Position numbers and translations under genes: made by a program
Notes under the pieces: generated by a model
Databases searched by the model: none
Told to the model about the DNA's origin: nothing
What the model saw: only the letters and a program-made list of their open reading frames with translations
In this document: positions 1 through 64,000 of the stretch, piece after piece
Position numbering within the stretch: the first letter of the stretch is position 1
Layout of the letters: each line of letters begins with the position of its first letter
Assembly (NCBI RefSeq): GCF_000730285.1
Contig: NZ_CP007174.1
Span: 868,001-932,000 of the forward strand
Direction: 5' to 3'
DNA length: 64,000 nt
Source of the DNA: Candidatus Nitrososphaera evergladensis SR1
GTDB taxonomy: Archaea; Thermoproteota; Nitrososphaeria; Nitrososphaerales; Nitrososphaeraceae

Positions 1-132
1 ATAGAGGACGTAATTACGTACCTTGAGCAGCATGCGCGGCCCGGCGACGCAGTTACGCTTGACCTGAACAGGGCAGGGCAGGTCGTGCAGGCGCACGCTA
101 CGCTTGAAGCAAGGGCGGGCCCCAGCCAATAA
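1..132 (+). CDS. C-terminal end of an HtrA/DegP-like serine protease (PDZ domain), cut by the window edge
   Basis: The first reading frame is open from base 1 to a TAA at 130-132. It encodes about 43 residues of the form I-E-D-V-x-x-Y-L-E, then R-P-G-D-x-V-x-L, then a V-x-A-x-L-E ending. This is the usual last part of a PDZ domain in HtrA/DegP trypsin-like proteases (the R-x-G-D turn followed by two strands). The catalytic domain would lie to the left of the window. Such proteases degrade misfolded proteins outside the membrane. Only the tail is visible, so the family call rests on a short stretch. Confidence 0.6.
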   Translation: MEDVITYLEQHARPGDAVTLDLNRAGQVVQAHATLEARAGPSQ

Positions 133-190
133 TGACAGGCGACAACACAATATATACCGCCTAGTGCTAAAGCGCCACAGCAACAGCGAC

Positions 191-844
191 ATGCTTGGGG
201 ACCGCAACCTGCGCGGAATGATAGAAAAGGCGCTTGATCGCCTCAACGATGATCTGAACATCAAGATCGACAGGAAAAACCCTGACAGGATACACGCGCT
301 TGAGGCGGCTCTTTGCACGCGGTTATCCTACTATGAGCGCAAGGACCCCATTCCCGACGACAACGCGTCCAAAGTCTCTATTCTGTTAAGCCACGGCATC
401 AGAAACGCGCTGAGCAACATCCAGGGCGAATACAAAGTCGACAGCCTGACCCTTGACGTGAACGCCGACATGATGATAGGCGACGAGTTTGTCGTGCGGT
501 TTGAGATAGTGCCCGAGCTTCCCCCCATGCCGCATCCCCGGCACCTCCTGTACCTGAACACGTGCCTGTTCGCGCTTGGCAAGGACGAAGGAATTCTCAT
601 CTATATGACTGCAGACGGCAAGACGGCAGAATATTCGGTCACAAAGAACAACCGCATGTTCGAGGAGATCGTGCGCAGGGCGCGCGTGCTAAGCACGCTC
701 TTGAAGGACAACAAGGTCCCGATAGTCGAGCCGTCTGATCTGTGCCTAAAGTGCAAATACTACTCCCGCTGCTATTCGCGTGAAAAAGCCCGGGAATCCA
801 CAGACATGCTGCAGGAAATATTTGGCAAGCTGTCGCCAAAGTAA
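191..844 (+). CDS. Cas4/RecB-like PD-(D/E)XK family protein with a degenerate active site
   Basis: A 217-residue protein. It has one cysteine near the N terminus (C42, followed by R-L-S-Y-Y-E) and a C-terminal cluster C185-x2-C188-x5-C194, the four-cysteine Fe-S layout of Cas4-type nucleases. The nuclease core is recognisable as G-D98-E-F-V-V-R-F-E105-I-V, followed by P-R-H-L-L-Y-L-N. The catalytic lysine of E-x-K is valine here, and the Gln of the Q-x-x-x-Y motif is Leu. It may bind DNA and an Fe-S cluster without cutting. The ATG at 191 is chosen because a TATA element (149-156) sits about 38 nt upstream; the open frame extends back to a TTG at 104. No CRISPR or cas genes are nearby. Confidence 0.5.
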   Translation: MLGDRNLRGMIEKALDRLNDDLNIKIDRKNPDRIHALEAALCTRLSYYERKDPIPDDNASKVSILLSHGIRNALSNIQGEYKVDSLTLDVNADMMIGDEFVVRFEIVPELPPMPHPRHLLYLNTCLFALGKDEGILIYMTADGKTAEYSVTKNNRMFEEIVRRARVLSTLLKDNKVPIVEPSDLCLKCKYYSRCYSREKARESTDMLQEIFGKLSPK

Positions 845-850
845 AAAAGA

Positions 851-870
851 GTGTGTGTGCATGCGTGCAC
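851..870 (+). repeat. Alternating purine-pyrimidine tract (TG/TGCG), copy 1
   Basis: Twenty bases of perfect purine-pyrimidine alternation (GTGTGTGTGC then ATGCGTGCAC) six bases after the stop codon of the Cas4-like gene. This is one of several similar intergenic tracts in the window, all with the TG repeat 5' and the GCGCAC-like end 3' on the plus strand. Confidence 0.7.
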
Positions 871-901
871 AGGTGGGGAGAGAGAAAAAGAGAAAGTTAT
901 G

Positions 902-1066
902 TCATTCTCCGTGACTGCTGCTACTACTACTACCGCCATGGGCACTGACTGCCGATGACGACGAATACCCCTGACTGTATCTTCTCGCCCTTGCCGCAAA
1001 GACTATGCCGACCAGGAATGCGAACACTCCCGTCACTACGCCGAAAATGAACACTTCTTCAGCCAT
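902..1066 (-). CDS. Small single-pass membrane protein with Ser/Gly-rich tail
   Basis: 54 residues starting M-A-E-E-V. One hydrophobic helix (about residues 5-25) is followed by A-R-A-R-R and a tail rich in Ser, Gly and His. The frame extends upstream to 1135, but the ATG at 1066 gives a compact membrane protein. It lies between the Cas4-like gene and another membrane-anchored protein. No family recognised; the basic residues after the helix suggest the tail is cytoplasmic. Confidence 0.5.
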   Translation of the reverse strand: MAEEVFIFGVVTGVFAFLVGIVFAARARRYSQGYSSSSAVSAHGGSSSSSSHGE

Positions 1067-1141
1067 GTCGTATGCGTTTTGTCCAAAGTTTTTATCCTTA
1101 TCGGTACTGCTTTCCGCACTGCAAGATAATATCATAAAAAT

Positions 1142-1738
1142 TTACGGGAATGTCAGGCTGAAATCCCTGTCTTCTGCGGTGGTCTGCAGGTTTGCAGCCG
1201 TGAGCCTGTACGAGTAGGTGCCGTCAACTGTAAAGGTGGTGTTGCCGGCGACCATCTTGTCCCACGCGCCTGCAATAGCACTGTTGCGCTCGACTGTCTG
1301 GGTGTCCTTTGCAGTAAGGGTCGACCCTGACACTATGGGAAAGAGGTTGCTCTGCGAGTCAAGAAAGCCCTGCGCGCTCTGCCCCACGTCGCCAATGGTC
1401 ATTCGCAGGCCGTCTACGTTGACGTTGTAGTGTATCGTCTCTAGTATCATGGTGGTGTTGTTGGGATTCTTTACCGTGAACGTGACTTGCACGTTGGCAT
1501 GACTATCGCCGGCCTTTTTCACCGCAATGTCCTTTACGTTGATAACTGGGGGCATGATATTTGGAGCGTTACTGCTGCTTCCACTTGCGCCGCCCGTCGA
1601 GTTGGCACCCTGATTATTATTATTGCTATTGCTTATGCCGGGCAGCTGGCTGTTGTTGTTTGCGCCCAGCACAAAGAATACTATTACAGCCGCGACGGCA
1701 ATGCCTCCGCCGGCAGCATAGATTGCCTTTGTGTTCAA
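1142..1738 (-). CDS. Membrane-anchored extracellular protein with LEA-14/WHy-like domain
   Basis: 198 residues: an N-terminal membrane helix (about 5-26), a linker rich in Asn/Ser/Gly (27-60), then a beta-rich domain containing I-N-V-K-D-I-A-V and V-Q-V-T-F-T-V-K-N-P-N-N-T. That is the pattern of LEA-14/WHy domains (beta-sandwich, N-P repeats). The start is TTG at 1738. A TATA-like GATTTAAAC at 1763-1771 is centred about 29 nt upstream, which fits a leaderless transcript. The protein probably sits on the outer face of the membrane. A similar anchored protein lies at 39094-39621. Function unknown. Confidence 0.55.
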   Translation of the reverse strand: MNTKAIYAAGGGIAVAAVIVFFVLGANNNSQLPGISNSNNNNQGANSTGGASGSSSNAPNIMPPVINVKDIAVKKAGDSHANVQVTFTVKNPNNTTMILETIHYNVNVDGLRMTIGDVGQSAQGFLDSQSNLFPIVSGSTLTAKDTQTVERNSAIAGAWDKMVAGNTTFTVDGTYSYRLTAANLQTTAEDRDFSLTFP

Positions 1739-1855
1739 AACAGAATTAGCTGCCGCCTGCCCGTGTTTAAATCTGTCGCTTGTCCTCCTTTTTTACACAC
1801 AAAAGTGTGTGTAATGATAATGCTTATACTTGTGAAAAGGCGCACCGGCTATGTA

Positions 1856-2176
1856 TTGCAGTACCACAAGGCGGCCCACCTCGGCAAGCAGCGTGCGCAA
1901 AAGGCGCAGATGAAGCTGTTCGACTACACCGGCTTTGCGATGCTTACGTACACGATAAAGCAGTCCGGCGAGGGTTCTTTTGAGCCCGTGGGCGAGGAAG
2001 AGCTTGCGGCCAAGATGACAAAAGGCGAAGAGGCGATGCTGTTTATCTGCGACAGGGACGGCTACGCCAAGGCGCAGTCAAAGCCGATGCCGCTTGCGCA
2101 GGGCGAAGAGGCGTTCAAAAAGATGGTCGCTGACGGCATACCTGCGTTTTCAGGCGAAATAAAGACCGTTTCCTAG
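1856..2176 (+). CDS. Conserved-looking protein of unknown function
   Basis: About 106 residues, soluble, with no motif I recognise. Visible are a K/Q/A-rich N terminus, then F-D-Y-T-G-F-A-M-L-T-Y-T, and an acidic segment G-E-E-E-L-A-A-K-M-T-K-G-E-E-A-M-L-F-I. The frame could begin at ATG 1814, but a TATA element (CTTATACTT, 1823-1831) lies inside that extension and points to transcription starting near 1853, so TTG 1856 is preferred. The stop overlaps the 3' end of pyrH by 4 nt (convergent). Confidence 0.55.
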   Translation: MQYHKAAHLGKQRAQKAQMKLFDYTGFAMLTYTIKQSGEGSFEPVGEEELAAKMTKGEEAMLFICDRDGYAKAQSKPMPLAQGEEAFKKMVADGIPAFSGEIKTVS

Positions 2177-2877
2177 GCGCCGACTATTATTTTCGTGCCG
2201 GCGGCCTTGTTCTTGAGGACGACGTCTCTAATCACTTCTGGCTCTGACTTTATCACGACGGTCGGTATCTTGGACCGCTCGATTACCTTTAGCGCGACGA
2301 TGTCCATCAGGTCGTAGCCCCCTGCCATCGAGCTTTCGCCAGAAAGGAGGTCGCGGCACTGTTTTGTAGTTATCTCGGAATAGTGCCTTGCGCCCTTGTT
2401 CTTGCGCGGGTCGGAATCGTAAATGCCGTCAACGTCGGTCGCGTTGACAAAGCGCGCCGCGCCCACCTTTTCCGCAATAAGGGCGGAAGTGGCGTTCGTG
2501 CTCTGCCCCGGATGCAGGCCGCCTGCAACGACTATTTTGCCGCTTGCAGCCGCTTCTGTGACCTGCTCAAGATCCTCCGGCACTGCAGGATATGCCTTTT
2601 CGCCGAGCGCGGCGATGAGAAGTTTTGCGTTGAGCCTCGATACTTCTATTCCCATGATGTCAAGGCTTGCCTCGTCAAGCCCAAAGCCCCTTGCGATGTT
2701 GATGTAGTGGCGCGCGACTCTGCCTCCTCCTGCCACCACCACTGGCTGCACCTTTGCAGAAGAAGAAAGGTTTGCAAGCATGGACGCGTATCTCTTTATC
2801 TCGCTTCCGTCCTCGCCGCTGAACACCTTGCCGCTCAGCTTGATGACGACACGACGGCTTTTATCTAACACTACCAT
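2173..2877 (-). CDS. pyrH: Uridylate kinase, archaeal type
   Basis: 234 residues of the amino-acid kinase fold. Seen are V-V-I-K-L-S-G-K-V-F near the N terminus, V-V-A-G-G-G-R-V-A-R (nucleotide/substrate loop), G-I-E-V-S-R-L-N-A-K-L, G-G-L-H-P-G-Q-S-T-N-A-T and N-A-T-D-V-D-G-I-Y-D-S-D-P. The length and motifs match archaeal UMP kinase, which phosphorylates UMP to UDP in pyrimidine synthesis. The ATG lies 17 nt inside the end of the HD phosphohydrolase gene, so the two are probably translationally coupled. It is last in the tmk-HD-pyrH operon. Confidence 0.9.
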   Translation of the reverse strand: MVVLDKSRRVVIKLSGKVFSGEDGSEIKRYASMLANLSSSAKVQPVVVAGGGRVARHYINIARGFGLDEASLDIMGIEVSRLNAKLLIAALGEKAYPAVPEDLEQVTEAAASGKIVVAGGLHPGQSTNATSALIAEKVGAARFVNATDVDGIYDSDPRKNKGARHYSEITTKQCRDLLSGESSMAGGYDLMDIVALKVIERSKIPTVVIKSEPEVIRDVVLKNKAAGTKIIVGA

Positions 2878-4129
2878 GCAGTCTCCCTGCTCCCATTTCC
2901 ATTGTCTCCTGATCTCCAAGCACCTTTTTAACAGATCGCTCGACTTTCTGCCTGCTCTCCGCGGTGGTGTAGATGCGCAGCATGTCAAAAAATCCGGCGA
3001 TCGAGTCCACAAGCGGTATCTCTGAAACTGGAACCTCGCGCACGCCCTTTTTGTCGGTGACAAGCACCGAGAACATTTCCCTCTTGCTCGGCGTGAGCGG
3101 CATCGACGACGCCCTCGAAGCGTCGGCAAACACGTGGCTCCTGTCCACGCCTGCAGCCTGGGCGATCTCGACTTCAAGTGCAGACAGTGCCTTTCTGTCC
3201 ATGCGCTTGTGCCTGTCGCGCTTGTGCAAGAGCTTTTCATACACGCATTTTAGGAGGCGCCGGTCGCGGTAATCGCGGGCCAGCCTTGCGGCCATGCCAT
3301 TGTCCAGCGCGCATAGCCGCTCAAGCGTCGCCTCGTCAGTGATGGAAAGATAGTTTTCAAGCGACGTGTCCGTGAGGGCAAGCGCATCGTCGGCGTTTAT
3401 CATGGAATGCAATAGCATCACCTCCGCGGACCGGACCGTCTTGTGGAAATAGACTGCCTTGAACATCTCGTACCTCGATATCAGCATCGATTCAAGCGAA
3501 TTGAGAGCCGACCTGTTGATGGCAAGCCTGCCAGAAGCGACCTCGTACGAGCTTATCAGCCTGTGATAGTCTATCTTGCCGTACTCTGCGCCTGTGAAAT
3601 ACGAATCGCGGGGCAAATAGTCCATGATGTCGGCAGAAAGCCCGCCCGAGATTATCTCGTTGAGGAAATGCACGTTTGACTGGCCAAACGACAGCCGCGA
3701 TATGTGGTCTGCGCTGTAGCCGTTTTTGCCAAGCGCGTCTGCAATCTCGCTTTTTGTTATTATGAGCCGGCCCATCTCCTCGTGGCTTGTTCTGCACCTC
3801 GTTTCCAGAACTTCCTCAAAGAGGTGCGAAAACGGTCCGTGGCCGATGTCGTGCAAGAGCGCGGCAAGCCGCAGCTCCTCTACTACTTCGGCGTTGTCGA
3901 TGTAGCCCTTGCCAAGCAGGCTCTCGCACGCAAGGCCGGCGATGTGCATCGCGCCAAGCGAGTGCTCAAAGCGCGAATGCTGCGCGCTGGGGTAGACGAG
4001 GTGCGCGCCTGCAAGCTGGCGTATGCGCCGGAGGCGCTGGAACGCCGCGCTGTCTATGATGTCCTTTTCCGCCTGCGAAAACCGGATGTAGCGGTGTATC
4101 GGGTCCGTGATCTCGCCTGCAAAATCCAA
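2861..4129 (-). CDS. HD-superfamily phosphohydrolase (dNTPase-like)
   Basis: 422 residues. The HD signature is complete: F-Q-R-L-R-R-I-R-Q near the N terminus, H-S-R-F-E-H-S-L-G, L-L-H-D-I-G-H-G-P-F-S-H, and later S-G-G-L-S-A-D-I-M-D-Y-L-P-R-D. This is the COG1078 type related to dGTP triphosphohydrolases and SAMHD1. A role in hydrolysing dNTPs fits its position between tmk and pyrH, but the substrate is inferred. The start is TTG, 30 nt after the tmk stop, and the 3' end overlaps the pyrH start by 17 nt. Confidence 0.85.
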   Translation of the reverse strand: MDFAGEITDPIHRYIRFSQAEKDIIDSAAFQRLRRIRQLAGAHLVYPSAQHSRFEHSLGAMHIAGLACESLLGKGYIDNAEVVEELRLAALLHDIGHGPFSHLFEEVLETRCRTSHEEMGRLIITKSEIADALGKNGYSADHISRLSFGQSNVHFLNEIISGGLSADIMDYLPRDSYFTGAEYGKIDYHRLISSYEVASGRLAINRSALNSLESMLISRYEMFKAVYFHKTVRSAEVMLLHSMINADDALALTDTSLENYLSITDEATLERLCALDNGMAARLARDYRDRRLLKCVYEKLLHKRDRHKRMDRKALSALEVEIAQAAGVDRSHVFADASRASSMPLTPSKREMFSVLVTDKKGVREVPVSEIPLVDSIAGFFDMLRIYTTAESRQKVERSVKKVLGDQETMEMGAGRLHGSVR

Positions 4130-4159
4130 GGTACGAGATGCACACCTGCAAAGAGCGAC

Positions 4160-4756
4160 TTAAACTTTCAGTGCCTTTCTCACTGTTTTCAGTATTTCCT
4201 GGTGGACCTGCTCCTTGCTTTTAGAGCCGTCCAGCACCTTCCACTTGAACTGCCGGGCAAGCTTTTGGTAGTTCTTGTACGCGGCCTCTGCAAGCCTGGC
4301 GTCGCCCTCAAACGCATCAAGCACTTCCGCGCGATTCTTTGACACGCTCGGGTTGACAAGCAGGATGAGCACCATGTCTTCCTTTGGCAGGCCCTTGTCC
4401 AGCTTTTGCAGCCACCCTGCGTCCATGCCGTTAGAGATTCCGTATACCAGGTTTGACTGCCAGTAGCGGTTCATGATGATTATGGTGCCGTTTTCCACCA
4501 TGCTCTCTATCTCCTTCTTTTTCTCCCACCTGTTTGCAGAAAAGAGCAGGTGCTTGACCTCTGCGGGATAGTCGCGTTTTCCGTCAAGAAATGCGCGGAT
4601 TTCCATGCCTATTGGCGTCGTATAGTCTGGAAAGTCGATTACCACGCATATCTTGCCGAGCGCCTTGATGGCTTCCTGCAGCATGCGAGACTGGGTAGTC
4701 TTGCCGGCCTTGTCGGTTCCCTCTATAACAATTATCTTGCCCTTTGCCACCGCCAC
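4160..4756 (-). CDS. tmk: Thymidylate kinase
   Basis: 198 residues. The P-loop is I-E-G-T-D-K-A-G-K-T-T-Q near the N terminus. Also seen are V-V-I-D-F-P-D-Y-T-T-P-I-G, L-L-F-S-A-N-R-W-E-K and M-N-R-Y-W-Q-S-N-L-V-Y-G (the DRY-like and substrate motifs). It converts dTMP to dTDP. The start is GTG at 4756, with a TATA-like CTTTTTATT about 26 nt upstream, so it is probably the leaderless first gene of the tmk-HD-pyrH operon. Confidence 0.92.
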   Translation of the reverse strand: MAVAKGKIIVIEGTDKAGKTTQSRMLQEAIKALGKICVVIDFPDYTTPIGMEIRAFLDGKRDYPAEVKHLLFSANRWEKKKEIESMVENGTIIIMNRYWQSNLVYGISNGMDAGWLQKLDKGLPKEDMVLILLVNPSVSKNRAEVLDAFEGDARLAEAAYKNYQKLARQFKWKVLDGSKSKEQVHQEILKTVRKALKV

Positions 4757-4909
4757 AGGTCAAGGCAGGCGCCAATAAAAAGATGTTGAATAATTCTCGG
4801 GAAAGCGGGTTTGTGAGATTTGCACCTTCGATTTGCCCAGAATTTTAAACCAAAAAACCAACAAATTAAAATATTATCCATCTTGTTAACAGGTGAGCAC
4901 GGTTAGCGC

Positions 4910-5587
4910 TTGAAAGACGGAAAATCAAACATTGCAATATTTGACACGTTCAAGACTCGCCGGAACAAGTTCACCGGCGAGGCCAAGAGGCAGCGGGGCA
5001 TAATCGCGCATCTTGCCACTGAGCAGAGCCCTGAACTGCGCACCCGCACGTCCATTGCGCACGCAATAGCAGAGCAGCACGGAATCCTGTGGCAGAACAT
5101 CTATTCCGGGATATTCCGAGACCTTGATGAAGTCCTCATCCCTGCCGGCGTGGTAAAAGAAGGGGGCAGGCTGCCGCTCAGGCGCGGGCCAAAGGCGCTC
5201 CAGCTTGAAGGCGTGCCTTTTTACGAACTCACGGACACCGGCCTGCTTGTGGCGTCGTCGATAGAGGAGCTTGGGGACAAGCGCATGGGGCTGCTAAAAT
5301 CGTACGTGTCGTCGCTTCCAGCAAACGACTCACAATGCAAGGCTATGAAGGACGGCCTTTTGTTGCTCATAGACCGCGCCCCGTCCTTTGTGACAAAGGT
5401 CATCAACGAGTACATCTATGCGTACAGCACTGGCCTGATAAGCAGCATAGCGCCCCTTGAGACGAAAAAGCTGCGCTCCGTCATTGCAAAAGAGATTGCC
5501 GTGGAAAAAGAGCTTGTCGAGGCGTTTGTGGCGTTTTCAGGCGATCAAAAGGACCTTGCACGCAACTTTTTCAAGGTAATGACCTGA
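4910..5587 (+). CDS. Protein of unknown function, possible helix-turn-helix N-terminal region
   Basis: 225 residues, soluble, with no confident family. Residues 30-70 look helical and DNA-binding-like (T-S-I-A-H-A-I-A-E-Q-H-G-I followed by a basic-acidic alternation), and the rest is predicted mostly helical. Codon use matches the neighbours. The only in-frame start is TTG at 4910, because a stop codon lies just upstream; a TATA element (AAATATTAT, about 4867-4876) is placed for a short or absent leader. Confidence 0.6.
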   Translation: MKDGKSNIAIFDTFKTRRNKFTGEAKRQRGIIAHLATEQSPELRTRTSIAHAIAEQHGILWQNIYSGIFRDLDEVLIPAGVVKEGGRLPLRRGPKALQLEGVPFYELTDTGLLVASSIEELGDKRMGLLKSYVSSLPANDSQCKAMKDGLLLLIDRAPSFVTKVINEYIYAYSTGLISSIAPLETKKLRSVIAKEIAVEKELVEAFVAFSGDQKDLARNFFKVMT

Positions 5588-5590
5588 GCT

Positions 5591-5752
5591 TTACTTGCCC
5601 TTGTGGCCGCATGCGGGGCACTTGTATTCCTTGGACTTGCCCTTGCAGCCCTCGCAGCGCCATATGCGCGCGCTTTTGCACTTGGGACACGAAAAGTTCT
5701 CTGAAATTTCGCCCGGGTGGACGTCTCTGCCACAAGCGTTGCACTTGGGCAT
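5591..5752 (-). CDS. Small double zinc-ribbon protein (archaeal COG2888 type)
   Basis: 53 residues starting M-P-K-C. Four CxxC motifs are visible: C-N-A-C-G, C-P-K-C-K, C-E-G-C-K and C-P-A-C-G. This four-knuckle layout is typical of short archaeal Zn-ribbon proteins thought to bind RNA or act in translation. The frame extends upstream without Cys motifs, so the ATG at 5752 is preferred. It is convergent with the preceding gene (3 nt apart) and divergent from Hsp20. Confidence 0.75.
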   Translation of the reverse strand: MPKCNACGRDVHPGEISENFSCPKCKSARIWRCEGCKGKSKEYKCPACGHKGK

Positions 5753-5860
5753 GTCGTACGAGCCGGAGTACATAGTATCTCTGCAGCTGTGTTTGCCTTC
5801 TGGACTATTTTTACTTATTGCAAATAAAGGATTTATACCGAATGCACGAATCAAAGCCAT

Positions 5861-6247
5861 ATGGGTATAGGAAGGTATGTTGTGCGTGAGGTTGCAAAGG
5901 AGCTTGACCACCGGTCGAGGGAATTCTACGAATTTGTCATGCCGGCCATTGACATGGTAGAAGAGGGAAGCGATCTCGTGGTCATGATCGACCTGCCAGG
6001 CTTTGCCAAGCAGGACATTGCGCTAAGGATACAGCGCAATATCCTCTCAATAACCGCCAAGCGCGCAGCGCCAGAGGAAACCGGCACGGTCTACCAGAGG
6101 CACAGGCCGCTGCGGATTGAAAAGAGCATCGTGCTTCCGATCACGGTCAAAGAGGGCGAGAAGGTGGTGGGCACGGCGACGTACACAGACGGCGTGGTGA
6201 CGCTCAGGATACCCGTGCCGTCCAAGGAAACGATCCCCATCACCTGA
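5861..6247 (+). CDS. Small heat shock protein, Hsp20/alpha-crystallin family
   Basis: 128 residues. The alpha-crystallin domain spans about residues 30-125: V-V-M-I-D-L-P-G-F-A-K-Q-D-I, L-R-I-Q-R-N-I-L-S-I-T-A-K-R and a final G-V-V-T-L-R-I-P-V-P strand and edge motif. It is an ATP-independent holdase. A TATA element (TTTATACC, 5830-5837) is centred about 27 nt upstream of the ATG, so the mRNA is probably leaderless. The 3' end overlaps the UbiB gene by 8 nt. Confidence 0.88.
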   Translation: MGIGRYVVREVAKELDHRSREFYEFVMPAIDMVEEGSDLVVMIDLPGFAKQDIALRIQRNILSITAKRAAPEETGTVYQRHRPLRIEKSIVLPITVKEGEKVVGTATYTDGVVTLRIPVPSKETIPIT

Positions 6248-7889
6248 TCCTTTTTCCTTTTATTGTGCCGACAATGATTGCTGCGGCGGCTGCTGCAAAG
6301 CCGGCGTACGAAAACGCCGGGTTTTGCGCAAGCATAAAGGCCGACCCGACAAAGAGCGCAGAAGCAAGTATGCTTGCAGGAAGCATCGGACTGGAAGACT
6401 GCTGCCTCTTTTCGGTCCCAAACATGGGCTGATTCTCCAGGTACGACTTTAGCAGGGGCCCCACGGTTGCAGACGCCTCGATGCCCTTTGCTATGCGCCT
6501 TGCCGAGACCTTGACTTCTTCAATGTACGCGTCCCTTACGAGGCCCTCTTCCTCAAGCAGGTTGCCAAGCACCTTTACAAACTGGAACTTGACCTTGTGG
6601 TGCTGGTAGATACCTTCAAGTATCGAGGCCATGCGCATATACAGCGCCAGGTTCTTTGGAAGCCGGAATGGAAAGCGGCTCATCGTCTTGTTGGCAAGGT
6701 CCATTAATGCCTTCACTTCCATCTTGTCCACCTGCCTGCCGTACATGGTCTGGATGGAAAGTGCGATCCCTTTTTCGACGATGTAGCGGTTGACGGTCGG
6801 CTCTAGCGTGCCAAGCTCTATGAGCACGTTTACGGTGCGCTCGGGGTCCTTGTCCAAAAGGCCGAGGTACAGCCTGATGAGCCTAAGCCGCGTCTCGTTG
6901 TCCAGCCTGCCGACCATCCCAAAGTCGTACAGGATGAGCCTTGCCTTGTCGCTGTCTTCCACGGAGATGTTGCCGGGGTGCGGGTCGGCGTGAAACACGC
7001 TGTGGCGCAGGAGCATCTTGAAGAACAGGTGGTGTATGTTGATGACCAGCTTTGCTCTGTCAATGCCTCGCGCGTCAAGTGCGGCAATGTCTGTTATCTT
7101 TATCCCGGGCACGTACTCCATAGTCAACACGTGCCTTGACGTCCTGTCCAAAAAGACGTCGGGTATTCTCACCATCGAGTCGCCAGCCAGGTTGCGCTTT
7201 ATCGTGGCAAGGTTCTCTGCCTCTATCCTGTAGTCCATCTCTTCATGGATTGTTTCGATAAACTGCGCAAGCATGCCTTCTGCAGAAAAGCGCAGGTTCG
7301 GGTCGATAAAGCGCGTGGCTAGAGGCAGTATCTTTTGGAGGACGTACACGTCGTCTGCGATGATGCGCTCTATGTTTGGCCTGCCGACCTTGACAATGAC
7401 CTGCCCGCCGTGATGCTTGGCAAGATAGACCTGCCCAAGGCTTGCCCCCGATTTGGCGATGGAGTCAAACTCTTCAAACACGTCTTCTATCCTGCCAAGC
7501 TCCCCTTCGATTATTGGCTTTATCTCAGAAAACGGGGCCGGCGGGACGTCGTCCTGTAGTCTGGCAAGAACCTCCAGGTACGGCTGGGGAAGAATGTCTG
7601 CCCTCGAGGAAAGCCACTGACCCAGCTTTATGTACGATGGCCCAAGCGAGATAAACGTGGAAAGCGCCTTTTCGGCGTGGCGCCTGTACTTGGCCTCGTC
7701 AACGCCCTTTCCCTCCTTTCTGACCCATTCGCGCCTGTCTCGCCTGAGCGCAAGTGCGACTGGCAAAAGCTTTAGAATGACCCGTACAACGCGCAGCCTC
7801 GACGGCCTGGAGTAAACTGGTACAACGTCTTGAACGGATGATGACGATGACGATGGTGCTGCCGCAATCTCGCGCCCTTGACCTGCCAT
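6240..7889 (-). CDS. UbiB/ABC1/ADCK-family atypical kinase
   Basis: 549 residues. The family motifs are clear: F-I-S-L-G-P-S-Y-I-K-L-G-Q-W-L-S-S-R (KxGQ motif), S-G-A-S-L-G-Q-V-Y-L-A-K (Ala-rich loop), V-I-V-K-V lysine, F-H-A-D-P-H-P-G-N (catalytic loop) and L-Y-D-F-G-M-V-G (DFG). Two hydrophobic helices lie at the C terminus (about 485-540). These kinases/ATPases support isoprenoid-quinone synthesis or lipid handling at the membrane. ATG 7889 is chosen over the longer frame because the upstream gene stops at 7891. Confidence 0.9.
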   Translation of the reverse strand: MAGQGREIAAAPSSSSSSVQDVVPVYSRPSRLRVVRVILKLLPVALALRRDRREWVRKEGKGVDEAKYRRHAEKALSTFISLGPSYIKLGQWLSSRADILPQPYLEVLARLQDDVPPAPFSEIKPIIEGELGRIEDVFEEFDSIAKSGASLGQVYLAKHHGGQVIVKVGRPNIERIIADDVYVLQKILPLATRFIDPNLRFSAEGMLAQFIETIHEEMDYRIEAENLATIKRNLAGDSMVRIPDVFLDRTSRHVLTMEYVPGIKITDIAALDARGIDRAKLVINIHHLFFKMLLRHSVFHADPHPGNISVEDSDKARLILYDFGMVGRLDNETRLRLIRLYLGLLDKDPERTVNVLIELGTLEPTVNRYIVEKGIALSIQTMYGRQVDKMEVKALMDLANKTMSRFPFRLPKNLALYMRMASILEGIYQHHKVKFQFVKVLGNLLEEEGLVRDAYIEEVKVSARRIAKGIEASATVGPLLKSYLENQPMFGTEKRQQSSSPMLPASILASALFVGSAFMLAQNPAFSYAGFAAAAAAIIVGTIKGKRIR

Positions 7890-7890
7890 C

Positions 7891-8310
7891 TCACTTGACC
7901 TTCTTTGCGGCATTTGCGGCCGCAAATGCCAGTTTGCCGGCAGACGAGCCTGCAAACAACCCTGCAACCAGCGCATCCACCGCGGCGTCTCTGGCGCCCT
8001 TGCCGTCCTTCTTGCGCTTTTCGTATACTGCCCTGCCTACTTTGCGCCCAACATACGCCGCCGCTGCGGCGCCGGCGATGTATTCGGGCGCGTCGGCCAG
8101 AAGGTGTCCAAGCGGGTCTTTGCGCGGGTCGACCCTGTCCATGTGCACAGTGTAATGACTGTCATATTCGCGTATGTGGAGGTTGCCGTACCTGTACTGT
8201 TTTTTTGCACCTCTTTTGCTTCCAAGGACAGTCTCTTCAATGTCGATAATCGGCCTGATGGCCTTTGGGATGATGATGTTGCCGTCAGGATCCACAAACT
8301 CCACAGGCAA
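7891..8310 (-). CDS. Protein of unknown function upstream of ubiB-like gene
   Basis: 139 residues. The N terminus is hydrophilic and beta-like (V-E-F-V-D-P-D-G-N), a central basic part contains the tyrosines of K-K-Q-Y-R-Y-G-N-L-H, and a C-terminal Ala/Gly-rich stretch (about 80-135) could be one or two membrane-associated helices. The start is TTG at 8310 with TATA (TTTTATATCC, 8326-8335) upstream. It ends 1 nt before the UbiB-like start, so the two are co-transcribed. No family recognised. Confidence 0.6.
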   Translation of the reverse strand: MPVEFVDPDGNIIIPKAIRPIIDIEETVLGSKRGAKKQYRYGNLHIREYDSHYTVHMDRVDPRKDPLGHLLADAPEYIAGAAAAAYVGRKVGRAVYEKRKKDGKGARDAAVDALVAGLFAGSSAGKLAFAAANAAKKVK

Positions 8311-8381
8311 AAATAGGCCGGTTTCGGATATAAAATTAGCGAATCAATAATTATAACCTGCCTTTCGCTATACACCACACG

Positions 8382-8927
8382 TTGCCAGACATCATCAGGG
8401 TTATTGCAAGCAGGCGCGTCTACGCGGGCGCCATATCGCTTCGCAAGGACAAGTTCTCGGTAAACGGCGGGAGGGTGGTCGAAAAAGAGATAGTCGAGCA
8501 CCAGCCGTCGGTGGGCATCATCGCCGCCGTTGACAATGACAGCATCATCCTTGTAAGCCAGTACCGGCGCGCCCCGGACAGGACGCTGCTAGAGATACCT
8601 GCCGGCAAGATAGAGCAAGGCGAGACTCCAAGGCAGGCCGCCGTCCGGGAGATGGACGAAGAGATAGGCTATACGGGAAAATTGAAGCCCTTTCTCAAAT
8701 GGTATCTTGCACCCGGCTACGATACCGAGCTCATGCACCTGTTTGTCGCCACGGACCTGAAAAAAATTGACAATACTAGACGCGCAACAATGGACGACGA
8801 CGAGGACATTGTCGCAAAAAAAGTCAAGCTAGCGGCCGCCGTGAAAAAGTGCCTCAACGGCGAGATACAAGACGCCAAGACAATAGCCGCCATCATGGCG
8901 TACGCTTCTTTCTTAAAGCCACTCTGA
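8382..8927 (+). CDS. Nudix hydrolase, ADP-ribose pyrophosphatase-like
   Basis: 181 residues with a complete Nudix box (G-x5-E-x7-R-E-x2-E-E-x-G): G-K-I-E-Q-G-E then R-E-M-D-E-E-I-G. The preceding Q-Y-R-R-A-P-D-R-T-L-L-E-I-P-A-G is typical of ADP-ribose pyrophosphatases. It probably cleaves ADP-ribose or a related nucleoside diphosphate. The start is TTG 8382, with TATA (AATTATAACC) centred about 28 nt upstream. The last 15 nt overlap the convergent ComA-like gene. Confidence 0.88.
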   Translation: MPDIIRVIASRRVYAGAISLRKDKFSVNGGRVVEKEIVEHQPSVGIIAAVDNDSIILVSQYRRAPDRTLLEIPAGKIEQGETPRQAAVREMDEEIGYTGKLKPFLKWYLAPGYDTELMHLFVATDLKKIDNTRRATMDDDEDIVAKKVKLAAAVKKCLNGEIQDAKTIAAIMAYASFLKPL

Positions 8928-9899
8928 CTGGACCGGCTGGTACACCTTTTTCCTTGCGTCTTCTAGGCTGCTGCGCTCTATTATCAGGCCCTGCCTCTTT
9001 AGGTCGTCGACTGCCGCCTGCACCGTCCTTCTCGGCAGGTGGCTCAGGCTGATGAGCTCGCCCTGCTCCACCGGGTGCTTGGTCCTTATTATGTAGTAGA
9101 TGAACTTGGACGCCGGCCCGCCCTCGGGGTCCTTGCGTATATACGAGACGCCAAACGCGGATTTTGCCAAAAAGCCACGCCTCTGCGACTCGACTGACGC
9201 TATTGCCTCCGGGTGGACCTCTGCAAGGTTGACGCGCTGGCCAAACTCTGCCATCAGCGCCGACTGCTGGGATTCAAGCGGCGCCTCAAAGATGAACGTG
9301 CTTGGCGGGTACTCGTTTGTCATTGCGCCAACAAAGCTCCACTTTACGAGGCCCTTTTCGTCGTATATGCCGACGTTGTAGCCCTCATTTGCCTCGATGA
9401 CTACCTTTTTAGAGTCCAGCTTTACCGCCTCGTCGATCTTTTTCAAGGTGTCGTCGATCCCAAGCTGGTGCCTTGGGTCCTTCTTGCCCACCTTCCACTG
9501 GTATTCAAGCCCCGCCGCCTTGACTGCCTCTGTTATCTTTTTCTTTTGTGCTATTGACAGGTCGATGCTGCTTTCTCCTATCTCGACCATGTCAAAGCCG
9601 ACCTTTGCAGCCTCCCTTGCAAACCTCTCTAGCGAGCTCTCGACCACGGCAAATTCGGTTATAGTGCTCCCCGTCGAGACCTTGATGTCAAAGCCGTGAT
9701 AGTACTCGATCTTTTTTCTCAGGCTCTCGTCAGAGACCAGCATTGGGAGCGCGCCGTACACCTTGACTACGTCTACAAAGGGCGCTATTGTGGCAAAGTT
9801 TTCCCTGTCAAGCCCCTGGAACTTGTCGATGGTGCACGTCAGGCCCTCCTTGCGGGGCTTTTTTGCGTCCAACCTGTTCTTGGCAAGGCCGTCGAGCAT
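8913..9899 (-). CDS. ComA-like phosphosulfolactate synthase domain fused to a C-terminal winged helix
   Basis: 328 residues. Residues 1-250 match the ComA TIM barrel: D-V-V-K-V-Y-G-A-L-P, S-T-G-S-T-I-T-E-F-A, V-E-I-G-E-S-S-I-D-L-S, K-V-G-K-K-D-P, V-V-I-E-A-N-E, F-E-A-P-L-E-S-Q-Q, and V-N-L-A-E-V-H-P-E. The last 65 residues are a winged helix (V-E-Q-G-E-L-I-S-L-S, then R-T-V-Q-A-A-V-D-D-L-K-R-Q-G-L-I). ComA adds sulfite to phosphoenolpyruvate, the first step to coenzyme M. In a non-methanogen the product and the reason for the DNA-binding-like tail are unclear. ATG 9899 is preferred because of the TATA just upstream; the frame extends to TTG 9974. It is divergent from a sulfonate-type binding protein. 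Confidence 0.75.
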   Translation of the reverse strand: MLDGLAKNRLDAKKPRKEGLTCTIDKFQGLDRENFATIAPFVDVVKVYGALPMLVSDESLRKKIEYYHGFDIKVSTGSTITEFAVVESSLERFAREAAKVGFDMVEIGESSIDLSIAQKKKITEAVKAAGLEYQWKVGKKDPRHQLGIDDTLKKIDEAVKLDSKKVVIEANEGYNVGIYDEKGLVKWSFVGAMTNEYPPSTFIFEAPLESQQSALMAEFGQRVNLAEVHPEAIASVESQRRGFLAKSAFGVSYIRKDPEGGPASKFIYYIIRTKHPVEQGELISLSHLPRRTVQAAVDDLKRQGLIIERSSLEDARKKVYQPVQSEWL

Positions 9900-10004
9900 G
9901 TTGCTATATGCGATATATGCAGATTCTGCACATATTTCTAGGTTGTCAGTCGCGTATTGCGCATTTAACGTCAATTATATTGCACCGACCGCGCTAGCAA
10001 AAAG

Positions 10005-11057
10005 GTGGACTTTAGGCTCAAGCTGGGCATAGCCGCGGCCCTCGTCGCTTTTGTCATCGGGACTTCCGTGGCGCTCAACGACCAGCCCCTTGCCAGGTAC
10101 AGCGGGGCATCCGGCCCTTCTGACGTGCTGAGGCTTGGCTACTTTCCAAACGTCAACCACGCACAGGCAGTCATAGGGGTTGGAAACGGCGACTACCAAA
10201 AAGCCCTCGGCAACATACAGCTTGAGACGCAGGTATTCACTTCAGGCCCCTCAGCTATTGATGGATTCTTTGGCAACCGGATCGATTGTTCATACGTGGG
10301 ACCAAACCCTGCCGTCAACGGCTACCTGAGATCTGAAGGCTCGCTCAAAGTCGTATCAGGCGTGTCAAGCGGTGGCACAGTGTTTGTAGTCCGAAACGAT
10401 GCCGGCATCGACTCGCCGGCTGACTTTGCAGGCAAGAAACTCGCATCGCCACAGGTCGGGAACACCCAAGACGTAGCCCTCCGGAATTACCTTAAAGAAC
10501 ATGGCTATGAGGTCAAGCGCGAAGGCGGCAATCCTGAGATACGACAGGTCAAGCCGGCAGACATGTTGACGCTGATGGCCAAAAAAGAGCTGGATGGCGC
10601 GTGGGTAGCCGAGCCGTGGGGCGCAAGGCTTGTTCGAGAGGCAGGTGCCAGAGTTTTTGTAAACGAGCAGGACCTCTGGCAGGACGGCAAGTTTGCGACA
10701 TCGCTTTTGGTCTGCAAGGCCGACTATATCAAGAGCAATCCCGAGACTGTCAAGAGGTTAATTGAAGCGCACGTCAGCGAGACCCAATGGATAAACAGCC
10801 ACAAGGAAGAGGCAATCAAGTCGTTTAATACCGCTGTTTCCAAGATACTTGGCTCAGGATTCAATGAGGATGATTTGCGCACCTCGCTGACAAGGATGGA
10901 GTTTACCTACGACCCGCTTGAAGAGACTGTGCAAAAAGCGGCCGACGACGCATACGCTCTTGGCCTGCTTGACAAAAAACCCGGCCTTTCAGGCATGTTC
11001 GACCTGCAGATCCTAAATGGCGTTCTGCAGGAAAGGGGACTTGCAACTATAGGGTGA
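10005..11057 (+). CDS. ABC transporter substrate-binding protein, SsuA/NrtA/TauA type
   Basis: 350 residues. One N-terminal hydrophobic anchor/signal (about 6-26) is followed by the family's L-R-L-G-Y-F-P-N-V-N-H-A-Q-A, then F-T-S-G-P-S-A-I-D, V-G-P-N-P-A-V-N-G, and L-D-G-A-W-V-A-E-P-W. It belongs to the binding proteins for nitrate, taurine and alkanesulfonates and probably sits outside the membrane, tethered by the helix. The GTG start has TATA (AATTATATTG, about 9974-9983) centred 26-28 nt upstream. The permease follows, but no ATPase gene is present. Confidence 0.85.
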   Translation: MDFRLKLGIAAALVAFVIGTSVALNDQPLARYSGASGPSDVLRLGYFPNVNHAQAVIGVGNGDYQKALGNIQLETQVFTSGPSAIDGFFGNRIDCSYVGPNPAVNGYLRSEGSLKVVSGVSSGGTVFVVRNDAGIDSPADFAGKKLASPQVGNTQDVALRNYLKEHGYEVKREGGNPEIRQVKPADMLTLMAKKELDGAWVAEPWGARLVREAGARVFVNEQDLWQDGKFATSLLVCKADYIKSNPETVKRLIEAHVSETQWINSHKEEAIKSFNTAVSKILGSGFNEDDLRTSLTRMEFTYDPLEETVQKAADDAYALGLLDKKPGLSGMFDLQILNGVLQERGLATIG

Positions 11058-11061
11058 TAGA

Positions 11062-11104
11062 ATATGCGAAAAACCCGCATATCTTTAACCAATTGCGCAT
11101 ATGC
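11062..11104 (+). promoter_or_regulatory. Inverted repeat ATATGCG-N7-CGCATAT plus palindromic GCATATGC before the permease gene
   Basis: ATATGCG (11062-11068) and CGCATAT (11076-11082) form a perfect 7-bp inverted repeat. A further CGCATAT within GCGCATATGC follows at 11095-11104. A TATA element (AGTTATATTGC, 11109-11119) comes next, then the permease ATG at 11173. The layout suggests an operator upstream of a separate permease promoter. The same heptamer occurs at 9906-9912 next to the ComA-like gene start. Confidence 0.4.
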
Positions 11105-11172
11105 CGCAAGTTATATTGCAACGCTGTTAACGATCCTGCAAAACAGCAACAAAAGGGCGTGGCCATGATAAT

Positions 11173-11994
11173 ATGATGCAACAACAGCAAAAAACGACAG
11201 AAGCGCGCAGGAAAAACGGGAACACAACTATAAACGACCTTGCTAGCATCGCGCTCTTTCTTGCGGCGTTTGGGGCCGCGTGGCAGGTGGTCTACCTTGC
11301 AGGGCTCTTTCCTGCCTATTCGCTTCCCTCGCCTATATCTGTTGCAAAGTCATTTGCAGACCTTGCCTCCGAAGGGTCGCTTGGCACTGGCATCGCGGTG
11401 ACGATGGGAAGGCTTGCCGCCGGCTTTGCAATCTCTGTAGCCATCGGTGGCACCGTGGGCCTTGCGATGGTGCGCTTTAAGGACTTTGGCAAGACCATGA
11501 GCTCCTTTTCGGTCGGCCTTCAGTCGTTTCCAAGCATAGCGTGGGTGCCGTTTTCTATACTGCTCATCGGCTATAACGACTTTGGCATTTTGTTTGTCAT
11601 GGTGATAAGCTCTGTGTTTTCAGTGATGATGTCTACCTACAGCGGCATACGCAACATACCGCCCATCTACGTGCGCGCCGCGCGCAACATGGGCGCAGAC
11701 GGCTTTGTGCTGTTCCGCCACGTCATGCTTCCTGCAGCGACTCCTACCCTGATAATCGGGCTCCGCCAGGCGTGGTCGTTTGCGTGGCACGCGCTTGTGG
11801 GCGCAGAAATACTCATCTCGCTTGTGGGTCTTGGGCACATCCTGAGCGTCGGAAGGGAGCTTAACAACATGGGATGGATAATGGCAACTATGATAGTGAT
11901 ATTTGTCATCGGCATGGTAGTCGACAGAATAGTCTTTTTCAAGCTCGAAGAGCGCATCCGCTCAAGGTGGGGCCTCAACCAGCACGCCGACTAG
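11173..11994 (+). CDS. ABC transporter permease, SsuC/TauC/NrtB type
   Basis: 273 residues with about six membrane helices. The EAA-type coupling motif is visible around residues 165-195 (I-P-P-I-Y-V-R-A-A-R-N-M-G-A-D-G-F-V-L-F-R-H-V-M-L-P, shown with breaks), followed by G-L-R-Q-A-W-S-F-A-W. This is typical of BPD-family permeases for sulfonate, taurine or nitrate. It partners the upstream binding protein. The gap of 115 nt holds its own TATA and an inverted repeat, so it may be separately regulated. The 3' end abuts the convergent pterin dehydratase gene. Confidence 0.88.
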   Translation: MMQQQQKTTEARRKNGNTTINDLASIALFLAAFGAAWQVVYLAGLFPAYSLPSPISVAKSFADLASEGSLGTGIAVTMGRLAAGFAISVAIGGTVGLAMVRFKDFGKTMSSFSVGLQSFPSIAWVPFSILLIGYNDFGILFVMVISSVFSVMMSTYSGIRNIPPIYVRAARNMGADGFVLFRHVMLPAATPTLIIGLRQAWSFAWHALVGAEILISLVGLGHILSVGRELNNMGWIMATMIVIFVIGMVVDRIVFFKLEERIRSRWGLNQHAD

Positions 11995-12297
11995 CTAGTC
12001 CTTGTGGATCTCGCTTATCTTTTGCGCAAGGATCACGTCGTAGTTGCTTACCTTGTTGCCGATGTCGTGCGTCACAAGGTTGATGGTGACGTGGTTGTAG
12101 ACGTTTGACCACTCGGGGTGGTGGTTCAGTTTTTCCGCCTCTATCGCAACGCGGGTCATAAACGCAAACGCCTCCGCAAAGTCGCCAAACTCAAACGACC
12201 TGCGCAATTTGCCGTCGGCTATCTTCCAGCCGGGCATCTTTTCAAGCGCCTTGTCAAGCTCTTGCTTTGAAAGCTCGCGGTAATCTTCATCATGCAT
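11995..12297 (-). CDS. Pterin-4a-carbinolamine dehydratase (PCD/DCoH)
   Basis: 100 residues. Signature: [34 protein letters not shown] (active-site His-His-Pro), [12 protein letters not shown]. It dehydrates 4a-hydroxytetrahydropterin or a related pterin. TATA (ACGTATTAGC) lies about 27 nt upstream of the ATG, suggesting a leaderless mRNA. No pterin-dependent hydroxylase is seen next to it. Confidence 0.9.
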
Positions 12298-12416
12298 AGC
12301 AAGTCTCTCGTAGGCGCAGCTAATACGTTTTTTGCCGCAGGCCAGGGAAAAGCCGCGCGACTGTTACGGAATAAAAAATCATAATATACTGTGAACTGCT
12401 AATCTATTTTGTCTGT

Positions 12417-12740
12417 ATGCCATATCGGCTGGCAATTCTGGCAGTCGCACTGGTACTGGCTGGCACGGGACTCTGGCTTTTGATATTGCATGTTTCAACT
12501 TACACAAGAATCGGCACAGACGATAATGATGGTGTGACCGCACATAAATGGCGACTGAACGAAAAAGGCGTGCCCGAACTGTACCTGTGCAACAACTTGA
12601 TGTGCAAGTCATACAGTGAAATTCGGTGGCAGTACGCAGGATACTTTGCCATCGACGCGATTGTCTTTTCTGCAGCCGCTGGGCTGGTGGCATTCTTGTT
12701 TGCATGGCGCAGGCGTACAAAGGCTCAGAGCATCATCTGA
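12417..12740 (+). CDS. Small two-helix membrane protein
   Basis: 107 residues with hydrophobic helices at about 5-25 and 75-97, and a polar loop (26-74) between them with two Cys (C-N-N-L-M-C) that could form a disulfide or bind metal outside the cell. The C terminus is basic (W-R-R-R-T-K), consistent with a cytoplasmic end. No family recognised. Confidence 0.55.
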   Translation: MPYRLAILAVALVLAGTGLWLLILHVSTYTRIGTDDNDGVTAHKWRLNEKGVPELYLCNNLMCKSYSEIRWQYAGYFAIDAIVFSAAAGLVAFLFAWRRRTKAQSII

Positions 12741-12754
12741 TGTGTGGCGGAGTT

Positions 12755-12769
12755 TGTATGCACACGCGC
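12755..12769 (+). repeat. Short alternating purine-pyrimidine tract
   Basis: Fifteen bases of strict alternation (TGTATGCACACGCGC), 15 nt after the preceding stop codon and upstream of the tRNA-Val promoter. It is a shorter relative of the tracts at 851, 15610, 38939, 50083 and 61357. Confidence 0.45.
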
Positions 12770-12820
12770 TCTCTGTCGCTTGCAATTTATAGGGCAATCA
12801 AACCTTGCAAGAATGACAAC

Positions 12821-12895
12821 GGGCGGCTGGTCTAGCTCGGTTATGATACCGCTCTTACACAGCGGTGGTCGGGTGTTCAAATCACCCGCCGCCCA
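12821..12895 (+). tRNA. tRNA-Val (anticodon TAC)
   Basis: A 75-nt cloverleaf. The acceptor stem GGGCGGC pairs with GCCGCCC (12888-12894), with A as discriminator. The anticodon stem CCGCT/AGCGG encloses the loop CTTACAC with anticodon TAC, and the T arm is CGGGT-GTTCAAAT-CACCCG-like with the GTTCAAA loop. CCA is not encoded. A TATA element (AATTTATAG, about 12784-12792) lies upstream and a T5 tract follows. There is no intron. Confidence 0.95.
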
Positions 12896-13333
12896 CTTTT
12901 TGCAAACATATTTTTTCAGTCATGCATATACTTGTGCGCGGTTACACTTGTGAAAAAATCCTCATTAGAAAATGCGCGTCGTCCCTTTAGAGAGGTAAGT
13001 GAAGGGCCCACCCGCGCATGATGTCAGTCAATGTCTAATCAGCATGTGACCCTTCATTACCTTCTTGCGGTGACGACGACTGGACTGTGCATATGCTACA
13101 CGTATATGTACAGTAATGCCATGTGCGCATCAAGTGAATAAATAAATGGCTAAACTATGTTCATGGATAAATTCAAGATGCTGTCATGCAATGGAATCTA
13201 TTATCTAGAATTACAGTCGACAAGAATTACCTACAGACTTTCAGAAGAATAATTACCCCACGTTCTCACGTAAGGATTTCCCTTGCCATAGTTAATCAAG
13301 TCATTAAAAGCGCCAGCATGAGATTGGTATTTA
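12896..13333. other. 438-nt intergenic region with promoter-like element, long hairpin and RY tracts
   Basis: No convincing protein gene. From left to right it holds the T5 terminator of the tRNA, a TATA-like GCATATACTTG (about 12922-12932), a long imperfect hairpin (12974-13080; see separate entry), two adjoining alternating purine-pyrimidine runs (13086-13096 and 13097-13112), an AT-rich stretch, and the promoter of the Asp-rich protein (CATTAAAAG about 28 nt before its ATG). Confidence 0.6.
12974..13080 (+). ncRNA. Candidate structured RNA (long two-part hairpin)
   Basis: The outer stem pairs CGTCGTCCC (12977-12985) with GGTGACGACG (13069-13078, one bulged T). The inner stem pairs AGGTAA-G-TGAAGGG (12993-13006, one bulged G) with CCCTTCATTACCT (13050-13062), about 13 bp. 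The apical loop is about 43 nt. A TATA-like element at 12922-12932 would place a transcription start near 12953 on the plus strand. No protein frame fits. I do not recognise it as RNase P, SRP or 5S RNA. It could also be a DNA-level element. Confidence 0.4.
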
Positions 13334-13708
13334 ATGTCAAGTCTAACAGAAAACAACAAGAAGGCATTAATTGCCACACTCTTGGTTCTGGGCTTTGCAG
13401 TCGCATCATCGGCAATGGTAATGCCGACCGCTGCTTTTGCAAGCTCGGGATACGACGACGAGGACGACGACCATCACCACGACTACAACAACTGTGACGA
13501 CAGCGATGACGACGATGACGACAACGGCCATGACCACTACTATTGGTCAAGCTACAGCCACGATGATGACGATGACGATGATGATGACAACAACTGCTAC
13601 TGCGACAACGGCGATGACGACCACGGCGATTACTACCACTGGTCAAGCTACTACAACAATGACGATGACTGCGATGACGACGATGACGACAACGGCGACG
13701 ACTATTAA
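13334..13708 (+). CDS. Secreted, extremely Asp-rich low-complexity protein
   Basis: 124 residues. Residues 1-37 form a signal peptide (hydrophobic core about 11-30, A-F-A-S-S cleavage-like end). The remainder is dominated by runs of Asp (about 40), with several His, Tyr, Asn and four Cys. Two similar units are visible: H-Y-Y-W-S-S-Y-S-H followed by a D9 run, and Y-Y-H-W-S-S-Y-Y-N-N followed by D runs. Such a chain would be unfolded and would bind cations such as Ca, Mn or Cu outside the cell. TATA (CATTAAAAG) is about 28 nt before the ATG, and a strong terminator follows. Confidence 0.7.
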   Translation: MSSLTENNKKALIATLLVLGFAVASSAMVMPTAAFASSGYDDEDDDHHHDYNNCDDSDDDDDDNGHDHYYWSSYSHDDDDDDDDDNNCYCDNGDDDHGDYYHWSSYYNNDDDCDDDDDDNGDDY

Positions 13709-13747
13709 AAAACAACATCATAGCAAAGGCCAAGACATGTTACGTCT

Positions 13748-13790
13748 AGGCGCGATGATAACTCGACATCGCGCCTCCGCCTTTTTCTTT
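13748..13790 (+). terminator. Intrinsic-type terminator after the Asp-rich gene
   Basis: A perfect 10-bp inverted repeat AGGCGCGATG (13748-13757) / CATCGCGCCT (13767-13776) with a 9-nt loop, followed by a T-rich run (13782-13790). It stands 40 nt after the stop codon. Confidence 0.75.
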
Positions 13791-13923
13791 CATGGCAATT
13801 CCGGACGATTTTTTTATCCTGTGCCCAGATCGACAATGTGTATGTATTTAGAGAAGAAAAAGAAAAGACCAAGAAAAAGAAGGCTGCAGACCTGCAGCCA
13901 GCTACATCTATACCCTCCCGCCA

Positions 13924-14982
13924 TCAAAACTGCATTTTGCCGGCCTTTAGCGTCCTGACGTACAGGATTATCGCTGCAAACCCGACTGCTGCAATTGTCC
14001 CTGCCAGCCCGACCGGGAATTCCGGCACGACGTTTGCCGCCGTGACGATTATCGTCGACTGGGAAGAGCCACTTGGAGCGTCAGCCTGCACCACGTCTTC
14101 GTGCCTGCCTGTAAGGACCAGAGTTGTAATCTTGTCGCTTGACGATGATGCGTCTTCCTTGACGTCCAGAGCCGCGCCGCTACCAAGTGCCGCTGAAAAC
14201 GGACCGGACATCATCTGCTTTGGTATCTCTAGCCTTATGGTGAAATCTCCGGAATGCCCTGTTGCATTGCCGCTTCCCGAAGAAGAAGAAAGGATCAGCT
14301 GCTTGTTTTCTGTTTTCAGCTCTGCCTTGCTGATCGCAATTGCGGAAGAGTATGCGCCTACGTCAAAGGCCGTGTCCTGGTAGTTTACCGTCAGGGTTTG
14401 CTTTGGGGTCAAGGGCAGGACAAAGTCGTATTTCAGAGGCTCCGGCAGGAATGTATTGTCAAAGTCGATTCCGGTTACCTCGATTGCGACCTTGTAGTTG
14501 CTTGCTGTAGAAAACACCTGACCCTGAACCTTTATCGGACTTCCAAAGTCAGATACGTAGCTTGCAGCCAGGTTGTCATAGTTTGCGCTGACCCTGTACG
14601 TCTGTGCCGAAGCGTCGTTGATGAAGCGGATGCTGACCTTGCCTTCATGGCCGTGGACCACCTCTGAGAACACCTGCGTTCCATCATCTTTGGTGATGAT
14701 GACGGTGTAGCTGACATGGGGGGCATTCTTGCCGGTGTTTTTGTCTATCAGCGACAGATCCATGTCGATCTGGTCGCCTGGCAAGGGAGCCGCCGGGGTT
14801 GTGGTAAAGTCAAGGGCCAGCTGCCTGTCGCCAATGTTTGCAGTTGGAAGGTGCGACTGGTCCGACGTCATGTGACCGCTTGACTGCGCGTACACCTGGA
14901 CAGAAGAAAAAGAAGATGCAAAGGTTACTGCCAAAAGGACGGCCATAAAGCCGGCTACAGTCTTTGACGATGAATGAGACAT
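13924..14982 (-). CDS. Secreted protein with C-terminal PEFG-CTERM-like sorting signal
   Basis: 352 residues: a signal peptide (about 8-32, ending V-Y-A-Q), several beta-sandwich-like segments rich in Thr/Ser/Asp, and a C-terminal P-E-F-P-V-G followed by one hydrophobic helix and a short K-A-G-K basic tail. This tripartite end is the PEFG-CTERM arrangement of thaumarchaeal proteins processed by an archaeosortase. It is probably displayed on the cell surface. A second such protein with an exact PEFG lies at 44759-45610. Confidence 0.7.
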   Translation of the reverse strand: MSHSSSKTVAGFMAVLLAVTFASSFSSVQVYAQSSGHMTSDQSHLPTANIGDRQLALDFTTTPAAPLPGDQIDMDLSLIDKNTGKNAPHVSYTVIITKDDGTQVFSEVVHGHEGKVSIRFINDASAQTYRVSANYDNLAASYVSDFGSPIKVQGQVFSTASNYKVAIEVTGIDFDNTFLPEPLKYDFVLPLTPKQTLTVNYQDTAFDVGAYSSAIAISKAELKTENKQLILSSSSGSGNATGHSGDFTIRLEIPKQMMSGPFSAALGSGAALDVKEDASSSSDKITTLVLTGRHEDVVQADAPSGSSQSTIIVTAANVVPEFPVGLAGTIAAVGFAAIILYVRTLKAGKMQF

Positions 14983-15112
14983 ATCTATGTGTATCCTGAA
15001 TTATCAAACTACCGTCCATTACTTTATAAATTATCTGTTGGCACATTTTCCACAAGACAGCGACAACAACAATAAAACTCAAATCACGTTCTCTTGGCTG
15101 GAACAGTCAGGG

Positions 15113-15580
15113 ATGGGCAGAAAGAAGAACAAGACGGCGGTCATTTCAGGCACAAGCAACATCGCCCGCACAATTGCGGATTTTCAGTCAAACATCAGAA
15201 AGGATTGGTGCGCCTGCGTCGACTCGTCCATCCCGGCGTTTTCCATGAGCGACGGGATAAGGCAGGGCTACGTCTTGGCAAAAAAGCGGGGTGTGAGAAT
15301 AAGGTACGTCACCGAGATAACCGCCGAGAACCTTGAGTACTGCAAGGAGCTGATGACGTTTGTCGAGCTTAGGCACTTTGCGGGCGTGCGGGGCAGCTTT
15401 GCAGTCAGCGAAACCGAGTTTGTCGCCGGCATCCGGGGCAACAACAAAAAGAAGACGCCGCTGGCAAAACTTGTCTACAGCAACGTAAAGGAAGTGGTAG
15501 CACACCAGCGCGACGCTTTTGAAACTCTGTGGGAAAACGCGACGCCGGCCGTGCGCAGGATAAAAGAGCTTGAAAGCTGA
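15113..15580 (+). CDS. Stand-alone sensor-type domain related to the repeats of the histidine kinase at 22-24 kb
   Basis: 155 residues equal to one sensor repeat of the histidine kinase at 22023-24224. Shared elements are C-x-D-S near residue 35, G-V-R-I-R-Y-V-T-E-I-T-A-E-N, C-K-E-L, R-H-F-A-G-V-R-G-S-F-A-V-S-E, and the end W-E-N-A-T-P-A-V-R-R-I-K-E-L. There is no kinase, HTH or membrane segment. It could be a soluble ligand-binding or dimerising partner of such kinases. ATG 15113 is preferred over the longer frame from 14987 because the extension is not part of the repeat. Confidence 0.65.
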   Translation: MGRKKNKTAVISGTSNIARTIADFQSNIRKDWCACVDSSIPAFSMSDGIRQGYVLAKKRGVRIRYVTEITAENLEYCKELMTFVELRHFAGVRGSFAVSETEFVAGIRGNNKKKTPLAKLVYSNVKEVVAHQRDAFETLWENATPAVRRIKELES

Positions 15581-15609
15581 AATGCATCTACGTATGCAGG
15601 CCATTCATC

Positions 15610-15629
15610 TGTGTATGTATGCGCACGTG
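15610..15629 (+). repeat. Alternating purine-pyrimidine tract, copy 2
   Basis: Twenty bases of perfect alternation (TGTGTATGTATGCGCACGTG), 29 nt after the stop of the sensor-domain gene. It has the shared core GTATGCGCAC and the same orientation as the other copies. Confidence 0.7.
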
Positions 15630-15806
15630 AGCTGGCAAATCTGCAAGCTTGGCCAGGCGGCTGTTATGAGTAGGATAAAATTTTCACTATTTCAGTACCA
15701 ATAATGTGGATATCTGTGAATAAAATAACAGTTATGTATTATTTCTATAAAATCTATTGCTTAGTTCAAATTTATATTTTCGGACGTGGTATGATGTACG
15801 ATCAGA

Positions 15807-16070
15807 ATGGGGACAGTTGCTTTAGACCTTGGCAAAGGGGGAGAAGGAAAGGAAGAAGAAGGCCTGTCTGGCGTCATTGTAAAGTGCCCGGTATGCGCCG
15901 GGTCCGGCTCTATTCAATGCATCAAAAATAACCGCGTTAATCCCCTTTGCCTGTCGCTTCCTCTTGCCGTTGAAGAGAGGTGCAATTGTTGCGATGGGCG
16001 TGGGTGGGTTAGAAAAGAGCAGCAAGAATGCAGTTCCTTCTGCTCTAGCGTAACGAGGGAGAAAACGTGA
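15807..16070 (+). CDS. Small protein with half of a DnaJ-type CxxCxGxG zinc finger
   Basis: 87 residues. Two DnaJ-like motifs are present, C-P-V-C-A-G-S-G and C-N-C-C-D-G-R-G, about 30 residues apart, enough for one zinc site. There is no J domain. TATA (AAATTTATATTT, 15767-15778) is centred about 33 nt before the ATG. The stop is 1 nt before the start of the next membrane protein gene, so the two are expressed together. A chaperone or redox role for that partner is a guess. Confidence 0.6.
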   Translation: MGTVALDLGKGGEGKEEEGLSGVIVKCPVCAGSGSIQCIKNNRVNPLCLSLPLAVEERCNCCDGRGWVRKEQQECSSFCSSVTREKT

Positions 16071-16071
16071 A

Positions 16072-16914
16072 ATGAATGCGAGAATGATAGCTGCGATTTT
16101 CATAATTGCAGGACTTGTGGCAGTAGTCTATGTCTTTTCCATCGTTCCGTACCTGTTTGGCTCCTCTGGCAAGCCCTCATCGGCGCTGCCCGTTATCCAG
16201 ATCATTATTCCTGCTCTGGCTTTTCCGCTCATAGCGGTTCTTGTGTTCCTGGTGCCCAAGCGGCAAGTTGTAACTCAGGCGGTATCTGAACATAAAACTC
16301 GTGATGAGGCAGAATACAGATACAGGATCAGGTCCTTGTGGTCTGGAACTGCCGCGGGATTTTTCGCAGCAGCGATACTTGTAAGCCTGATAATTGGGGG
16401 TGATGCACTGCTCGGGCTTCCGCTTGGAACCTTTTATTCCATAATCGGCATTGCAATGGGTGGCCTTGACGTGCCTGTCGCGATATTTTTCGGCACCGTC
16501 TTGCACCTGATCATGGGAACCCTGATAGGTGCAGTATTTGGCTATATCACGACGGTGGTGGGACCCTTTAACATAACAAGCATGGCAAAGGGGACTGGAG
16601 TCGGCATTCTGGCAGGCTTTATTGCGTTCTCTGTGCTCTTTGTCCCGCTGACCCGATTTGAAGTGGAACCTTCACTTGTAAAAGTCCTGGCGAGCATCTA
16701 TCCGCCTGGCACTTCTGCAGAAGTGCTCCAAAACAAGGCTATTGACGTAATGTCGTCAGTCCTTGCGGGCTCTATTCTGTTGCACGTAGTTTACGGCGCC
16801 ATCATGGGTTCGACTACCGCGCTTCTTCTTGGATTCCCCGCGAGTGAAACAAAGAGGGAGGATTACAGAGCCGACGACGCCCATAATAATCATCATAACC
16901 TGACAAAGACGTAG
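16072..16914 (+). CDS. Multi-pass membrane protein of unknown function
   Basis: 280 residues with about seven hydrophobic segments (near 5-27, 38-60, 95-115, 120-140, 145-165, 178-200, 240-262). The loop at 66-92 is charged and basic, and the C terminus is hydrophilic with several His and Asn. It follows the small zinc-finger gene after 1 nt. No family recognised; Gly-rich helices hint at a channel or transporter-like fold, which I cannot confirm. Confidence 0.6.
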   Translation: MNARMIAAIFIIAGLVAVVYVFSIVPYLFGSSGKPSSALPVIQIIIPALAFPLIAVLVFLVPKRQVVTQAVSEHKTRDEAEYRYRIRSLWSGTAAGFFAAAILVSLIIGGDALLGLPLGTFYSIIGIAMGGLDVPVAIFFGTVLHLIMGTLIGAVFGYITTVVGPFNITSMAKGTGVGILAGFIAFSVLFVPLTRFEVEPSLVKVLASIYPPGTSAEVLQNKAIDVMSSVLAGSILLHVVYGAIMGSTTALLLGFPASETKREDYRADDAHNNHHNLTKT

Positions 16915-16957
16915 GGCTGAAGAATACAACTGCGCACATGCCTGCATCATACGACAC

Positions 16958-17143
16958 ATGCCAGTAATTCAGATAACCATGAGCCAGGGCCGGACAGTAG
17001 AGCAAAAGCGCGAGCTTGTAAAGGTGCTGACGCGGGAAACTGCGCGCATATTGAACGCAAAGGAAGACGGCGTGCGCGTCCTCATCTATGAGGTGTCAAA
17101 GGAGAACTGGGGCAACGCCGGCGTGCTTGGACTTGACATGTGA
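16958..17143 (+). CDS. 4-oxalocrotonate tautomerase family protein
   Basis: 61 residues starting M-P-V-I-Q-I-T-M: the Pro immediately after Met is the catalytic base of this family. Also visible are G-R-T-V-E-Q-K-R-E-L-V and V-R-V-L-I-Y-E-V-S-K-E-N-W-G-N-A-G. The length is typical (about 60). It acts as a small oligomeric tautomerase; the natural substrate is unknown. Confidence 0.88.
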   Translation: MPVIQITMSQGRTVEQKRELVKVLTRETARILNAKEDGVRVLIYEVSKENWGNAGVLGLDM

Positions 17144-17150
17144 TTGATTG

Positions 17151-17681
17151 CTATTGTTTCTTGCGCCTGTCAAGGACAACGACAATGACGCCCCCTATCA
17201 TCACCATGATGCCTGCAATGATCATTCCAGCGCCGATAATGACTCCTCTAAACATCTCTACGTTGACGTTGTTGTCTTGGCCCACGCCCGGTATGTAGCC
17301 AAGCACAACGTCGACTGTTGTGTCCGTGCTTCCGTTGTTTGTAACTGTCAGCCTGTAGCTGCCAGCCTGCGTGGGGACCGTTCCTTCTGCCAGCGTCTCG
17401 CTAAACTCTTTGCGCAAGACCTCGCTTCCGTCCGGCCCGACGAGGACTGCAGTCATGGGGGCGGAATTTCTCGCTGAAACCACCACCGAAAGCATTCTTT
17501 CCGGGTCAGCGACCTGAAACTCGGCAGACGCGGACTTGGCCGCGGCAAGTGACACTTGCTGCAGTATCGTAGTGTCTTTCTGCAGCTGTTGCGCTACTGG
17601 GAGTGCCCATACCACGGTCAGCGCGATGCCTATTGCAAAAAGCGCCGCGCCGCCTATCAGGACATAGTAGCCGCGTTTCAA
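17151..17681 (-). CDS. Membrane protein with two helices and an extracellular beta domain
   Basis: 176 residues: a helix at about 6-28, an extracytoplasmic domain (30-135) rich in beta-prone segments (G-T-V-P-T-Q-A-G-S-Y-R-L-T-V-T-N-N-G), a second helix at about 145-168, and the tail D-R-R-K-K-Q. The start is TTG at 17681. Both termini are probably cytoplasmic. The pattern is common among archaeal proteins of unknown function. Confidence 0.6.
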   Translation of the reverse strand: MKRGYYVLIGGAALFAIGIALTVVWALPVAQQLQKDTTILQQVSLAAAKSASAEFQVADPERMLSVVVSARNSAPMTAVLVGPDGSEVLRKEFSETLAEGTVPTQAGSYRLTVTNNGSTDTTVDVVLGYIPGVGQDNNVNVEMFRGVIIGAGMIIAGIMVMIGGVIVVVLDRRKKQ

Positions 17682-17738
17682 TGCTTGTTTTGTGTCTGCG
17701 ATCTCCTTTGTTATTAACCTATATGCTGCAAAAAAAAG

Positions 17739-19100
17739 CTAGGCGGCAAACTTTTCGATTATCCTGACCATGCACTTTGTGCACTTGTTCAGAAGGTCGA
17801 TTCTTGCAAACTCGTTTGGCGAGTGGATGCGCGCAAACATGTACGTGCTCCCGATGGATATGCAGGGCGCCTTGAGCACCTTGACAAACGAGTACATCGG
17901 GCCGGTGCCGGCAGAAGACACACTCAGTATAGAACTGCCAAACGCCTCCCTTGCCGCCTCGTCCACCTTTTTCACAAACGGGTCGTAGATTGAGGTCCTT
18001 GCCGCCGCCTCGCCGTGGATGAAATTGACCTCAATATCTGAAAAGCCGTGGTCCTTCAGGTGCTTCTTCAGCCGCGCCAGCTGCTTTTCAGGCACCATGC
18101 CGGGCACGAGGCGGAAATCAATTTTTACACGCGCCTTTGCCGGTAGCACAGTCTTGGCGCCTTCTCCGATGTAACCCGAGTCAAAGCCGGCGATGTTGCA
18201 AGTGGGCATCCCAACAAGCGCCTTTTTGGCGTCCCTGCCGCGGGCGCCTGCCACAAACCTCTTGATGCCGTACTCGCTCCTGAATTCCCCCTCGTCAAAC
18301 GGCTCTTTTGAAATGACCGCAAGCTCTTGCTTTGTAAACGGTTTAACTTCCTTGTACCAGTCCTTTATCGTGACCCTGCCTGACTTTTCGTCGCGCATTG
18401 TCTTGAGCGCAGAGACAAGCCGCCACGCCGGGTTTTCAATCAGCACCGCAAGGCTGGAATGCGCGTCCCTTGACGGTCCCGTCGCTATCAACTCGACGTA
18501 CAGCAGGCCCTTCATGCCAAGGCTTAGTATCGGCCTGTCCTTTGCGTCGACGTAGCCAAACTCCCATATCACGCCGTCGCAGGCAAGTTTTTCCTTGTAT
18601 TTTTTCAGGTACTGCTCGACATGCACGCTACCGACCTCCTCCTCGCCTTCAACGATGAACTTGATGTTGCAGGGGACGTTGCCTGTCTCTTTCAGGAAAT
18701 ACTCGACTGCCTTGATGCGGGTTACCAGCTCGCCCTTGTCGTCTGCAGAGCCGCGGCCAAAGACCTTGTTGTCCCTGACCGTGCCGCTGAACGGCTCGTC
18801 CTCCCACAATTCAAGAGGCTCCTCCGGCTGCACGTCATAATGGTTGTAAAAGAGAAGCGTCTTGGCGGCAGGGTTTGCTTTTGACTTTACTTCGCCGTAA
18901 ACTATGGGTGGCACAGTCTTATCATCGAGGTATAGCACCTCGGAATTGATGCCTGCCTTTTGCATCATCTTGGCAACAAGGTTTGCGCATTCGACGAGCC
19001 CGACCTTTTTTGCCGAGACGCTTGGCTGTCTGATTAGCGCCTGCAGGTCAGAGATCAAGTCGTTCATTCCAGCATCGACAAGGGAGTCTATCATTAACAT
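17739..19100 (-). CDS. M20-family metallopeptidase (dipeptidase / ArgE-DapE type)
   Basis: 453 residues. Metal motifs are visible: L-L-F-Y-N-H-Y-D-V-Q-P (His and Asp ligands), R-G-S-A-D-D-K-G-E (bridging Asp), V-E-G-E-E-E-V-G-S (catalytic Glu and ligand) and a late H-S-P-N-E-F ligand. The dimerisation-domain insert lies in the middle. Size and motifs fit dinuclear zinc carboxypeptidases/dipeptidases of the ACY1/CPG2 group. It is cytosolic, with no signal peptide. Exact substrate unknown. Confidence 0.88.
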   Translation of the reverse strand: MLMIDSLVDAGMNDLISDLQALIRQPSVSAKKVGLVECANLVAKMMQKAGINSEVLYLDDKTVPPIVYGEVKSKANPAAKTLLFYNHYDVQPEEPLELWEDEPFSGTVRDNKVFGRGSADDKGELVTRIKAVEYFLKETGNVPCNIKFIVEGEEEVGSVHVEQYLKKYKEKLACDGVIWEFGYVDAKDRPILSLGMKGLLYVELIATGPSRDAHSSLAVLIENPAWRLVSALKTMRDEKSGRVTIKDWYKEVKPFTKQELAVISKEPFDEGEFRSEYGIKRFVAGARGRDAKKALVGMPTCNIAGFDSGYIGEGAKTVLPAKARVKIDFRLVPGMVPEKQLARLKKHLKDHGFSDIEVNFIHGEAAARTSIYDPFVKKVDEAAREAFGSSILSVSSAGTGPMYSFVKVLKAPCISIGSTYMFARIHSPNEFARIDLLNKCTKCMVRIIEKFAA

Positions 19101-19142
19101 TCGGTAACACTCTGGATATTGAAAATAAAGGTTGCTTTCTGA

Positions 19143-19565
19143 CTAGGGCGCAACCTTGATTGTGCCGCGCATCCACGGCCAAGGCTCCGCATGGATGGTG
19201 TATTCGCCCATGTCGTTAAACCTGCACTCAAACGACTCGCCCGGCGCCAGCTGCTTTTCCAGCTTGACCCTTGAAGCCGTGGTGGCCTTGTATACATCAG
19301 ACGATGGCGTACAGGCCGGTCCTATTACGACGGTAGTTGGGGCTGTCTCGTTGTTGGTCCACCTTATTGCACTGCCTGATTTCATGTCTATCACTTCAGG
19401 CTCGAAGTTCCTCTCCTGCGCTGCCGCTCCTTCTGGAATTTTCACTGCGTAGACAATCCACGAGTCAATTCTGTACAGCGGCGGGTTTGCGGCCCACGCG
19501 GAAAACAATGCCACAAACGCAAATCCTGCGGCAAGACCTGCTGCCGCCGGCATAGCAACATGCAC
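19143..19565 (-). CDS. Membrane-anchored cupredoxin-like protein lacking standard copper ligands
   Basis: 140 residues: an N-terminal signal or anchor (about 8-26), then a plastocyanin-like domain with I-R-W-T-N-N-E-T-A-P-T-T-V-V, A-P-G-E-S-F-E-C-R-F and G-E-Y-T-I-H-A-E-P-W-P-W-M-R-G. A type 1 copper site needs His (here Thr in A-P-T-T) and a Cys-x-x-His-x4-Met loop (here T-I-H, with no Cys before the His). His and Met remain, so the site is degenerate or rebuilt. Cupredoxins are numerous in ammonia-oxidising archaea as electron carriers; this copy may have a structural or metal-delivery role. Confidence 0.65.
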   Translation of the reverse strand: MHVAMPAAAGLAAGFAFVALFSAWAANPPLYRIDSWIVYAVKIPEGAAAQERNFEPEVIDMKSGSAIRWTNNETAPTTVVIGPACTPSSDVYKATTASRVKLEKQLAPGESFECRFNDMGEYTIHAEPWPWMRGTIKVAP

Positions 19566-19613
19566 GGCACAGCTATCGCGAACAGAATAATGAACTTTTA
19601 TCGAAACAAACTG

Positions 19614-19778
19614 TCAGGGCTGTCCCGACGGCACTTCGATATTGAGCCTGTGCGCGTCGGATTCACTGCTGCTGAACTGCCGCTCGCTCACGTCTGAAAA
19701 CGCGTAATACGCGACAAACACTGAAAACAGGAACGCAATGACTGACGGTATGACTACCAGGAGCAGTATGGCAGACAT
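19614..19778 (-). CDS. Small single-pass membrane protein
   Basis: 54 residues with a long hydrophobic helix (about 3-28) and a polar tail rich in Ser and acidic residues. ATG 19778 is chosen because a TATA-like CTTTTATTG lies about 28 nt upstream; the open frame extends to 19832. It is divergent from the acyl-CoA synthetase gene. Unknown function. Confidence 0.5.
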   Translation of the reverse strand: MSAILLLVVIPSVIAFLFSVFVAYYAFSDVSERQFSSSESDAHRLNIEVPSGQP

Positions 19779-19863
19779 GTTTGTAATAATGCCGCGCGCA
19801 CAATAAAAGTTCACCTCGATGCGCACATGCATTTATAACCATCCTGACACGCATTTTTCCCAA

Positions 19864-21969
19864 ATGTCCAATAATTCCATCTTCTTCTCGCCAAAGTCGA
19901 TAGCAGTCATTGGAGCTTCAGAAAAGCCGGGCGTAGGCAAGACGATATTTACAAACATTGCCAAGCATTTCAAGGGCAAGATCTATCCCGTCACCCCGTC
20001 AAACCCGACGGTTGGCGGCCTGACGGCGTACAAGAGCGTGCTGGACATTCCTGAAAGCGTGGATCTTGCAGTCGTGGCCGCGCCAAGCAGGTTCACCCCC
20101 GCGGTGATGGAAGAGGTGGGCAAGAAGGGGATAAAGGGCGCAATCATTGTATCCGCAGGTTTCAAGGAAGTCGACGAGGAAGGCGCCCGGCTTGAAAGAG
20201 AGGTGGGCGAGATTTCCAAAAAATACGGCATCCGGGTAATCGGCCCCAACTGCCTTGGCATCATGAGCCTGTCGAAGGACAACATGATGAATTCCACGTT
20301 CTTGAAGATAACGCCCAGCTACGGCGGAATAGCGCTTGTATCGCAGAGCGGAGCCATCTGCGCGGCAACAGTGGAAGACGCCGGAGCGCAGAACATCGGC
20401 TTTTCCAAGGTGATAAGCATGGGCAACAAGGTGGACATGGACGAAAGCGACGTGCTGGAGCTCTTGGCGGAGGACGATGACACCAAGGTTGTCGTGATGT
20501 ACCTGGAGGACATACGCAACGCAAGGCGCTTTATGGACATTGCAAAGAGGATAACGACAGAAAAGAAAAAGCCGGTGATCGTGCTGAAATCAGGCAGGAC
20601 GGCGGAAGGCGCCAAAGCTGCTGCGTCGCACACCGGCGCGCTTGGCGGCTCTGACGCAAACTATGAAGCCGCGTTTGCGCAGTGCGGAGTCATCCGCGTC
20701 GACACGATGGGCGAGCTGTTCGACCTTGCAACCGCATTTTCCAAGCAGCCGCTGCCAGAAGGAGGCGTAGTCATTGTATCCAATGCGGGCGGGCCGGCAA
20801 TCATATCCACCGATGCCTGCTCCAAGTACGGCCTGAAAATGGCAGACATCTCGTCAATACGCGACGACATTGCCAAGGTCATACCGGCGTACGGCTCGCC
20901 GCGAAACCCCGTCGACATTGTGGGCGACGCGGATTTCAACAGGTTTGACAAGGTGCTCAACCTAGTCCTTGCGCACCCAAACGTGGGCTCTGTAGTTACG
21001 ATGTGCACGCCTTCGGCGACCCTGAACTATGACGACCTTGCAAGGGTGCTGGTAAAAACGTCAAGGCAGTTTCCAAACAAGACGATACTTGCTTCCCTCA
21101 TGGGGCTTGCAGAGGGCGTGGAGAACAGGGCGATAATGTCAGAAGGCGGAGTGCCGTACTACCTCTACGCCGAGCCGGCGATAAGGACGCTCAAGGCCGT
21201 CTATGATTTCAAGAGCTGGGTCGACAGCGCCAAGACCAAGGCTGGCACGCTCTCGTTTGCCAAGGACACTGCAAAAGTCAGGGAGATTTTTGCAAGCGTC
21301 AAAAAACAAGGTCGCAATAACCTGCTTGAAGAAGAAGGCTACGAGGTTCTGCGGGCGTACGGGTTTCCGACGCCAAAGAGCATCCTTGGAGCAACGGAGG
21401 ACGAATGCGTAAAAGCTGCAAAAGAGATCGGCTATCCTGTCGTCATGAAGATAGCGTCGCCTGACATCATACACAAGTCTGACGCCGGCGGGGTCAAGGT
21501 CGGGATAAAGAGCGACGACGAGCTTCGCGCCGCGTTCAGGTCGATAATGGAAAACGCCAAAAAGTACAAGGCCGACGCCAAGATAAAGGGCGTCCTTGTG
21601 CAGGAGATGGTCAAGTCTGCAAAAGAAACCATACTTGGCGCAAGCCAGGACCCGACCTTTGGGCCGGTCATAATGTTTGGGCTTGGAGGCATCTATGTCG
21701 AGGTGCTAAAGGACGTGGTGTTCCGCGTTGCGCCCATTGACGAGCGGGAAGCGGCAAGGATGGTCGAGTCGATAAAGACAATAAAACTGTTGAAGGGAGT
21801 CAGGGGAGAAAAGCCGTCCGACCTGAAAGCGATTGCAGACTCGCTCCAGAGGCTGTCGCAGCTTGTCACCGACTTTCCAGAGATAAAAGAGTTTGACATC
21901 AACCCGCTACTCGTGTTGGAAGAAGGCAAGGGCGCAAGGGTGGTCGACGCCAGAATAATACTAAAGTAG
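19864..21969 (+). CDS. Acyl-CoA synthetase (ADP-forming), fused alpha-beta; likely 3-hydroxypropionate or 4-hydroxybutyrate CoA ligase
   Basis: 701 residues. The N-terminal part holds the CoA-binding domain (S-I-A-V-I-G-A-S-E-K-P-G-V-G) and the ligase core with the phosphohistidine region (A-A-S-H-T-G-A-L-G-G-S). The C-terminal part (about 480-700) is an ATP-grasp domain (G-Y-P-V-V-M-K-I-A-S-P-D-I-I-H-K-S-D-A-G-G-V, with the catalytic His). Thaumarchaea use ADP-forming synthetases of this architecture for 3-hydroxypropionate and 4-hydroxybutyrate in carbon fixation; which substrate applies here is not visible. TATA (ATTTATAACC) is centred 28 nt before the ATG. Confidence 0.87.
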   Translation: MSNNSIFFSPKSIAVIGASEKPGVGKTIFTNIAKHFKGKIYPVTPSNPTVGGLTAYKSVLDIPESVDLAVVAAPSRFTPAVMEEVGKKGIKGAIIVSAGFKEVDEEGARLEREVGEISKKYGIRVIGPNCLGIMSLSKDNMMNSTFLKITPSYGGIALVSQSGAICAATVEDAGAQNIGFSKVISMGNKVDMDESDVLELLAEDDDTKVVVMYLEDIRNARRFMDIAKRITTEKKKPVIVLKSGRTAEGAKAAASHTGALGGSDANYEAAFAQCGVIRVDTMGELFDLATAFSKQPLPEGGVVIVSNAGGPAIISTDACSKYGLKMADISSIRDDIAKVIPAYGSPRNPVDIVGDADFNRFDKVLNLVLAHPNVGSVVTMCTPSATLNYDDLARVLVKTSRQFPNKTILASLMGLAEGVENRAIMSEGGVPYYLYAEPAIRTLKAVYDFKSWVDSAKTKAGTLSFAKDTAKVREIFASVKKQGRNNLLEEEGYEVLRAYGFPTPKSILGATEDECVKAAKEIGYPVVMKIASPDIIHKSDAGGVKVGIKSDDELRAAFRSIMENAKKYKADAKIKGVLVQEMVKSAKETILGASQDPTFGPVIMFGLGGIYVEVLKDVVFRVAPIDEREAARMVESIKTIKLLKGVRGEKPSDLKAIADSLQRLSQLVTDFPEIKEFDINPLLVLEEGKGARVVDARIILK

Positions 21970-22022
21970 TTAGCAATTACATGGCGGCAAAATCGACTGC
22001 CCTGTAAAACTAGCTAGGACGT

Positions 22023-24224
22023 TTACTTGCTGACAAGGGGCAGGCTGAATGCAAACGTTGCGCCCCTGCTGTCTTTGTTATTCTTGGCCCATATCTTGCC
22101 GCCATGCGCTTCTACAATGCCTTTTGAAATGAACAGTCCTAGCCCTGTACCTTTCTCTGACTTGCTGGCAAACTTTGTGAACAGCCTGGGTACTATTTCT
22201 GGATCTATTCCGGAACCGGAGTCTCTGACTGATACAATGGCAAATCGGCCGTCGTCATTTGATTCTTTTCCAAGCATAACCGTCACGGTCCCTCCCCCAG
22301 CGAACTTGATGGCGTTGCTTAGGAGATTGTATATGACCTGTGTTATCCTTCCTCTGTCTGCGTTTACGAAAACATCTTCTTTCTCTTTTCGCAAGAAAGA
22401 CAATGTTGTCTTGTTGTTGTTATTATCCATTGATTTTTCCATGTCGCCGATGGCTTCCATTATTGTGTCGTTTAGGTCGAGCGTTTCTTTGTTCAACCGT
22501 AAGGATTGACTATCTATTCTTGCAACATCCAGCAGAGTCTCTGTAAGCCTGTTCAGCCTGTTTGCGTTTCTATTGATAATCTCAAGCAGCTGATGGTATT
22601 CGCTGCTGTTGCCCTCCTTTTGGTTTAGGATTTCTGTCAGCCCGATTATTGGCTGGATGGGTGTTCTCAACTCATGAGCAGCTATGCTGATAAACTCCTT
22701 TTGCATCTCGCTATGTGCTTTTAATTGCTCGTACAATTGTTTAATCCGTTCATACAATTCTGCCTGATTCCACAAGCTCTCAAATATTGAAGTGTATGAC
22801 AATACGGTTGCCTTGCTGTTAGAGTACGTGGCCATGCCCATCGCTTCAAGGGATGTTTCTTTGGCGTCGTCTTTCAACTCCACTGCCAAGGAGTATCTCC
22901 TGTCCACTATGAGGAGCGTGACTCTGGTTTGCAGGGATGGTTCAATGCTTTTGACCTTGATCTTTTGCTGCGAATGCTCTTCAAATTTCTCCACTGTTTC
23001 TTTAATTCTGTCATCAATCGGCGTCATGATCCTGATTTGTACGCCGCCGTGCCCTTCTGCCATCTTTGTTAGCAGTCGCATCAATCCGGCACGCTCTTGG
23101 CGGAGAAATGCGTTGGCCGATGAAAATATCACCAATACTTCGCTTTTGGCCTCCTTGAGAAGGTCATAGCCGAGTTTCAATACTTTATCTGGATCTTTTA
23201 TCGTCTCGATAAACTCTGGACCAATTCCCTCCTCAATCTCTTTTATCCTCTGCTCGGCAGGAATGGCCTTCTCCCAAAGCGTATCAAAGAGGTATTGATG
23301 CTGCCTTATGAGGTCTCTAGAGTTGCTGTATATTAGCTGCGGATTTGAACTCATTGCATAAACAGAAGTCGGAGCCAAAAAAACGGCCTCACTAATGCCA
23401 AAATTTAGGTTGAAGCCGTTAACATGCCGGATCTCTTGAGTTTTCATCAGCTCCTTGACCGAAGGCAGATTTTCCGCCGTAATTTCGGTTATCATTCGAA
23501 TCTTCCCGCCCCTCTTGACAAAATCAGTACCTGCTTCGTACACGGGCGACCCGACTATTTTTGGTGGGACCAGGGCATCACAGCAATGATCAACCGCTTG
23601 TCTTGCCTTTGAGAAACTCTCTATGTTTCTTTTGAATATGCCATCCCACCCTGTCACAATTTCGGTGATTTCCGGCTCTATTCCCTCCTCAATCTCTTTT
23701 ATCCTCTGCTCTGCTGGGATTGCCTTTTCCCAGAGCATGTCAAAGAAATATTGCTGCTGCTTTACAAACTGACGAGCTGTACTTCTGATGACTTCGGTCG
23801 GATGCTGTCCTCCTACCACGGATGCACTGCTTCGAAAATCCACTCCATCTGCTATTCCAAAGTTGCCCTTGATCCCCTGCAAATGCCTGAGCTCCACCGC
23901 GTTCAATAGCTTTTTACACTGAGGAACATTCCCACGGGTAACTTCTGTAATGTACCTGAGTTTGACGCCTTTCTCTTTAAGCCGTGCCAGTTTCTCATAC
24001 AGGTTTGTCGCAACGGACGAAACGCCGTTAGAGTCCATACAAGTGTCGAGCCTCTCCCTTATCTGAGAAATAGTTTCCGCAAGAGCAACGACATTTTCGA
24101 CCCCTTGTATGATTTCAGTTTTTTCCGGCTCTATTCCTTCTTCCATCTCTCGATAACCATGCCGGACTTCAGTTTTTCCTTCTTGATCCTCGTCATCAGC
24201 AGCGGTAGTAGTTGATCGAGTCAC
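22023..24224 (-). CDS. Sensor histidine kinase with three tandem copies of a sensor domain
   Basis: About 733 residues. Three related sensor units lie at about 35-175, 185-325 and 335-490. The first two have C-x-D, I-T-E-(V/I)-T, R-H and G-N-F-G-I or L-N-F-G-I motifs, and each ends W-E-K-A-I-P-A-E-Q-R-I-K-E-I-E-E-G-I; the third is more divergent. Then come a HisKA domain with H-E-L-R-T-P (His about 517) and a HATPase domain (N-L-L-S-N-A-I-K-F, D-S-G-S-G-I, G-T-G-L-G-L-F-I-S-K-G). No membrane helix belongs to the chosen frame. GTG 24224 is preferred: a TATA-like CTTTTTATT (about 24258-24266) precedes it. No response regulator is adjacent. Confidence 0.85.
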   Translation of the reverse strand: MTRSTTTAADDEDQEGKTEVRHGYREMEEGIEPEKTEIIQGVENVVALAETISQIRERLDTCMDSNGVSSVATNLYEKLARLKEKGVKLRYITEVTRGNVPQCKKLLNAVELRHLQGIKGNFGIADGVDFRSSASVVGGQHPTEVIRSTARQFVKQQQYFFDMLWEKAIPAEQRIKEIEEGIEPEITEIVTGWDGIFKRNIESFSKARQAVDHCCDALVPPKIVGSPVYEAGTDFVKRGGKIRMITEITAENLPSVKELMKTQEIRHVNGFNLNFGISEAVFLAPTSVYAMSSNPQLIYSNSRDLIRQHQYLFDTLWEKAIPAEQRIKEIEEGIGPEFIETIKDPDKVLKLGYDLLKEAKSEVLVIFSSANAFLRQERAGLMRLLTKMAEGHGGVQIRIMTPIDDRIKETVEKFEEHSQQKIKVKSIEPSLQTRVTLLIVDRRYSLAVELKDDAKETSLEAMGMATYSNSKATVLSYTSIFESLWNQAELYERIKQLYEQLKAHSEMQKEFISIAAHELRTPIQPIIGLTEILNQKEGNSSEYHQLLEIINRNANRLNRLTETLLDVARIDSQSLRLNKETLDLNDTIMEAIGDMEKSMDNNNNKTTLSFLRKEKEDVFVNADRGRITQVIYNLLSNAIKFAGGGTVTVMLGKESNDDGRFAIVSVRDSGSGIDPEIVPRLFTKFASKSEKGTGLGLFISKGIVEAHGGKIWAKNNKDSRGATFAFSLPLVSK
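23224..23290 (-). repeat. Internal direct repeat of the histidine kinase gene, unit A
   Basis: This stretch encodes the linker W-E-K-A-I-P-A-E-Q-R-I-K-E-I-E-E-G-I and recurs 456 nt (152 codons) away at 23680-23746. The first 32 bases are identical between the two copies. Confidence 0.75.
23680..23746 (-). repeat. Internal direct repeat of the histidine kinase gene, unit B
   Basis: Partner of the repeat at 23224-23290. The near-identical DNA between sensor domains points to a fairly recent duplication or gene conversion inside the gene. Confidence 0.75.
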
Positions 24225-24509
24225 AGATTGCGCCAGAAGAAATAGAGTGCAAGGAGCAATAAAAAGCCCCAAGTTCGGCAGTTCAAAGAAGAGATTACTG
24301 ATAGTTATTCTATAGGTTCCGTGAGTACAATGCAAATCGAACTTGGCATCATCAACCTTGGAGTTACCTGTTGCTGTCCCAAACTTTGCTCGTGTAAACA
24401 CAAATCTGAACCTCCAAAGGTCCTGATTTGATTTTGTTATACAACTAGCTAGTTCCAAATAGAGAGCTATCTTGTCACGGACTTGGCTGATACGATTCTT
24501 TGTCTAAAT
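24225..24509. other. Intergenic region between histidine kinase and acetyltransferase genes
   Basis: 285 nt of lower G+C than the surroundings. An open frame extends the kinase upstream to 24458 but contains the putative kinase promoter and does not match the domain pattern, so I regard it as non-coding. Nothing else recognised. Confidence 0.5.
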
Positions 24510-25016
24510 TCAAAGTCTTTTCTCGTAAACAAAGTAAATCTTGCTGTTGCCGTCTGTGCCTTTCTTTGATGACCAATCTCGTATAGGATTTCGCCGGTAG
24601 CCGAGTTGCTCATAAACTCGATGGGCCTCTGTCATGGTCGGCTGGGTCGAAAGGACCATCTTGGAATACCCGGATGAGACGGCCCGTCTCTCACAGGCCA
24701 TAATGAGGCGTGATGCAACACCCTGTCCCCGTGCTTCTGGATAAACTGCCAGCAAGTGAATTTCAGCTTCATCCTCCTCTGCCACCTGACGGGCCGGGCT
24801 AGTTGGGAGGACAAATATGACCATGCCGAGAAGTTTTCCTGTCGGCGATCTGGCCAGCATGATCTCGCCGCGTTTTTGCAGCTCGGCAAGTGCAAATATT
24901 TTCTCGGCGCTTGATTTTTCCGTATATCCCTCGCCAACAAAAACACGAGCCAGCAATGATGTGATTTCCAGATCTTCTTCGGCTGTGCCATGATAATTCA
25001 GGATTTGGAAACTCAC
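24510..25016 (-). CDS. GNAT-family N-acetyltransferase
   Basis: 168 residues. The acetyl-CoA motif is E-I-H-L-L-A-V-Y-P-E-A-R-G-Q-G-V-A-S-R-L (motif A, R/Q-x-x-G-x-G/A), followed by T-E-A-H-R-V-Y-E-Q-L-G-Y-R (motif B). It transfers acetyl to an unknown amine. The start is GTG at 25016. Confidence 0.85.
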   Translation of the reverse strand: MSFQILNYHGTAEEDLEITSLLARVFVGEGYTEKSSAEKIFALAELQKRGEIMLARSPTGKLLGMVIFVLPTSPARQVAEEDEAEIHLLAVYPEARGQGVASRLIMACERRAVSSGYSKMVLSTQPTMTEAHRVYEQLGYRRNPIRDWSSKKGTDGNSKIYFVYEKRL

Positions 25017-25100
25017 TATCTAGCGATTGTTAATTGTCCTGTTGTATCTTAAAAAGAATATAGTGCCAGAGGTGGCACCTGTATAACTTGCGGGGGATTA

Positions 25101-25823
25101 TTACAGCTTGGTGCCGCACTCTTCGCAGAATGCCGCGCCAGCCTCATTCTGGTAGCCGCACGACGGGCACTTGCCTGCTGTCGCCGGAGCGCCGCCTGCC
25201 TTTAGCAGTACAATGTCTCCTATCTTTGAGATGCCGTCCCATTGTACTTCCTTTTTGTCTCCCGCGCTAGAAACTATCTTGACTGATATCGTTGCCCTGC
25301 CGCCCTGCTTTCTCAGTCCTACTTCCTCTATCTTGCCCACGAGCATGGCCTCGCCGTCGTATGCAGCCATGCCCACGAGCTGGCTTATCGAAACAAAACC
25401 CCCGTCCTGCGTCGGCGAAATGACTGCCGCCGGCACCGGAGTAATAGCGCTTTCGGGCGCGGGGGCTGCCTCTGCCTTTGGCGCTACCTGAGGCGTTTGC
25501 GCAGGCGCGTTGAACTTGCGGTACTGCGCAATGGTCGCGTTGCACGCCCTGCACTTGTACTCGCCTTTTTCCACGAGCGTCACGCCCTCGCCGAGATCCT
25601 CGTTAGGGTTGTCGTAGCTGAGTGTGGGCGCGCCCTCAAAGTCGCGCTCGCACTTGTTGCAGAAATATTTCACAAACCTGCCAGTGTCAAGCCTGCCAAT
25701 CCCGGCAAGGAACAGCTCCGGCCCGCCAAGGTTGGCCATCTTTTGCTCCTCGTCGCTAACCTTTGCAATAGCATAACCTCCAGAGCCGCGCAATTTTTTC
25801 TCGGCCATGTCCTCTGTCATCAT
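25101..25823 (-). CDS. Zinc-ribbon protein with a PRC-barrel-like domain
   Basis: 240 residues. An N-terminal region carries C-N-K-C and C-R-A-C (zinc ribbon, about 55-100). A Pro/Ala-rich linker (105-140) leads to a PRC-barrel-like beta domain (V-G-M-A-A-Y-D-G-E-A-M-L-V-G-K-I-E-E-V-G-L), and the C terminus has a second ribbon (C-P-S-C-G then C-E-E-C-G). It is probably a nucleic-acid or protein adaptor. TATA (GATTTAAATAAC) is centred about 28 nt before the ATG. Confidence 0.65.
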   Translation of the reverse strand: MMTEDMAEKKLRGSGGYAIAKVSDEEQKMANLGGPELFLAGIGRLDTGRFVKYFCNKCERDFEGAPTLSYDNPNEDLGEGVTLVEKGEYKCRACNATIAQYRKFNAPAQTPQVAPKAEAAPAPESAITPVPAAVISPTQDGGFVSISQLVGMAAYDGEAMLVGKIEEVGLRKQGGRATISVKIVSSAGDKKEVQWDGISKIGDIVLLKAGGAPATAGKCPSCGYQNEAGAAFCEECGTKL

Positions 25824-25912
25824 GTTTGATAGCTATCACCGCGTAGGTTTGTTATTTAAATCGTGCTTGTGCTTTGTTAATATACCAAAGATGCTCTCTT
25901 GCAGTTATCATC

Positions 25913-26680
25913 ATGAACACCGTCGCAGTCCTGCTGTACCGTAACCTTGTCGCCTCGATAGACAAGGTGTTTCTGATATGGCAGGTGGTGTTTCCGATAA
26001 TCTACATCTTTATCGCCGGCTACTCGTACGCGGGTCTCTTGGGCGGGCAGGGCATTGCGATAGGGAGCACGAGCGTCCCATACCCCGCGTACCTTGCCGC
26101 CGGCATGATAGGCTTTAACATGATGAACTCTAGCACGGTGGCTGGCAGCATCATATGGAACGACAAGAAAAACGGCATGTTCAAGCAGATCCTGGTGATG
26201 CCCTTTGCGCGCATGGAGTACGTACTGGGCAACATCGTTACGATAATGCTGATGGGCCTTGCAAGCGCCGGCCTGATACTTCTTGCCGGCTCGCCCACGC
26301 TTCTTGGCAGCGCGCAGCCTACATTTGTGGGCTCGCTGTACGTGCTCTATGCGCTCATAGTCGGCGCGGTGTTCTTTGGCTCTATTGCGATAATCATATC
26401 GACTCGGCTGAAAAGCAGCGAGGGCTTTAACGTGATTGTAAACAGCGTGTTTCTGTTCTTCTCGTTTGTCAGCTCTGCGTTCTACCCGTCAGAAGGGGTG
26501 CCTTCAGAACTTGGGACTGCCTTTTACATAAATCCCTTGACCTACATCGTCGACATTACCCGCGCCGGCGTCTTTAACCAGATAACGTTCTTTACAAACG
26601 TCGAGGTAGGAGTGATAGCCGCAGCGACTGCAGGCACGTTCCTGCTTGCGACGCTGTCAATTCTCAGGATGAAGATTTAG
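25913..26680 (+). CDS. ABC-2 type transporter permease
   Basis: 255 residues with six membrane helices. The amphipathic N-terminal helix and F-P-I-I-Y-I-F, G-I-I/M-G-F-N-M-M, then Y-P-S-E-G-V-P and I-N-P-L-T-Y-I-V-D (the conserved NPxTY-V/D motif of ABC-2 exporters) are visible. The start is ATG 25913, with TATA (TTAATATACC) about 30 nt upstream. The matching ATPase lies on the opposite strand with a 17-nt 3' overlap. Confidence 0.87.
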   Translation: MNTVAVLLYRNLVASIDKVFLIWQVVFPIIYIFIAGYSYAGLLGGQGIAIGSTSVPYPAYLAAGMIGFNMMNSSTVAGSIIWNDKKNGMFKQILVMPFARMEYVLGNIVTIMLMGLASAGLILLAGSPTLLGSAQPTFVGSLYVLYALIVGAVFFGSIAIIISTRLKSSEGFNVIVNSVFLFFSFVSSAFYPSEGVPSELGTAFYINPLTYIVDITRAGVFNQITFFTNVEVGVIAAATAGTFLLATLSILRMKI

Positions 26681-27632
26681 CACTGCTGCTTACCACCGTC
26701 AGGAACACTTCCTCAAGCGTCGGCGGGTTGACCGATACGCTTTCCATCTGGATGCCGTTTCTTGCAAGCGCCTCTATCGCCCTGACAAGCACGTCCTGCG
26801 CGTCCTTGGAGCTTATCCTTATCGTGTCTTGTGCAGGGACTTCGATGACCGACTGGCCGCCGGCTATTGGGCTTAACAAGCCCATGACAGACTGCGCGGT
26901 CGCGTCCTTTAGCTTGATCTCGACTGCCTTTATACCGCCGTACTTTTGCTTCAGGCCAGCCGGCGTGTCTATCGCTATCATCCTGCCCCTGTTGATGATT
27001 GCTATCTCGTCGCACAGGTATTCTACCTCTTCCATGATGTGCGTCGTGAAAAACACGGTCAGGCCGCCGTGCACGTGCTTTTTCACATAGTCAAGGAGCG
27101 TGCGCCTTGCCGCAGGGTCAAGGCCGACCGTGGGCTCGTCCAGGAACAGGAGGTCCATGTCGTGCATGAACTCCCTTGCTACCTGCACGCGCCTTCTCTG
27201 CCCTATTGAAAGCTCGTCGTTTTTCGTGCCCCGGATCTCTAGCAGGTCAAACTGCTCCAAAAGCTCGCGCACCCTGTCGCGCCTCTTTTCACCCGGCACG
27301 CCCCACATCATGCCGTACAGGTCAAGGGACTTTTCCACCGTCACGTTTCCCTCAAAGCTTGGCTCCTGCAGGACTACGCCTATCCGCTTTCTGATCTCCT
27401 TTGCGTGTTTTACGACGTCCTTGCCAAATATCCGGACGTCGCCGGATGTCGGGTGGACCAGCGTCGTCAATACTTTTATCGTGGTGGTCTTGCCTGCGCC
27501 GTTTGGCCCAAGAAAGCCAAACACCCTGCCATAGCCGACGTCAAACGACACGCCGTCTACGGCCCTTACGGAGCCATAGTTCATGCGCAGTTGCGAGACG
27601 CTGATGCAGCTATTGTTGTCGTTGTCTTCCAT
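26664..27632 (-). CDS. ABC transporter ATP-binding protein, DrrA/ABC-2 type
   Basis: 322 residues: Walker A G-P-N-G-A-G-K-T-T, Q-loop V-V-L-Q-E-P-S, signature L-S-I-G-Q-R-R-R, Walker B L-L-F-L-D-E-P, H-switch T-T-H. The C-terminal 80 residues match the DrrA accessory domain. It should energise the ABC-2 permease encoded convergently (3' ends overlapping 17 nt); the substrate is unknown (lipid, drug or polysaccharide are typical). Confidence 0.92.
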   Translation of the reverse strand: MEDNDNNSCISVSQLRMNYGSVRAVDGVSFDVGYGRVFGFLGPNGAGKTTTIKVLTTLVHPTSGDVRIFGKDVVKHAKEIRKRIGVVLQEPSFEGNVTVEKSLDLYGMMWGVPGEKRRDRVRELLEQFDLLEIRGTKNDELSIGQRRRVQVAREFMHDMDLLFLDEPTVGLDPAARRTLLDYVKKHVHGGLTVFFTTHIMEEVEYLCDEIAIINRGRMIAIDTPAGLKQKYGGIKAVEIKLKDATAQSVMGLLSPIAGGQSVIEVPAQDTIRISSKDAQDVLVRAIEALARNGIQMESVSVNPPTLEEVFLTVVSSSAKSSS

Positions 27633-27748
27633 CGGCCAGCGTGTTAATAAAAACGGGCCGGCTAATATGACATTCCCTCTTCCTCTCTTTTTCTCTCAAT
27701 ATATATTAGCAAGTTCTCCAAAATGCTTCTTGGGCTGAGGAAATTCGT

Positions 27749-29197
27749 TTGTCGCCAAGCTTCATTGACATGGTAAACGTGCTGCTAAAGCAAAAACCCG
27801 GGCTGACGGCAGAGGCAATCCGCGACATGGTGGATGAAAAAAAGCGCAAGGTGGGCGCCGGATACCTGACCGACCAGGGAGCATTGTTTCTTGTCGCGGC
27901 CGACCTTGGCATCTCTTTTGACAGCGTGCCCAAGATGCAGTCGGGATTAAAAGACCTGTATGTCGGCGCAAAGGACGTCACGATTACAGGCCGCATCATG
28001 AACATTTACCCTCCTTTCAAGTTTACCAGAAAAGAGACCAACGAACAGTCCTCGACACGCACGCTTGTCATCTACGACAAGGAAGCCCGAGTAAAGGTCA
28101 AGCTGTGGGACAAGCAAGTGAGCGTGCCTGACGAGATGGGCCTGCAGGCCGGCGACCTTGTGAAAATTGTCAAGGGCTATGTCAGGGCCGGCCTTGACGG
28201 CAAGCCCATAGTCAACCTTGGAAGTTACAGCGCAATTGAAGTCGCGCAGGGCGACTCGGACATCCCTCCGCTGGACTCGCTTGCCATGACGGTCGACGAC
28301 GTTAAAGAGGTGCAGGACTCTGCAGTAATCACGGGCGTCGTGAACGCAAACCCGAGGATTTCAGACTTTGTGAACCAGCGGGGCGAGGCAAGCAAGTCGC
28401 TGCAGCTGCAAATATCAAACGAGGCAAACACGCGCACCTTGCGGGCGGTGGTGTGGAACGTCGACGAGTCACGGGTGCCAAAGGTCTTCAGGACCGGCTC
28501 AAAGGTCAAGCTGGTGGGGGTCAGGGTAAAGCAGGGCAACCCGCAGTTTGGAAACGGCGACTTTGAGCTGCACGGCGACGAAGGGACCATCCTTGAATTT
28601 TCCGGCTCGCAGCAGGACGTGGACGTGATGCCCTTGCGAATAATATCGGTGGGAGAAGAGACGGGCAGGGGAAGCTTTCTCTGCCTTGCAGTCGACAGGG
28701 CGGCAAGGGCTCTTACGCTCACCATTGACAACAATGTTGCAAGCCCGGACCAGCTGTCCGCCGGCACCATGATAGAGTGCGTGCCAAGCAGGATATTTGG
28801 AAACGCAGTCACGCTTTCAAAGGAGGACTCGTATTTGCGCATTACAGACGACGACCCGTCGTTTCCGTCGCTTGGCAAATTCGAGGCCAAGATAAAAGAC
28901 ATCACTGCTGTTACCGGCGAGCCTGCCCCAGTCGTGCTTGAAGCCATCGTCCTGCAGGCTCCTTCAACTTCTGACGTGAACCTAAAGTCGGGCGAGACCG
29001 TGCCTGTCACGTCGACGCTTCTTGGCGACGACACGGGCCAGATCCGCCTGGTGGGATGGCGCAACCAGAGCTCCGCAGTCAACAAGCTGGCAGTGGGCGA
29101 CAGGGTCAAGCTGGTAGGCGTGACTGCCGGCGCTGGAAGGGAAGGCGCCCCGGAGCTGACGCTGCGGTCGTATTCTTCAGTCATCCACCTGGGGTAG
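27749..29197 (+). CDS. Replication protein A-like single-stranded DNA-binding protein, multiple OB folds
   Basis: 482 residues with about four OB-fold units. Typical strands include V-T-I-T-G-R-I-M-N-I-Y-P-P (unit 1), V-I-T-G-V-V-N-A-N-P-R (unit 2), and a last V-T-S-T-L-L-G-D-D-T-G-Q-I-R-L-V-G-W-R (unit 4). There is no C-terminal zinc finger. It coats ssDNA in replication and repair. The start is TTG 27749; GAGG about 9 nt upstream could serve as ribosome binding site, with TATA at about 27698-27708. Confidence 0.85.
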   Translation: MSPSFIDMVNVLLKQKPGLTAEAIRDMVDEKKRKVGAGYLTDQGALFLVAADLGISFDSVPKMQSGLKDLYVGAKDVTITGRIMNIYPPFKFTRKETNEQSSTRTLVIYDKEARVKVKLWDKQVSVPDEMGLQAGDLVKIVKGYVRAGLDGKPIVNLGSYSAIEVAQGDSDIPPLDSLAMTVDDVKEVQDSAVITGVVNANPRISDFVNQRGEASKSLQLQISNEANTRTLRAVVWNVDESRVPKVFRTGSKVKLVGVRVKQGNPQFGNGDFELHGDEGTILEFSGSQQDVDVMPLRIISVGEETGRGSFLCLAVDRAARALTLTIDNNVASPDQLSAGTMIECVPSRIFGNAVTLSKEDSYLRITDDDPSFPSLGKFEAKIKDITAVTGEPAPVVLEAIVLQAPSTSDVNLKSGETVPVTSTLLGDDTGQIRLVGWRNQSSAVNKLAVGDRVKLVGVTAGAGREGAPELTLRSYSSVIHLG

Positions 29198-29232
29198 AAA
29201 CCCAGAAAAAGCGCCAGACGTATATTGATCTC

Positions 29233-30480
29233 TTGGCGCACCCGAAAAAAATCTACGCGCAGGCAGACGAGCTCAAGGCGCGCGTCAAAAGGCACGCAAG
29301 GAGAAGGGACGAGACTTTTCGCGTCGGAGTCGAGATCGAGATGTGCCTGCTTGACGGAAAGGACGGCAGGCCGGCAAACGCCGCTCCCGTGATTGAATGC
29401 CTGTCACGGCGCCATCACCAGATAGACTATGAGTATGGCAAGTGCCAGCTTGAATTCAAGACCGACCCAGTGTCGATGGACAAGATCGAGGGCCTGAACC
29501 TGCAGTTTGAAGAGTTTATCGAGCACCTTGAAAAGGCCGTGAGAAAAGCCGGCAAAGACGTCGTGCCTGTGTTCCTCGGCGCAAACCCGTCGCCGTTTGC
29601 CCTTGCCGACGGCCTGATAACTGACAGGCCCCGCTACGCAAGGCTTGCGCACTGGCAGAAAAAACTTCCCGATATCGAGATGGATGGGCAAAAGTTCAAG
29701 GCCGTTCACGTCGCGCCTGCTATCCAGGGCTTCCACCTCCACCTCCAGGGCAAAAACCCGCATTTTACGGCAATGATGTTCAACCACATCCTCAACCTGG
29801 TACCGTCCGTGATACTGCTTGGAGCAAACAGCCGCCTCTTTGCCGGCAGGGTGTTTTCGCTACACGAGCCCCGCCTATTCATGTACGACCAGTCTGAGCA
29901 GCAGAATTCAGGCTTTCCCGGAATACCGCGCTACCTTGCAGGCGTGGAGGATTACATCGACTATATCATTTCAAGAAAGCCGGTCATCGCCAAGGACTAT
30001 CTCGAGATGGAAAAGGAGCGCCACGACGACTGCCGCATACGGCTGAACGCCAGCTCGTACAGGGTCGAGGCGCGGGTCATGTCGGTCCAGCCGACGCCCC
30101 GGACCATGATGGCCATGATAGAGTTCTTTATCGGCTACCTGCAAAAGTCGATACATGAAGAGCGCGAGCTTCGGCCGCTTGCCGCGCTCAGGGAAGAGCG
30201 CCAGTCGGTGGTGAGGTCGGGCTTTAACGCCAAGACGCACTTTGACGTCGTGCAAACCGCCAAGCACCAAGTGGAGCTTGCGCGAAAAGGACTTGCAGAC
30301 CTTGGGATAAAACCTGCGTTCCTCAACATCTTGGAGAACAGGATTGAAAACAGGACTACCGCCGGCGAGTACGTAGCACACCTGTGGCAGTCCAAGTTTA
30401 ATGGTTCTGTTGAAAAGACGCTTGCCGAAGTAATTGCAGACGTGTGGGAAAAGACCAGAAACAACAGGGCAATATTCTAG
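29233..30480 (+). CDS. GCS2-family carboxylate-amine ligase (glutamate-cysteine ligase-like)
   Basis: About 415 residues. Motifs: R-V-G-V-E-I-E-M-C-L near the N terminus (metal/ATP Glu), Y-G-K-C-Q-L-E-F-K-T (substrate Glu), I-Q-G-F-H-L-H-L-Q, L-L-G-A-N-S-R-L-F-A-G and R-L-N-A-S-S-Y-R-V-E-A-R. These match the GCS2 fold that makes gamma-glutamyl-cysteine or similar bonds. No ATG lies near the expected N terminus; TTG 29233 is the likeliest start (the open frame runs back into the RPA gene). The stop overlaps the Lhr gene end by 4 nt. Confidence 0.78.
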   Translation: MAHPKKIYAQADELKARVKRHARRRDETFRVGVEIEMCLLDGKDGRPANAAPVIECLSRRHHQIDYEYGKCQLEFKTDPVSMDKIEGLNLQFEEFIEHLEKAVRKAGKDVVPVFLGANPSPFALADGLITDRPRYARLAHWQKKLPDIEMDGQKFKAVHVAPAIQGFHLHLQGKNPHFTAMMFNHILNLVPSVILLGANSRLFAGRVFSLHEPRLFMYDQSEQQNSGFPGIPRYLAGVEDYIDYIISRKPVIAKDYLEMEKERHDDCRIRLNASSYRVEARVMSVQPTPRTMMAMIEFFIGYLQKSIHEERELRPLAALREERQSVVRSGFNAKTHFDVVQTAKHQVELARKGLADLGIKPAFLNILENRIENRTTAGEYVAHLWQSKFNGSVEKTLAEVIADVWEKTRNNRAIF

Positions 30481-33242
30481 TCGTTCCAGAATCCGCGGGT
30501 AATCACGTACTGCTTTTCCGCCTCGTATATGCCCCGGTACATCAGGTCGTCGTCGATGTAGTTGCGCAGTATCCTTGCCGCCGTGTCGGCTCCGACGCCG
30601 TGGCCTGCAAGGACAATCAGCGCCTTTTTGCCAAAGTTGTTGACAAGCGACGCCACCTTCCACGCCCGCTCAAACCGGTGGTTCTCCTCCTCTAACAGCT
30701 TGCCGCCGGCAAGCCTGCGCTGGATTATCTTTGATATGTCATAGTCTGACCAGAAAGTGGCAGTGACAAGCTTGGACCTGCACGACGGGCACACTATTTC
30801 CTCTGGCGCCTCCCTTGTCTCCATCACTCGCTCCCATTTTCCACAACGGATGCAGACGAGCCTGTGCTTTGTCTTTTCCAGCCTCTCCTTCACGAGCTCT
30901 ATCACTCCCTTTTCTATGCTCTGGGGCGCCGCGGCAGATTTTGCAGAGTGCTCCATTATCGGCCTTGCAAGGTCAGAGAATTTTGTGACTTCAAGCCAGT
31001 GGATCTTTACTGCGCCTTCCTTGATGCCTGACAGGACTTTTCTTGCCTGCTCGATGTCGTACTTGTCGTGCACAAGCTCCCTTATCGACTCGGAGCTGAC
31101 CGGCGTCTTTGCGTAGCGATCATAGATCATGCGCGCCGCCTTTTTGTCATAGACTGCCTCCCTTGCGATCATTCCAAACCTCTTGGCGACCATCCACACC
31201 TTCCAGTTGATCTGGTGCGTGCCGGTAAGCGACGCGATGATGACCGGCTCCAGGTCGTAGACGTCGTTAAGCGCCGCTTCAATCCTGCCCTTTGCCATCC
31301 TTGCGCTTGACGTGAGCATTATGCGGTAGGCGTCAGAGCGCGACTCGACTATGTATCCAAGCTGCGACGAAAGTATCGTGGAAAGCAGGGACGCAAGGGT
31401 GTTGTTCACCTTTGACCCAAATGCCGCGTGCATAACAAGCATGTTCCTTGCAGAGAAACTCTCGACCACGACGTTTTTTGAATCCGGGATAACGCCAAGC
31501 GACTTTGCGGCATCCTGTACAAGGTCGGTTGACAGCTTGACCGCTCCCTTTGCCGCCTTGCTGCGGATGCTTCCGACCTGCTCTGCCGTCCTTGAGTCGA
31601 CCGGTATCATCTCGCCGACCCAGTAGGGTATGTTTATCGCCGCGCCGTGTAGCGGCTCGACGTTTACGACCATCCTGCCTTCATCTACAGAAAGCACGCG
31701 CCACTGCGAGCTCTTTAGCACAAAGACGTTGCCCCGCTCGCCATAGTCGCCTACGAACTGCTGGTCAAGCGTCCCTATCCTGCGCTTGCTTATCGTGTCA
31801 ATGACCTCAAACTTCAATACATGAGGTATCATGGAGAGGTTCTCAAAGTAGTACTTGAACGCCTTGATCTTGCGCGTGTACGTGCGGCTTTCCCTGTCGT
31901 ACTTTATCACGTTGTGGGCTGCAAGGATGTCGAGGCAGCTTTCAAGGTCAAAGAGGCTGACGTTTCGGAACGGGTAAGCCCGGGTTACAAGCTCGTACGC
32001 GTCTTCCACCCTGACCGGGTCTCGGGTCTGCATGGCAAGGCCGACAAGGTGGTGCGCCATGGCGTCAAGCGCACCTTCGTGCATCCTTTGCTCCTCTATC
32101 GACCCTTGCTTCATGCGGTTGATTATTGCAAGCGCCTCTATCTCGTCGTCGGCGTTGTTCGTGACTATCAGCCCCTTGGCAAAGGTGCGCTGCTTGTGCC
32201 TGCTCCTGCCGATCCTCTGCATCAATTTTGAAACCTGCCTTGGCGAGCCATAGTGTATGACGAGGTCGACAGAGCCGATGTCAAGGCCCAGTTCCAGAGA
32301 GCTTGTGCATACAACTATTCCTGCCTCGCCTGCCCGTAACGTATTTTCGGTTTCTTCACGCATCTCTTTTGACAGCGAGCCGTGGTGAATGTCCACCTTG
32401 ATGTCAGACTGGTTTTTCAGTATCGTGCCCAGGTACTCTGCCTCGTCGCGGGTGTTTGTGAACAAGAGCACAGAGCCTTCTACCTTGCTTTCTTTTACGT
32501 ACTGGACCACAAAATGGGCGACGTTGTTGAGCGAGCCCTTTACATATTTCACGTCAATGTCATAGCCCCTTGCAGAGCTGTCCACTAGTATGGCGTGTTT
32601 TCTGCCTGCGCCTGAAACAAACTGCGCGGCCTCCTTCAAGTTGCCTACGGTGGCTGAAAGCCCTATCCTTGAAACATGCTTTTGCGACGCGGCCTGCAGC
32701 CGCTCCAGAGAAATAGACAGGTGCGACCCGCGTTCTGAAGGCACAAGCTCGTGCACCTCGTCAACGATGATGTATTCAAGCCCGCGGAGGGCGGCAAGCA
32801 TCTTGTCGCTTGTCAGGACAACTGCAAGCGACTCTGGCGTGGTTATCAAGACATCGGGCGGGTTGTCCACTATTTTCTTTTTTGCCGCCGCCGTGGTGTC
32901 GCCATGCCGTATCTCCACGCGCAGGCCGTCTGACTCTGCGTATTTCACAATCCTGCGCAGCACGTCGTTGTTGAGCGCACGCAGTGGTGTGATGTATATC
33001 GCCCTTATGGTTCCCATCTCGCCTTTTGCGTGCGACAGCATCGAAAACACGGGCATAACAGCCGCTTCAGTCTTGCCAGAGCCGGTTGGCGCAACCAGTA
33101 GGCAGTTTATCTTTCTTGAAATGACTGGAAGCGCCTTTTTCTGGATTGCGGTTAGCTCAGAAAAGCCTTCCTTGGAAAACTTGGCGTGGATTATCTGGTC
33201 AAGAGTCACTGCTACTTCTGCTGCTACGCTTGGCGTCGACAT
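30477..33242 (-). CDS. lhr: Lhr-type large superfamily 2 DNA helicase
   Basis: About 921 residues. Helicase motifs: L-T-A-I-Q-K-K-A-L (Q motif), A-P-T-G-S-G-K-T-E (Walker A), I-V-D-E-V-H-E-L (DExH), S-A-T-V-G (motif III), C-T-S-S-L-E-L-G-L-D-I (V), Q-R-I-G-R-S-R-H (VI). A late zinc knuckle C-I-R-C-G ... C-P-S-C-R lies near residue 810. Lhr unwinds DNA and RNA-DNA hybrids in repair. ATG 33242 is chosen; the frame continues to 33302 but would overlap the upstream small gene deeply. Confidence 0.9.
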   Translation of the reverse strand: MSTPSVAAEVAVTLDQIIHAKFSKEGFSELTAIQKKALPVISRKINCLLVAPTGSGKTEAAVMPVFSMLSHAKGEMGTIRAIYITPLRALNNDVLRRIVKYAESDGLRVEIRHGDTTAAAKKKIVDNPPDVLITTPESLAVVLTSDKMLAALRGLEYIIVDEVHELVPSERGSHLSISLERLQAASQKHVSRIGLSATVGNLKEAAQFVSGAGRKHAILVDSSARGYDIDVKYVKGSLNNVAHFVVQYVKESKVEGSVLLFTNTRDEAEYLGTILKNQSDIKVDIHHGSLSKEMREETENTLRAGEAGIVVCTSSLELGLDIGSVDLVIHYGSPRQVSKLMQRIGRSRHKQRTFAKGLIVTNNADDEIEALAIINRMKQGSIEEQRMHEGALDAMAHHLVGLAMQTRDPVRVEDAYELVTRAYPFRNVSLFDLESCLDILAAHNVIKYDRESRTYTRKIKAFKYYFENLSMIPHVLKFEVIDTISKRRIGTLDQQFVGDYGERGNVFVLKSSQWRVLSVDEGRMVVNVEPLHGAAINIPYWVGEMIPVDSRTAEQVGSIRSKAAKGAVKLSTDLVQDAAKSLGVIPDSKNVVVESFSARNMLVMHAAFGSKVNNTLASLLSTILSSQLGYIVESRSDAYRIMLTSSARMAKGRIEAALNDVYDLEPVIIASLTGTHQINWKVWMVAKRFGMIAREAVYDKKAARMIYDRYAKTPVSSESIRELVHDKYDIEQARKVLSGIKEGAVKIHWLEVTKFSDLARPIMEHSAKSAAAPQSIEKGVIELVKERLEKTKHRLVCIRCGKWERVMETREAPEEIVCPSCRSKLVTATFWSDYDISKIIQRRLAGGKLLEEENHRFERAWKVASLVNNFGKKALIVLAGHGVGADTAARILRNYIDDDLMYRGIYEAEKQYVITRGFWND

Positions 33243-33390
33243 CCGCAGCTGTATGCTGCTGTTGTTGTTGGTGCTTGGACTTACTGCTGCTTGATTTTTC
33301 ATAAACCATGACTGCGAAAAGCCCGACTACAAATAGCCCTATGGCGACGCCCACATAAGGGTCAAAATTTGCAATCGCTTCGCCCACCAT
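33199..33390 (-). CDS. Small single-pass membrane protein preceding lhr
   Basis: 63 residues: one hydrophobic helix (about 14-30, V-G-V-A-I-G-L-F-V-V-G-L) and a polar tail with Ser/Lys/Gln/His runs. TATA (TGTATTTATTG, about 33415-33425) is centred about 28 nt before ATG 33390, supporting a real leaderless gene. Its last 44 nt overlap the start of lhr, so the helicase may be translated by coupling. Confidence 0.6.
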   Translation of the reverse strand: MVGEAIANFDPYVGVAIGLFVVGLFAVMVYEKSSSSKSKHQQQQQHTAADVDAKRSSRSSSDS

Positions 33391-33433
33391 CACTACCAGA
33401 TTTGATGTGCATCAATAAATACATTCGGTTTGG

Positions 33434-33490
33434 GAAAAAAGGAAAAAGAAGAAGAAGAGGAGGAGGCCTGTCCGGGACTTCCGGACAGGG
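33434..33490 (-). terminator. Terminator of the FTR1-like gene
   Basis: A perfect 9-bp hairpin CCTGTCCGG / CCGGACAGG (33467-33475 and 33481-33489, loop 5 nt). In the minus direction it is followed by a pyrimidine/T-rich run (33434-33460). Confidence 0.75.
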
Positions 33491-33498
33491 TCTACTGC

Positions 33499-35199
33499 TT
33501 AGGCAAGCGCCTTCTCTGCTTGTGCGAGCTTGTCGAGTATGGTAGCTATGTGGGCGTTGATCTGGTCAGCCGGAACCTTGTCGCTTATCTTTTCCCTCAG
33601 CTGGACCCTCATCAACTGCTCAATCTCTTCCATCAGGCCCTTTTGGCCTGCGTCAACGAGCGGGCCCTCGACGTGCTCAAAGTTGTCCAGGTACGCCTCT
33701 ACCGCAAGGCTGTCTGCCTTGGTATAGTTGCCTGCCGCGTACTCTTCTTTCAGCTCGCCAAGCAGTGTCCTTATCTTGGCGATAAACTCTGCAGGCGTGG
33801 TCTCGTGGGCCGTTACTGCCTGGATTCCTGCCCCTTCCTGGATCTCGTGGATGGCTCCCTGCACGAGGGTGTTGATCGCCGCCGGCTCTTGCGCGTTCTT
33901 CATGCTTGTCTTTAGGTTTGCCAGGATCTCCTTTGCTTCTTCTGCCTCGTGAGCCGGAAGCTGGGCCTGGATTGTCCTGAACAGGACGTTTGCCCTGGCG
34001 GCAAACGCCTCTGCGTCCTGGTACTCTACCATCTGGGCAATCTTGCCGCCCTGGATGGCCTCGGCGTACTCTTCCTGCACGGTCGACAGGAGCGTGTTGG
34101 TGACTGCCGCTCTGAACTTAAAGTCCGCCCAAGTGTCTCCGGTGACGACGTCTGCCGTTGCCGTGTTGAGCATCCTTGTTATCTTGACTACCTGCGCCTT
34201 GGTGTCGACCGCTGACATGTTCTTGATGTTGGCCGCAAAGCCTTTCAGGGCAGTCTCCAAGTCGCCGTCAAGGGCCTTGTTGTGCTCGCCAAGCTCTGTC
34301 TTTAGCAGCGCATAGTGTTCTGCTATGGGGTGGCCTGCGTGAGCCGCCGCAAGCTCGTAATTGTTGTTCAAGACGTTCTTGACTGCCTGCGACATGTGGC
34401 CCTTTATCATCTCGACGTTGGCCGCAAAGCCGGCTTTCTCGGAATCGACAGCCGCCCCGCCAAGCTTGAACCCTTCGGTTATCTCGTTGTTGATGCCGCC
34501 TATGACGGTCTCTATCTTTTCAGAGTCTGCGTTTGCAGAACTAAGTGAATGCAGTTCTGCGAACAACTCGGTGGCTTCTTCTGCTTCGTGCTCTGGCATA
34601 CTTGGCTTGATCTTGCCAAATATGACCTCTGCCCTGTGGATGAAGGCGTTAGCGTCCTGGTACTCTACCATCTGCATGATGGTGCCGTTTGCCACGCCTT
34701 CGTTGTATTCCTCGACGGATGTACTGAGAAGGCCCATTGCAACCTGCGCCCACAGCGTGGTGCTGTTGCTGTCATTGCCAACCACCTTGGTCACTGCGCT
34801 GTCCAGGCTGGCGTTGATGTCTGCAACCTTGGCCTCGACATCGGCCGCAGTCATGTTCTTGCCAATCTGTTCAAAGAGCGTGTTCAAGTCGCCTTCAAGC
34901 TTGGTGTCAAGTGCCGCGTCGTCTCCCTGTATATCTGCCTTGATGAGGGTATAGACCTCTGCCACGGGGTGGCCTGCATGAGCTATTGCGAGCGTGTTGT
35001 TGCCTGCTTTCTTGTTCTCTATGGCCTTTTCAAGGTGGCCCCGGATATACTCGATGTTAGTAACGAAATCCACCGGCTTGTCTGTGTGAGCAAATGCCTT
35101 TGTGGTCATGATAGCCGGTCCTGCTATGGTGGCTATTGAACCTGCAAGCATCGCCAGAAGAGCCAGTGGCACAACCTTTCCTACCTTCGCGTATGCCAT
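33499..35199 (-). CDS. Secreted repeat protein ending in an FTR1-like metal-binding helical module
   Basis: About 566 residues. A signal peptide (to about 38, A-F-A-H) is followed by two homologous all-helical units of about 205 residues. Both contain H-A-G-H-P-(V/I)-A-E-x-Y-x-L and M-V-E-Y-Q-D-A-x-A-F ... E-A-E-E-A. The last 100 residues hold E-E-Y-A-A-G-N-Y-T-K-A-D and A-Y-L-D-N-F-E-H-V-E-G-P-L, closely like the extracytoplasmic domain of FTR1 iron permeases, but no permease helices follow. The conserved His and Glu suggest metal binding outside the cell. ATG 35199 has TATA (GGTTTATAAG) 28 nt upstream. Confidence 0.65.
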   Translation of the reverse strand: MAYAKVGKVVPLALLAMLAGSIATIAGPAIMTTKAFAHTDKPVDFVTNIEYIRGHLEKAIENKKAGNNTLAIAHAGHPVAEVYTLIKADIQGDDAALDTKLEGDLNTLFEQIGKNMTAADVEAKVADINASLDSAVTKVVGNDSNSTTLWAQVAMGLLSTSVEEYNEGVANGTIMQMVEYQDANAFIHRAEVIFGKIKPSMPEHEAEEATELFAELHSLSSANADSEKIETVIGGINNEITEGFKLGGAAVDSEKAGFAANVEMIKGHMSQAVKNVLNNNYELAAAHAGHPIAEHYALLKTELGEHNKALDGDLETALKGFAANIKNMSAVDTKAQVVKITRMLNTATADVVTGDTWADFKFRAAVTNTLLSTVQEEYAEAIQGGKIAQMVEYQDAEAFAARANVLFRTIQAQLPAHEAEEAKEILANLKTSMKNAQEPAAINTLVQGAIHEIQEGAGIQAVTAHETTPAEFIAKIRTLLGELKEEYAAGNYTKADSLAVEAYLDNFEHVEGPLVDAGQKGLMEEIEQLMRVQLREKISDKVPADQINAHIATILDKLAQAEKALA

Positions 35200-35208
35200 G
35201 CCGGGCAA

Positions 35209-35446
35209 GCTTTTCTGGAACGCTTATAAACCAAATCTCGATTTTCCGCCTAGAGAATAGACGAGCGTTATGGTATTTTTTTCTATCAAGGGCATCAATA
35301 GTGCTATTTTTCCAAAAGATCGACAGTCATCCTGTCATCATATTATAAACCAACATTCGATTCTCTGGTCAGAGTCTCTTGGCTGATAATCAGTACAGAA
35401 AAACATTCGTACCTTAAAATCGAGAGAAATTTTACATGCAGACCCT
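35209..35446. promoter_or_regulatory. Divergent promoter region with a duplicated BRE/TATA-like module
   Basis: Two similar 21-base segments, ATAAACCAAATCTCGATTTTC (about 35226-35246, the minus-strand promoter of the FTR1-like gene) and a relative near 35345-35365 (17 of 21 identical). On the plus strand, CCTTAAAATCG (about 35411-35421) is centred 28-31 nt before the GTG of the next gene. The second copy has no gene directly in register. Confidence 0.5.
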
Positions 35447-36031
35447 GTGCTAAAATCCGAAACATTAACCGCAACCAAGTCAATGCTTATCCTGACGGTT
35501 TTTGGAACTGCAGTCGTCTCCTTGGATATAGTGGTGCTTGGTCAGCTTGTGGACAAGAAGCTGGAAAGCGTCATGATACTGCATGACTACTTTACGGTCT
35601 TTGCCGTAATGTCAGGCGCAGGTTTCATCGGGCTTTTGGCGTTCAGCAGCGAGACGCCGCAAGGAGCAGTCAACATGCTCAAAATACTCTCCATAGCGGC
35701 CGCAGCTTCGGTATTTCTCATAATCTTGACGGAGACGATAGGATACATCGAGTACAGGCTGCCCGATCCAGACAGCGCCAAATCAAAGATAAAACAAACC
35801 TTCCCGTTTGCCCATGAACCCATGTTTGAATCGATGGAGTACATGGGACTTTTGGGCCCGATGTGGGCAGGGCTTGTCGCGTACCTTGCATGGCACTACA
35901 ATGACCGTATGTTCACAGACAGGGCTGTCAAGAGCACGCTGATGGCAATGATCTCACTTGCAATAATGTATGCCCTGTTCATCTCGCTCATGGGCATAGT
36001 CCCGACCAAGATTGCGTCGGTGCAGGGGTGA
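35447..36031 (+). CDS. Five-helix membrane protein; candidate ammonia monooxygenase accessory subunit
   Basis: 194 residues with helices at about 12-32, 48-66, 77-101, 132-148 and 163-184. Acidic and Tyr-rich loops lie between helices 3 and 4 (E-T-I-G-Y-I-E-Y-R-L, then F-A-H-E-P-M-F-E). The leaderless GTG start has TTAAAA centred about 29 nt upstream. The downstream three-helix membrane protein begins 7 nt after the stop, so the two form a pair. Extra AMO subunits (AmoY, AmoZ) have been reported for Nitrososphaera viennensis as small adjacent membrane proteins; this pair is a candidate by size and topology only. A metal-uptake role is the alternative. Confidence 0.5.
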   Translation: MLKSETLTATKSMLILTVFGTAVVSLDIVVLGQLVDKKLESVMILHDYFTVFAVMSGAGFIGLLAFSSETPQGAVNMLKILSIAAAASVFLIILTETIGYIEYRLPDPDSAKSKIKQTFPFAHEPMFESMEYMGLLGPMWAGLVAYLAWHYNDRMFTDRAVKSTLMAMISLAIMYALFISLMGIVPTKIASVQG

Positions 36032-36038
36032 AAAACAA

Positions 36039-36374
36039 ATGACAACGTCACAAAGCATGTCTGTGGCAGTTTCAGGCAAGGTCGCAGCGGCATTTCTCTC
36101 AGCCTCAATAGCGATGGTTGTAATGGGGGTGCTCACGTTTGTACGCAAGGACCAGCAGTGGCTAGTCCCGTACGGGCCGGCAGCTCAGTACGGCGGCATA
36201 TTCGTGTACAGCGAAATAACGTGGGCCGTGCTATGGATGGGCCTGTACATTGCAATGCGCAACAAAGAACGCGTCGGCACTATAAAGTTCTGGCTGGTGT
36301 TCTTTCTGATGTCGCTTGCGGTGGCAACCGGTCTTGCCGAATCAAGTTTAAAGTGGTTCCCGCTTCCATGGTGA
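36039..36374 (+). CDS. Three-helix membrane protein, partner of the preceding gene
   Basis: 111 residues with helices at about 13-33, 51-72 and 84-104. The loop D-Q-Q-W-L-V-P-Y-G-P joins helices 1 and 2, and the C terminus ends K-W-F-P-L-P-W. The ATG at 36039 follows the previous stop by 7 nt (operon). Same interpretation as its partner: a possible accessory subunit of the ammonia monooxygenase or of another membrane complex, not provable from sequence alone. Confidence 0.5.
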   Translation: MTTSQSMSVAVSGKVAAAFLSASIAMVVMGVLTFVRKDQQWLVPYGPAAQYGGIFVYSEITWAVLWMGLYIAMRNKERVGTIKFWLVFFLMSLAVATGLAESSLKWFPLPW

Positions 36375-36432
36375 TGTGTGTGTATGCCTCTCTTTTTACG
36401 GGGCATCATCACAAATAGCACGCATACGCGTA
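36374..36432 (+). repeat. Two short alternating purine-pyrimidine tracts, copy 3
   Basis: ATGTGTGTGTATGC (36374-36387) begins at the last base of the previous stop codon. A second run, GCACGCATACGCGTA, lies at 36418-36432. They share the GTGTGTATGC core with the other intergenic tracts. Confidence 0.55.
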
Positions 36433-36443
36433 GACAAAGTCTG

Positions 36444-36467
36444 CTGCAGATGCGATCGCAATTGCAG
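36444..36467. other. Imperfect 24-bp palindrome between convergent genes
   Basis: CTGCAGATGCGA then TCGCAATTGCAG: 10 of 12 positions pair, centred on TGCGATCGCA. It lies between the ends of the membrane protein pair (+) and the winged-helix gene (-), so it could be a shared terminator-like or protein-binding element. Confidence 0.35.
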
Positions 36468-36510
36468 GCCATCGCCCCGCCGCTGCCGTACAATATAAAA
36501 AAATGGCGGG

Positions 36511-36882
36511 CTAAAAAGCTGCTGACTGCTTGATCACGTTAACCTGCGCCGAGGACAGGTGCACATCATTCTTTTCAAACTGGAGCAGAATCTGGTCACG
36601 GGACAGGTTGAACTCCATCGACTTTATCCTGCTCCTGTAATAGACCACCTTCTTGCCCTTGCCGTCCAGCTCTATCTTTTCGATAAAGAGTATGCCCACG
36701 TCCTGCAACTTCTTTATCTTTTTGTACGTCGAGCTAAGGGGGAGGTTGTTTTCCACGGAAACCTGCGCAGCCGTCTTGGCCGTGTCTATGGTGGACATTA
36801 TCAACCTGTATGAAATACAGTCCACAAGCTCTTGCAAAAGAGGCATTGCAGTAGTATGGCTGTCAAACGTCAGTGCATTCAT
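36511..36882 (-). CDS. Winged-helix transcriptional regulator
   Basis: 123 residues. A helix-turn-helix is visible at about 30-65: T-A-A-Q-V-S-V-E-N-N-L-P-L-S-S-T-Y-K-K-I-K-K-L followed by G-I-L and a beta wing (I-E-L-D-G-K-G-K-K-V-V-Y-Y). The C-terminal third is helical, probably for dimerisation. No Cys/His metal site stands out. ATG 36882 is chosen, with TTG 36888 possible. The promoter carries a tandem palindromic operator, so autoregulation or control by a metal repressor is likely. Confidence 0.75.
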   Translation of the reverse strand: MNALTFDSHTTAMPLLQELVDCISYRLIMSTIDTAKTAAQVSVENNLPLSSTYKKIKKLQDVGILFIEKIELDGKGKKVVYYRSRIKSMEFNLSRDQILLQFEKNDVHLSSAQVNVIKQSAAF

Positions 36883-36888
36883 CGTCAA

Positions 36889-36916
36889 TTAGGACGGCCT
36901 AATTAGGCAAGCCTAA
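36889..36916 (-). promoter_or_regulatory. Tandem TTAGG-N4-CCTAA operator (iron-box-like) at the regulator promoter
   Basis: Two abutting copies of TTAGG-N4-CCTAA occupy 36889-36902 and 36903-36916. In the minus direction they sit between the TATA element (GTTTAAATAC, about 36917-36926) and the start codon, over the expected transcription start. The half-site matches the TTAGG/CCTAA half-sites bound by DtxR/IdeR-family metal repressors. Confidence 0.65.
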
Positions 36917-37117
36917 GTATTTAAACAGTCTTGCGGGGTTCTGTTAACTTGCTGCGGATTGGCGCGATTTCCCATAAAGGAAGATGCACTAACTTTTCAC
37001 GAAGAAAGTCATTCTTGTAACCTCACATTTGCGTCCTTGAACGCTAAAGAATGATACACTACACAATCTTAATTTTGAAGCAAATCTATCTAAAAAAGTG
37101 TGTATCTCAGCCTTGCC

Positions 37118-37201
37118 GTGAAAGGTTTGATCGCTATTGCTTTCGCAGTAGCTGTCATGATCGCATTGTTTGGTGTAGTTGCTGGCGGGCCGGGCAATTG
37201 A
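37118..37201 (+). CDS. Possible 27-residue hydrophobic microprotein
   Basis: A GTG-initiated frame encoding a short basic start (K2), a single hydrophobic helix (about 4-22) and a G-G-P-G-N end. A TATA-like element (ATCTAAAAAA, about 37086-37096) is centred about 27 nt upstream, matching the leaderless layout of neighbouring genes. It is too short for routine gene calling. It could be a membrane microprotein or a chance hydrophobic frame. Confidence 0.35.
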   Translation: MKGLIAIAFAVAVMIALFGVVAGGPGN

Positions 37202-37345
37202 CACTATTGTAGGTTTGCTGATATCTTTCCTTCCTCATCTGTGGTTGCCCCAGTCATATGCTCGCCTTTTGGCATATTTTTGGTAGGGAGAAGAGGAGGG
37301 TGGTGTATTCTTTTTGCATTCTCACTCTCTTACAAGTGAACATAA

Positions 37346-37906
37346 TCAAGATACAACTGGAATGTCAAGTTGTACCACCGCATTTGTTGGCGTTCTTTCA
37401 ACCCTTATAGATTCTACCATTACAGAAAGCAACCCCTTGGAGTCAAACTTGTGCTCTAGTGTGCCTACGCCGTCTGGCGCGCTTGTCTTATGGCCGTGCT
37501 CTACTCCCTTTCCGTCTAGCAGCATGTGTACAGAGTATGAAACATCGCGCAGGTGATCGCCGGTGGTAGAATTCAGAAATTCGAATGTAAATTTGGTAGG
37601 TGCCTTTGTGTTGACTGAATCCGGCTTCCATGACACCTTTACCAGAATGCCGCTAGAAGTGTCACTGTAAACAAAAGGCGATTTGGGCAGAGGACGCGTG
37701 CCATCTGCGGACGTGGCCATGTTCATCATTTTCATATCCGTGTCCATTTTGTGGCCGGCGCCATCATCATCACTATTATTATCATCCTCGTGCTGGTGCT
37801 GAGCATATGCAGTTGCAAATATTGTCCCAGTTCTTGCAGTCAAAGCAACAGGGCCCAAAACAGTTGCAGCAGCCAAAAGTATCAATAGATAATAGTGTGT
37901 TTTCAC
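37346..37906 (-). CDS. Secreted His/Met-rich protein with YtkA/CopC-like beta domain
   Basis: 186 residues: a signal peptide (about 5-35, ending A-Y-A-Q), then a metal-binding-looking stretch H-Q-H-E-D-D-N-N-S-D-D-D and H-K-M-D-T-D-M-K-M-M-N-M. A beta-sandwich domain follows (about 85-186) with V-S-W-K-P-D, Y-S-V-H-M-L-L-D-G-K-G-V-E-H-G-H-K. His/Met clusters are typical of extracellular copper binders. GTG 37906 is chosen because of a TATA-like ATTTTAATT about 30 nt upstream and a better signal peptide; the frame extends to ATG 37927. It is divergent from the Csp gene. Confidence 0.6.
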   Translation of the reverse strand: MKTHYYLLILLAAATVLGPVALTARTGTIFATAYAQHQHEDDNNSDDDGAGHKMDTDMKMMNMATSADGTRPLPKSPFVYSDTSSGILVKVSWKPDSVNTKAPTKFTFEFLNSTTGDHLRDVSYSVHMLLDGKGVEHGHKTSAPDGVGTLEHKFDSKGLLSVMVESIRVERTPTNAVVQLDIPVVS

Positions 37907-38042
37907 GGGCAATTCGTAAATTGTCATGAATTAAAATAGTTATGAATTTTCATTTTGAAATCGCCAAGAAGACAGACACCCTCAGGATCATAGCCGTAGA
38001 AATCGACAATACTTGTAAATATCATAATTACCGCAGGTATCT

Positions 38043-38396
38043 ATGTCAACCAGTAGCAGTACCAGCCTCCAAAATTCAAAATGGCAAAGCTGCATAGATG
38101 CCTGCACGAGTTGCGCCGAGGCGTGCGAGTTCTGCGCCACGTCGGACCTTAAAGAATCGGACGTAAAGATGATGGCTTCTTGTGCGCAGATCAATAGGGA
38201 ATGCGCGGCCATATGCTGGACTTCTGCGTCGCTTATGTCTATGGACAGCCAGTTTGCAAAGCAGTTCTGCGACCTGTGCGCAAGCGTCTGCGATGCGTGT
38301 GCACAAGAGTGTGGCCGGCACAATGTCGACCACTGCAAAATGTGCGCAGAGCAGTGCCGCAGGTGCGCTGTCGAATGCCGGCGCATGATGGGATAA
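38043..38396 (+). CDS. Four-helix-bundle copper-storage protein (Csp / DUF326 type)
   Basis: 117 residues with a dense, regular Cys pattern on helices: C-I-D-A-C-T-S-C-A-E-A-C-E-F-C, later C-A-Q-I-N-R-E-C-A-A-I-C, F-C-D-L-C-A-S-V-C-D-A-C-A-Q-E-C and C-K-M-C-A-E-Q-C-R-R-C-A-V-E-C. This is the Csp/DUF326 bundle that holds many Cu(I) ions through Cys thiolates. There is no signal peptide, so it is cytosolic (Csp3-like). TATA (GTAAATATC) is about 26 nt before the ATG. A copper reserve or detoxifier fits an organism with a copper-dependent ammonia monooxygenase. Confidence 0.88.
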   Translation: MSTSSSTSLQNSKWQSCIDACTSCAEACEFCATSDLKESDVKMMASCAQINRECAAICWTSASLMSMDSQFAKQFCDLCASVCDACAQECGRHNVDHCKMCAEQCRRCAVECRRMMG

Positions 38397-38440
38397 AAGG
38401 TGTTTTGTAGCTTCAGCATGTACAAGATGTGATTGTGCAA

Positions 38441-38575
38441 ATGGCTTTCAAGTGCAACAAATGCGATATGGAATTTGATGACAAGGAGCGCCTAGAGCGC
38501 CACAAGCAGGTGCACGGCAGAAAACCAAAGGTGCGCTATGCCGGCGAGATAAACTTTGACCAGGTGGGCGTCTAG
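38441..38575 (+). CDS. Small C2H2 zinc-finger protein
   Basis: 44 residues: F-K-C-N-K-C-D-M-E-F followed after 8 residues by H-K-Q-V-H (C-x2-C-x12-H-x4-H), then a basic patch G-R-K-P-K-V-R and an acidic end. A single classical zinc finger, 44 nt downstream of the copper-storage gene and possibly co-transcribed. It may bind DNA/RNA or a protein partner. Confidence 0.65.
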   Translation: MAFKCNKCDMEFDDKERLERHKQVHGRKPKVRYAGEINFDQVGV

Positions 38576-38845
38576 CTAGCCCTCAATTTCCTGGCGCCGG
38601 ACTATCAAGAGCGCGATGCCAAAAGACCCCGAGAGCAGGCCGGCTATGAGCAGGTTAGGATAATGCACCGAAGATGCAGGCGGGACATGCGCTGTACTGC
38701 AGCCTGCTCCCCCTCTTCCGCACCTTGGCTTGAGTCCGTTTTCGTCGTTCATGGCAAGAATCCGCGAATAGGCGCCCACGCTGATGCTCAGCAAGAGGCC
38801 GGCGACAATCACTGCACCAACGCCAAGCATGATAAACGGTTTCAC
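38576..38845 (-). CDS. Small two-helix membrane protein
   Basis: 89 residues: helices at about 5-25 and 64-83 flank a loop with two Cys (R-C-G-R-G-G-A-G-C-S) and a His-containing H-V-P-P-A-S-S-V-H-Y. The start is GTG at 38845. Unknown function; its stop codon directly abuts the stop of the zinc-finger gene. Confidence 0.5.
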   Translation of the reverse strand: MKPFIMLGVGAVIVAGLLLSISVGAYSRILAMNDENGLKPRCGRGGAGCSTAHVPPASSVHYPNLLIAGLLSGSFGIALLIVRRQEIEG

Positions 38846-38938
38846 TTGTTATTACTCTTCCTCCCTGTTAGCCGGCTCTCTGCCGCCGGCTTCAGCCAAG
38901 ATAACGCAGAACGCGGATAAAAAATCTACGAAAAGAAG

Positions 38939-38956
38939 ATGTGTGTGTATGCGCAC
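38939..38956 (+). repeat. Alternating purine-pyrimidine tract, copy 4
   Basis: Eighteen bases of strict alternation (ATGTGTGTGTATGCGCAC), in the 248-nt gap between two minus-strand genes (38846-39093), where I see no other gene. Confidence 0.65.
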
Positions 38957-39093
38957 CGTGACAGCAGCCCTCCAAGGCAAGGCGCAAGCTCCGGGAACAG
39001 AGGAGCCGCGTACAGGCCCGGAGGAATCACGGTGCAAAAAAATCATGCTTGGACATGCAATATAATCCAATCCGACTGCTGCACCATTCCATG

Positions 39094-39621
39094 TCAGTCA
39101 TTTACCGTACATCCAAAGCCGCTTTTGCCGTTTATCATGTTTGAAAACTCGTCTGCAGACATTTCCTTGCTCTGCGACACTGGCACAAAGCCAAGCAGTC
39201 TGGACTCTGACGTCATTTTCACCTTCATGCTGTTAGTATCACCTGTGTTCTTGCCGTTCAAGCTATCTGCAAACGACTGGAATACTGCCGCAAGGGCCGC
39301 CCTGCCGTTGACTTGCAGCGCGCCGTCCACGGCTACTGCCTTGTTTGGCGGGATGGAGGAGACGTTTTCAAATTTCATCGTGGCAAAATCGCTGTCTCTG
39401 TACGTCGCCACGAACTGCAGCCTGTCAAAGCCCGCTGGAAAGGGCGTCGGGTTGCATATGTCCATTGCAACGTCTGTGGACGACTGGGCAAAGTTGTACC
39501 CCTGCGCCCCGCGCGACCTGTACTGGAGGCTTGCATTGGCGTAGCTGCTGGCCGCAAGCAACAAAACAAAGATCACTACCACTGCAGCGGCTCCTGCCGC
39601 TATATATCTGGTCTTCACCAC
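39094..39621 (-). CDS. Membrane-anchored extracellular protein of unknown function
   Basis: 175 residues: an N-terminal helix (about 6-27), then a beta-rich domain with a T-D-V-A-M-D-I-C-N-P-T-P-F-P segment that recalls LEA-14/WHy-like domains (N-P-T-x-x-P), and a C-terminal G-F-G-C-T-V-N-D. Two Cys may form a disulfide. It is probably related in build to the protein at 1142-1738. Confidence 0.55.
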   Translation of the reverse strand: MVKTRYIAAGAAAVVVIFVLLLAASSYANASLQYRSRGAQGYNFAQSSTDVAMDICNPTPFPAGFDRLQFVATYRDSDFATMKFENVSSIPPNKAVAVDGALQVNGRAALAAVFQSFADSLNGKNTGDTNSMKVKMTSESRLLGFVPVSQSKEMSADEFSNMINGKSGFGCTVND

Positions 39622-39672
39622 AATTCCAAAAAGGACATTATAGTTAAGACTTGAGTAAATTCTTTCTATACT

Positions 39673-40077
39673 TTATTTCTCAAGGTCGCGCTCCCAGTTC
39701 TCAATCTCGGTGTCAAACGCCTTTAGCTGCTCCTCGAACTGCCCGTCAGTCATGCCGTTTGGCCGTACAAACGTCCAGCTGACCGTCGCGCCGCCGTTGT
39801 TTGGGACGATGCGCACATAGACGTCCCACGTGATGCCCTGCCCTGCAAAGACGTGGTCAAGTATGCCGTGTTCTTTTGAAACAAGGGTGTGTCTTATTCT
39901 TGCCTTTCCGGCCGGTGTGTCGCCGGACCACCATCCGCCGTCGCCGGTCTTGACAAGCGACTTGATGGCTCCTCCTGCTTCCAGGTTTTTCATGTCCTCA
40001 AAATACGTAAACGCGCCGTGCACGTCTTTGCTGGTAGTCAGCGTCTTGACAATCACTTTTCTTGGCTCTTTGCTCAT
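39673..40077 (-). CDS. SRPBCC-superfamily (polyketide cyclase-like) protein
   Basis: 134 residues with the START/Bet-v1-like pattern: V-I-V-K-T-L-T-T-S-K-D-V-H-G-A-F-T-Y-F-E-D (strand plus first helices), W-W-S-G-D-T-P-A-G, V-S-W-T-F-V-R-P-N-G, and a long C-terminal helix. It has a hydrophobic ligand pocket; the ligand is unknown. It is divergent from the TrmB regulator gene. Confidence 0.75.
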   Translation of the reverse strand: MSKEPRKVIVKTLTTSKDVHGAFTYFEDMKNLEAGGAIKSLVKTGDGGWWSGDTPAGKARIRHTLVSKEHGILDHVFAGQGITWDVYVRIVPNNGGATVSWTFVRPNGMTDGQFEEQLKAFDTEIENWERDLEK

Positions 40078-40113
40078 GCAGTATTTGGGCGAGGATAACT
40101 AGATAAGGACCAT

Positions 40114-40130
40114 CTCCCCCGTAGGGGGTA
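40114..40130 (+). promoter_or_regulatory. CCCCC-GTA-GGGGG inverted repeat before the TrmB gene
   Basis: A perfect 5-bp inverted repeat (40116-40120 and 40124-40128) ending 7 nt before the ATG. It could be the operator of the regulator itself, or, in RNA, a small hairpin that includes the G-rich ribosome-binding sequence. Confidence 0.4.
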
Positions 40131-40135
40131 AGGAA

Positions 40136-40909
40136 ATGCTGGAGCAACAGCTGGTGGATCTTGGGCTAACGCAGGGTGAGGCCCGCGTCTTTCTTTCCCT
40201 GTTAAAGCTGGGGCCTTCAAAGGTGGGCGCCGTTGTCAAGGATTCCAAAGTATCGTACTCGAAGGTCTACGACGTGCTGGAGCGCCTTGCCTCAAAGGGC
40301 CTAGTCAGCCATGCAACAATCGGAAATATCAAACACTTTAACGCAGTCGAGCCCTACCGCCTGCACGACTATCTGCAAAAAAAGGAAGACGCTCTGAAGG
40401 CGCAAAAGGCGACCGCAGAAGGGCTTGTCTCCGAGCTTGCCAAGGTGGCAAACAGGAACAGGGCGGCAAAAGGGGCGGAGATATTTGCCGGTGACAGGGG
40501 CCTCCGCACAGCCTATGAAATCCTGCTCAAGGACGCGTCGAAAAACGATGTGCTGCGCTACTTTTATCCATTTGACGACTATCATCCTATTGCCACACCG
40601 TTCTATTCCAGGCTGCACCTTTTCCAGAAGGAAAAAGAAATAACACAGCGCGGCATCGGGACGGTCGCGTTCAGCAGGTCTGCGCACTATCGCGAGATCG
40701 CCGGCATGGTCGACATGAGGTTTGTCCCTTTTCCTCTTCCGGGCACGATGGACGTCTTTCAGGACAAGCTGCTGATGGTGTCGTGGGAGAGCGAGATTGG
40801 AATACTCGTCACGTCAAAAGATATTGCCGATCACTTTGCGCGATACTTTGATAGCGTGTGGCAAGTAGCTACTATTAGTAGCGGTACTCGTCGCCGCAGT
40901 CGCCAATGA
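40136..40909 (+). CDS. TrmB-family transcriptional regulator
   Basis: 257 residues. The N-terminal winged helix is L-V-D-L-G-L-T-Q-G-E-A-R-V-F-L-S-L-L, then S-K-V-S-Y-S-K-V-Y-D-V-L-E-R-L-A-S-K-G-L-V, followed by the linker coiled coil (about 80-110) and a ligand domain with A-E-I-F-A-G-D-R-G-L-R. This matches archaeal TrmB/MarR-like regulators that often sense sugars. The last 35 nt overlap the convergent aldo/keto reductase gene. Confidence 0.85.
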   Translation: MLEQQLVDLGLTQGEARVFLSLLKLGPSKVGAVVKDSKVSYSKVYDVLERLASKGLVSHATIGNIKHFNAVEPYRLHDYLQKKEDALKAQKATAEGLVSELAKVANRNRAAKGAEIFAGDRGLRTAYEILLKDASKNDVLRYFYPFDDYHPIATPFYSRLHLFQKEKEITQRGIGTVAFSRSAHYREIAGMVDMRFVPFPLPGTMDVFQDKLLMVSWESEIGILVTSKDIADHFARYFDSVWQVATISSGTRRRSRQ

Positions 40910-41876
40910 GCTCAAACAGGTTGCGCGATCTGGCAGTCACTGCCTCTATCTTTTCTCTGTCTTCCTCGTCCAACCTTAATTCAAAGACGCGGGCGTTGTC
41001 CTGCCTGTGCTCTGCTATCCCAAGCCGGGCGCCTATGATAACCCCTGCAACTGCCGGCCTGTCAAGTATATAGCGCGCAGTCACGTTTGCAATGCTTGCA
41101 TTGTACTTGGTGGCGACCTGCTTTAGCGCTGTCAACAGCTCCTGGAACAGCTTCCACCCTCCCCACGCGTCTATCATCTTCTTGTACTTGCGCAGGCTCA
41201 GAGTGTCAAGCTGCGCGCTTGACGGCTCGCTTTTGCCGAGGTACTTTTCTGACAAGAGCCCTCCGCACATCGTGCCGTACGCGAAAATCACGACATTGTT
41301 CTTTTTGCAAAACTCTTGCATCTTTACCTGCGGCCGCTGGTCTATTATTGAATACTGCACCTGGTTTGAGGCAATCCTGATCCCCGCGTCGGCCATGTCC
41401 TGCATGTGGTCCGTGTCAAAATTGGTGAGGCCGACGTTTCGTATCTTGCCCGCGTCGCGCAGCTCTGACAGGTGCACCAGCGCGTCAAGCCACGCAGGGT
41501 TTGCATAGTCCCACCAGTGGAACTGCACGAGGTCTATTGATTCGACGCCCATCCTGCGCCGGGAGCGCTCTATGGCCTGCTCCACCACCGCCTTTGTCAT
41601 GCGCGCCGGCTCGGGCACGAATTTTGTAAACGCCTGCATCTTTGCCAGCTCGCCTGCGCCTTTTTCTTCTGCAAGTCTCTTTCTGAAATCGCCGATAAAG
41701 TCCTCTGCCGGCCCGTAAATGTCTGCAAGGTCCCAGCTTGTAAAGCCGGAATCGTGGTACGCCATCATCTCGTCGATTGCCCTTTTCTGCTCTATCCTGC
41801 CGTGGCCTCCTGCAACCTGCCACATGCCGTTCAGTATCCTGCACACCTTTAGATCGCCAAGAGCAGCGGTTTCCAC
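40875..41876 (-). CDS. Aldo/keto reductase
   Basis: 333 residues. Motifs: S-W-D-L-A-D-I-Y-G-P-A-E (catalytic Asp and Tyr), L-V-Q-F-H-W-W-D-Y, I-R-N-V-G-L-T-N-F-D, Q-V-Q-Y-S-I-I-D, I-I-G-A-R (NADPH pocket). GTG 41876 is preferred because TATA (ATAATATACATAA, about 41900-41912) lies about 28-30 nt upstream; the frame extends to 41921. It reduces an unknown carbonyl with NAD(P)H. Convergent with the TrmB gene. Confidence 0.87.
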   Translation of the reverse strand: METAALGDLKVCRILNGMWQVAGGHGRIEQKRAIDEMMAYHDSGFTSWDLADIYGPAEDFIGDFRKRLAEEKGAGELAKMQAFTKFVPEPARMTKAVVEQAIERSRRRMGVESIDLVQFHWWDYANPAWLDALVHLSELRDAGKIRNVGLTNFDTDHMQDMADAGIRIASNQVQYSIIDQRPQVKMQEFCKKNNVVIFAYGTMCGGLLSEKYLGKSEPSSAQLDTLSLRKYKKMIDAWGGWKLFQELLTALKQVATKYNASIANVTARYILDRPAVAGVIIGARLGIAEHRQDNARVFELRLDEEDREKIEAVTARSRNLFELIGDCGDEYRY

Positions 41877-41978
41877 GCCCTTTGTATCACTCGGCACGCA
41901 ATTTATGTATATTATCTGCAATTGGTTTTCGTCAATAGAAGAATTTTATGTTCTGCGAACCCCTTTAATATTCTGGAC

Positions 41979-42149
41979 TTGAGAATCTTACGAGCAATAA
42001 CGAACGCCATAAACAAGCGGCTCGACAGGAAGGGCAAGTATCGCAACCCTGAATACGACGACAGCGAGATCGAAGGCATGATGCGCTACTTCAAGCTGTC
42101 AAACTACTACGACCTCTTGCGCCTGCTCAAGAACATGTGCCGGGACTAG
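41979..42149 (+). CDS. Small basic protein of unknown function
   Basis: 56 residues: helical and basic at the start (I-L-R-A-I-T-N-A-I-N-K-R-L-D-R-K-G-K), then Y-D-D-S-E-I-E-G-M-M-R-Y-F and L-L-R-L-L-K-N-M. TTG 41979 is used with TATA-like GAATTTTATG about 30 nt before it; the frame is open to 41922. The stop overlaps the next minus-strand gene end by 4 nt. Confidence 0.5.
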   Translation: MRILRAITNAINKRLDRKGKYRNPEYDDSEIEGMMRYFKLSNYYDLLRLLKNMCRD

Positions 42150-42643
42150 CTGCTGTTCCTAAACAGCCTGACGAGCCTTGCCATATAGTTCACAAGCACG
42201 AAAAACACCGCCCACGCCACTATGGACGCTGCCATTGCAGAGATGTAGGCGTCGTTGCTTGATTGCAAGAGCTGAAACTGCACTCCTACCTTGGTGAGCG
42301 AGAACGCCACCTCTGACACTGAAAACGTTGCGAGCAGCTTTTTGACGTCTGCCCTCAGCTTTTTGCTGTCGCGCCTGCCAGTCGACGGGTCGACGTATTT
42401 GTACCTGTTGTCCCAGTAGTACAGAAAAGCAAACGCCGGTATGTACACGGCGTACTCTGAGGCAAGCGTGAAAGCCGAGTTGGCAAGGTTGTTGCCGCTT
42501 TTATCAAAACTAGAGTACAGCTGGGCCACAAGCGCGCCAGTAAAAAACGCGCCGAGGCCGGCGATTACGATGTTTCTGTTAAACTTGATTGCTTCTCGAT
42601 ATCGCTTGAAAAAGCCCTGCTGCTTTTCTTCTTTGCCGCTCAA
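42146..42643 (-). CDS. Membrane protein translationally coupled to tyrS
   Basis: 165 residues, about four hydrophobic segments (near 25-42, 58-80, 108-125, 135-155), and a basic loop (Y-V-D-P-S-T-G-R-R-D-S-K-K-L-R) in the middle. The TTG start overlaps the TGA of tyrS (TTGA), a classic coupling overlap. Unknown function. Confidence 0.6.
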   Translation of the reverse strand: MSGKEEKQQGFFKRYREAIKFNRNIVIAGLGAFFTGALVAQLYSSFDKSGNNLANSAFTLASEYAVYIPAFAFLYYWDNRYKYVDPSTGRRDSKKLRADVKKLLATFSVSEVAFSLTKVGVQFQLLQSSNDAYISAMAASIVAWAVFFVLVNYMARLVRLFRNSS

Positions 42644-43686
42644 TTCAGCGCGGGCTCTCTTCCCTTGAAATGCCTGTACACTGGCTCGATTATCCTGTTG
42701 ACGTACGTCGCAGTCGCGTTTTTCAGGTCCATCGGGTGGATCTTTTTTGCCACAAAGTCATCTTCGACATTTTTGTAAGAGCCGTACGTCGTGTTGCCGC
42801 CGTACTTGGCCGGCCTCTCTATGGTGAACTCGGAAAACTCGTGGAAAACGACATAGCGCACAAGTTCAAGAACGGGGTTGCCTTCTGCCACGCCGACTGG
42901 GCAGAACGCCTTGGCCATCTTGTCCCTTATCGCCTTTTCGTCGTCGTGTATCAAAATCCCGCTTGACGGCTTGCTCTTGCTCATCTTGCTTGACACCTTG
43001 GCGTCTTCGGCCGCGTTCTCGTCAAGGCCCAGTTTCACCGGCTCTGCAAGGCCGGGGAGCAGGTGGTGGTGCACGCACACCGGCGGCTTCCACCCCATCT
43101 TGGGAAATATCTCCCGGACCAGCATGTGGATCTTGCGCTGGTCCATACCCGAGTGTACGATGTCAAGGTCAAGCGCCTTGATGTCGACAGACTGCATGGG
43201 CGGGTACAGGAGCTGACCAAGGTCCATGTTGTCTGTCTCTTTTCTGCCCATTATCGTGAGCGAGCGCATGGTCCTTGCAAGCGTCATGTGCTTTGAAAAA
43301 CGCACGAAATTCTCCCAGTAGTCGGGCGTCTTTGCATACAAGTCGCTGCCAGTCACGATGTTGACGCCGGGGCAAAAGAACCGAAACGCATCGGCGTAGT
43401 ACTCTGATACTTTGCGTATCCTGTCCCAGTCGCCTCCCAGCTTGTCGTTTATGTACGTGTGCCAGTCGGCAAGAAACACCGTGCAGTCTATTCCTGCCTT
43501 GATAAAGTCGTTTATCTTGAAACCAGTAAGTATCAGGCTCCCAAGGTGCAGTATGCCGGATATTTCAAGGCCGATATAGTGCCTTGGCTTGCTCTTTGTC
43601 TCAAAGAGCGCCTTTAGCTCGCCGGCAGTGATGACCTCCTCTGTCGGCTCTCGCATTACAAGCGCGATGCGCTCTTGTACATCCAT
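42640..43686 (-). CDS. tyrS: Tyrosyl-tRNA synthetase, archaeal type
   Basis: 348 residues, the short archaeal/eukaryal form. Class I motifs are I-S-G-I-L-H-L-G-S (HIGH variant) and K-M-S-K-S-K-P (KMSKS). Also present are Y-I-G-L-E-I near the N terminus, F-L-A-D-W-H-T-Y-I-N-D-K, Y-P-P-M-Q-S-V-D and H-S-G-M-D-Q-R-K (tyrosine and adenine pocket). It charges tRNA-Tyr. A membrane protein gene overlaps its stop by 4 nt. Confidence 0.93.
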   Translation of the reverse strand: MDVQERIALVMREPTEEVITAGELKALFETKSKPRHYIGLEISGILHLGSLILTGFKINDFIKAGIDCTVFLADWHTYINDKLGGDWDRIRKVSEYYADAFRFFCPGVNIVTGSDLYAKTPDYWENFVRFSKHMTLARTMRSLTIMGRKETDNMDLGQLLYPPMQSVDIKALDLDIVHSGMDQRKIHMLVREIFPKMGWKPPVCVHHHLLPGLAEPVKLGLDENAAEDAKVSSKMSKSKPSSGILIHDDEKAIRDKMAKAFCPVGVAEGNPVLELVRYVVFHEFSEFTIERPAKYGGNTTYGSYKNVEDDFVAKKIHPMDLKNATATYVNRIIEPVYRHFKGREPALN

Positions 43687-43718
43687 CTTTCTCGCAACAA
43701 AAGCGGGCCGTCGCAGTT

Positions 43719-44426
43719 CTATAAACCTTGTACCCCGATTACGGGGGCGTGGTCTTCAAGCCATTCCTTGTGTTTTCTGTAGCCGGGATCCGCGAATTCT
43801 ACCAGCTGCCAGAACCTTTTGGAATGGTTCATCTCTGCAATGTGGCACAGTTCGTGCACGATGACATAGTCAATGACTTCTGCCGGCGCGGCGGAAAGAA
43901 GCAGGTTAAAGTTCAGGTTCCTTTTCTTTGAGCAGCTGGCCCAGCGTGATTTCTGGCGCTTTACCGTAAACTTGTTGTACGACAGGCCAAGCCTTGCACT
44001 CAGAGGAGGCAGGTGCTCTGCGATGACTTTTGCCGTCTGTTCTTTGTACCACTGCTCTATCTCTCGCTTGTACCTGCGCATGTCTGTCACGTGGAACGTG
44101 GCCATGCCAAGCGCATCTGAAACGACAGCGGAAACAAGCCTGTCCTTGACGAGGCGCACGCTGTACCTCTTGCCCAAGTAATAGACAACATTAGATTCGG
44201 TGTGGCCCGTTTTCTCTCGCAACTTGCTGTAGTAGTTTGCAGTCTTGATTATCCAATCGCGCTTGTACTGCACAAACTCTTGCAGCTTGCCTTCGTCATA
44301 GCCTGCTGCTGGCACGACTGCCTCGACCCCGCGGATGCCGGAGACAAGGCGCAGGCGCCTTGCCCTGCTGCTTGTCCTGACGTTGATGCAGAGGACGCTG
44401 CCGTCGTCAAGCGGTAGTGAAAGCAA
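43719..44426 (-). CDS. YgjP/DUF45-type metallopeptidase-like protein
   Basis: 235 residues. The zinc site is V-I-V-H-E-L-C-H-I-A-E-M-N-H-S-K-R-F-W (H-E-x-x-H followed by a third His). Upstream are S-R-W-A-S-C-S-K-K-R-N-L-N-F-N and R-R-L-R-L-V-S-G-I-R-G, all typical of the DUF45/WLM-like family. It is predicted cytosolic. Peptidase activity is not proven for this family. Confidence 0.82.
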   Translation of the reverse strand: MLSLPLDDGSVLCINVRTSSRARRLRLVSGIRGVEAVVPAAGYDEGKLQEFVQYKRDWIIKTANYYSKLREKTGHTESNVVYYLGKRYSVRLVKDRLVSAVVSDALGMATFHVTDMRRYKREIEQWYKEQTAKVIAEHLPPLSARLGLSYNKFTVKRQKSRWASCSKKRNLNFNLLLSAAPAEVIDYVIVHELCHIAEMNHSKRFWQLVEFADPGYRKHKEWLEDHAPVIGVQGL

Positions 44427-44513
44427 GCCTTCAGAAATCCTGCGTGCCAGCTTTAAAGGTTTATGCGCGATTATATTGCACCTTTTTTCAACAACAGCTG
44501 ATAATAATATAAT

Positions 44514-44765
44514 ATGCCTGCCGGCACCCGGATAAAACAGGGAGACCTTGAGAAGGTTCTGTCTGCCCTTGACATTGACGAGGGGGTGAGGATCGAGTCT
44601 TCTGCTGCTGGAAAAAAGAAAAAGATGTTTGTCAACAGGAGCACGTCGGGGATTTTTGTGGTGCAGGTCGGCGAAGAAGAATTTTATTACCTGGATTCTG
44701 CGGCGCAGGTCGCAAAACTTGCCTACAAAGTTTTTGGAAAGAAATATTCTGCGTATGTCTATTGA
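44514..44765 (+). CDS. Small protein of unknown function
   Basis: 83 residues, starting M-P-A-G-T-R-I-K-Q-G. A mixed alpha/beta pattern is visible: L-E-K-V-L-S-A-L-D-I, then K-K-K-K-M-F-V-N-R, V-V-Q-V-G-E-E-E-F-Y-Y-L, and a basic Tyr-rich end. An AT-rich promoter region (GATTATATTGC, about 44470-44480) lies upstream. The end overlaps the convergent PEFG gene by 7 nt. No family recognised. Confidence 0.6.
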   Translation: MPAGTRIKQGDLEKVLSALDIDEGVRIESSAAGKKKKMFVNRSTSGIFVVQVGEEEFYYLDSAAQVAKLAYKVFGKKYSAYVY

Positions 44766-45610
44766 TGCCTGAAGCGGAGAATCACCAGCATCGCCATAGA
44801 GCTTGCAACTGCCGCAATGGCTGCGGGACCAAACTCTGGTATGACAGTAGTCCCGATTATGTCGATGTTGTGCACCTTATCTCCGTCGTACTGTAATGAA
44901 ATCGTCGTGGTGTCTTTGCCTGTCGCGTTGGAAAACACGCTCTCAAACTCGGCTGGCTTGCCTTCTGCAAGGACCGTGTACGGGCCACCAAGGAATTCAT
45001 GCGGCAAGGCAATCTGGAAAAAGCCCTTTTCTTCTTTGTTTGCCGGGCCGTTTGCCTCTATGTGCAGCTTCTTTCTGTCTTGATCAAAGGAAAAGTTGCA
45101 TGTGTCTGCGTTTGCGACTGTTCCAAGCTCAAATCCTCTGCCTCTACTTACAGTTGCATTGGAGGAATTTTCCTGCGTGGATATCGTTTCTCCAATCGGG
45201 ATAAACGATCCAGCCATGTCGATCTGTTTGCTGCCTTTTTGAAATGGAATCTCTAATGTGATACCGCAATTAGTATGCGTCATGTCTGCAAACACTTCTA
45301 TTTCATCAAGAAAGATTACTGGGTAATACTTGGTATCGAAAGAAATGCTATTCAGCAAGCCTCCAGGCAAGTTGACAAGCAGCTTGCCGTCAGAGTCTGC
45401 TTGAATCATTGCGGTTATGCATCCTGTCTCACACGTTTGAATGGACTTGACGCTACCTCCTGTGATGCTGTACGTAATTATGTACGACTTGCCATTGACA
45501 TAAACTGCGTACGCGTGTATGCTGCCAGAAGAGGAATTTTGCGCGTACGCCGGGATTGCCGCAAGAGTTGACAACAGTAATACTGCCATGCCTGCAAGCA
45601 GCAGCTTCAA
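44759..45610 (-). CDS. Secreted PEFG-CTERM protein
   Basis: 283 residues: a signal peptide (about 1-24, A-Y-A-Q), an extracellular beta-rich region with four Cys, and a perfect sorting end I-P-E-F-G-P-A-A-I followed by a hydrophobic helix and L-R-F-R-H-Q. PEFG-CTERM proteins are recognised by a dedicated thaumarchaeal archaeosortase and anchored at the surface. The start is TTG at 45610. Confidence 0.78.
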   Translation of the reverse strand: MKLLLAGMAVLLLSTLAAIPAYAQNSSSGSIHAYAVYVNGKSYIITYSITGGSVKSIQTCETGCITAMIQADSDGKLLVNLPGGLLNSISFDTKYYPVIFLDEIEVFADMTHTNCGITLEIPFQKGSKQIDMAGSFIPIGETISTQENSSNATVSRGRGFELGTVANADTCNFSFDQDRKKLHIEANGPANKEEKGFFQIALPHEFLGGPYTVLAEGKPAEFESVFSNATGKDTTTISLQYDGDKVHNIDIIGTTVIPEFGPAAIAAVASSMAMLVILRFRHQ

Positions 45611-45676
45611 CTACGGATGCGTTGTTACAAGCTAGTTTTTGAACATTGTGGATTGCAAATGTATTTTTCGAATGTC

Positions 45677-46108
45677 CTAGCCGACAGTAAACTGCCAGCT
45701 ATCCTGCTTTTCAAACAAAATGACTGTGAGGCTGTATCTTCCCTGCTTGTCGATTGTGATCATCTGGTCTCCTGCAACATCTGTAGAGTTCCATGCAAGA
45801 TGAGGAAAAGCTGGATCATCGCTATAAGGGCAATGTATGGGATAGGGCCTGGTCTCCATCACTGTCTGATTGGTGGCCGTGTCTTTGATCACAACGCCCG
45901 GCTTTGTACATTCGCCCTGTGTGTCAACGACAAAGTGTATTTCCTCGCCAGCATTGTACGTGTCATGCAGATCCCTGACCTCTATTGTAGGATGGCGCGA
46001 CCCAAGTGCCACCGGCTCTGGAATGGGCGCAAACATTATTACTGCAATTGTTGCCAGGACGGCTCCTGCGCCGACAACGATACCTGCAACAACTGGCGCG
46101 TTTTTCAC
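45677..46108 (-). CDS. Membrane-anchored extracellular protein
   Basis: 143 residues: an N-terminal helix (about 5-28), then an Ig-like domain with Y-N-A-G-E-E-I-H-F-V-V-D-T-Q-G-E-C and H-C-P-Y, so two Cys that may form a disulfide, and a closing Y-S-L-T-V-I-L-F strand. The start is GTG at 46108. Unknown function. Confidence 0.55.
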   Translation of the reverse strand: MKNAPVVAGIVVGAGAVLATIAVIMFAPIPEPVALGSRHPTIEVRDLHDTYNAGEEIHFVVDTQGECTKPGVVIKDTATNQTVMETRPYPIHCPYSDDPAFPHLAWNSTDVAGDQMITIDKQGRYSLTVILFEKQDSWQFTVG

Positions 46109-46159
46109 AGCTACAAGAGAAGTGACAGGATGCGCCTTTTTGAATATTGCGTAGTCTGG

Positions 46160-47266
46160 CTAGATGACGCCGGCCTCGCGCAGCTTCTTTGGCAGGTAGA
46201 CTTCTGCAAGGTACTTGAAGCCGTGCTTGAAGAACGCGTCCAGCTCACACTTTTCCTTGCGCTTCAAAAAGAGGTCGAGCTCCTTCTGCCACTGCTTGTC
46301 ATGGAACCATGGCTTTTTCTTCATGTCGTTTGCCCTGTTAATGTCCTCGTCGGATGCTGCAAGCCTTGCAACCTCCGGGATGTTGTATTCGTAAATGTCG
46401 GAGAACATCATGCCAAGCACCTTGGCGTTTGGAGTCACAAGCCTGTCGCTGTCGTAACTCAATGATTCGCTTCCGATCTTGTAGCGCAGAGCGATGCCAA
46501 GGCCCCACGGGTCTGCGTCTGCAAAAACGACAACAGGTTTTTTCCACTCTTCGTTTAGGGTCTTGACCATCATTCTCGTTGCGCGGTCAGGCTCGCCCGA
46601 GCCCGTCAGCAGTATCGCGTTGTATTTCTGGATAAAGCCGGACTTGCGTATGTTGTTGAGCACCGTGTCTTTTTCGACTACCATCACAAAGTCGGCCTTG
46701 ACCTTCACTATCTCTAGGTCGCGGATGTTGGTCGGGATTAATTGCGAAGTGGCCCTACTTCCAAGGTTGCAGTCGATGATGTCGCCGCCCACGCGAAGCG
46801 TTATCGGCCCGGAGATCATGCCCTTTGGCTTTGACGTGACAGAGAACTCTTCACGGGGCGTGCCTGTCAAAAGTTCCAGCGCCTTTATCGCATCGTCCGA
46901 CTCGTCCTGGCCCTTCCAGAACTTTTGCTTGTTCTTTTCGTCGCCGACAGTGCTCAGCGTTGCATAGTACATGCCTCTGATGGTGCTCTCCATCTCTTCG
47001 TCCAACAGCTTGCGGATTGCGTTTGCCATGACGAGGTACTGCGCAAACGTGGGGATCTTTTTCGTGCTGTCTGGGCTTACCCTGACAGTCTTTTCGCCTA
47101 TCGTCAGCATCCTCTTTTCGTCGGACCAGACTGTGTTGTCATAGCCTACCTTTGGCACGTCAAGAACCGGCATCGTCTTTTCAACCATCAGGTCGGTGCT
47201 GACGTCCTTCATTATCAGGCCGATCTTTTTCATGACTTCTTGGTGGCGCTTGTCTTTTGTTGGCAA
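46160..47266 (-). CDS. top6A: DNA topoisomerase VI subunit A
   Basis: 368 residues of the Spo11/TopVIA family. The catalytic tyrosine region is R-G-M-Y-Y-A-T-L, and the TOPRIM metal site is V-V-E-K-D-T-V and F-A-D-A-D-P-W-G. It makes the double-strand break in type IIB strand passage and relaxes supercoils with subunit B. The TTG start is 3 nt after the top6B stop, so the two are one operon. Confidence 0.93.
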   Translation of the reverse strand: MPTKDKRHQEVMKKIGLIMKDVSTDLMVEKTMPVLDVPKVGYDNTVWSDEKRMLTIGEKTVRVSPDSTKKIPTFAQYLVMANAIRKLLDEEMESTIRGMYYATLSTVGDEKNKQKFWKGQDESDDAIKALELLTGTPREEFSVTSKPKGMISGPITLRVGGDIIDCNLGSRATSQLIPTNIRDLEIVKVKADFVMVVEKDTVLNNIRKSGFIQKYNAILLTGSGEPDRATRMMVKTLNEEWKKPVVVFADADPWGLGIALRYKIGSESLSYDSDRLVTPNAKVLGMMFSDIYEYNIPEVARLAASDEDINRANDMKKKPWFHDKQWQKELDLFLKRKEKCELDAFFKHGFKYLAEVYLPKKLREAGVI

Positions 47267-47269
47267 TCC

Positions 47270-49279
47270 TTACTTTTTCCTCCCGCCACTGTCTTTTTTT
47301 GTCATGACCGAATCAAGAGTCGTCTGGCCTCCTCCTTCCTTTTTCTTGGACATGGGCTTGCTGCGCTCGCCTTTTCTTCTTGCCGCGTTTATCGCTATCT
47401 GGCTCTTTGAGCGTTTTACAACCTCGCCGTCAATCTCTTCTGCCACGACCTCTTCGTCTGCCTCGTCCGCTATGCGCTCTCCTGTTATCTCGTCTTCTTT
47501 TTCCGGCACGGGCATCGACGTTATCTCGCCGGCGACGTGCTTTTCAGCAAGCTGCGTGAACGCCTGCTCGAGCTTTTGTGGGTCAATTTTGATGGACTCT
47601 GAAATGGCGTTTACGATGAGCGGTATGTAGTACTTGTAGAGCGAAAGCCTGCTCTGCGCCTCTTTCATGCGCAGCTCCTTGCGTATCTGGGCGCTGACCT
47701 TGCGATACAGGTCCGACAGGCACGCCTTCATGTAGCGCTTTAGTTCGCCTTCAGAGGCGATGCTCTCCTTGCCCGCAGTCTTGTACGGAATTTTTGTTGA
47801 GCAGATGTGGAAGAATATGTGCAATGGCAGCAGTTCCACCGCCCTGTCTGACTTTGCATCCGGGTTGGCAAACTGCTCCTTGACCTCCTTTTTAGAGATG
47901 CCCATCTTGTTTATCTCTACTTCGGACACAACTTCCCTTGCGACGTCAGAGCCCTCGTCGTACAAAAGCGGTATCTTGTTTGCAAACCTGTACAGCTTGA
48001 ATGAGCCAATGTCGCCACCGTACGCGATTCCGCATTCCACTATCGTCGGGCGGTTGTTGATTACGCACGTCCTTGACGAGTATGCGGTAAGCGACGGCTT
48101 TAGCACCTTGATTGAAAGCTGCGGCTGCGTCCCCTGCTGCGTGGCCTCGTCCTTGTTCGTGATTATCGTGTATTCCTGCGTCATGCCTGCGGTCAGTATC
48201 TCCTCGCCAATCGGGCTCAGGTGGTCGGTGTTTGGCATGTGGAATTTTGTCTGCTTGCAGATGTTTACCACCTTGATGAGCTCGTGCTCGTCGTACTTGT
48301 CTGCAGGCTTGTTTTCAAGGCCGGCCTCTGAAATTATCTGCCTTGCCTTTTCACTTGACAGTTTCTGGAACGAATCGGAAAGGACTCCCTGGAGGGTCGT
48401 CTTTTGGTTCATGAAATTCATGATGGCCTTTTTGAGCGTCTTTAGGTCCATGTCTGCCGGGTGCGGAAGCACCTCTTTGGCCGGCTCGGGCATCCTGTCC
48501 GTCCTGCGGTCAAATGCGACCTTGCCGTCGTCTGTTTCAAATTCAATGTGGGCGTAAGGGTTGACGACTGATGTCTGGCTGATATAGTCGTAGATCCTGC
48601 TTTTTGTTATCGGGGAAAGCTTTGCCCTGAGCATCGCCTCGACTCTAAAACCCGAGTCGCCGCTCATGGCGGCGTCTTCCTTTACCTGCCTTTTTGCAAG
48701 CACTATTGGCCTGTTGGTGCTGATGTCCGTGCGCAATTCAAAATAGTATTCTTCGCCTTCTTCCAGGGACTTGCTCCACACCTTTAGCGGGTGGTCCGTG
48801 TCTTTGGTCGAAAAGGCGGCAATCATCTTCAGCCCGACGCCAAAAAGGCCGCGCTGCTGCTTTTCCACATACTTGCCCGACGTCAGAAACGAGCATACCG
48901 CTACCGGCACCTTGTCAGATGGGATGCCGATGCCGTTGTCCTGGCAGGTAATAGTCCACATCTCGTTTGCCGGGTCTACCATCCTGAGCGACAGCGAAAT
49001 CCTTGGTAGGATGTGGCTGCTTTCGCAAGAGTCAAGCGAGTTTTCAATGAGCTCGCGGACAGCCATGTAGAGGATGCGCTCGCCGGTAAACCCTGCAAGC
49101 GCCGAGTTGTCCACAAAGAACTCTGACTCTGCCTTCTTGTCGTATTTTACTCTGCCTCGATGTACCGCCCGTGTCTGAGATGCCGGGACATCTGCAGGCT
49201 TGACAACAGCAGCAGAAGAAGCAACCTCGGCGGTAGTAACCTTTTGCGTCAAACGCTGAGAAGTGTTTCCATAACTCAA
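47270..49279 (-). CDS. top6B: DNA topoisomerase VI subunit B
   Basis: 669 residues with the GHKL ATPase motifs: R-E-L-I-E-N-S-L-D-S (N box), C-Q-D-N-G-I-G-I-P (G1), R-G-L-F-G-V-G-L-K (G2). A transducer domain and a long Lys/Glu-rich tail (about 600-669) follow. The ATP-driven clamp of topoisomerase VI. TTG 49279 has TATA-like CAATAAAAAT about 25 nt upstream. It is first in the top6B-top6A operon. Confidence 0.93.
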   Translation of the reverse strand: MSYGNTSQRLTQKVTTAEVASSAAVVKPADVPASQTRAVHRGRVKYDKKAESEFFVDNSALAGFTGERILYMAVRELIENSLDSCESSHILPRISLSLRMVDPANEMWTITCQDNGIGIPSDKVPVAVCSFLTSGKYVEKQQRGLFGVGLKMIAAFSTKDTDHPLKVWSKSLEEGEEYYFELRTDISTNRPIVLAKRQVKEDAAMSGDSGFRVEAMLRAKLSPITKSRIYDYISQTSVVNPYAHIEFETDDGKVAFDRRTDRMPEPAKEVLPHPADMDLKTLKKAIMNFMNQKTTLQGVLSDSFQKLSSEKARQIISEAGLENKPADKYDEHELIKVVNICKQTKFHMPNTDHLSPIGEEILTAGMTQEYTIITNKDEATQQGTQPQLSIKVLKPSLTAYSSRTCVINNRPTIVECGIAYGGDIGSFKLYRFANKIPLLYDEGSDVAREVVSEVEINKMGISKKEVKEQFANPDAKSDRAVELLPLHIFFHICSTKIPYKTAGKESIASEGELKRYMKACLSDLYRKVSAQIRKELRMKEAQSRLSLYKYYIPLIVNAISESIKIDPQKLEQAFTQLAEKHVAGEITSMPVPEKEDEITGERIADEADEEVVAEEIDGEVVKRSKSQIAINAARRKGERSKPMSKKKEGGGQTTLDSVMTKKDSGGRKK

Positions 49280-49320
49280 TTTAACCTTTTACGGAATTTT
49301 TATTGACTTGGTGCTAAATG

Positions 49321-49479
49321 TTAGTCGAACTGGGATCCGTACGGGGTGCCGTGGCTCTTTAGCTCCTGCACCTTGAACCCCGCGCATTCCACCAACAGCC
49401 TCTTTTTGCCCTTCTGGATGACGATATAGTCAGAGCCAGAGCCCACCACCGTTCCGTCGACAAGGTCTTTTAGCTGCAC
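49321..49479 (-). CDS. Small beta-rich protein of unknown function
   Basis: 52 residues from GTG 49479: L-K-D-L-V-D-G-T-V-V-G-S-G-S-D-Y-I-V, then K-K-R-L-L-V-E-C-A-G and a C-terminal S-H-G-T-P-Y-G-S-Q-F-D. It looks like a small OB/SH3-like barrel. A TATA-like ATTAATAAC (about 49504-49512) is centred about 29 nt upstream. Downstream of its stop only 42 nt separate it from top6B. Confidence 0.55.
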   Translation of the reverse strand: MQLKDLVDGTVVGSGSDYIVIQKGKKRLLVECAGFKVQELKSHGTPYGSQFD

Positions 49480-49518
49480 TACGCACTGTGTTGTGTCGGC
49501 GCAAGTTATTAATTCTTG

Positions 49519-49890
49519 ATGGCAGGCTTTTTAACGCCGGGCGGGCAATGGGCGGCTGTGCCGCTACTGCTGCCACCATCCCAAGTCCTGCTGTTGCAGG
49601 TCATATCGGACGGCATTTTCATTACACTGGTTGGGTCGGCTGCCGCCTGCCTCACTACCAGCAGTTTTCTACCGCAAATATTTAAGGGCTACAGGACCAA
49701 AAAGATGCAGGATGTCTCGCCGTACCTGATGGCACTCTATGCGTCCGGCACCACGCTCTGGCTTGCGTACGGGATATTCAAGGATGACTGGGTGATAATA
49801 GGCGCAAACGCCCTTGGTACAGCGTTCAACCTGCTGCTTCTTTACATGAAGCGCATCTACAGGCGCCCGTCGTCGTCATTGGCCGCCTGA
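49519..49890 (+). CDS. SemiSWEET/PQ-loop sugar transporter-like protein
   Basis: 123 residues. A three-helix unit with F-L-P-Q-I-F-K-G-Y-R-T-K-K-M-Q-D-V-S-P (PQ loop), L-M-A-L-Y-A-S-G-T-T-L-W-L-A-Y-G and a last helix N-A-L-G-T-A-F-N-L-L-L-L-Y. SemiSWEETs dimerise to move sugars down a gradient. An extra hydrophobic N-terminal stretch (about 1-30) precedes it. The end overlaps the next minus-strand gene by 34 nt. Confidence 0.8.
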   Translation: MAGFLTPGGQWAAVPLLLPPSQVLLLQVISDGIFITLVGSAAACLTTSSFLPQIFKGYRTKKMQDVSPYLMALYASGTTLWLAYGIFKDDWVIIGANALGTAFNLLLLYMKRIYRRPSSSLAA

Positions 49891-50078
49891 GCAAGGTGGT
49901 ACGGGTTCTGCCTTTCAGCCTGCGCCATCAGCGCGACCGTGTTTCTTACCAGCTGGTACATGCTGTCGTGGCAGGGACACGCGCACATCCTTGTGACCTG
50001 CGAGCCGTTCATCTCCTCCTTGAAATGCCCCTGGCACCTGCCGTGGTTGTTTTCAACGCAGTCAGATGACTTGGCCAT
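49857..50078 (-). CDS. Small Cys/His-rich (zinc-binding-like) protein
   Basis: 73 residues: S-S-D-C-V-E-N-N-H-G-R-C-Q-G-H-F and M-C-A-C-P-C-H, enough Cys/His for one or two metal sites, followed by a helical tail. ATG 50078 is preferred over 50111. It is divergent from the next plus-strand gene; an alternating purine-pyrimidine tract lies between them. Confidence 0.55.
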   Translation of the reverse strand: MAKSSDCVENNHGRCQGHFKEEMNGSQVTRMCACPCHDSMYQLVRNTVALMAQAERQNPYHLAQAANDDDGRL

Positions 50079-50082
50079 GTCC

Positions 50083-50104
50083 TGTACGTGTATGTGTATG
50101 CGCA
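50083..50104 (+). repeat. Alternating purine-pyrimidine tract, copy 5
   Basis: Twenty-two bases of strict alternation (TGTACGTGTATG then TGTATGCGCA), between two divergent small genes and immediately upstream of the TATA element GCATTTAAAAATCC of the next gene. Confidence 0.7.
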
Positions 50105-50139
50105 AATGCATTTAAAAATCCTGCCGTGCCAGCAGGGCT

Positions 50140-50361
50140 ATGGCCAAGAAAAAGCAACAGCAGCCGCAAGAGCCAAAACTGGAAGGAAATGCCATAGTGT
50201 CTTCAGCCGGCAAGTCCATTTCGATATCGGGCGACGACGGAGGGCCTGTTCTTGCGGTGACAAACGAGTACGGCAACTCTGCCGTCTACCGCATCGAGGC
50301 GCATTCTTTTGACAGCCTGTGGTCGCAGCTTTGGCAGTTTGTCAAGGACAGCCAGCACTAG
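50140..50361 (+). CDS. Small soluble protein of unknown function
   Basis: 73 residues: a basic/Gln-rich start (A-K-K-K-Q-Q-Q-P-Q-E), a beta-rich middle (S-I-S-I-S-G-D-D-G-G-P-V-L-A-V) and a Trp-containing end (L-W-S-Q-L-W-Q-F-V). TATA (CATTTAAAAAT) is centred about 26 nt before the ATG. No family recognised. Confidence 0.6.
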   Translation: MAKKKQQQPQEPKLEGNAIVSSAGKSISISGDDGGPVLAVTNEYGNSAVYRIEAHSFDSLWSQLWQFVKDSQH

Positions 50362-50424
50362 CGCCACTAGCCATATCCATATATTCAGGCAGGCAAAAGA
50401 ACCCCCGGTCGCTGAGATATAGCA

Positions 50425-51606
50425 GTGCTTGCGGTGGACACCTTCAAGGCAAGTCTGGACCCGTCGCTCTTCAAGCTGTACCGGAGATACCTCTACTCTC
50501 GCTACAAGGCTACCGATGAGCTGGCGCAGGGCGAAGTCGTCCACGAGATCGCAAAAGAGCGATTGGTGAGACTTGCAGGCAAGTTTGAGAAAAACGCGTC
50601 GTATTTTGACCCCGGCGAGCAGCTTGCGCTTTCCATCAACGGACTTGAACTCAAGAGCCCAGTCGGAGTCGCCGCCGGCTTTGACAAGAACTGCGACATG
50701 CTGCTTCCAATGTCGTACGTTTTTGGCTACATGAATCCCGGAAGTGTCTTGCTAAAGCCGAGGGCCGGAAACCTGCAAAAGCCCAGATCAGAAGGGACCG
50801 TGCGCATGGCAATAGACGACGAAAGGCAGGCGATAATAAACGCGCAAGGATACCCGCACAAGGGGCTGGAGCATACTGTCAGGAACCTGCAAAAATTCTC
50901 GCAGGAAAAGCACCATCATCGCGGTGGCAGGGCGCGAATCTTGCTGAACTTTTCCGGCATCACCGACTCGTACACTGAAGACGCGGTGCTTGACGCGTGC
51001 AGGGAGATACTGGTGCGTACGTCGCCCTATGTCGACCTTGGCTTTGAGGAAAACAGGACGTCGCCAAACACCGACTTTAACAAGGTGCTGCAGAGCCCGG
51101 ATTTTACGAAAAAGATGGTTGACCTGATGAACGCGCACGTGCCTTCTGGCAAGCTAAAGGCGTCCAAGATCGCCCCTTACAGTGAATTGCCCCCAAAAGA
51201 CGCTGAAAGAGAAGCGCGCATGAAATCAATAAAGGTGTTTTACGAAAACGGCGGGCAAGCCGTGGTCATTGGCAACACCCGGCCGGTAGGCACCAGCTTG
51301 CTTGCGGCCAAGTTTTCCCGGCCCGTTGCCGGAGAAAGCGGCCGGCCGCTTTTTCCCTACATGCTCAGGATGGTCGAAGACGTGCACAAGGCATTCCCAG
51401 GCCTGGCAATAATAGCGTGCGGCGGCATATGGAACGGCGAGGACGCCTGGCAGGCGTACCAAAAGGGCGCCACGCTGGTACAATTGTACACGGCGCTTAC
51501 GTTCCAGGGCTTTGGAATCGTCCGGGAAATCCACGACACTTTGAAGAAAAAACTGGCAGGGCAAACCCTACAGGGCTTTATCGAGAAGCGGGATAACCAT
51601 CCGTGA
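50425..51606 (+). CDS. pyrD: Dihydroorotate dehydrogenase (class 2-like)
   Basis: 393 residues. FMN barrel motifs: S-P-V-G-V-A-A-G-F-D-K-N, L-L-K-P-R-A-G-N, L-L-N-F-S-G-I, V-I-G-N-T-R-P-V-G-T, I-I-A-C-G-G-I-W-N-G-E-D-A and the phosphate-binding Q-L-Y-T-A-L-T-F-Q-G. The N-terminal helices (about 1-60) resemble the class 2 membrane-quinone extension. It oxidises dihydroorotate to orotate in pyrimidine synthesis. The start is GTG 50425. Confidence 0.85.
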   Translation: MLAVDTFKASLDPSLFKLYRRYLYSRYKATDELAQGEVVHEIAKERLVRLAGKFEKNASYFDPGEQLALSINGLELKSPVGVAAGFDKNCDMLLPMSYVFGYMNPGSVLLKPRAGNLQKPRSEGTVRMAIDDERQAIINAQGYPHKGLEHTVRNLQKFSQEKHHHRGGRARILLNFSGITDSYTEDAVLDACREILVRTSPYVDLGFEENRTSPNTDFNKVLQSPDFTKKMVDLMNAHVPSGKLKASKIAPYSELPPKDAEREARMKSIKVFYENGGQAVVIGNTRPVGTSLLAAKFSRPVAGESGRPLFPYMLRMVEDVHKAFPGLAIIACGGIWNGEDAWQAYQKGATLVQLYTALTFQGFGIVREIHDTLKKKLAGQTLQGFIEKRDNHP

Positions 51607-51693
51607 TACTAACAACACTGTACACCCTCACAGAATGTTGGAAAACTTTTAATTTATCTTCAATTAATTTGATTTAAAAAGGGATTTAGGGCA

Positions 51694-53421
51694 TTGTCAA
51701 AGCACCCAAAGATTGTACTTACTGCTGACCGTACACTGATGTCCCCCTATAGGGGCATATCGCTTGCATCATTTTTCGGCTGCGCTCCAGCACTGGACAT
51801 GAACAGGAGCCACGACTCGTTCTGGTACCGCATACTTGGCAACCAGGTCACGCCAAGGATACTTTTTGACTTTATCTGCAATCCTATAGAGCACACAAAC
51901 GGTTACGCCAACTATGCGCCGTACGGCCTGAGAAAGGTCGAGGCCGCTCTTTTGAGGGACGGCTTTGCCCGCGAGGACGTCGTAGTGGCGCACCCTGACT
52001 ATGTGGAACAGTTCATCGGCCCGGAGACGCAGGTTGTCGGCACGTACGAGATGGACCCCCTTGGCATGGGCCCCGTGACCATGACGTTCACCTACGGGCG
52101 CAAGCAGCAGTCCTATGACGAATTTTACAACGCAGACCTGCACCACCGCATAAGCGCCGCCAAAAAGAGGACGGGAAGCAAGGCCAGGGTCATTGCAGGC
52201 GCTTCAGGCACCTGGCAATACAACTATGACCCCGCCAAGATAGAGGAGTACGACCTCTACGGCATCGTCGAGGGCGAGCTTGGAGGCATCGGCCCAGAGA
52301 TTGACGGCGCGGCAGGCCCGTTCTTTGACGCCCTCATTGGAGGCGAGTTTGACATGGCAAACCCCTTCAAAAAGAGCCAGTTCAAGGTAGAGATCAAAGA
52401 GTTTGTAAGAAGCGACAGGACGTACCACGGCAGGTTCATCCACTACTGGAACGAGCCTTCAATAGACGAAATCCCAAACATCGTCAACCCAAGCATGCAC
52501 GGCATGGTAGAAGTCATGCGCGGCTGCGGCAGGGGATGCAAGTTCTGCGACGTGACTCTTAGGCCGCTGCGCTACTACCCTGTAGAGAAGGTGCAGAAGG
52601 AAATCGAGATAAACATGAAGTACGGCGGGCTGAAGAACGCCTGGATACACTCTGACGACATTTTCGTCTACGGCCTCAACCCGAGGACGACAAAGAACAT
52701 GCAGCCAAACAGGGAAGCTATTGAAGAGCTGTTCAAGGGCATCATGGCCACAGGCGTCGAGCACACCAACCCGACGCACGGAACGCTTGCCGGCGCAATC
52801 GCCGACGAGCGCCTCCTTCCAAACGTGTCCAAGATAATCCGGTCAGGACCCAACAACCACATTGGCATCCAGTGCGGCTTTGAAACTGGAAGCATCAGGC
52901 TCATCGGCAAGTACGCCGACCGCAAGCTGGCTCCGTACAAGCCAGAGGAATGGCACTGGGTGGTAAAAACCGGCGTCAAGGCGCTCAACGAGCACTACTG
53001 GGTCCCTGCGTTTACCCTCATCATGGGGCTTGACAACGACGAGACTCCAGATGACAGCTGGGAGACAATCCGGCTCATACACGAGCTGGAAACCGAGCAG
53101 CCAGACTCTAAATTCACGGTGACTCCGCTCACGTTCGTGCCAATCGGCCTTTTAGAAAAGTCGGACTTTTACGACATTGGAAACACGATGGACCCTGCAA
53201 AACTGGGCGTCATGTACAAGACGTGGCAGCACAACTTCAAGCACGGCATCCAGAAATTCATGGGCAAGGTAGGACGCGACAACCCTGTAAAGAACATGTT
53301 CTTTACCGCCCTTGCGTCAAGCCTCGGCGGCGTACCGCTCACTGCTATGGAAAAGTACGCGCGCAGAAAGGGTCCGGAGCACGAGCGCGTGATAGAAAAG
53401 ATCAAGGCCAGTTACTGGTAG
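51694..53421 (+). CDS. Radical SAM protein with N-terminal B12-binding-like region, substrate unknown
   Basis: 575 residues. The Fe-S/SAM motif C-G-R-G-C-K-F-C (C-x3-C-x2-C) lies near residue 280 within M-R-G-C-G-R-G-C-K-F-C-D. The region before it (about 1-260) has the G-T-Y-E-M-D-P-L-G and I-V-E-G-E-L-G-G strands of a cobalamin-binding-like domain without the usual D-x-H-x-x-G. The later barrel includes H-I-G-I-Q-C-G-F-E-T-G-S and T-L-I-M-G-L-D-N-D-E-T. The TTG start is preceded by an AT-rich promoter (GATTTAAAAAGG). Lipid or cofactor modification is possible. Confidence 0.75.
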   Translation: MSKHPKIVLTADRTLMSPYRGISLASFFGCAPALDMNRSHDSFWYRILGNQVTPRILFDFICNPIEHTNGYANYAPYGLRKVEAALLRDGFAREDVVVAHPDYVEQFIGPETQVVGTYEMDPLGMGPVTMTFTYGRKQQSYDEFYNADLHHRISAAKKRTGSKARVIAGASGTWQYNYDPAKIEEYDLYGIVEGELGGIGPEIDGAAGPFFDALIGGEFDMANPFKKSQFKVEIKEFVRSDRTYHGRFIHYWNEPSIDEIPNIVNPSMHGMVEVMRGCGRGCKFCDVTLRPLRYYPVEKVQKEIEINMKYGGLKNAWIHSDDIFVYGLNPRTTKNMQPNREAIEELFKGIMATGVEHTNPTHGTLAGAIADERLLPNVSKIIRSGPNNHIGIQCGFETGSIRLIGKYADRKLAPYKPEEWHWVVKTGVKALNEHYWVPAFTLIMGLDNDETPDDSWETIRLIHELETEQPDSKFTVTPLTFVPIGLLEKSDFYDIGNTMDPAKLGVMYKTWQHNFKHGIQKFMGKVGRDNPVKNMFFTALASSLGGVPLTAMEKYARRKGPEHERVIEKIKASYW

Positions 53422-53466
53422 GCCGCCGCTGCATCATTTATACAGCGCCGGCCCGAAATCCGGCGC

Positions 53467-53769
53467 ATGGCCGACTTTTTTGAGATCGACAGGCTGATTG
53501 ACGAGCTTGCCCGGCTCTATGCTACTGCGTGCGCGACTGCGTGGTTCAAGATAGAAAAGAAAAAACCCGCGCAGGATGAATACCGCGCCAAGGTAGTTGA
53601 ATTCATGCGCCACTTTGAGTACACGCTTTCTACCTTCCAAAAGACGCCCGAGGCGGACAGCTTTAGGGCCCACGCAAAAAAGGCGCTTGAAGCTGAAATT
53701 GAAAAGGTGCTTGCAGGCCAGAACAAGGAAGTGGAAAAGCGCTACAAGTACTTTGTCGATTACAGCTAG
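53467..53769 (+). CDS. Small helical protein of unknown function
   Basis: 100 residues, all-helical and charged: E-I-D-R-L-I-D-E-L-A-R-L-Y, K-I-E-K-K-K-P-A-Q, H-A-K-K-A-L-E-A-E-I-E-K-V-L. TATA (ATTTATAC) lies about 27 nt before the ATG. The stop overlaps the convergent HD gene by 4 nt. No family recognised. Confidence 0.6.
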   Translation: MADFFEIDRLIDELARLYATACATAWFKIEKKKPAQDEYRAKVVEFMRHFEYTLSTFQKTPEADSFRAHAKKALEAEIEKVLAGQNKEVEKRYKYFVDYS

Positions 53770-54395
53770 CCCGAGATCTCTTTTTCCAGCTGGGCTAAAA
53801 ACGCCTCCATAAAGCGCGTGCGCTCGCTTGCAATCTTTTTTGCGGTGGCAGTATGCATGGTGTTTTCAAGCTTTAGCAGCTTTGCCTTGAAATGGTCGAC
53901 GGTCCACCGCGTGTCTTCCGGTTTTCTGTTTGTTTTGCAGAACGGGTCTTCCGGGTTGTAGAACCTGCGCATCTCGGAGCCTCCGACTGAAAACGTGCGG
54001 GCGATGCCTATTGCGCCAAGCGCGTCCAGCCTGTCTGCGTCCTGCAGTATCTTGGCTTCCAGAATCTCTGGGTTGGCGATATTTTTGGAGTAGCTGTGCA
54101 CCCTTATACAGTACGACACTCTGTCTATCCTGTCTTTGGTCCAGCCGCGTGCGGCAAGCATCTTTTCTGCAAGCTCGGCGCTTTCGTCTGCCGACTTGGT
54201 CCTTTTGTCGCTGCCCTTTGGATAAACTATGATGTCGTGCAAGAGTGCGGAGGCAAGCAGTATTTCCATGTCTGCACTTTCCTTTCTGCCAATCCGCTCT
54301 GCAGTTTTGTAGACGCGCGTGACATGGGCAAAGTCGTGGCCGGGGTCGCGTCCAGCAAGCATCCTTTCTACTTCGAGTTTTATGTCGTCAAGCAA
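53766..54395 (-). CDS. HD-domain phosphohydrolase
   Basis: 209 residues. Motifs: H-D-F-A-H-V-T-R-V (first His), L-L-H-D-I-I-V-Y (HD pair), D-A-D-R-L-D-A-L-G-A-I-G-I-A-R (last Asp). The order and size match the YedJ/predicted-phosphohydrolase branch. Substrate unknown, probably a nucleotide. The start is TTG at 54395. Confidence 0.83.
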   Translation of the reverse strand: MLDDIKLEVERMLAGRDPGHDFAHVTRVYKTAERIGRKESADMEILLASALLHDIIVYPKGSDKRTKSADESAELAEKMLAARGWTKDRIDRVSYCIRVHSYSKNIANPEILEAKILQDADRLDALGAIGIARTFSVGGSEMRRFYNPEDPFCKTNRKPEDTRWTVDHFKAKLLKLENTMHTATAKKIASERTRFMEAFLAQLEKEISG

Positions 54396-54497
54396 AAGCG
54401 ATGCTGCAAGTAAAGATGCTCTAGTGTATTAAGCGATTGCCTTGTAGAATATGGAGAAATTAAAAGGAAAAAGGGGGGAGCGTATTTGTGTGCTCTT

Positions 54498-55055
54498 TTA
54501 GATGACTTGCCACGGTCTGGTAGCGAAGGTTATGCCAAGGCCAGCTCCGATGATTATACATTGGTATACAATGTTGTTGTACGGAATTGGCTTTAGTATC
54601 GGCTCGCCAGTGACGTTCACCGTCTGACCCCTGCCTAGACCCGGACCGATGTGCTCAATGTTGAGCTGTGTGTGTACGTGGTATGTGCCTGGTTCAAGCG
54701 CCTTTACGGTGATTGAGTACGGCACTGTTTGACCTGCCTTGATGTCGAATATGTTGCCTGGTGGGTCTCTTGCGAGGAACTCCCATCTGTTACCAGCGTT
54801 TTCAGATTCGCTGAACAGAGAAAGCCAGCCTCTGAGGTCTCTGTTGACCAAACTCTTTAGTTCGCCACTTACGGTTAGCTCTTCGCCTGTCTGGAGGGTA
54901 TTGTCGGAGAACTGCTCGTTATCAATTCTCACAAACCTGCTCTGCAGCTGTGCCTGCACACCGTGCGCGCTAGCGCTTGGCATGTATGCAATTACGGCAG
55001 ACAGTACCATGACTGTCGCAAGAGCCGTCACGACCAACGTCTTGCTTTCCATCAT
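54498..55055 (-). CDS. amoB: Ammonia monooxygenase subunit B (archaeal)
   Basis: 185 residues, the short archaeal form. A signal peptide (about 5-30, S-A-S-A) leaves His31 as the mature N terminus (H-G-V-Q-A-Q). With the H-V-H pair at 126 and 128 (T-Y-H-V-H-T-Q) this completes the copper site known from PmoB. One C-terminal helix lies at about 162-180. It is the extracellular copper-bearing subunit of ammonia monooxygenase. amoA and amoX are not adjacent; the gene stands alone, divergent from radA. TATA lies in the shared region 55083-55098. Confidence 0.93.
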   Translation of the reverse strand: MMESKTLVVTALATVMVLSAVIAYMPSASAHGVQAQLQSRFVRIDNEQFSDNTLQTGEELTVSGELKSLVNRDLRGWLSLFSESENAGNRWEFLARDPPGNIFDIKAGQTVPYSITVKALEPGTYHVHTQLNIEHIGPGLGRGQTVNVTGEPILKPIPYNNIVYQCIIIGAGLGITFATRPWQVI

Positions 55056-55082
55056 ATCCCTCTATCTTAGGCATACCAGAAT

Positions 55083-55098
55083 GAACATAGATATATAC
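55083..55098. promoter_or_regulatory. Shared TATA region between amoB and radA
   Basis: The sequence ATAGATATATACTTTTA is A/T-rich on both strands. It sits about 35-40 nt upstream of the amoB ATG (minus) and about 30 nt upstream of the radA TTG at 55124 (plus). A single nucleation site or two back-to-back TATA boxes may serve both genes. Confidence 0.5.
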
Positions 55099-55123
55099 TT
55101 TTATGCTTCGGAGCAAGCGCTTC

Positions 55124-56155
55124 TTGTGCGCCCGATACCAATTAGTAGCCGGCGCACAAGAGAAATCCGCGTTGGGAGAAGACGAGAGCTCCAAGCTTGC
55201 ACTTGGCTCCATAGAGGACATCGGTCCTGCGACCGAAAAGCGGCTAAAGGAGGCTGGTTTTCGCTCGATAAAGGACCTCCTAGTGAGAGGGCCGGTCGAC
55301 GTTGCAGAGGCAACGGGCATGGAGATGGATGAGGCAGTGGAAATGTGTAACAAAGCCCGCATCGCGCTTGAGGAGCTTGGGATCATCGACAGGAGCTTTG
55401 TGACGGCAACGAGCCTCTATGAAAAAAGGATGCTTGGCGGCCAGCGCATATCCACCGGCGCCAAGAACTTTGATGACCTGCTTGGGGGCGGCGTGGAGAC
55501 CAAGGCTGTCACAGAGGTGTACGGCGAGTTTGGCACTGGGAAAACGCAATTGTGCCACACGCTTTGCGTGATGGTGCAGCAGCCAAAGACCGCAGGAGGC
55601 CTTTCCGGCAAGGCTATCTACATTGACACGGAGAACACGTTCCGGCCGGAGCGCATCGTGACAATAGCAAGGGCGCGGGGCGTAAACCCTGACAGGGCGC
55701 TTGAGGGCATTGTCGTTGCCAAGGCGTACAACAGCGCCCACCAGGAGCTGATAATAGAGGAGACGGGGCCCGTGATAGAGGAGCAGGGGATAAAGCTTGT
55801 AATCGTTGATTCCGCTGTGGCGCACTATCGCGCCGAGTTCCTTGGAAGGGCGACGCTTTCAGAGCGCCAGCAGCGCCTCAACAAGTTCATGCACATCCTT
55901 GTGCGCATGGCCGAGACGTACGAGGTCGCAGTCGTCGTAACGAACCAGATACAGTCGTCGCCGGACGCGTACTTTGGAGATGCGGCAAGGCCTACCGGCG
56001 GCAATGTTGTCGCCCACACGAGCACCTACAGGATATACCTGAAGCGCTCGTCAGGCAAGAACAGGATTGCAAGGATGGTCGACAGCCCGTACCACGCAGA
56101 GAGGGAAGTGCTCTTTACGCTTGCCGACAAGGGCATCGCCGACGTTGAGAATTGA
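55124..56155 (+). CDS. radA: DNA repair and recombination protein RadA
   Basis: About 343 residues. An N-terminal helix-hairpin-helix (I-G-P-A-T-E-K-R-L-K-E-A-G-F), Walker A G-E-F-G-T-G-K-T-Q, I-Y-I-D-T-E-N-T-F-R-P-E-R, Walker B L-V-I-V-D-S, and V-V-T-N-Q-I-Q (L2 region) identify the archaeal RecA/Rad51 recombinase. An ATG exists at 55103 but lies only about 12 nt from the TATA centre, so TTG 55124 is preferred. It leads the run of information-processing genes to 58.7 kb. Confidence 0.93.
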   Translation: MCARYQLVAGAQEKSALGEDESSKLALGSIEDIGPATEKRLKEAGFRSIKDLLVRGPVDVAEATGMEMDEAVEMCNKARIALEELGIIDRSFVTATSLYEKRMLGGQRISTGAKNFDDLLGGGVETKAVTEVYGEFGTGKTQLCHTLCVMVQQPKTAGGLSGKAIYIDTENTFRPERIVTIARARGVNPDRALEGIVVAKAYNSAHQELIIEETGPVIEEQGIKLVIVDSAVAHYRAEFLGRATLSERQQRLNKFMHILVRMAETYEVAVVVTNQIQSSPDAYFGDAARPTGGNVVAHTSTYRIYLKRSSGKNRIARMVDSPYHAEREVLFTLADKGIADVEN

Positions 56156-56230
56156 TGATGATATAGTTTGTCCTTTGAAAACCCGTGCAGATAACTTAAA
56201 TTAAGGTTAAAACGCTTTCGTATTGAAAAT

Positions 56231-56530
56231 ATGCCAAGATCGCACGGTACCCGGAGAAAGGCTCGCTCAATCCTGACAAAGGACAATGTAGTCAAGGGCA
56301 TATCTTACCTCCTTCACGATTACAAGGTTGGAGACAAGGTTATCATTGAAGTTGACCCACGTGAGCACGACACCACGCCCCACAGGCGCTTCCACGGGCG
56401 CATCGGAGTGGTAAAAGAAGTGCGCAAGCGCACGCTAAAGGTGTCAGTGATGTTTGGCTCCAAGGAAAAGATCCTCCAGACGCGCCTCAACCACATCAAG
56501 CCGTTGGCCGCTCCGGAGGCGTCAGCATGA
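56231..56530 (+). CDS. rpl21e: Ribosomal protein L21e
   Basis: 99 residues, basic: P-R-S-H-G-T-R-R-K-A-R near the start, Y-K-V-G-D-K-V-I-I-E-V-D-P, H-R-R-F-H-G-R-I-G-V-V. The standard length for L21e. The stop overlaps the rpoF start by 4 nt (ATGA). Confidence 0.93.
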   Translation: MPRSHGTRRKARSILTKDNVVKGISYLLHDYKVGDKVIIEVDPREHDTTPHRRFHGRIGVVKEVRKRTLKVSVMFGSKEKILQTRLNHIKPLAAPEASA

Positions 56531-56859
56531 CCGAGACTCTGGAAAAAGAGATAATCACGACCGCGCAGGTAAAGGAGATACTGGACTCTGTCAAGGCCGA
56601 TGACATGGACCAGATCCAGCGCTGGACGTCAGACTATGTCGGCAAGTTTGCCAAGACAGACGCCAAGACGGCTGCAAAGATGGTAAAGCAGCTTGTGGAG
56701 CAGTGCGACCTCACTCAGGAAGAGGCAGTGGAGGTCGTTAACGTCATGCCCACCACCCTCGAGGAACTGAGGGCTTTTACGTTTGGGTGGAAGAAACTCA
56801 TACTCACCGAGACCCTTGAAAAGATGCTTTCCATACTCAAGTCCGAGAGCCAAGGCTAA
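56527..56859 (+). CDS. rpoF: RNA polymerase subunit F (Rpb4 homolog)
   Basis: 110 residues matching archaeal RpoF: a helical N-terminal part, V-V-N-V-M-P-T-T-L-E-E-L-R-A-F, and the C-terminal HRDC-like helix pair. It forms the stalk with RpoE/Rpb7. It overlaps rpl21e by 4 nt and precedes the DUF655 gene, the usual archaeal order. Confidence 0.9.
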   Translation: MTETLEKEIITTAQVKEILDSVKADDMDQIQRWTSDYVGKFAKTDAKTAAKMVKQLVEQCDLTQEEAVEVVNVMPTTLEELRAFTFGWKKLILTETLEKMLSILKSESQG

Positions 56860-56900
56860 ATAGCAATTATTCTACAGTATAGGGAGGATAGAGAGCCAGT

Positions 56901-57518
56901 TTGTCAGCAGCACAAGATCCAGCCGCCGGCCAGCAGCCGCCAGCAAGGGCCGAAGCGGGCCACGACCACGGCCAGAGGAAATACGAGGAATATGCCTACG
57001 TCCTTGACTACACTCCAAGAGGCAAGTCTGCCACCGTGAGGGGGCGGGAGGGAGTCATTGTGCAGGCCATAGGCGAGGAGCGCCTGACGCTTTTGGAGCT
57101 ACTGGGCGTGCAGAACTCGACCTTTGAGGTAGGCGAGCGCCTCTACATCGGCCGGGAAGGGCGCAACAAGATAATGAGCGTGCTTGGGAGGCTGGACTAT
57201 AACGACGTCTCGCAGTCGGCCAAGAACGAGCTTCCTGCAATCGTGGAAAAGGTGGTGCTGGCAAACGAAAAGCGGTTTGTCGACTACATCAACATGTCGC
57301 AGCCGATAACTCCGAGGATACACGCGCTGGAGCTTATACCGGGCATAGGCAAGACCTACATGATGACGATAATCAAGGAACGGGAAAAGAAGAGATTTGA
57401 GAGCTTTGCAGACCTGCAAAACCGCGTTGGGCTGCGGGAGCCGGCAAAGCTTGTGGCCAAGAGGATAATCGAAGAGATAATGGGCCAGGCCCGGATGAAC
57501 CTTTTCGTCAGAAAGTAA
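56901..57518 (+). CDS. DUF655-family RNA-binding protein
   Basis: 205 residues. After a Pro/Ala-rich start, Y-A-Y-V-L-D-Y-T-P-R-G-K-S opens the domain; G-E-R-L-Y-I-G and a helix-hairpin-helix-like L-I-P-G-I-G-K-T-Y follow. This family is regularly encoded between rpoF and ksgA in archaea and is thought to act in RNA metabolism. The start is TTG 56901, and the next gene follows directly. Confidence 0.88.
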   Translation: MSAAQDPAAGQQPPARAEAGHDHGQRKYEEYAYVLDYTPRGKSATVRGREGVIVQAIGEERLTLLELLGVQNSTFEVGERLYIGREGRNKIMSVLGRLDYNDVSQSAKNELPAIVEKVVLANEKRFVDYINMSQPITPRIHALELIPGIGKTYMMTIIKEREKKRFESFADLQNRVGLREPAKLVAKRIIEEIMGQARMNLFVRK

Positions 57519-58238
57519 TTGCCAAGGCGCACCAAGACGCAGGCACTGGGACAGCATTTCCTTGCCGACCTCAGGGTGCTTGCCAAGATACTTGACGCGT
57601 CTGCCATAGGCAGGCATGAGACCGTGTGCGAGGCAGGAACTGGCAACGGCATCCTGACAAAAGAGCTGTGCCGGCGCGCAAAGAGCGTCGTGTCGTACGA
57701 AGTCGACAGGGCGCTTTATGCTGTCGCCAAGACAACGCTTGCCTTTTCCAATCTTGAACTTGTAAATGCGGACCTGTTCAAGCGCGACGAGCAGTCTTTT
57801 GACGTGTTTGTGTCAAACCTGCCGTATTCCAAAAGCCGCGACGCGTTTGAATGGCTTGCCACAAGGGAATTTGACCGCGCGATAGTGATGGTGCAAAAGG
57901 AATTTGTAGAGAAGCTGTTGGCAAAACCCGGCGACCCTAACTATCGGGCAATCTCTGCAATTGCGTCGTACTGCTTTGACATTGAAAAGCTGTTTGATGT
58001 AGAAAAAGAGTGCTTCAATCCTCCGCCGCTGGTAGAGTCGACAGTCATCCGGGCAACTTTGAAACACTCGATGACACGCGAGACAGTAAAGAACGTCAAC
58101 CGGCTGTTTTCGCAGCGCAACAAGCGCGCGTCAACCGTCGCTGCAAAACTTGGTATCCGAATGGACTTTGGCGACAAGCGCGTGGACCAGCTTGTACCCG
58201 CGCAGATAGTCGCGCTTGCGGCAGGGATGGTAAAATAA
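57519..58238 (+). CDS. ksgA: 16S rRNA adenine dimethyltransferase KsgA/Dim1
   Basis: 239 residues. SAM motif I is V-C-E-A-G-T-G-N-G-I-L, followed by Y-E-V-D-R-A-L, then V-F-V-S-N-L-P-Y-S-K-S (N-L-P-Y catalytic motif), and F-N-P-P-P-L-V-E-S. The N-terminal A-L-G-Q-H-F-L is the family start. It dimethylates two adenines at the 3' end of 16S rRNA. The TTG start is immediately after the previous stop. Confidence 0.92.
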   Translation: MPRRTKTQALGQHFLADLRVLAKILDASAIGRHETVCEAGTGNGILTKELCRRAKSVVSYEVDRALYAVAKTTLAFSNLELVNADLFKRDEQSFDVFVSNLPYSKSRDAFEWLATREFDRAIVMVQKEFVEKLLAKPGDPNYRAISAIASYCFDIEKLFDVEKECFNPPPLVESTVIRATLKHSMTRETVKNVNRLFSQRNKRASTVAAKLGIRMDFGDKRVDQLVPAQIVALAAGMVK

Positions 58239-58239
58239 C

Positions 58240-58749
58240 ATGTACGTGCCTGCAGAAGACACGCTCTTTTTGGTGGAATGCGCAAAACACTACCGGGGCA
58301 CGTGGGCCCTTGAGATAGGCATCGGCTCGGGCGCGGTCGCGCAGTCGCTCCTTGCAAATTTCACAAACGTTGTGGGAACGGACATTGACCTTGCATCGCT
58401 TGGGTATTGCAGGGGAAAATGTATGATGCTCGTATGCTGCGACGCGGCGTCCGCACTTTGCGGCAAGTTTGACCTCGTAGTTACAAACCCGCCGTACCTG
58501 CCCGGCGACCCTCGAGTAGACACAACGATACACGGCGGCCCAGCCGGCATGGAAACAACTATTCGCTTTATCGAGTCGGCGCTCCCGCTCCTGTCAGAAA
58601 AAGAAGGCAGGATGCTTGCAATAGTGTCGTCGCTTGCAGACTCGGCCACACTTGATAAATTTGTGCGAGAGAAAAGGCTAAAGAAAAAGGTGGTCGCAGA
58701 AAAGGCGCTTTTTTACGAGCGCCTTTACGCCATCGAGCTTACTTTTTGA
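58240..58749 (+). CDS. HemK/PrmC-like glutamine methyltransferase
   Basis: 169 residues: Y-V-P-A-E-D-T-L-F-L at the start, A-L-E-I-G-I-G-S-G-A-V-A (SAM motif), V-V-T-N-P-P-Y-L-P-G-D (N-P-P-Y). It probably methylates the GGQ glutamine of release factor aRF1 (archaeal HemK2/Mtq2). It starts 1 nt after ksgA; the 3' end overlaps the convergent dehydrogenase by 11 nt. Confidence 0.87.
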   Translation: MYVPAEDTLFLVECAKHYRGTWALEIGIGSGAVAQSLLANFTNVVGTDIDLASLGYCRGKCMMLVCCDAASALCGKFDLVVTNPPYLPGDPRVDTTIHGGPAGMETTIRFIESALPLLSEKEGRMLAIVSSLADSATLDKFVREKRLKKKVVAEKALFYERLYAIELTF

Positions 58750-59767
58750 GCAGTTTTGCAGACCTTGTGGCTATCTGGTCGGCCATCTTGGACAAAGATG
58801 CCGTGCCACCTAGGTCGTAGGTCACGTACTTGTTCTCGTTTATGACATCCTCTGTGGCCTTGAATATCGCCTTGCAGATCTCGCGCTCGCCGAGGTAGTC
58901 TGCCATCCACGCGCCCGATAGCACCGTCGCCACGGGGTTGACCTTGTCCTTGCCTGCGTACTTTGGGGCGGAGCCGTGCGCCGGCTCGAACATCGCATAG
59001 TCATCGCCATAGTTGCCCGAGTAGACGTTGCCGATAGAGCCGACGTTTCCGGATGCGCATTCGGATATCACGTCCATGAACAGGTTGGTGCTGACAAGCA
59101 CGTTTTTGTTAAAGCGTTCCGGGTTCTTGACCAGCTGCTGCGTCATGTTGTCGATATAATATTCCTCGTACTCTATTCCCTTAAAGTCCTTGGCCGCGTT
59201 TTCAATCGACGACCAGAATATGCCGTCCGTCTCCTTCAGGATGTTGCGCTTTGTGATTGCGACGACTTTTTTCCAGCCGTAGTCCTTGGCAACCTCAAAC
59301 GCTTTTCTTGCAATGCGGTCGCATCCCTTTCTTGTGGTCTTGCGGATTGCTATTGCCGAGTCGTCGCTTGTCTTGAACTCGATTCCCGCGTACAGCCCTT
59401 CGGTGGCTTCGCGGACGCAGATAAAGTCAAGCTGCTTTTCGGCGTTGGCGTATGTCTTTATCGGGCGCAGGTTGCCGTACAGCTGGAACTTTTGCCTGAT
59501 GCTTACTGCCACGCTCCTTGGGGCGTTTGGCACGGGGACCGTGGTGGTCGGACCCTTGAAGCAGGCGTCCGAGTCTTCGAGAAGCTTCCAGACCTCCGGC
59601 GAGATGTACGAATTGCCGCCATTTTTCTCCCACCATTCAGAGCCGGCGTCGCACTGGACGAGCTCAATCTTTGTGTTGCACGCCTTTAGGACCTTGACCA
59701 TCGCGTTTACGAGCTCCGGACCTGTCCCGTCTCCTCTGATTATAGCAGCAGTAGTCTTTTTAGCCAA
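58739..59767 (-). CDS. Isocitrate/isopropylmalate dehydrogenase family (probable NAD-type isocitrate dehydrogenase)
   Basis: 342 residues. Motifs: R-G-D-G-T-G-P-E-L near the N terminus, N-L-R-P-I-K-T-Y, V-R-E-A-T-E-G-L-Y-A-G, Y-I-D-N-M-T-Q-Q-L, and F-E-P-A-H-G-S-A-P-K-Y-A-G. The length and the N-L-R-P-x-K pattern fit NAD-dependent isocitrate dehydrogenase rather than LeuB, but homoisocitrate-type activity cannot be excluded. The start is TTG at 59767. Confidence 0.83.
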   Translation of the reverse strand: MAKKTTAAIIRGDGTGPELVNAMVKVLKACNTKIELVQCDAGSEWWEKNGGNSYISPEVWKLLEDSDACFKGPTTTVPVPNAPRSVAVSIRQKFQLYGNLRPIKTYANAEKQLDFICVREATEGLYAGIEFKTSDDSAIAIRKTTRKGCDRIARKAFEVAKDYGWKKVVAITKRNILKETDGIFWSSIENAAKDFKGIEYEEYYIDNMTQQLVKNPERFNKNVLVSTNLFMDVISECASGNVGSIGNVYSGNYGDDYAMFEPAHGSAPKYAGKDKVNPVATVLSGAWMADYLGEREICKAIFKATEDVINENKYVTYDLGGTASLSKMADQIATRSAKLLKK

Positions 59768-59810
59768 ATCGAATCAAAGCGGGAGCCTGTGCTTTCCTAT
59801 TTAATCCTAC

Positions 59811-60374
59811 TCACTTGTGCGTGAGCTCCATCCTTACGACCATCTCCTTTGTAAAGACCGGGACATCCTTTATGTCAGGGACTTTGGTGAACTCGTTCTT
59901 TTCAGAAAAGTACGAATACTGGACGTTATAGTCGTTCAGGGTCAAAACCTGGTCAACGTTGCTGCCGGTCGAGTTGCTGACGACGGTTATCGTCCTGTTG
60001 TCGTACGAGTAGATGCGCATAAAGTCGACCATCGAAAGCTTCACCGGCCTGATGTATTCAATGTGTACGTCGTTTCCTACCTTGTCCGTGTGTATTGGGC
60101 GCAGGCACTCTTGGCCGTCCTTTGGCTGGTGGCCTACGTTGTCAGGCAGCTGCATGGGCTGGCCGTCTACCATTACTTCAATTCTTGGGAAAAGCTGGAA
60201 CGTCTCGACGTTGTGGTTCTTTAGGCAGACCTGCCAAGGAGGTGGCGGCGGGTACAGCTGGGTCAGCAAAAGCGCAACGAGGGTGGCTCCGCCCATGATG
60301 ATCGGGATGATGAGCATCTCCTTCTTGCCAAGCCTCTTCTTTGGCTTTTCCTCCTTTATCTTGCGCTTTGGCAT
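59811..60374 (-). CDS. Membrane-anchored extracellular protein of unknown function
   Basis: 187 residues: a highly basic N terminus (K-R-K-I-K-E-E-K-P-K-K-R), one helix (about 20-41), then L-Y-P-P-P-P-P-W-Q-V-C and an extracytoplasmic beta-rich domain with a second Cys in E-C-L-R-P-I-H-T-D. The topology is N-in, C-out. Two Cys may pair. No family recognised. Confidence 0.6.
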   Translation of the reverse strand: MPKRKIKEEKPKKRLGKKEMLIIPIIMGGATLVALLLTQLYPPPPPWQVCLKNHNVETFQLFPRIEVMVDGQPMQLPDNVGHQPKDGQECLRPIHTDKVGNDVHIEYIRPVKLSMVDFMRIYSYDNRTITVVSNSTGSNVDQVLTLNDYNVQYSYFSEKNEFTKVPDIKDVPVFTKEMVVRMELTHK

Positions 60375-60493
60375 TTTTGCTGCTGTTGTCCTACTAACTA
60401 TTTGGAGGCGTTAATATAACATTGCTTTTTTTGCTTCTGTCTTAATGCTGCTGGCAAAACGTGTTATATAGCGCGGAGGCTGCAAATATGCAG

Positions 60494-61249
60494 ATGCGTC
60501 TTGTCCAGCTTTCAGACATCCACGTAGGCAGCCTCTTTTCGCAGCAAGTGTTTGACACCGTTATCGACGAAGTGAACAAGCTCAAGCCAGACGCAATCAT
60601 AATCACCGGCGACCTTACTGACGAAGGCATACTGCCGCAGTTTGAAAAAGCGCGCAGCGAAATAAAGCGATTCGAGTGTCCAAACATCATTGTCATCGCA
60701 GGCAATCACGACTACAGGCACACGGGCTACCTGCTGTTCAAAAAGTTCTTTCCCACCAAGCACGTCTACGAGTTTGGCGACGCAGTCATTCTGACGCTTG
60801 GCACGGCAAGGCCTGACAGGGACGAGGGTGAAGTAGGCTACCGGCAGAACCTGTGGATGGAAAAGACGCTTGCAAAATACGCAGACAAGGTCAAGATAGT
60901 GGCAATGCACCACCACCTCGTGGGAATACCCGACACGGGCACCGACAAGATCCTGATCCTCGACGCTGGCGACACGCTAAGGACGTGCCTCCAGTCAAAG
61001 GTGAACCTCGTCCTGTGCGGGCACAAGCACAGGCCGTGGGTGTGGAAGCTTGGGTCTCTTGAGATCGGCTACGCCGGAACCACCTCTTCAAGCAGGTTCC
61101 GGGGGTTCTTTGAAAACTCGTACAACATCATCGAGATAGAGAACCACAAGGTAAATGTCGACATCAAGATAGTGGGCAAAAAGCGCTTCCCTCTTTCGGA
61201 CTTGGTAGAGATGTACAAGCCGTTCCTTGAAGAAAAGCATGATTATTAA
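60494..61249 (+). CDS. Metallophosphoesterase (calcineurin-like)
   Basis: About 251 residues. Metal motifs in order: L-S-D-I-H-V-G (DxH), I-I-T-G-D-L-T-D (GDxxD), A-G-N-H-D-Y (GNHD), M-H-H-H-L-V-G (second His block) and L-C-G-H-K-H (GHxH). Cytosolic dinuclear metal phosphodiesterase, substrate unknown. TATA (TTATATAG, 60464-60471) is centred about 27 nt before ATG 60494; another in-frame ATG is at 60488. Confidence 0.88.
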   Translation: MRLVQLSDIHVGSLFSQQVFDTVIDEVNKLKPDAIIITGDLTDEGILPQFEKARSEIKRFECPNIIVIAGNHDYRHTGYLLFKKFFPTKHVYEFGDAVILTLGTARPDRDEGEVGYRQNLWMEKTLAKYADKVKIVAMHHHLVGIPDTGTDKILILDAGDTLRTCLQSKVNLVLCGHKHRPWVWKLGSLEIGYAGTTSSSRFRGFFENSYNIIEIENHKVNVDIKIVGKKRFPLSDLVEMYKPFLEEKHDY

Positions 61250-61356
61250 TGCGGGGTGCGCCAAGCTTGGTTGGCAGCTGTGAAGATTCAGAGTTAATCC
61301 TGACACAGATGAAGAGAAGGCATTTGACTGAGCTGCCACCCATGTCTAGCAGCAGA

Positions 61357-61380
61357 GCGCATGTGTGTGTGTGCGTATGC
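61357..61380 (+). repeat. Alternating purine-pyrimidine tract, copy 6 (longest)
   Basis: Twenty-four bases of strict alternation (GCGCATGTGTGT then GTGTGCGTATGC), 290 nt upstream of amoC. It has the same orientation as the other copies. Confidence 0.7.
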
Positions 61381-61637
61381 CTTTTGCACTCTTGCAAAAT
61401 CAAAGTAAAGCCAAAATAGCTGCATGTCTATACCATAGAGTGCATTCTGTAAGCCCCTCTTGTTTTGTCGATTTTCAGATGAAAGATGAAGAGATTATCG
61501 TCTTTGATAATCACTTTCGCTTGACACTTGTTATGTATTATAAATCTGCATTTTTAACTTATACATTAGAAAATTTCAATATTGTTTGATGATAATGCTA
61601 TATTAATTGATAGCTACCTGTGTATTTTTGAAATGCA

Positions 61638-61652
61638 GGTTAATATATGCGA
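61638..61652 (+). promoter_or_regulatory. amoC promoter (TATA element)
   Basis: GGTTAATATATGCGA, centred about 26 nt before the amoC ATG at 61671, implies a leaderless or nearly leaderless transcript. Confidence 0.65.
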
Positions 61653-61670
61653 ACCTTAACTAGGTAAATC

Positions 61671-62234
61671 ATGGCGCAGATGCCAGCACTGATCCCGAAG
61701 GAAGTCGAAATCCAGAGACTGAAGAAGATCTACATAATGGTGATCATGCTCGGTTCAATTGCAGCCTCCGTCGAAGTAGACAACTTCGTCGATGGCTCGC
61801 TGCACCAGACTGCAATCAGAGACTCGGCCTTTACACCGGCTCACTGGTGGCTGTACAGCCACTTCGTGGCTCTCCCGGTCGGCTGGGGTATGGTAGCAGT
61901 CTACGACAGAAGAGTCCCGATACTCAGAGGTCCAGGCAACTCGATGAACACAGGCCTAAAGATAACCATCATCGGCTATCTGGCGACCATGTTCACGATC
62001 GGCGTAAACGAGATGTGGCACTTCTGGTTCGTGGAGGAAATCTTCTCCGTTCCAAACCACTGGATGTTCAACATGGGTGTCGTAGTGGCATTCATGGGCG
62101 CCCTTGCGTACGTGGTAAGGGTGTACGCCAGACTGGTGGAACTGGGTGCAGAAACACCGGCCAAGAACCCGTATGTAGCAGAGATGTACAAGCTAGCGCT
62201 TGAAGGCAAGCTGTACAGCAGGTCCATCCCATAA
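61671..62234 (+). CDS. amoC: Ammonia monooxygenase subunit C (archaeal), stand-alone copy
   Basis: 187 residues with about five hydrophobic segments. Diagnostic stretches are F-T-P-A-H-W-W-L-Y-S-H-F and G-V-N-E-M-W-H-F-W-F-V-E-E-I-F-S-V-P-N-H-W. The pattern N113-x3-H117-x12-H130 sits where PmoC has its Asp-His-His metal site. It is a membrane subunit of ammonia monooxygenase. It is not next to amoA/amoX/amoB, which fits the multiple dispersed amoC copies known in Nitrososphaera. It has its own promoter and terminator. Confidence 0.95.
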   Translation: MAQMPALIPKEVEIQRLKKIYIMVIMLGSIAASVEVDNFVDGSLHQTAIRDSAFTPAHWWLYSHFVALPVGWGMVAVYDRRVPILRGPGNSMNTGLKITIIGYLATMFTIGVNEMWHFWFVEEIFSVPNHWMFNMGVVVAFMGALAYVVRVYARLVELGAETPAKNPYVAEMYKLALEGKLYSRSIP

Positions 62235-62251
62235 AACGGGATTTTGACTCT

Positions 62252-62297
62252 ATCTGGACCGCAAGGTCCGGATTCTGCCTTTTTTCTTTTCTTTAAC
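62252..62297 (+). terminator. amoC terminator
   Basis: An 8-9-bp hairpin ATCTGGACC-GCAA-GGTCCGGAT (62252-62273, GNRA-type tetraloop, one G-T pair) is followed by a T-rich run (62280-62294), beginning 18 nt after the stop codon. Confidence 0.85.
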
Positions 62298-62344
62298 CTC
62301 TTTTAAAAAACACAAGTATCCCTTCTGCGTATTATTATACCGAC

Positions 62345-62482
62345 ATGGACATGTCTGCGACGTGCGGAGCCTGTGGGAAAAAGACGCAGGACTATCCTGT
62401 GTTCTGCTACATGTGCAACGACTATTTCTGCTCGGAGGCCTGCCACATGACAAAGCACGCAAGGCCGTGGCAAAAATACTGA
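62345..62482 (+). CDS. Small treble-clef/MYND-like zinc-finger protein
   Basis: 45 residues with C7-x2-C10, C21-x2-C24, C29-x3-C33-H34 and H38: enough ligands for two zinc ions in a MYND/HIT-like cross-brace. Basic end W-Q-K-Y. It follows the amoC terminator and has A/T-rich promoter-like sequence (TTTTAAAAAA, 62301-62310) upstream. Too short for routine gene calling; the dense, ordered Cys pattern supports it. Confidence 0.65.
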   Translation: MDMSATCGACGKKTQDYPVFCYMCNDYFCSEACHMTKHARPWQKY

Positions 62483-62487
62483 CGATG

Positions 62488-62500
62488 GTATGCGTGTGTG
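62488..62500 (+). repeat. Short alternating purine-pyrimidine tract
   Basis: GTATGCGTGTGTG, 13 bases, beginning 6 nt after the stop of the zinc-finger gene; a weaker relative of the other tracts. Confidence 0.4.
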
Positions 62501-62511
62501 ACTCTGTGTGG

Positions 62512-63762
62512 CTATTCGCGCCTTAGCGCCACTATCGGGGCTGTCCTTGAAGCGCGCCATGCAGGATACATGCCGGCAAGCACCGACAATCCGACTGAAA
62601 GTCCCCATACTGTACCCATGTCCTGCGGCAAAAACACTGGCGTCATGTTCTGCGAGCTTGGGTCCTGCGACGCAAAGCCTGCGATAAGCACGTATCCTCC
62701 CATGATTCCAACGCCCATGCCGGCCGTAGCGCCAATGACCCCTATGGTCAGCGCCTCGACTAGAAACAGCACCAGGATAAAGCTGTTTTGCGCACCTATG
62801 GCCTTCATCGTGCCTATCTCCCTGATACGCTCGGTGACTGACGTGTAGAGCGTGGTGATTATGCCGACGGCACCTACCAGAAGCGCCACAAGCGCGATGC
62901 TGGTGGTAAACGAGCTAAAGCCTCCGATGAACTGCTGTATGGTCTCCAGTATCGCCTTTGGAGTGGTGATGCCAATGTCCTTGCCGTAGAGCCTGCGGAT
63001 CTCCTTCTCGACAGCGTCGACAAAGTCTCCCGAGTCTGCCGCCACCAAGAGCGCGTCATACTTGCCTGCCTTGTGGAGCATCTGGTTGCCGGCGATGCGG
63101 TTGAACACGACGGCGTTATCGATCGTGGGGTTGCCTGTGGCCTTCATGATGCCCGAGACGACAAAACTCCTCGTCTCTTTTTCCTGCTTGCCCGTGTCAG
63201 GGTCGACAAACGTGTACGTGGCCCGGAGCGTCTGGCCTACCACTGCAAACGGGGTAGAGTCGCCGGGCGGGTTTGCCACCCTTTCTGCGAGAATTATCGC
63301 AGAGGGGTCGTTTTGCCGGATGCTAGAGCCTTCAAAGAACGTCGTGGTAGGGGCTATCACGTACAGCTTTTGCGGATCGATTGAAAACACGGTCGTATCG
63401 TGCTTTCTGCCTCCAGCCTCAAGCGTTATGGCGCCCTGGTACGACGGGATTACGTCGCTTACAAACGGGAGCGAGCGTATCCTGCTCACCACGGCCTCAT
63501 TGAGAGTTATCTTTGGCACAGGCGGCGGCCCTCCTCCGAACGGGTCTCCTCCGCTCTGGGCCTGCGCGCTTGTCACAAACAGCACGTTTGGCGCAAGCTT
63601 GCTGAACTGGAAGCTGATAAAGTTGGAAAAACCGGCGGTCATGCCGTTTAGCGCAACCATGAGCGAGCTTCCAACTACCACCATCATTATAGTGAGGGCG
63701 GACCTTGTCTTGCGCTCCCTCAGCGCGTCAATGGATAGCGCAAAGATCTCCTTGATGTTCAT
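62512..63762 (-). CDS. ABC transporter permease, MacB/FtsX type
   Basis: 416 residues: a first helix near 20-42 (R-K-T-R-S-A-L-T-I-M-M-V-V-V-G), a large extracytoplasmic domain (about 60-270), then three helices (285-400) with S-V-T-E-R-I-R-E-I-G-T-M-K-A-I-G-A (MacB/FtsX coupling motif) and the end P-A-W-R-A-S-R-T-A-P-I-V-A-L. It works as a mechanotransmission or lipoprotein-type exporter with an ATPase not seen here. Its ATG overlaps the upstream gene's TGA (ATGA). Confidence 0.88.
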   Translation of the reverse strand: MNIKEIFALSIDALRERKTRSALTIMMVVVGSSLMVALNGMTAGFSNFISFQFSKLAPNVLFVTSAQAQSGGDPFGGGPPPVPKITLNEAVVSRIRSLPFVSDVIPSYQGAITLEAGGRKHDTTVFSIDPQKLYVIAPTTTFFEGSSIRQNDPSAIILAERVANPPGDSTPFAVVGQTLRATYTFVDPDTGKQEKETRSFVVSGIMKATGNPTIDNAVVFNRIAGNQMLHKAGKYDALLVAADSGDFVDAVEKEIRRLYGKDIGITTPKAILETIQQFIGGFSSFTTSIALVALLVGAVGIITTLYTSVTERIREIGTMKAIGAQNSFILVLFLVEALTIGVIGATAGMGVGIMGGYVLIAGFASQDPSSQNMTPVFLPQDMGTVWGLSVGLSVLAGMYPAWRASRTAPIVALRRE

Positions 63763-64000
63763 TTGCCTGCGCGCTCTTTTTCTTCTTTCTTGCTGCCGCT
63801 GCCAAGGTGGCTGTCCAGCACTGACTCGATGTCGTCATTGCTGCCGCTGCCGTCGCCGTTCTGCTGCTTGCTGAACTGGAGCGTGTGCTTTAGTTTCGAC
63901 TTTTTCCTCATGCGTATTACAACCACCGCGATTACAACCGCAGCGATTATGCCTGCAATGACTCCTATCATCATCGTGCTGCCTGCCTGGCTCTGCTGGG
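63759..64000 (-). CDS. C-terminal part of a membrane-anchored extracellular protein, cut by the window edge
   Basis: The minus-strand frame is open to the window edge. The visible 80 residues are a short Gln/Ser/Gly stretch, one hydrophobic helix (I-G-V-I-A-G-I-I-A-A-V-V-I-A-V-V-V), a basic R-M-R-K-K-S-K-L-K stop-transfer and a Ser/Lys/Glu-rich cytoplasmic tail. An internal ATG pair (63974) could look like a start, but the frame reads on upstream, so this is probably the anchor of a larger surface protein. The 4-nt overlap with the MacB/FtsX-type permease suggests they work together. Confidence 0.6.
   Translation of the reverse strand, partial: QQSQAGSTMMIGVIAGIIAAVVIAVVVIRMRKKSKLKHTLQFSKQQNGDGSGSNDDIESVLDSHLGSGSKKEEKERAGK

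Follow-up and report, generated by a model that had tools for sequence, protein, structure and literature searches.

A probable tandem DtxR-type operator before a winged-helix regulator gene, and a predicted iron regulon with a conserved small RNA, in Candidatus Nitrososphaera evergladensis and its relatives

The probable operator site and the winged-helix gene

The window, the 64,000-nucleotide stretch of DNA that was analysed, encodes on its minus strand a 123-aa winged-helix regulator. Between the TATA element of this gene and its start codon lie two TTAGG-N4-CCTAA palindromes, TTAGGACGGCCTAA and TTAGGCAAGCCTAA (Table 1), both perfect and directly abutting, as described in the initial annotation; the span of 36889-36926 reported there comprises the boxes plus TATA, since the TATA element occupies its last nine positions. 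Read on the minus strand, the order is CTGTTTAAATAC-TTAGGCTTGCCTAA-TTAGGCCGTCCTAA-TTGACG-ATG, with a single C ahead of the first TTAGG as the sole base separating TATA and box 1. The ATG at 36882, six bases past the boxes, is the likely start codon; a TTG at 36888 was also considered and is the less likely start. Judging from the distance to TATA, box 2 would cover the expected transcription start. The two boxes are the sole exact matches to the pattern within the window, and palindromes with up to two mismatches showed no excess over chance there (8 found vs 17 expected).

The 14-bp unit is identical to TTAGGNNNNCCTAA, the proposed IdeR/DtxR target consensus that is bound by one IdeR dimer (PMC8464063), which bears out the earlier remark that the half-sites are those of DtxR/IdeR. 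The site thus holds two exact copies of the minimal operator consensus and, as expected of a DtxR/IdeR operator, at iron genes boxes of this kind overlap either the core promoter or the start site. The canonical 19-bp actinobacterial IdeR box TTAGGTTAGSCTAACCTAA, built of overlapping repeats, is not present; the window copies abut at an offset of 14 bp. The tandem is most likely the operator of a predicted iron-type DtxR regulator.

The winged-helix fold of the encoded protein was predicted with a mean AlphaFold pLDDT of 83. Among solved structures, the nearest are Phr, the heat shock regulator of Pyrococcus, and ArsR/SmtB-type repressors, with weak E-values (best 2.4e-3), so that the resemblance to ArsR/Phr-type regulators is generic only. 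No Pfam or NCBIfam family, Fe_dep_repress and Fe_dep_repr_C included, was matched over its cut-off, in agreement with the earlier statement that the regulator is not itself DtxR-like. There is no invariant Cys or His among 15 orthologues, and the protein itself therefore seems unlike a metal sensor. A double box between TATA and ATG was found at all 30 of the orthologues examined; in 14 genomes of genus g5 the boxes are 3 bp apart, giving an offset of 17 instead of 14, and in one genome, G024, both are degenerate.

Metal-related neighbours had been cited as support for metal control. This support is weaker than was stated, since neither the FTR1-like neighbour nor the copper-type ones have a box. 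The secreted FTR1-like protein shares homology with box-controlled FTR1 permeases only over their extracellular part, and has no FTR1 Pfam match and no box in its promoter. The Cys-rich DUF326 protein resembles copper-storage four-helix bundles; its promoter is likewise boxless.

Table 1. Coordinates of the operator, associated genes and related features
Feature	Location	Strand	Basis or context
Winged-helix regulator, 123 aa, ArsR/Phr-like fold, operator target	window 36511..36882	-	ORF, model, orthologues
TATA element GTTTAAATA, winged-helix promoter	window 36918..36926	-	sequence; fixed-distance counterpart in relatives
DtxR-type box 1, TATA-proximal, TTAGGCTTGCCTAA	window 36903..36916	-	pattern match, exact
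DtxR-type box 2, start-proximal, TTAGGCCGTCCTAA	window 36889..36902	-	pattern match, exact
Secreted FTR1-like protein	window 33499-35208	-	
DUF326 protein	window 38043-38396	+	
Window tandem	genome 904889/904903		fronts winged-helix gene
Second tandem	genome 337431/337445		fronts non-coding stretch
Single box	genome 1240774		5' of non-coding stretch preceding SUI1/eIF1-like gene
Single box	genome 1952794		hydantoinase/oxoprolinase gene
Single box	genome 2271109		786-aa FTR1 iron permease (PF03239, Pfam E 4.5e-23)
Single box	genome 2686935		between DtxR-family (Fe_dep_repress) gene and ferritin (PF00210, E 5.9e-20)
Candidate binder, Cys-type DtxR	L009:862-1320		
sRNA1	G000:C1:337459-337552 (L028/L175)		behind second own-genome tandem; homologues L176-L184, L196
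Second non-coding stretch (candidate sRNA2)	L171:2289-2400; L153:2013-2130; L205		
Small-protein pair loci	L155:2264-2694; L169:1989-2437; L154 (minus strand); L043-L046		
Hydantoinase/oxoprolinase and racemase-like loci	L007:1-1494; L157:2789-5001; L177:175-972; L184:609-1406		hydantoinase/oxoprolinase gene is a box target
Tandem-like box in G175	L168:2250-2330		adjoins phosphonate-type ABC transporter operon

Copies elsewhere in the genome

The window belongs to a single contig of 2,954,373 bp, and the whole genome was searched for the pattern. Nine exact TTAGG-N4-CCTAA sites were found vs two for a reversed-pattern control. When one mismatch was permitted the excess disappeared (33 vs 49 in the control), so only near-perfect copies are informative in this genome, and one-mismatch boxes were not counted as evidence in it. 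The nine sites comprise two tandems and five singles, that is, seven places, six of which are in promoters; site 236793, which has no TATA, looks like chance. The promoter search proposed in the initial annotation thus led to metal genes, namely an FTR1 permease, ferritin together with a DtxR gene and, in relatives, ZIP transporters. Two of the box-bearing promoters, as read from the sequence, apparently drive non-coding transcripts. The SUI1/eIF1-like gene was rejected as the target of the box at 1240774, since box and gene are separated by some 95 nt of conserved sequence, candidate sRNA2.

Distribution across the family

Of 70 genomes in the family, 28 have the tandem with at most one mismatch over its 20 fixed positions; the reversed-pattern control gave none. 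In relatives it stands before ZIP permeases (PF02535, E 1.4e-13), winged-helix orthologues, secreted or membrane proteins of the FTR1 type and a predicted small RNA. Spacing to TATA is rigid: of 61 distinct TATA-linked boxes, 35 have the same start, +8 counted from where TTTAAATA begins, and a further 15 start at +22, the position of the second box. Across 400 genomes of the class, the string TTTAAATATTAGGN4CCTAA is limited to this family bar one genome (control 0). That genome, G175, belongs to another family, and its tandem-like box, the sole TATA-abutting match outside the family of the window, adjoins a phosphonate-type ABC transporter operon.

Small proteins near ferritin are also preceded by boxes, in some species by a single one. 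They form pairs of 61-65 aa and 74-86 aa with no known family, located close to ferritin in several species. A box also precedes a hydantoinase/oxoprolinase gene; in genus g5 a racemase-like gene lies between the DtxR and hydantoinase genes, and two further species have a similar gene next to sRNA1. The hydantoinase and racemase-like genes possibly belong to a pathway for a metal-binding compound.

At most targets the box begins at or just past TATA, over the expected start site. Ferritin promoters have a different arrangement: in all four that were seen, of which three have an exact box and the fourth a box with two mismatches, it lies 58-61 nt before the ATG and about 15 bp upstream of TATA.

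A predicted box-controlled small RNA and a second non-coding stretch

The stretch behind the second tandem, here called sRNA1, is conserved in other genera, with a 5' core CTGGC-ATTGGCATCTACCAGC and a strong hairpin as its 3' part. It is present in two genera at least, g1 and g12, and probably in g4 too, and no ORF opens at its expected transcript start. The predicted RNA is about 95 nt long in the window genome and in G042 (G042:C1:1596859-1596949, minus strand). Six sequences, with the operator left out, were used to build a covariance model, which detected 11 strong homologues in the 70 genomes (E <= 9e-6); every one of them is immediately preceded by a TATA-like element and by TTAGG-N4-CCTAA-like boxes, either one or two. 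Five of these homologues had no part in building the model, and their boxes therefore confirm the association independently. Weaker matches to the model are boxless, except one in G004 (L190, E 0.003) that lies behind a tandem already known; weak sense-strand matches in aconitase-like genes, which lack boxes, were discarded.

In the sRNA1 hairpin 96% of cells pair, and changes on both sides were seen in 8 of 9 pairs (slid controls <=2) in the alignment fitted to the structure, or in 5 of 9 in the six-sequence alignment made without structure. The gene after sRNA1 is convergent in G026, G028, G066 and G065, so sRNA1 is not a leader in these genomes. In the window genome and G042 a same-strand ORF lies about 230 nt past the boxes, and there sRNA1 may serve as a leader. 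No Rfam family matched sRNA1 over its gathering score. A target search in 18 genomes with the complement of the conserved core, GTAGATGCCAA, revealed no conserved target at start codons; the matches lie mostly within unrelated genes or antisense to these. In some species sRNA1 also includes AUCACCUCC, a sequence similar to the 16S anti-Shine-Dalgarno end. In G029 (L177, minus strand, within the sRNA1 match 1501-1650) sRNA1 contains an inserted long hairpin flanked by duplicated ACCAGCAAGTNTC.

G000 and G042 have the second conserved non-coding stretch under the box before the SUI1/eIF1-like gene, and G040 has a 74% match to it. In G042 and G040 the stretch has the core TTGGCA in common with sRNA1.

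A candidate binder of the DtxR family

A search for DtxR homologues, as the initial annotation had advised, returned two Cys-type paralogues, at 1.898 Mb and 2.686 Mb, and one MntR-type protein (L010). The candidate binder matches Fe_dep_repress (E 6.5e-13) and Fe_dep_repr_C (E 1.9e-20); by its sequence motif it has the iron-type Cys metal site C-x-x-E-H (EMVCGIEHH), with Pro and Gln in the recognition helix. The recognition helix of the Cys-type proteins reads QPSVVQ or QPSVIQ, which places Pro and Gln at the positions of IdeR Pro39 and Gln43. In IdeR these two residues contact the CCTAA half-site, the Gln contact being dispensable (PMC8464063). The Cys-type proteins (152-160 aa) showed no C-terminal SH3-like domain in the Pfam scan and are of the two-domain type, as is MntR. 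Against the NCBIfam MntR models the Cys-type proteins score far under the cut-offs (e.g. 53-67 bits vs 138 and 350); L010, whose metal motif has Glu and whose recognition helix has Lys instead, is the only protein that passes (145 vs 138).

Cys-type DtxR proteins were found in 56 of the 70 family genomes, in 12 of 12 genera, and in 35 of the 37 genomes of good quality. In most genomes the gene is not adjacent to any box. Thirteen genomes of genus g5 have it immediately following the winged-helix gene, with the double operator ahead of the pair; in G020 and G025 it stops some 100 bp short of the tandem and ZIP gene.

Alternative explanations

Palindromes arising by chance, with no function, would agree with the lack of genome-wide enrichment of mismatch-bearing copies. 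However, the family-wide count of the tandem against the empty controls, the fixed TATA-to-box spacing and the recurrence of boxes at metal-gene promoters reduce the probability of this explanation practically to nil. It is also very unlikely that the winged-helix protein itself binds the tandem and represses its own gene along with the metal regulon. A double box at every orthologue examined would be expected of an autoregulated repressor gene, but four genomes that are 94-97% complete (G016, G021, G025 and G043) keep the tandem before a ZIP gene with no winged-helix orthologue (E<=1e-8), the motif equals an established DtxR/IdeR consensus, and the Cys-type DtxR gene has boxes beside it as well. 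Of the two possible binders named at the outset, the encoded regulator or a DtxR homologue elsewhere, the evidence favours DtxR; the winged-helix protein may, in addition, regulate its own gene on top of this control.

Cys-type DtxR proteins can respond to manganese besides iron. An operator bound by a manganese- or zinc-sensing member of the DtxR family would fit the frequency of ZIP permeases among the targets and the presence of L010 in the genome. This reading is unlikely, given that FTR1, of the ferric permease family, and ferritin are among the targets and that the box-linked DtxR is of the Cys type and not of the Glu type of MntR. We infer that the metal sensed is iron rather than another. 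The site in the window is very probably a double operator for a DtxR-family repressor of the predicted iron type, with a Cys ligand, whose gene lies elsewhere in the genome.

Comparison with known systems

The actinobacterial IdeR/DtxR iron box (TTAGGTTAGSCTAACCTAA; minimal TTAGGNNNNCCTAA) is alike in its half-sites and 4-bp spacer, in having repression boxes over the transcription start, and in a ferritin gene with an upstream box. It differs in that the IdeR box is a 19-bp overlapping arrangement, whereas here two complete 14-bp palindromes stand head to tail at an offset of 14 bp (17 in g5) and at a set distance from an archaeal TATA box, and the predicted transcript is essentially leaderless. 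The archaeal regulators MDR1, SirR/Idr and Thermoplasma IdeR are two-domain DtxR proteins that control metal uptake genes through palindromes near TATA; unlike these regulons, the one described here has a family-wide tandem, a winged-helix target and a box-controlled small RNA. Leyn and Rodionov reportedly surveyed archaeal DtxR-family regulons in 2015, and part of the present regulon may have been described in that survey.

RyhB, controlled by Fur, and MrsI, controlled by IdeR, are iron-sparing small RNAs. sRNA1, here predicted from sequence, would resemble them in being short, transcribed on its own and preceded by a promoter that has an iron-regulator box, but it is archaeal and has no Rfam relation. 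The copper-limitation motif of N. viennensis, TTCSGSMTTTGWACYANT (PMC7785015), is also a promoter motif of metal-responsive genes in the genus, but it is unrelated in sequence and serves a different gene set.

Proposed mechanism and implications

When iron is sufficient, metal-loaded DtxR dimers would sit on both 14-bp palindromes. The occupied boxes, starting beside TATA, would cover the start of the essentially leaderless winged-helix transcript, and TBP, TFB and RNA polymerase would thereby be blocked from initiation. When iron is scarce, DtxR would be released, and the winged-helix regulator, FTR1 permease, ZIP transporters and small RNA would be made together. The position of the box over the start at most targets suggests repression by blocked initiation as the sign of control. 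At ferritin the box upstream of TATA is in an activator position, and DtxR therefore probably activates this gene, in parallel with IdeR, a repressor of uptake and an activator of storage (PMC10317159).

Iron sensing and rationing in soil ammonia-oxidizing archaea have apparently been little described. The present result supplies a concrete predicted regulon with a candidate sensor, predicts for each promoter the sign of control, and places a conserved putative small RNA under the common switch; all of these predictions are directly testable in cultivated N. viennensis. The small RNA under the boxes is the least expected part of the finding and is previously undescribed. On balance, we lean slightly toward a two-layer iron response in terrestrial ammonia-oxidizing archaea, in which DtxR would control uptake and storage and derepress both a conserved small RNA, an independently evolved archaeal counterpart of RyhB, and a second-tier winged-helix regulator.
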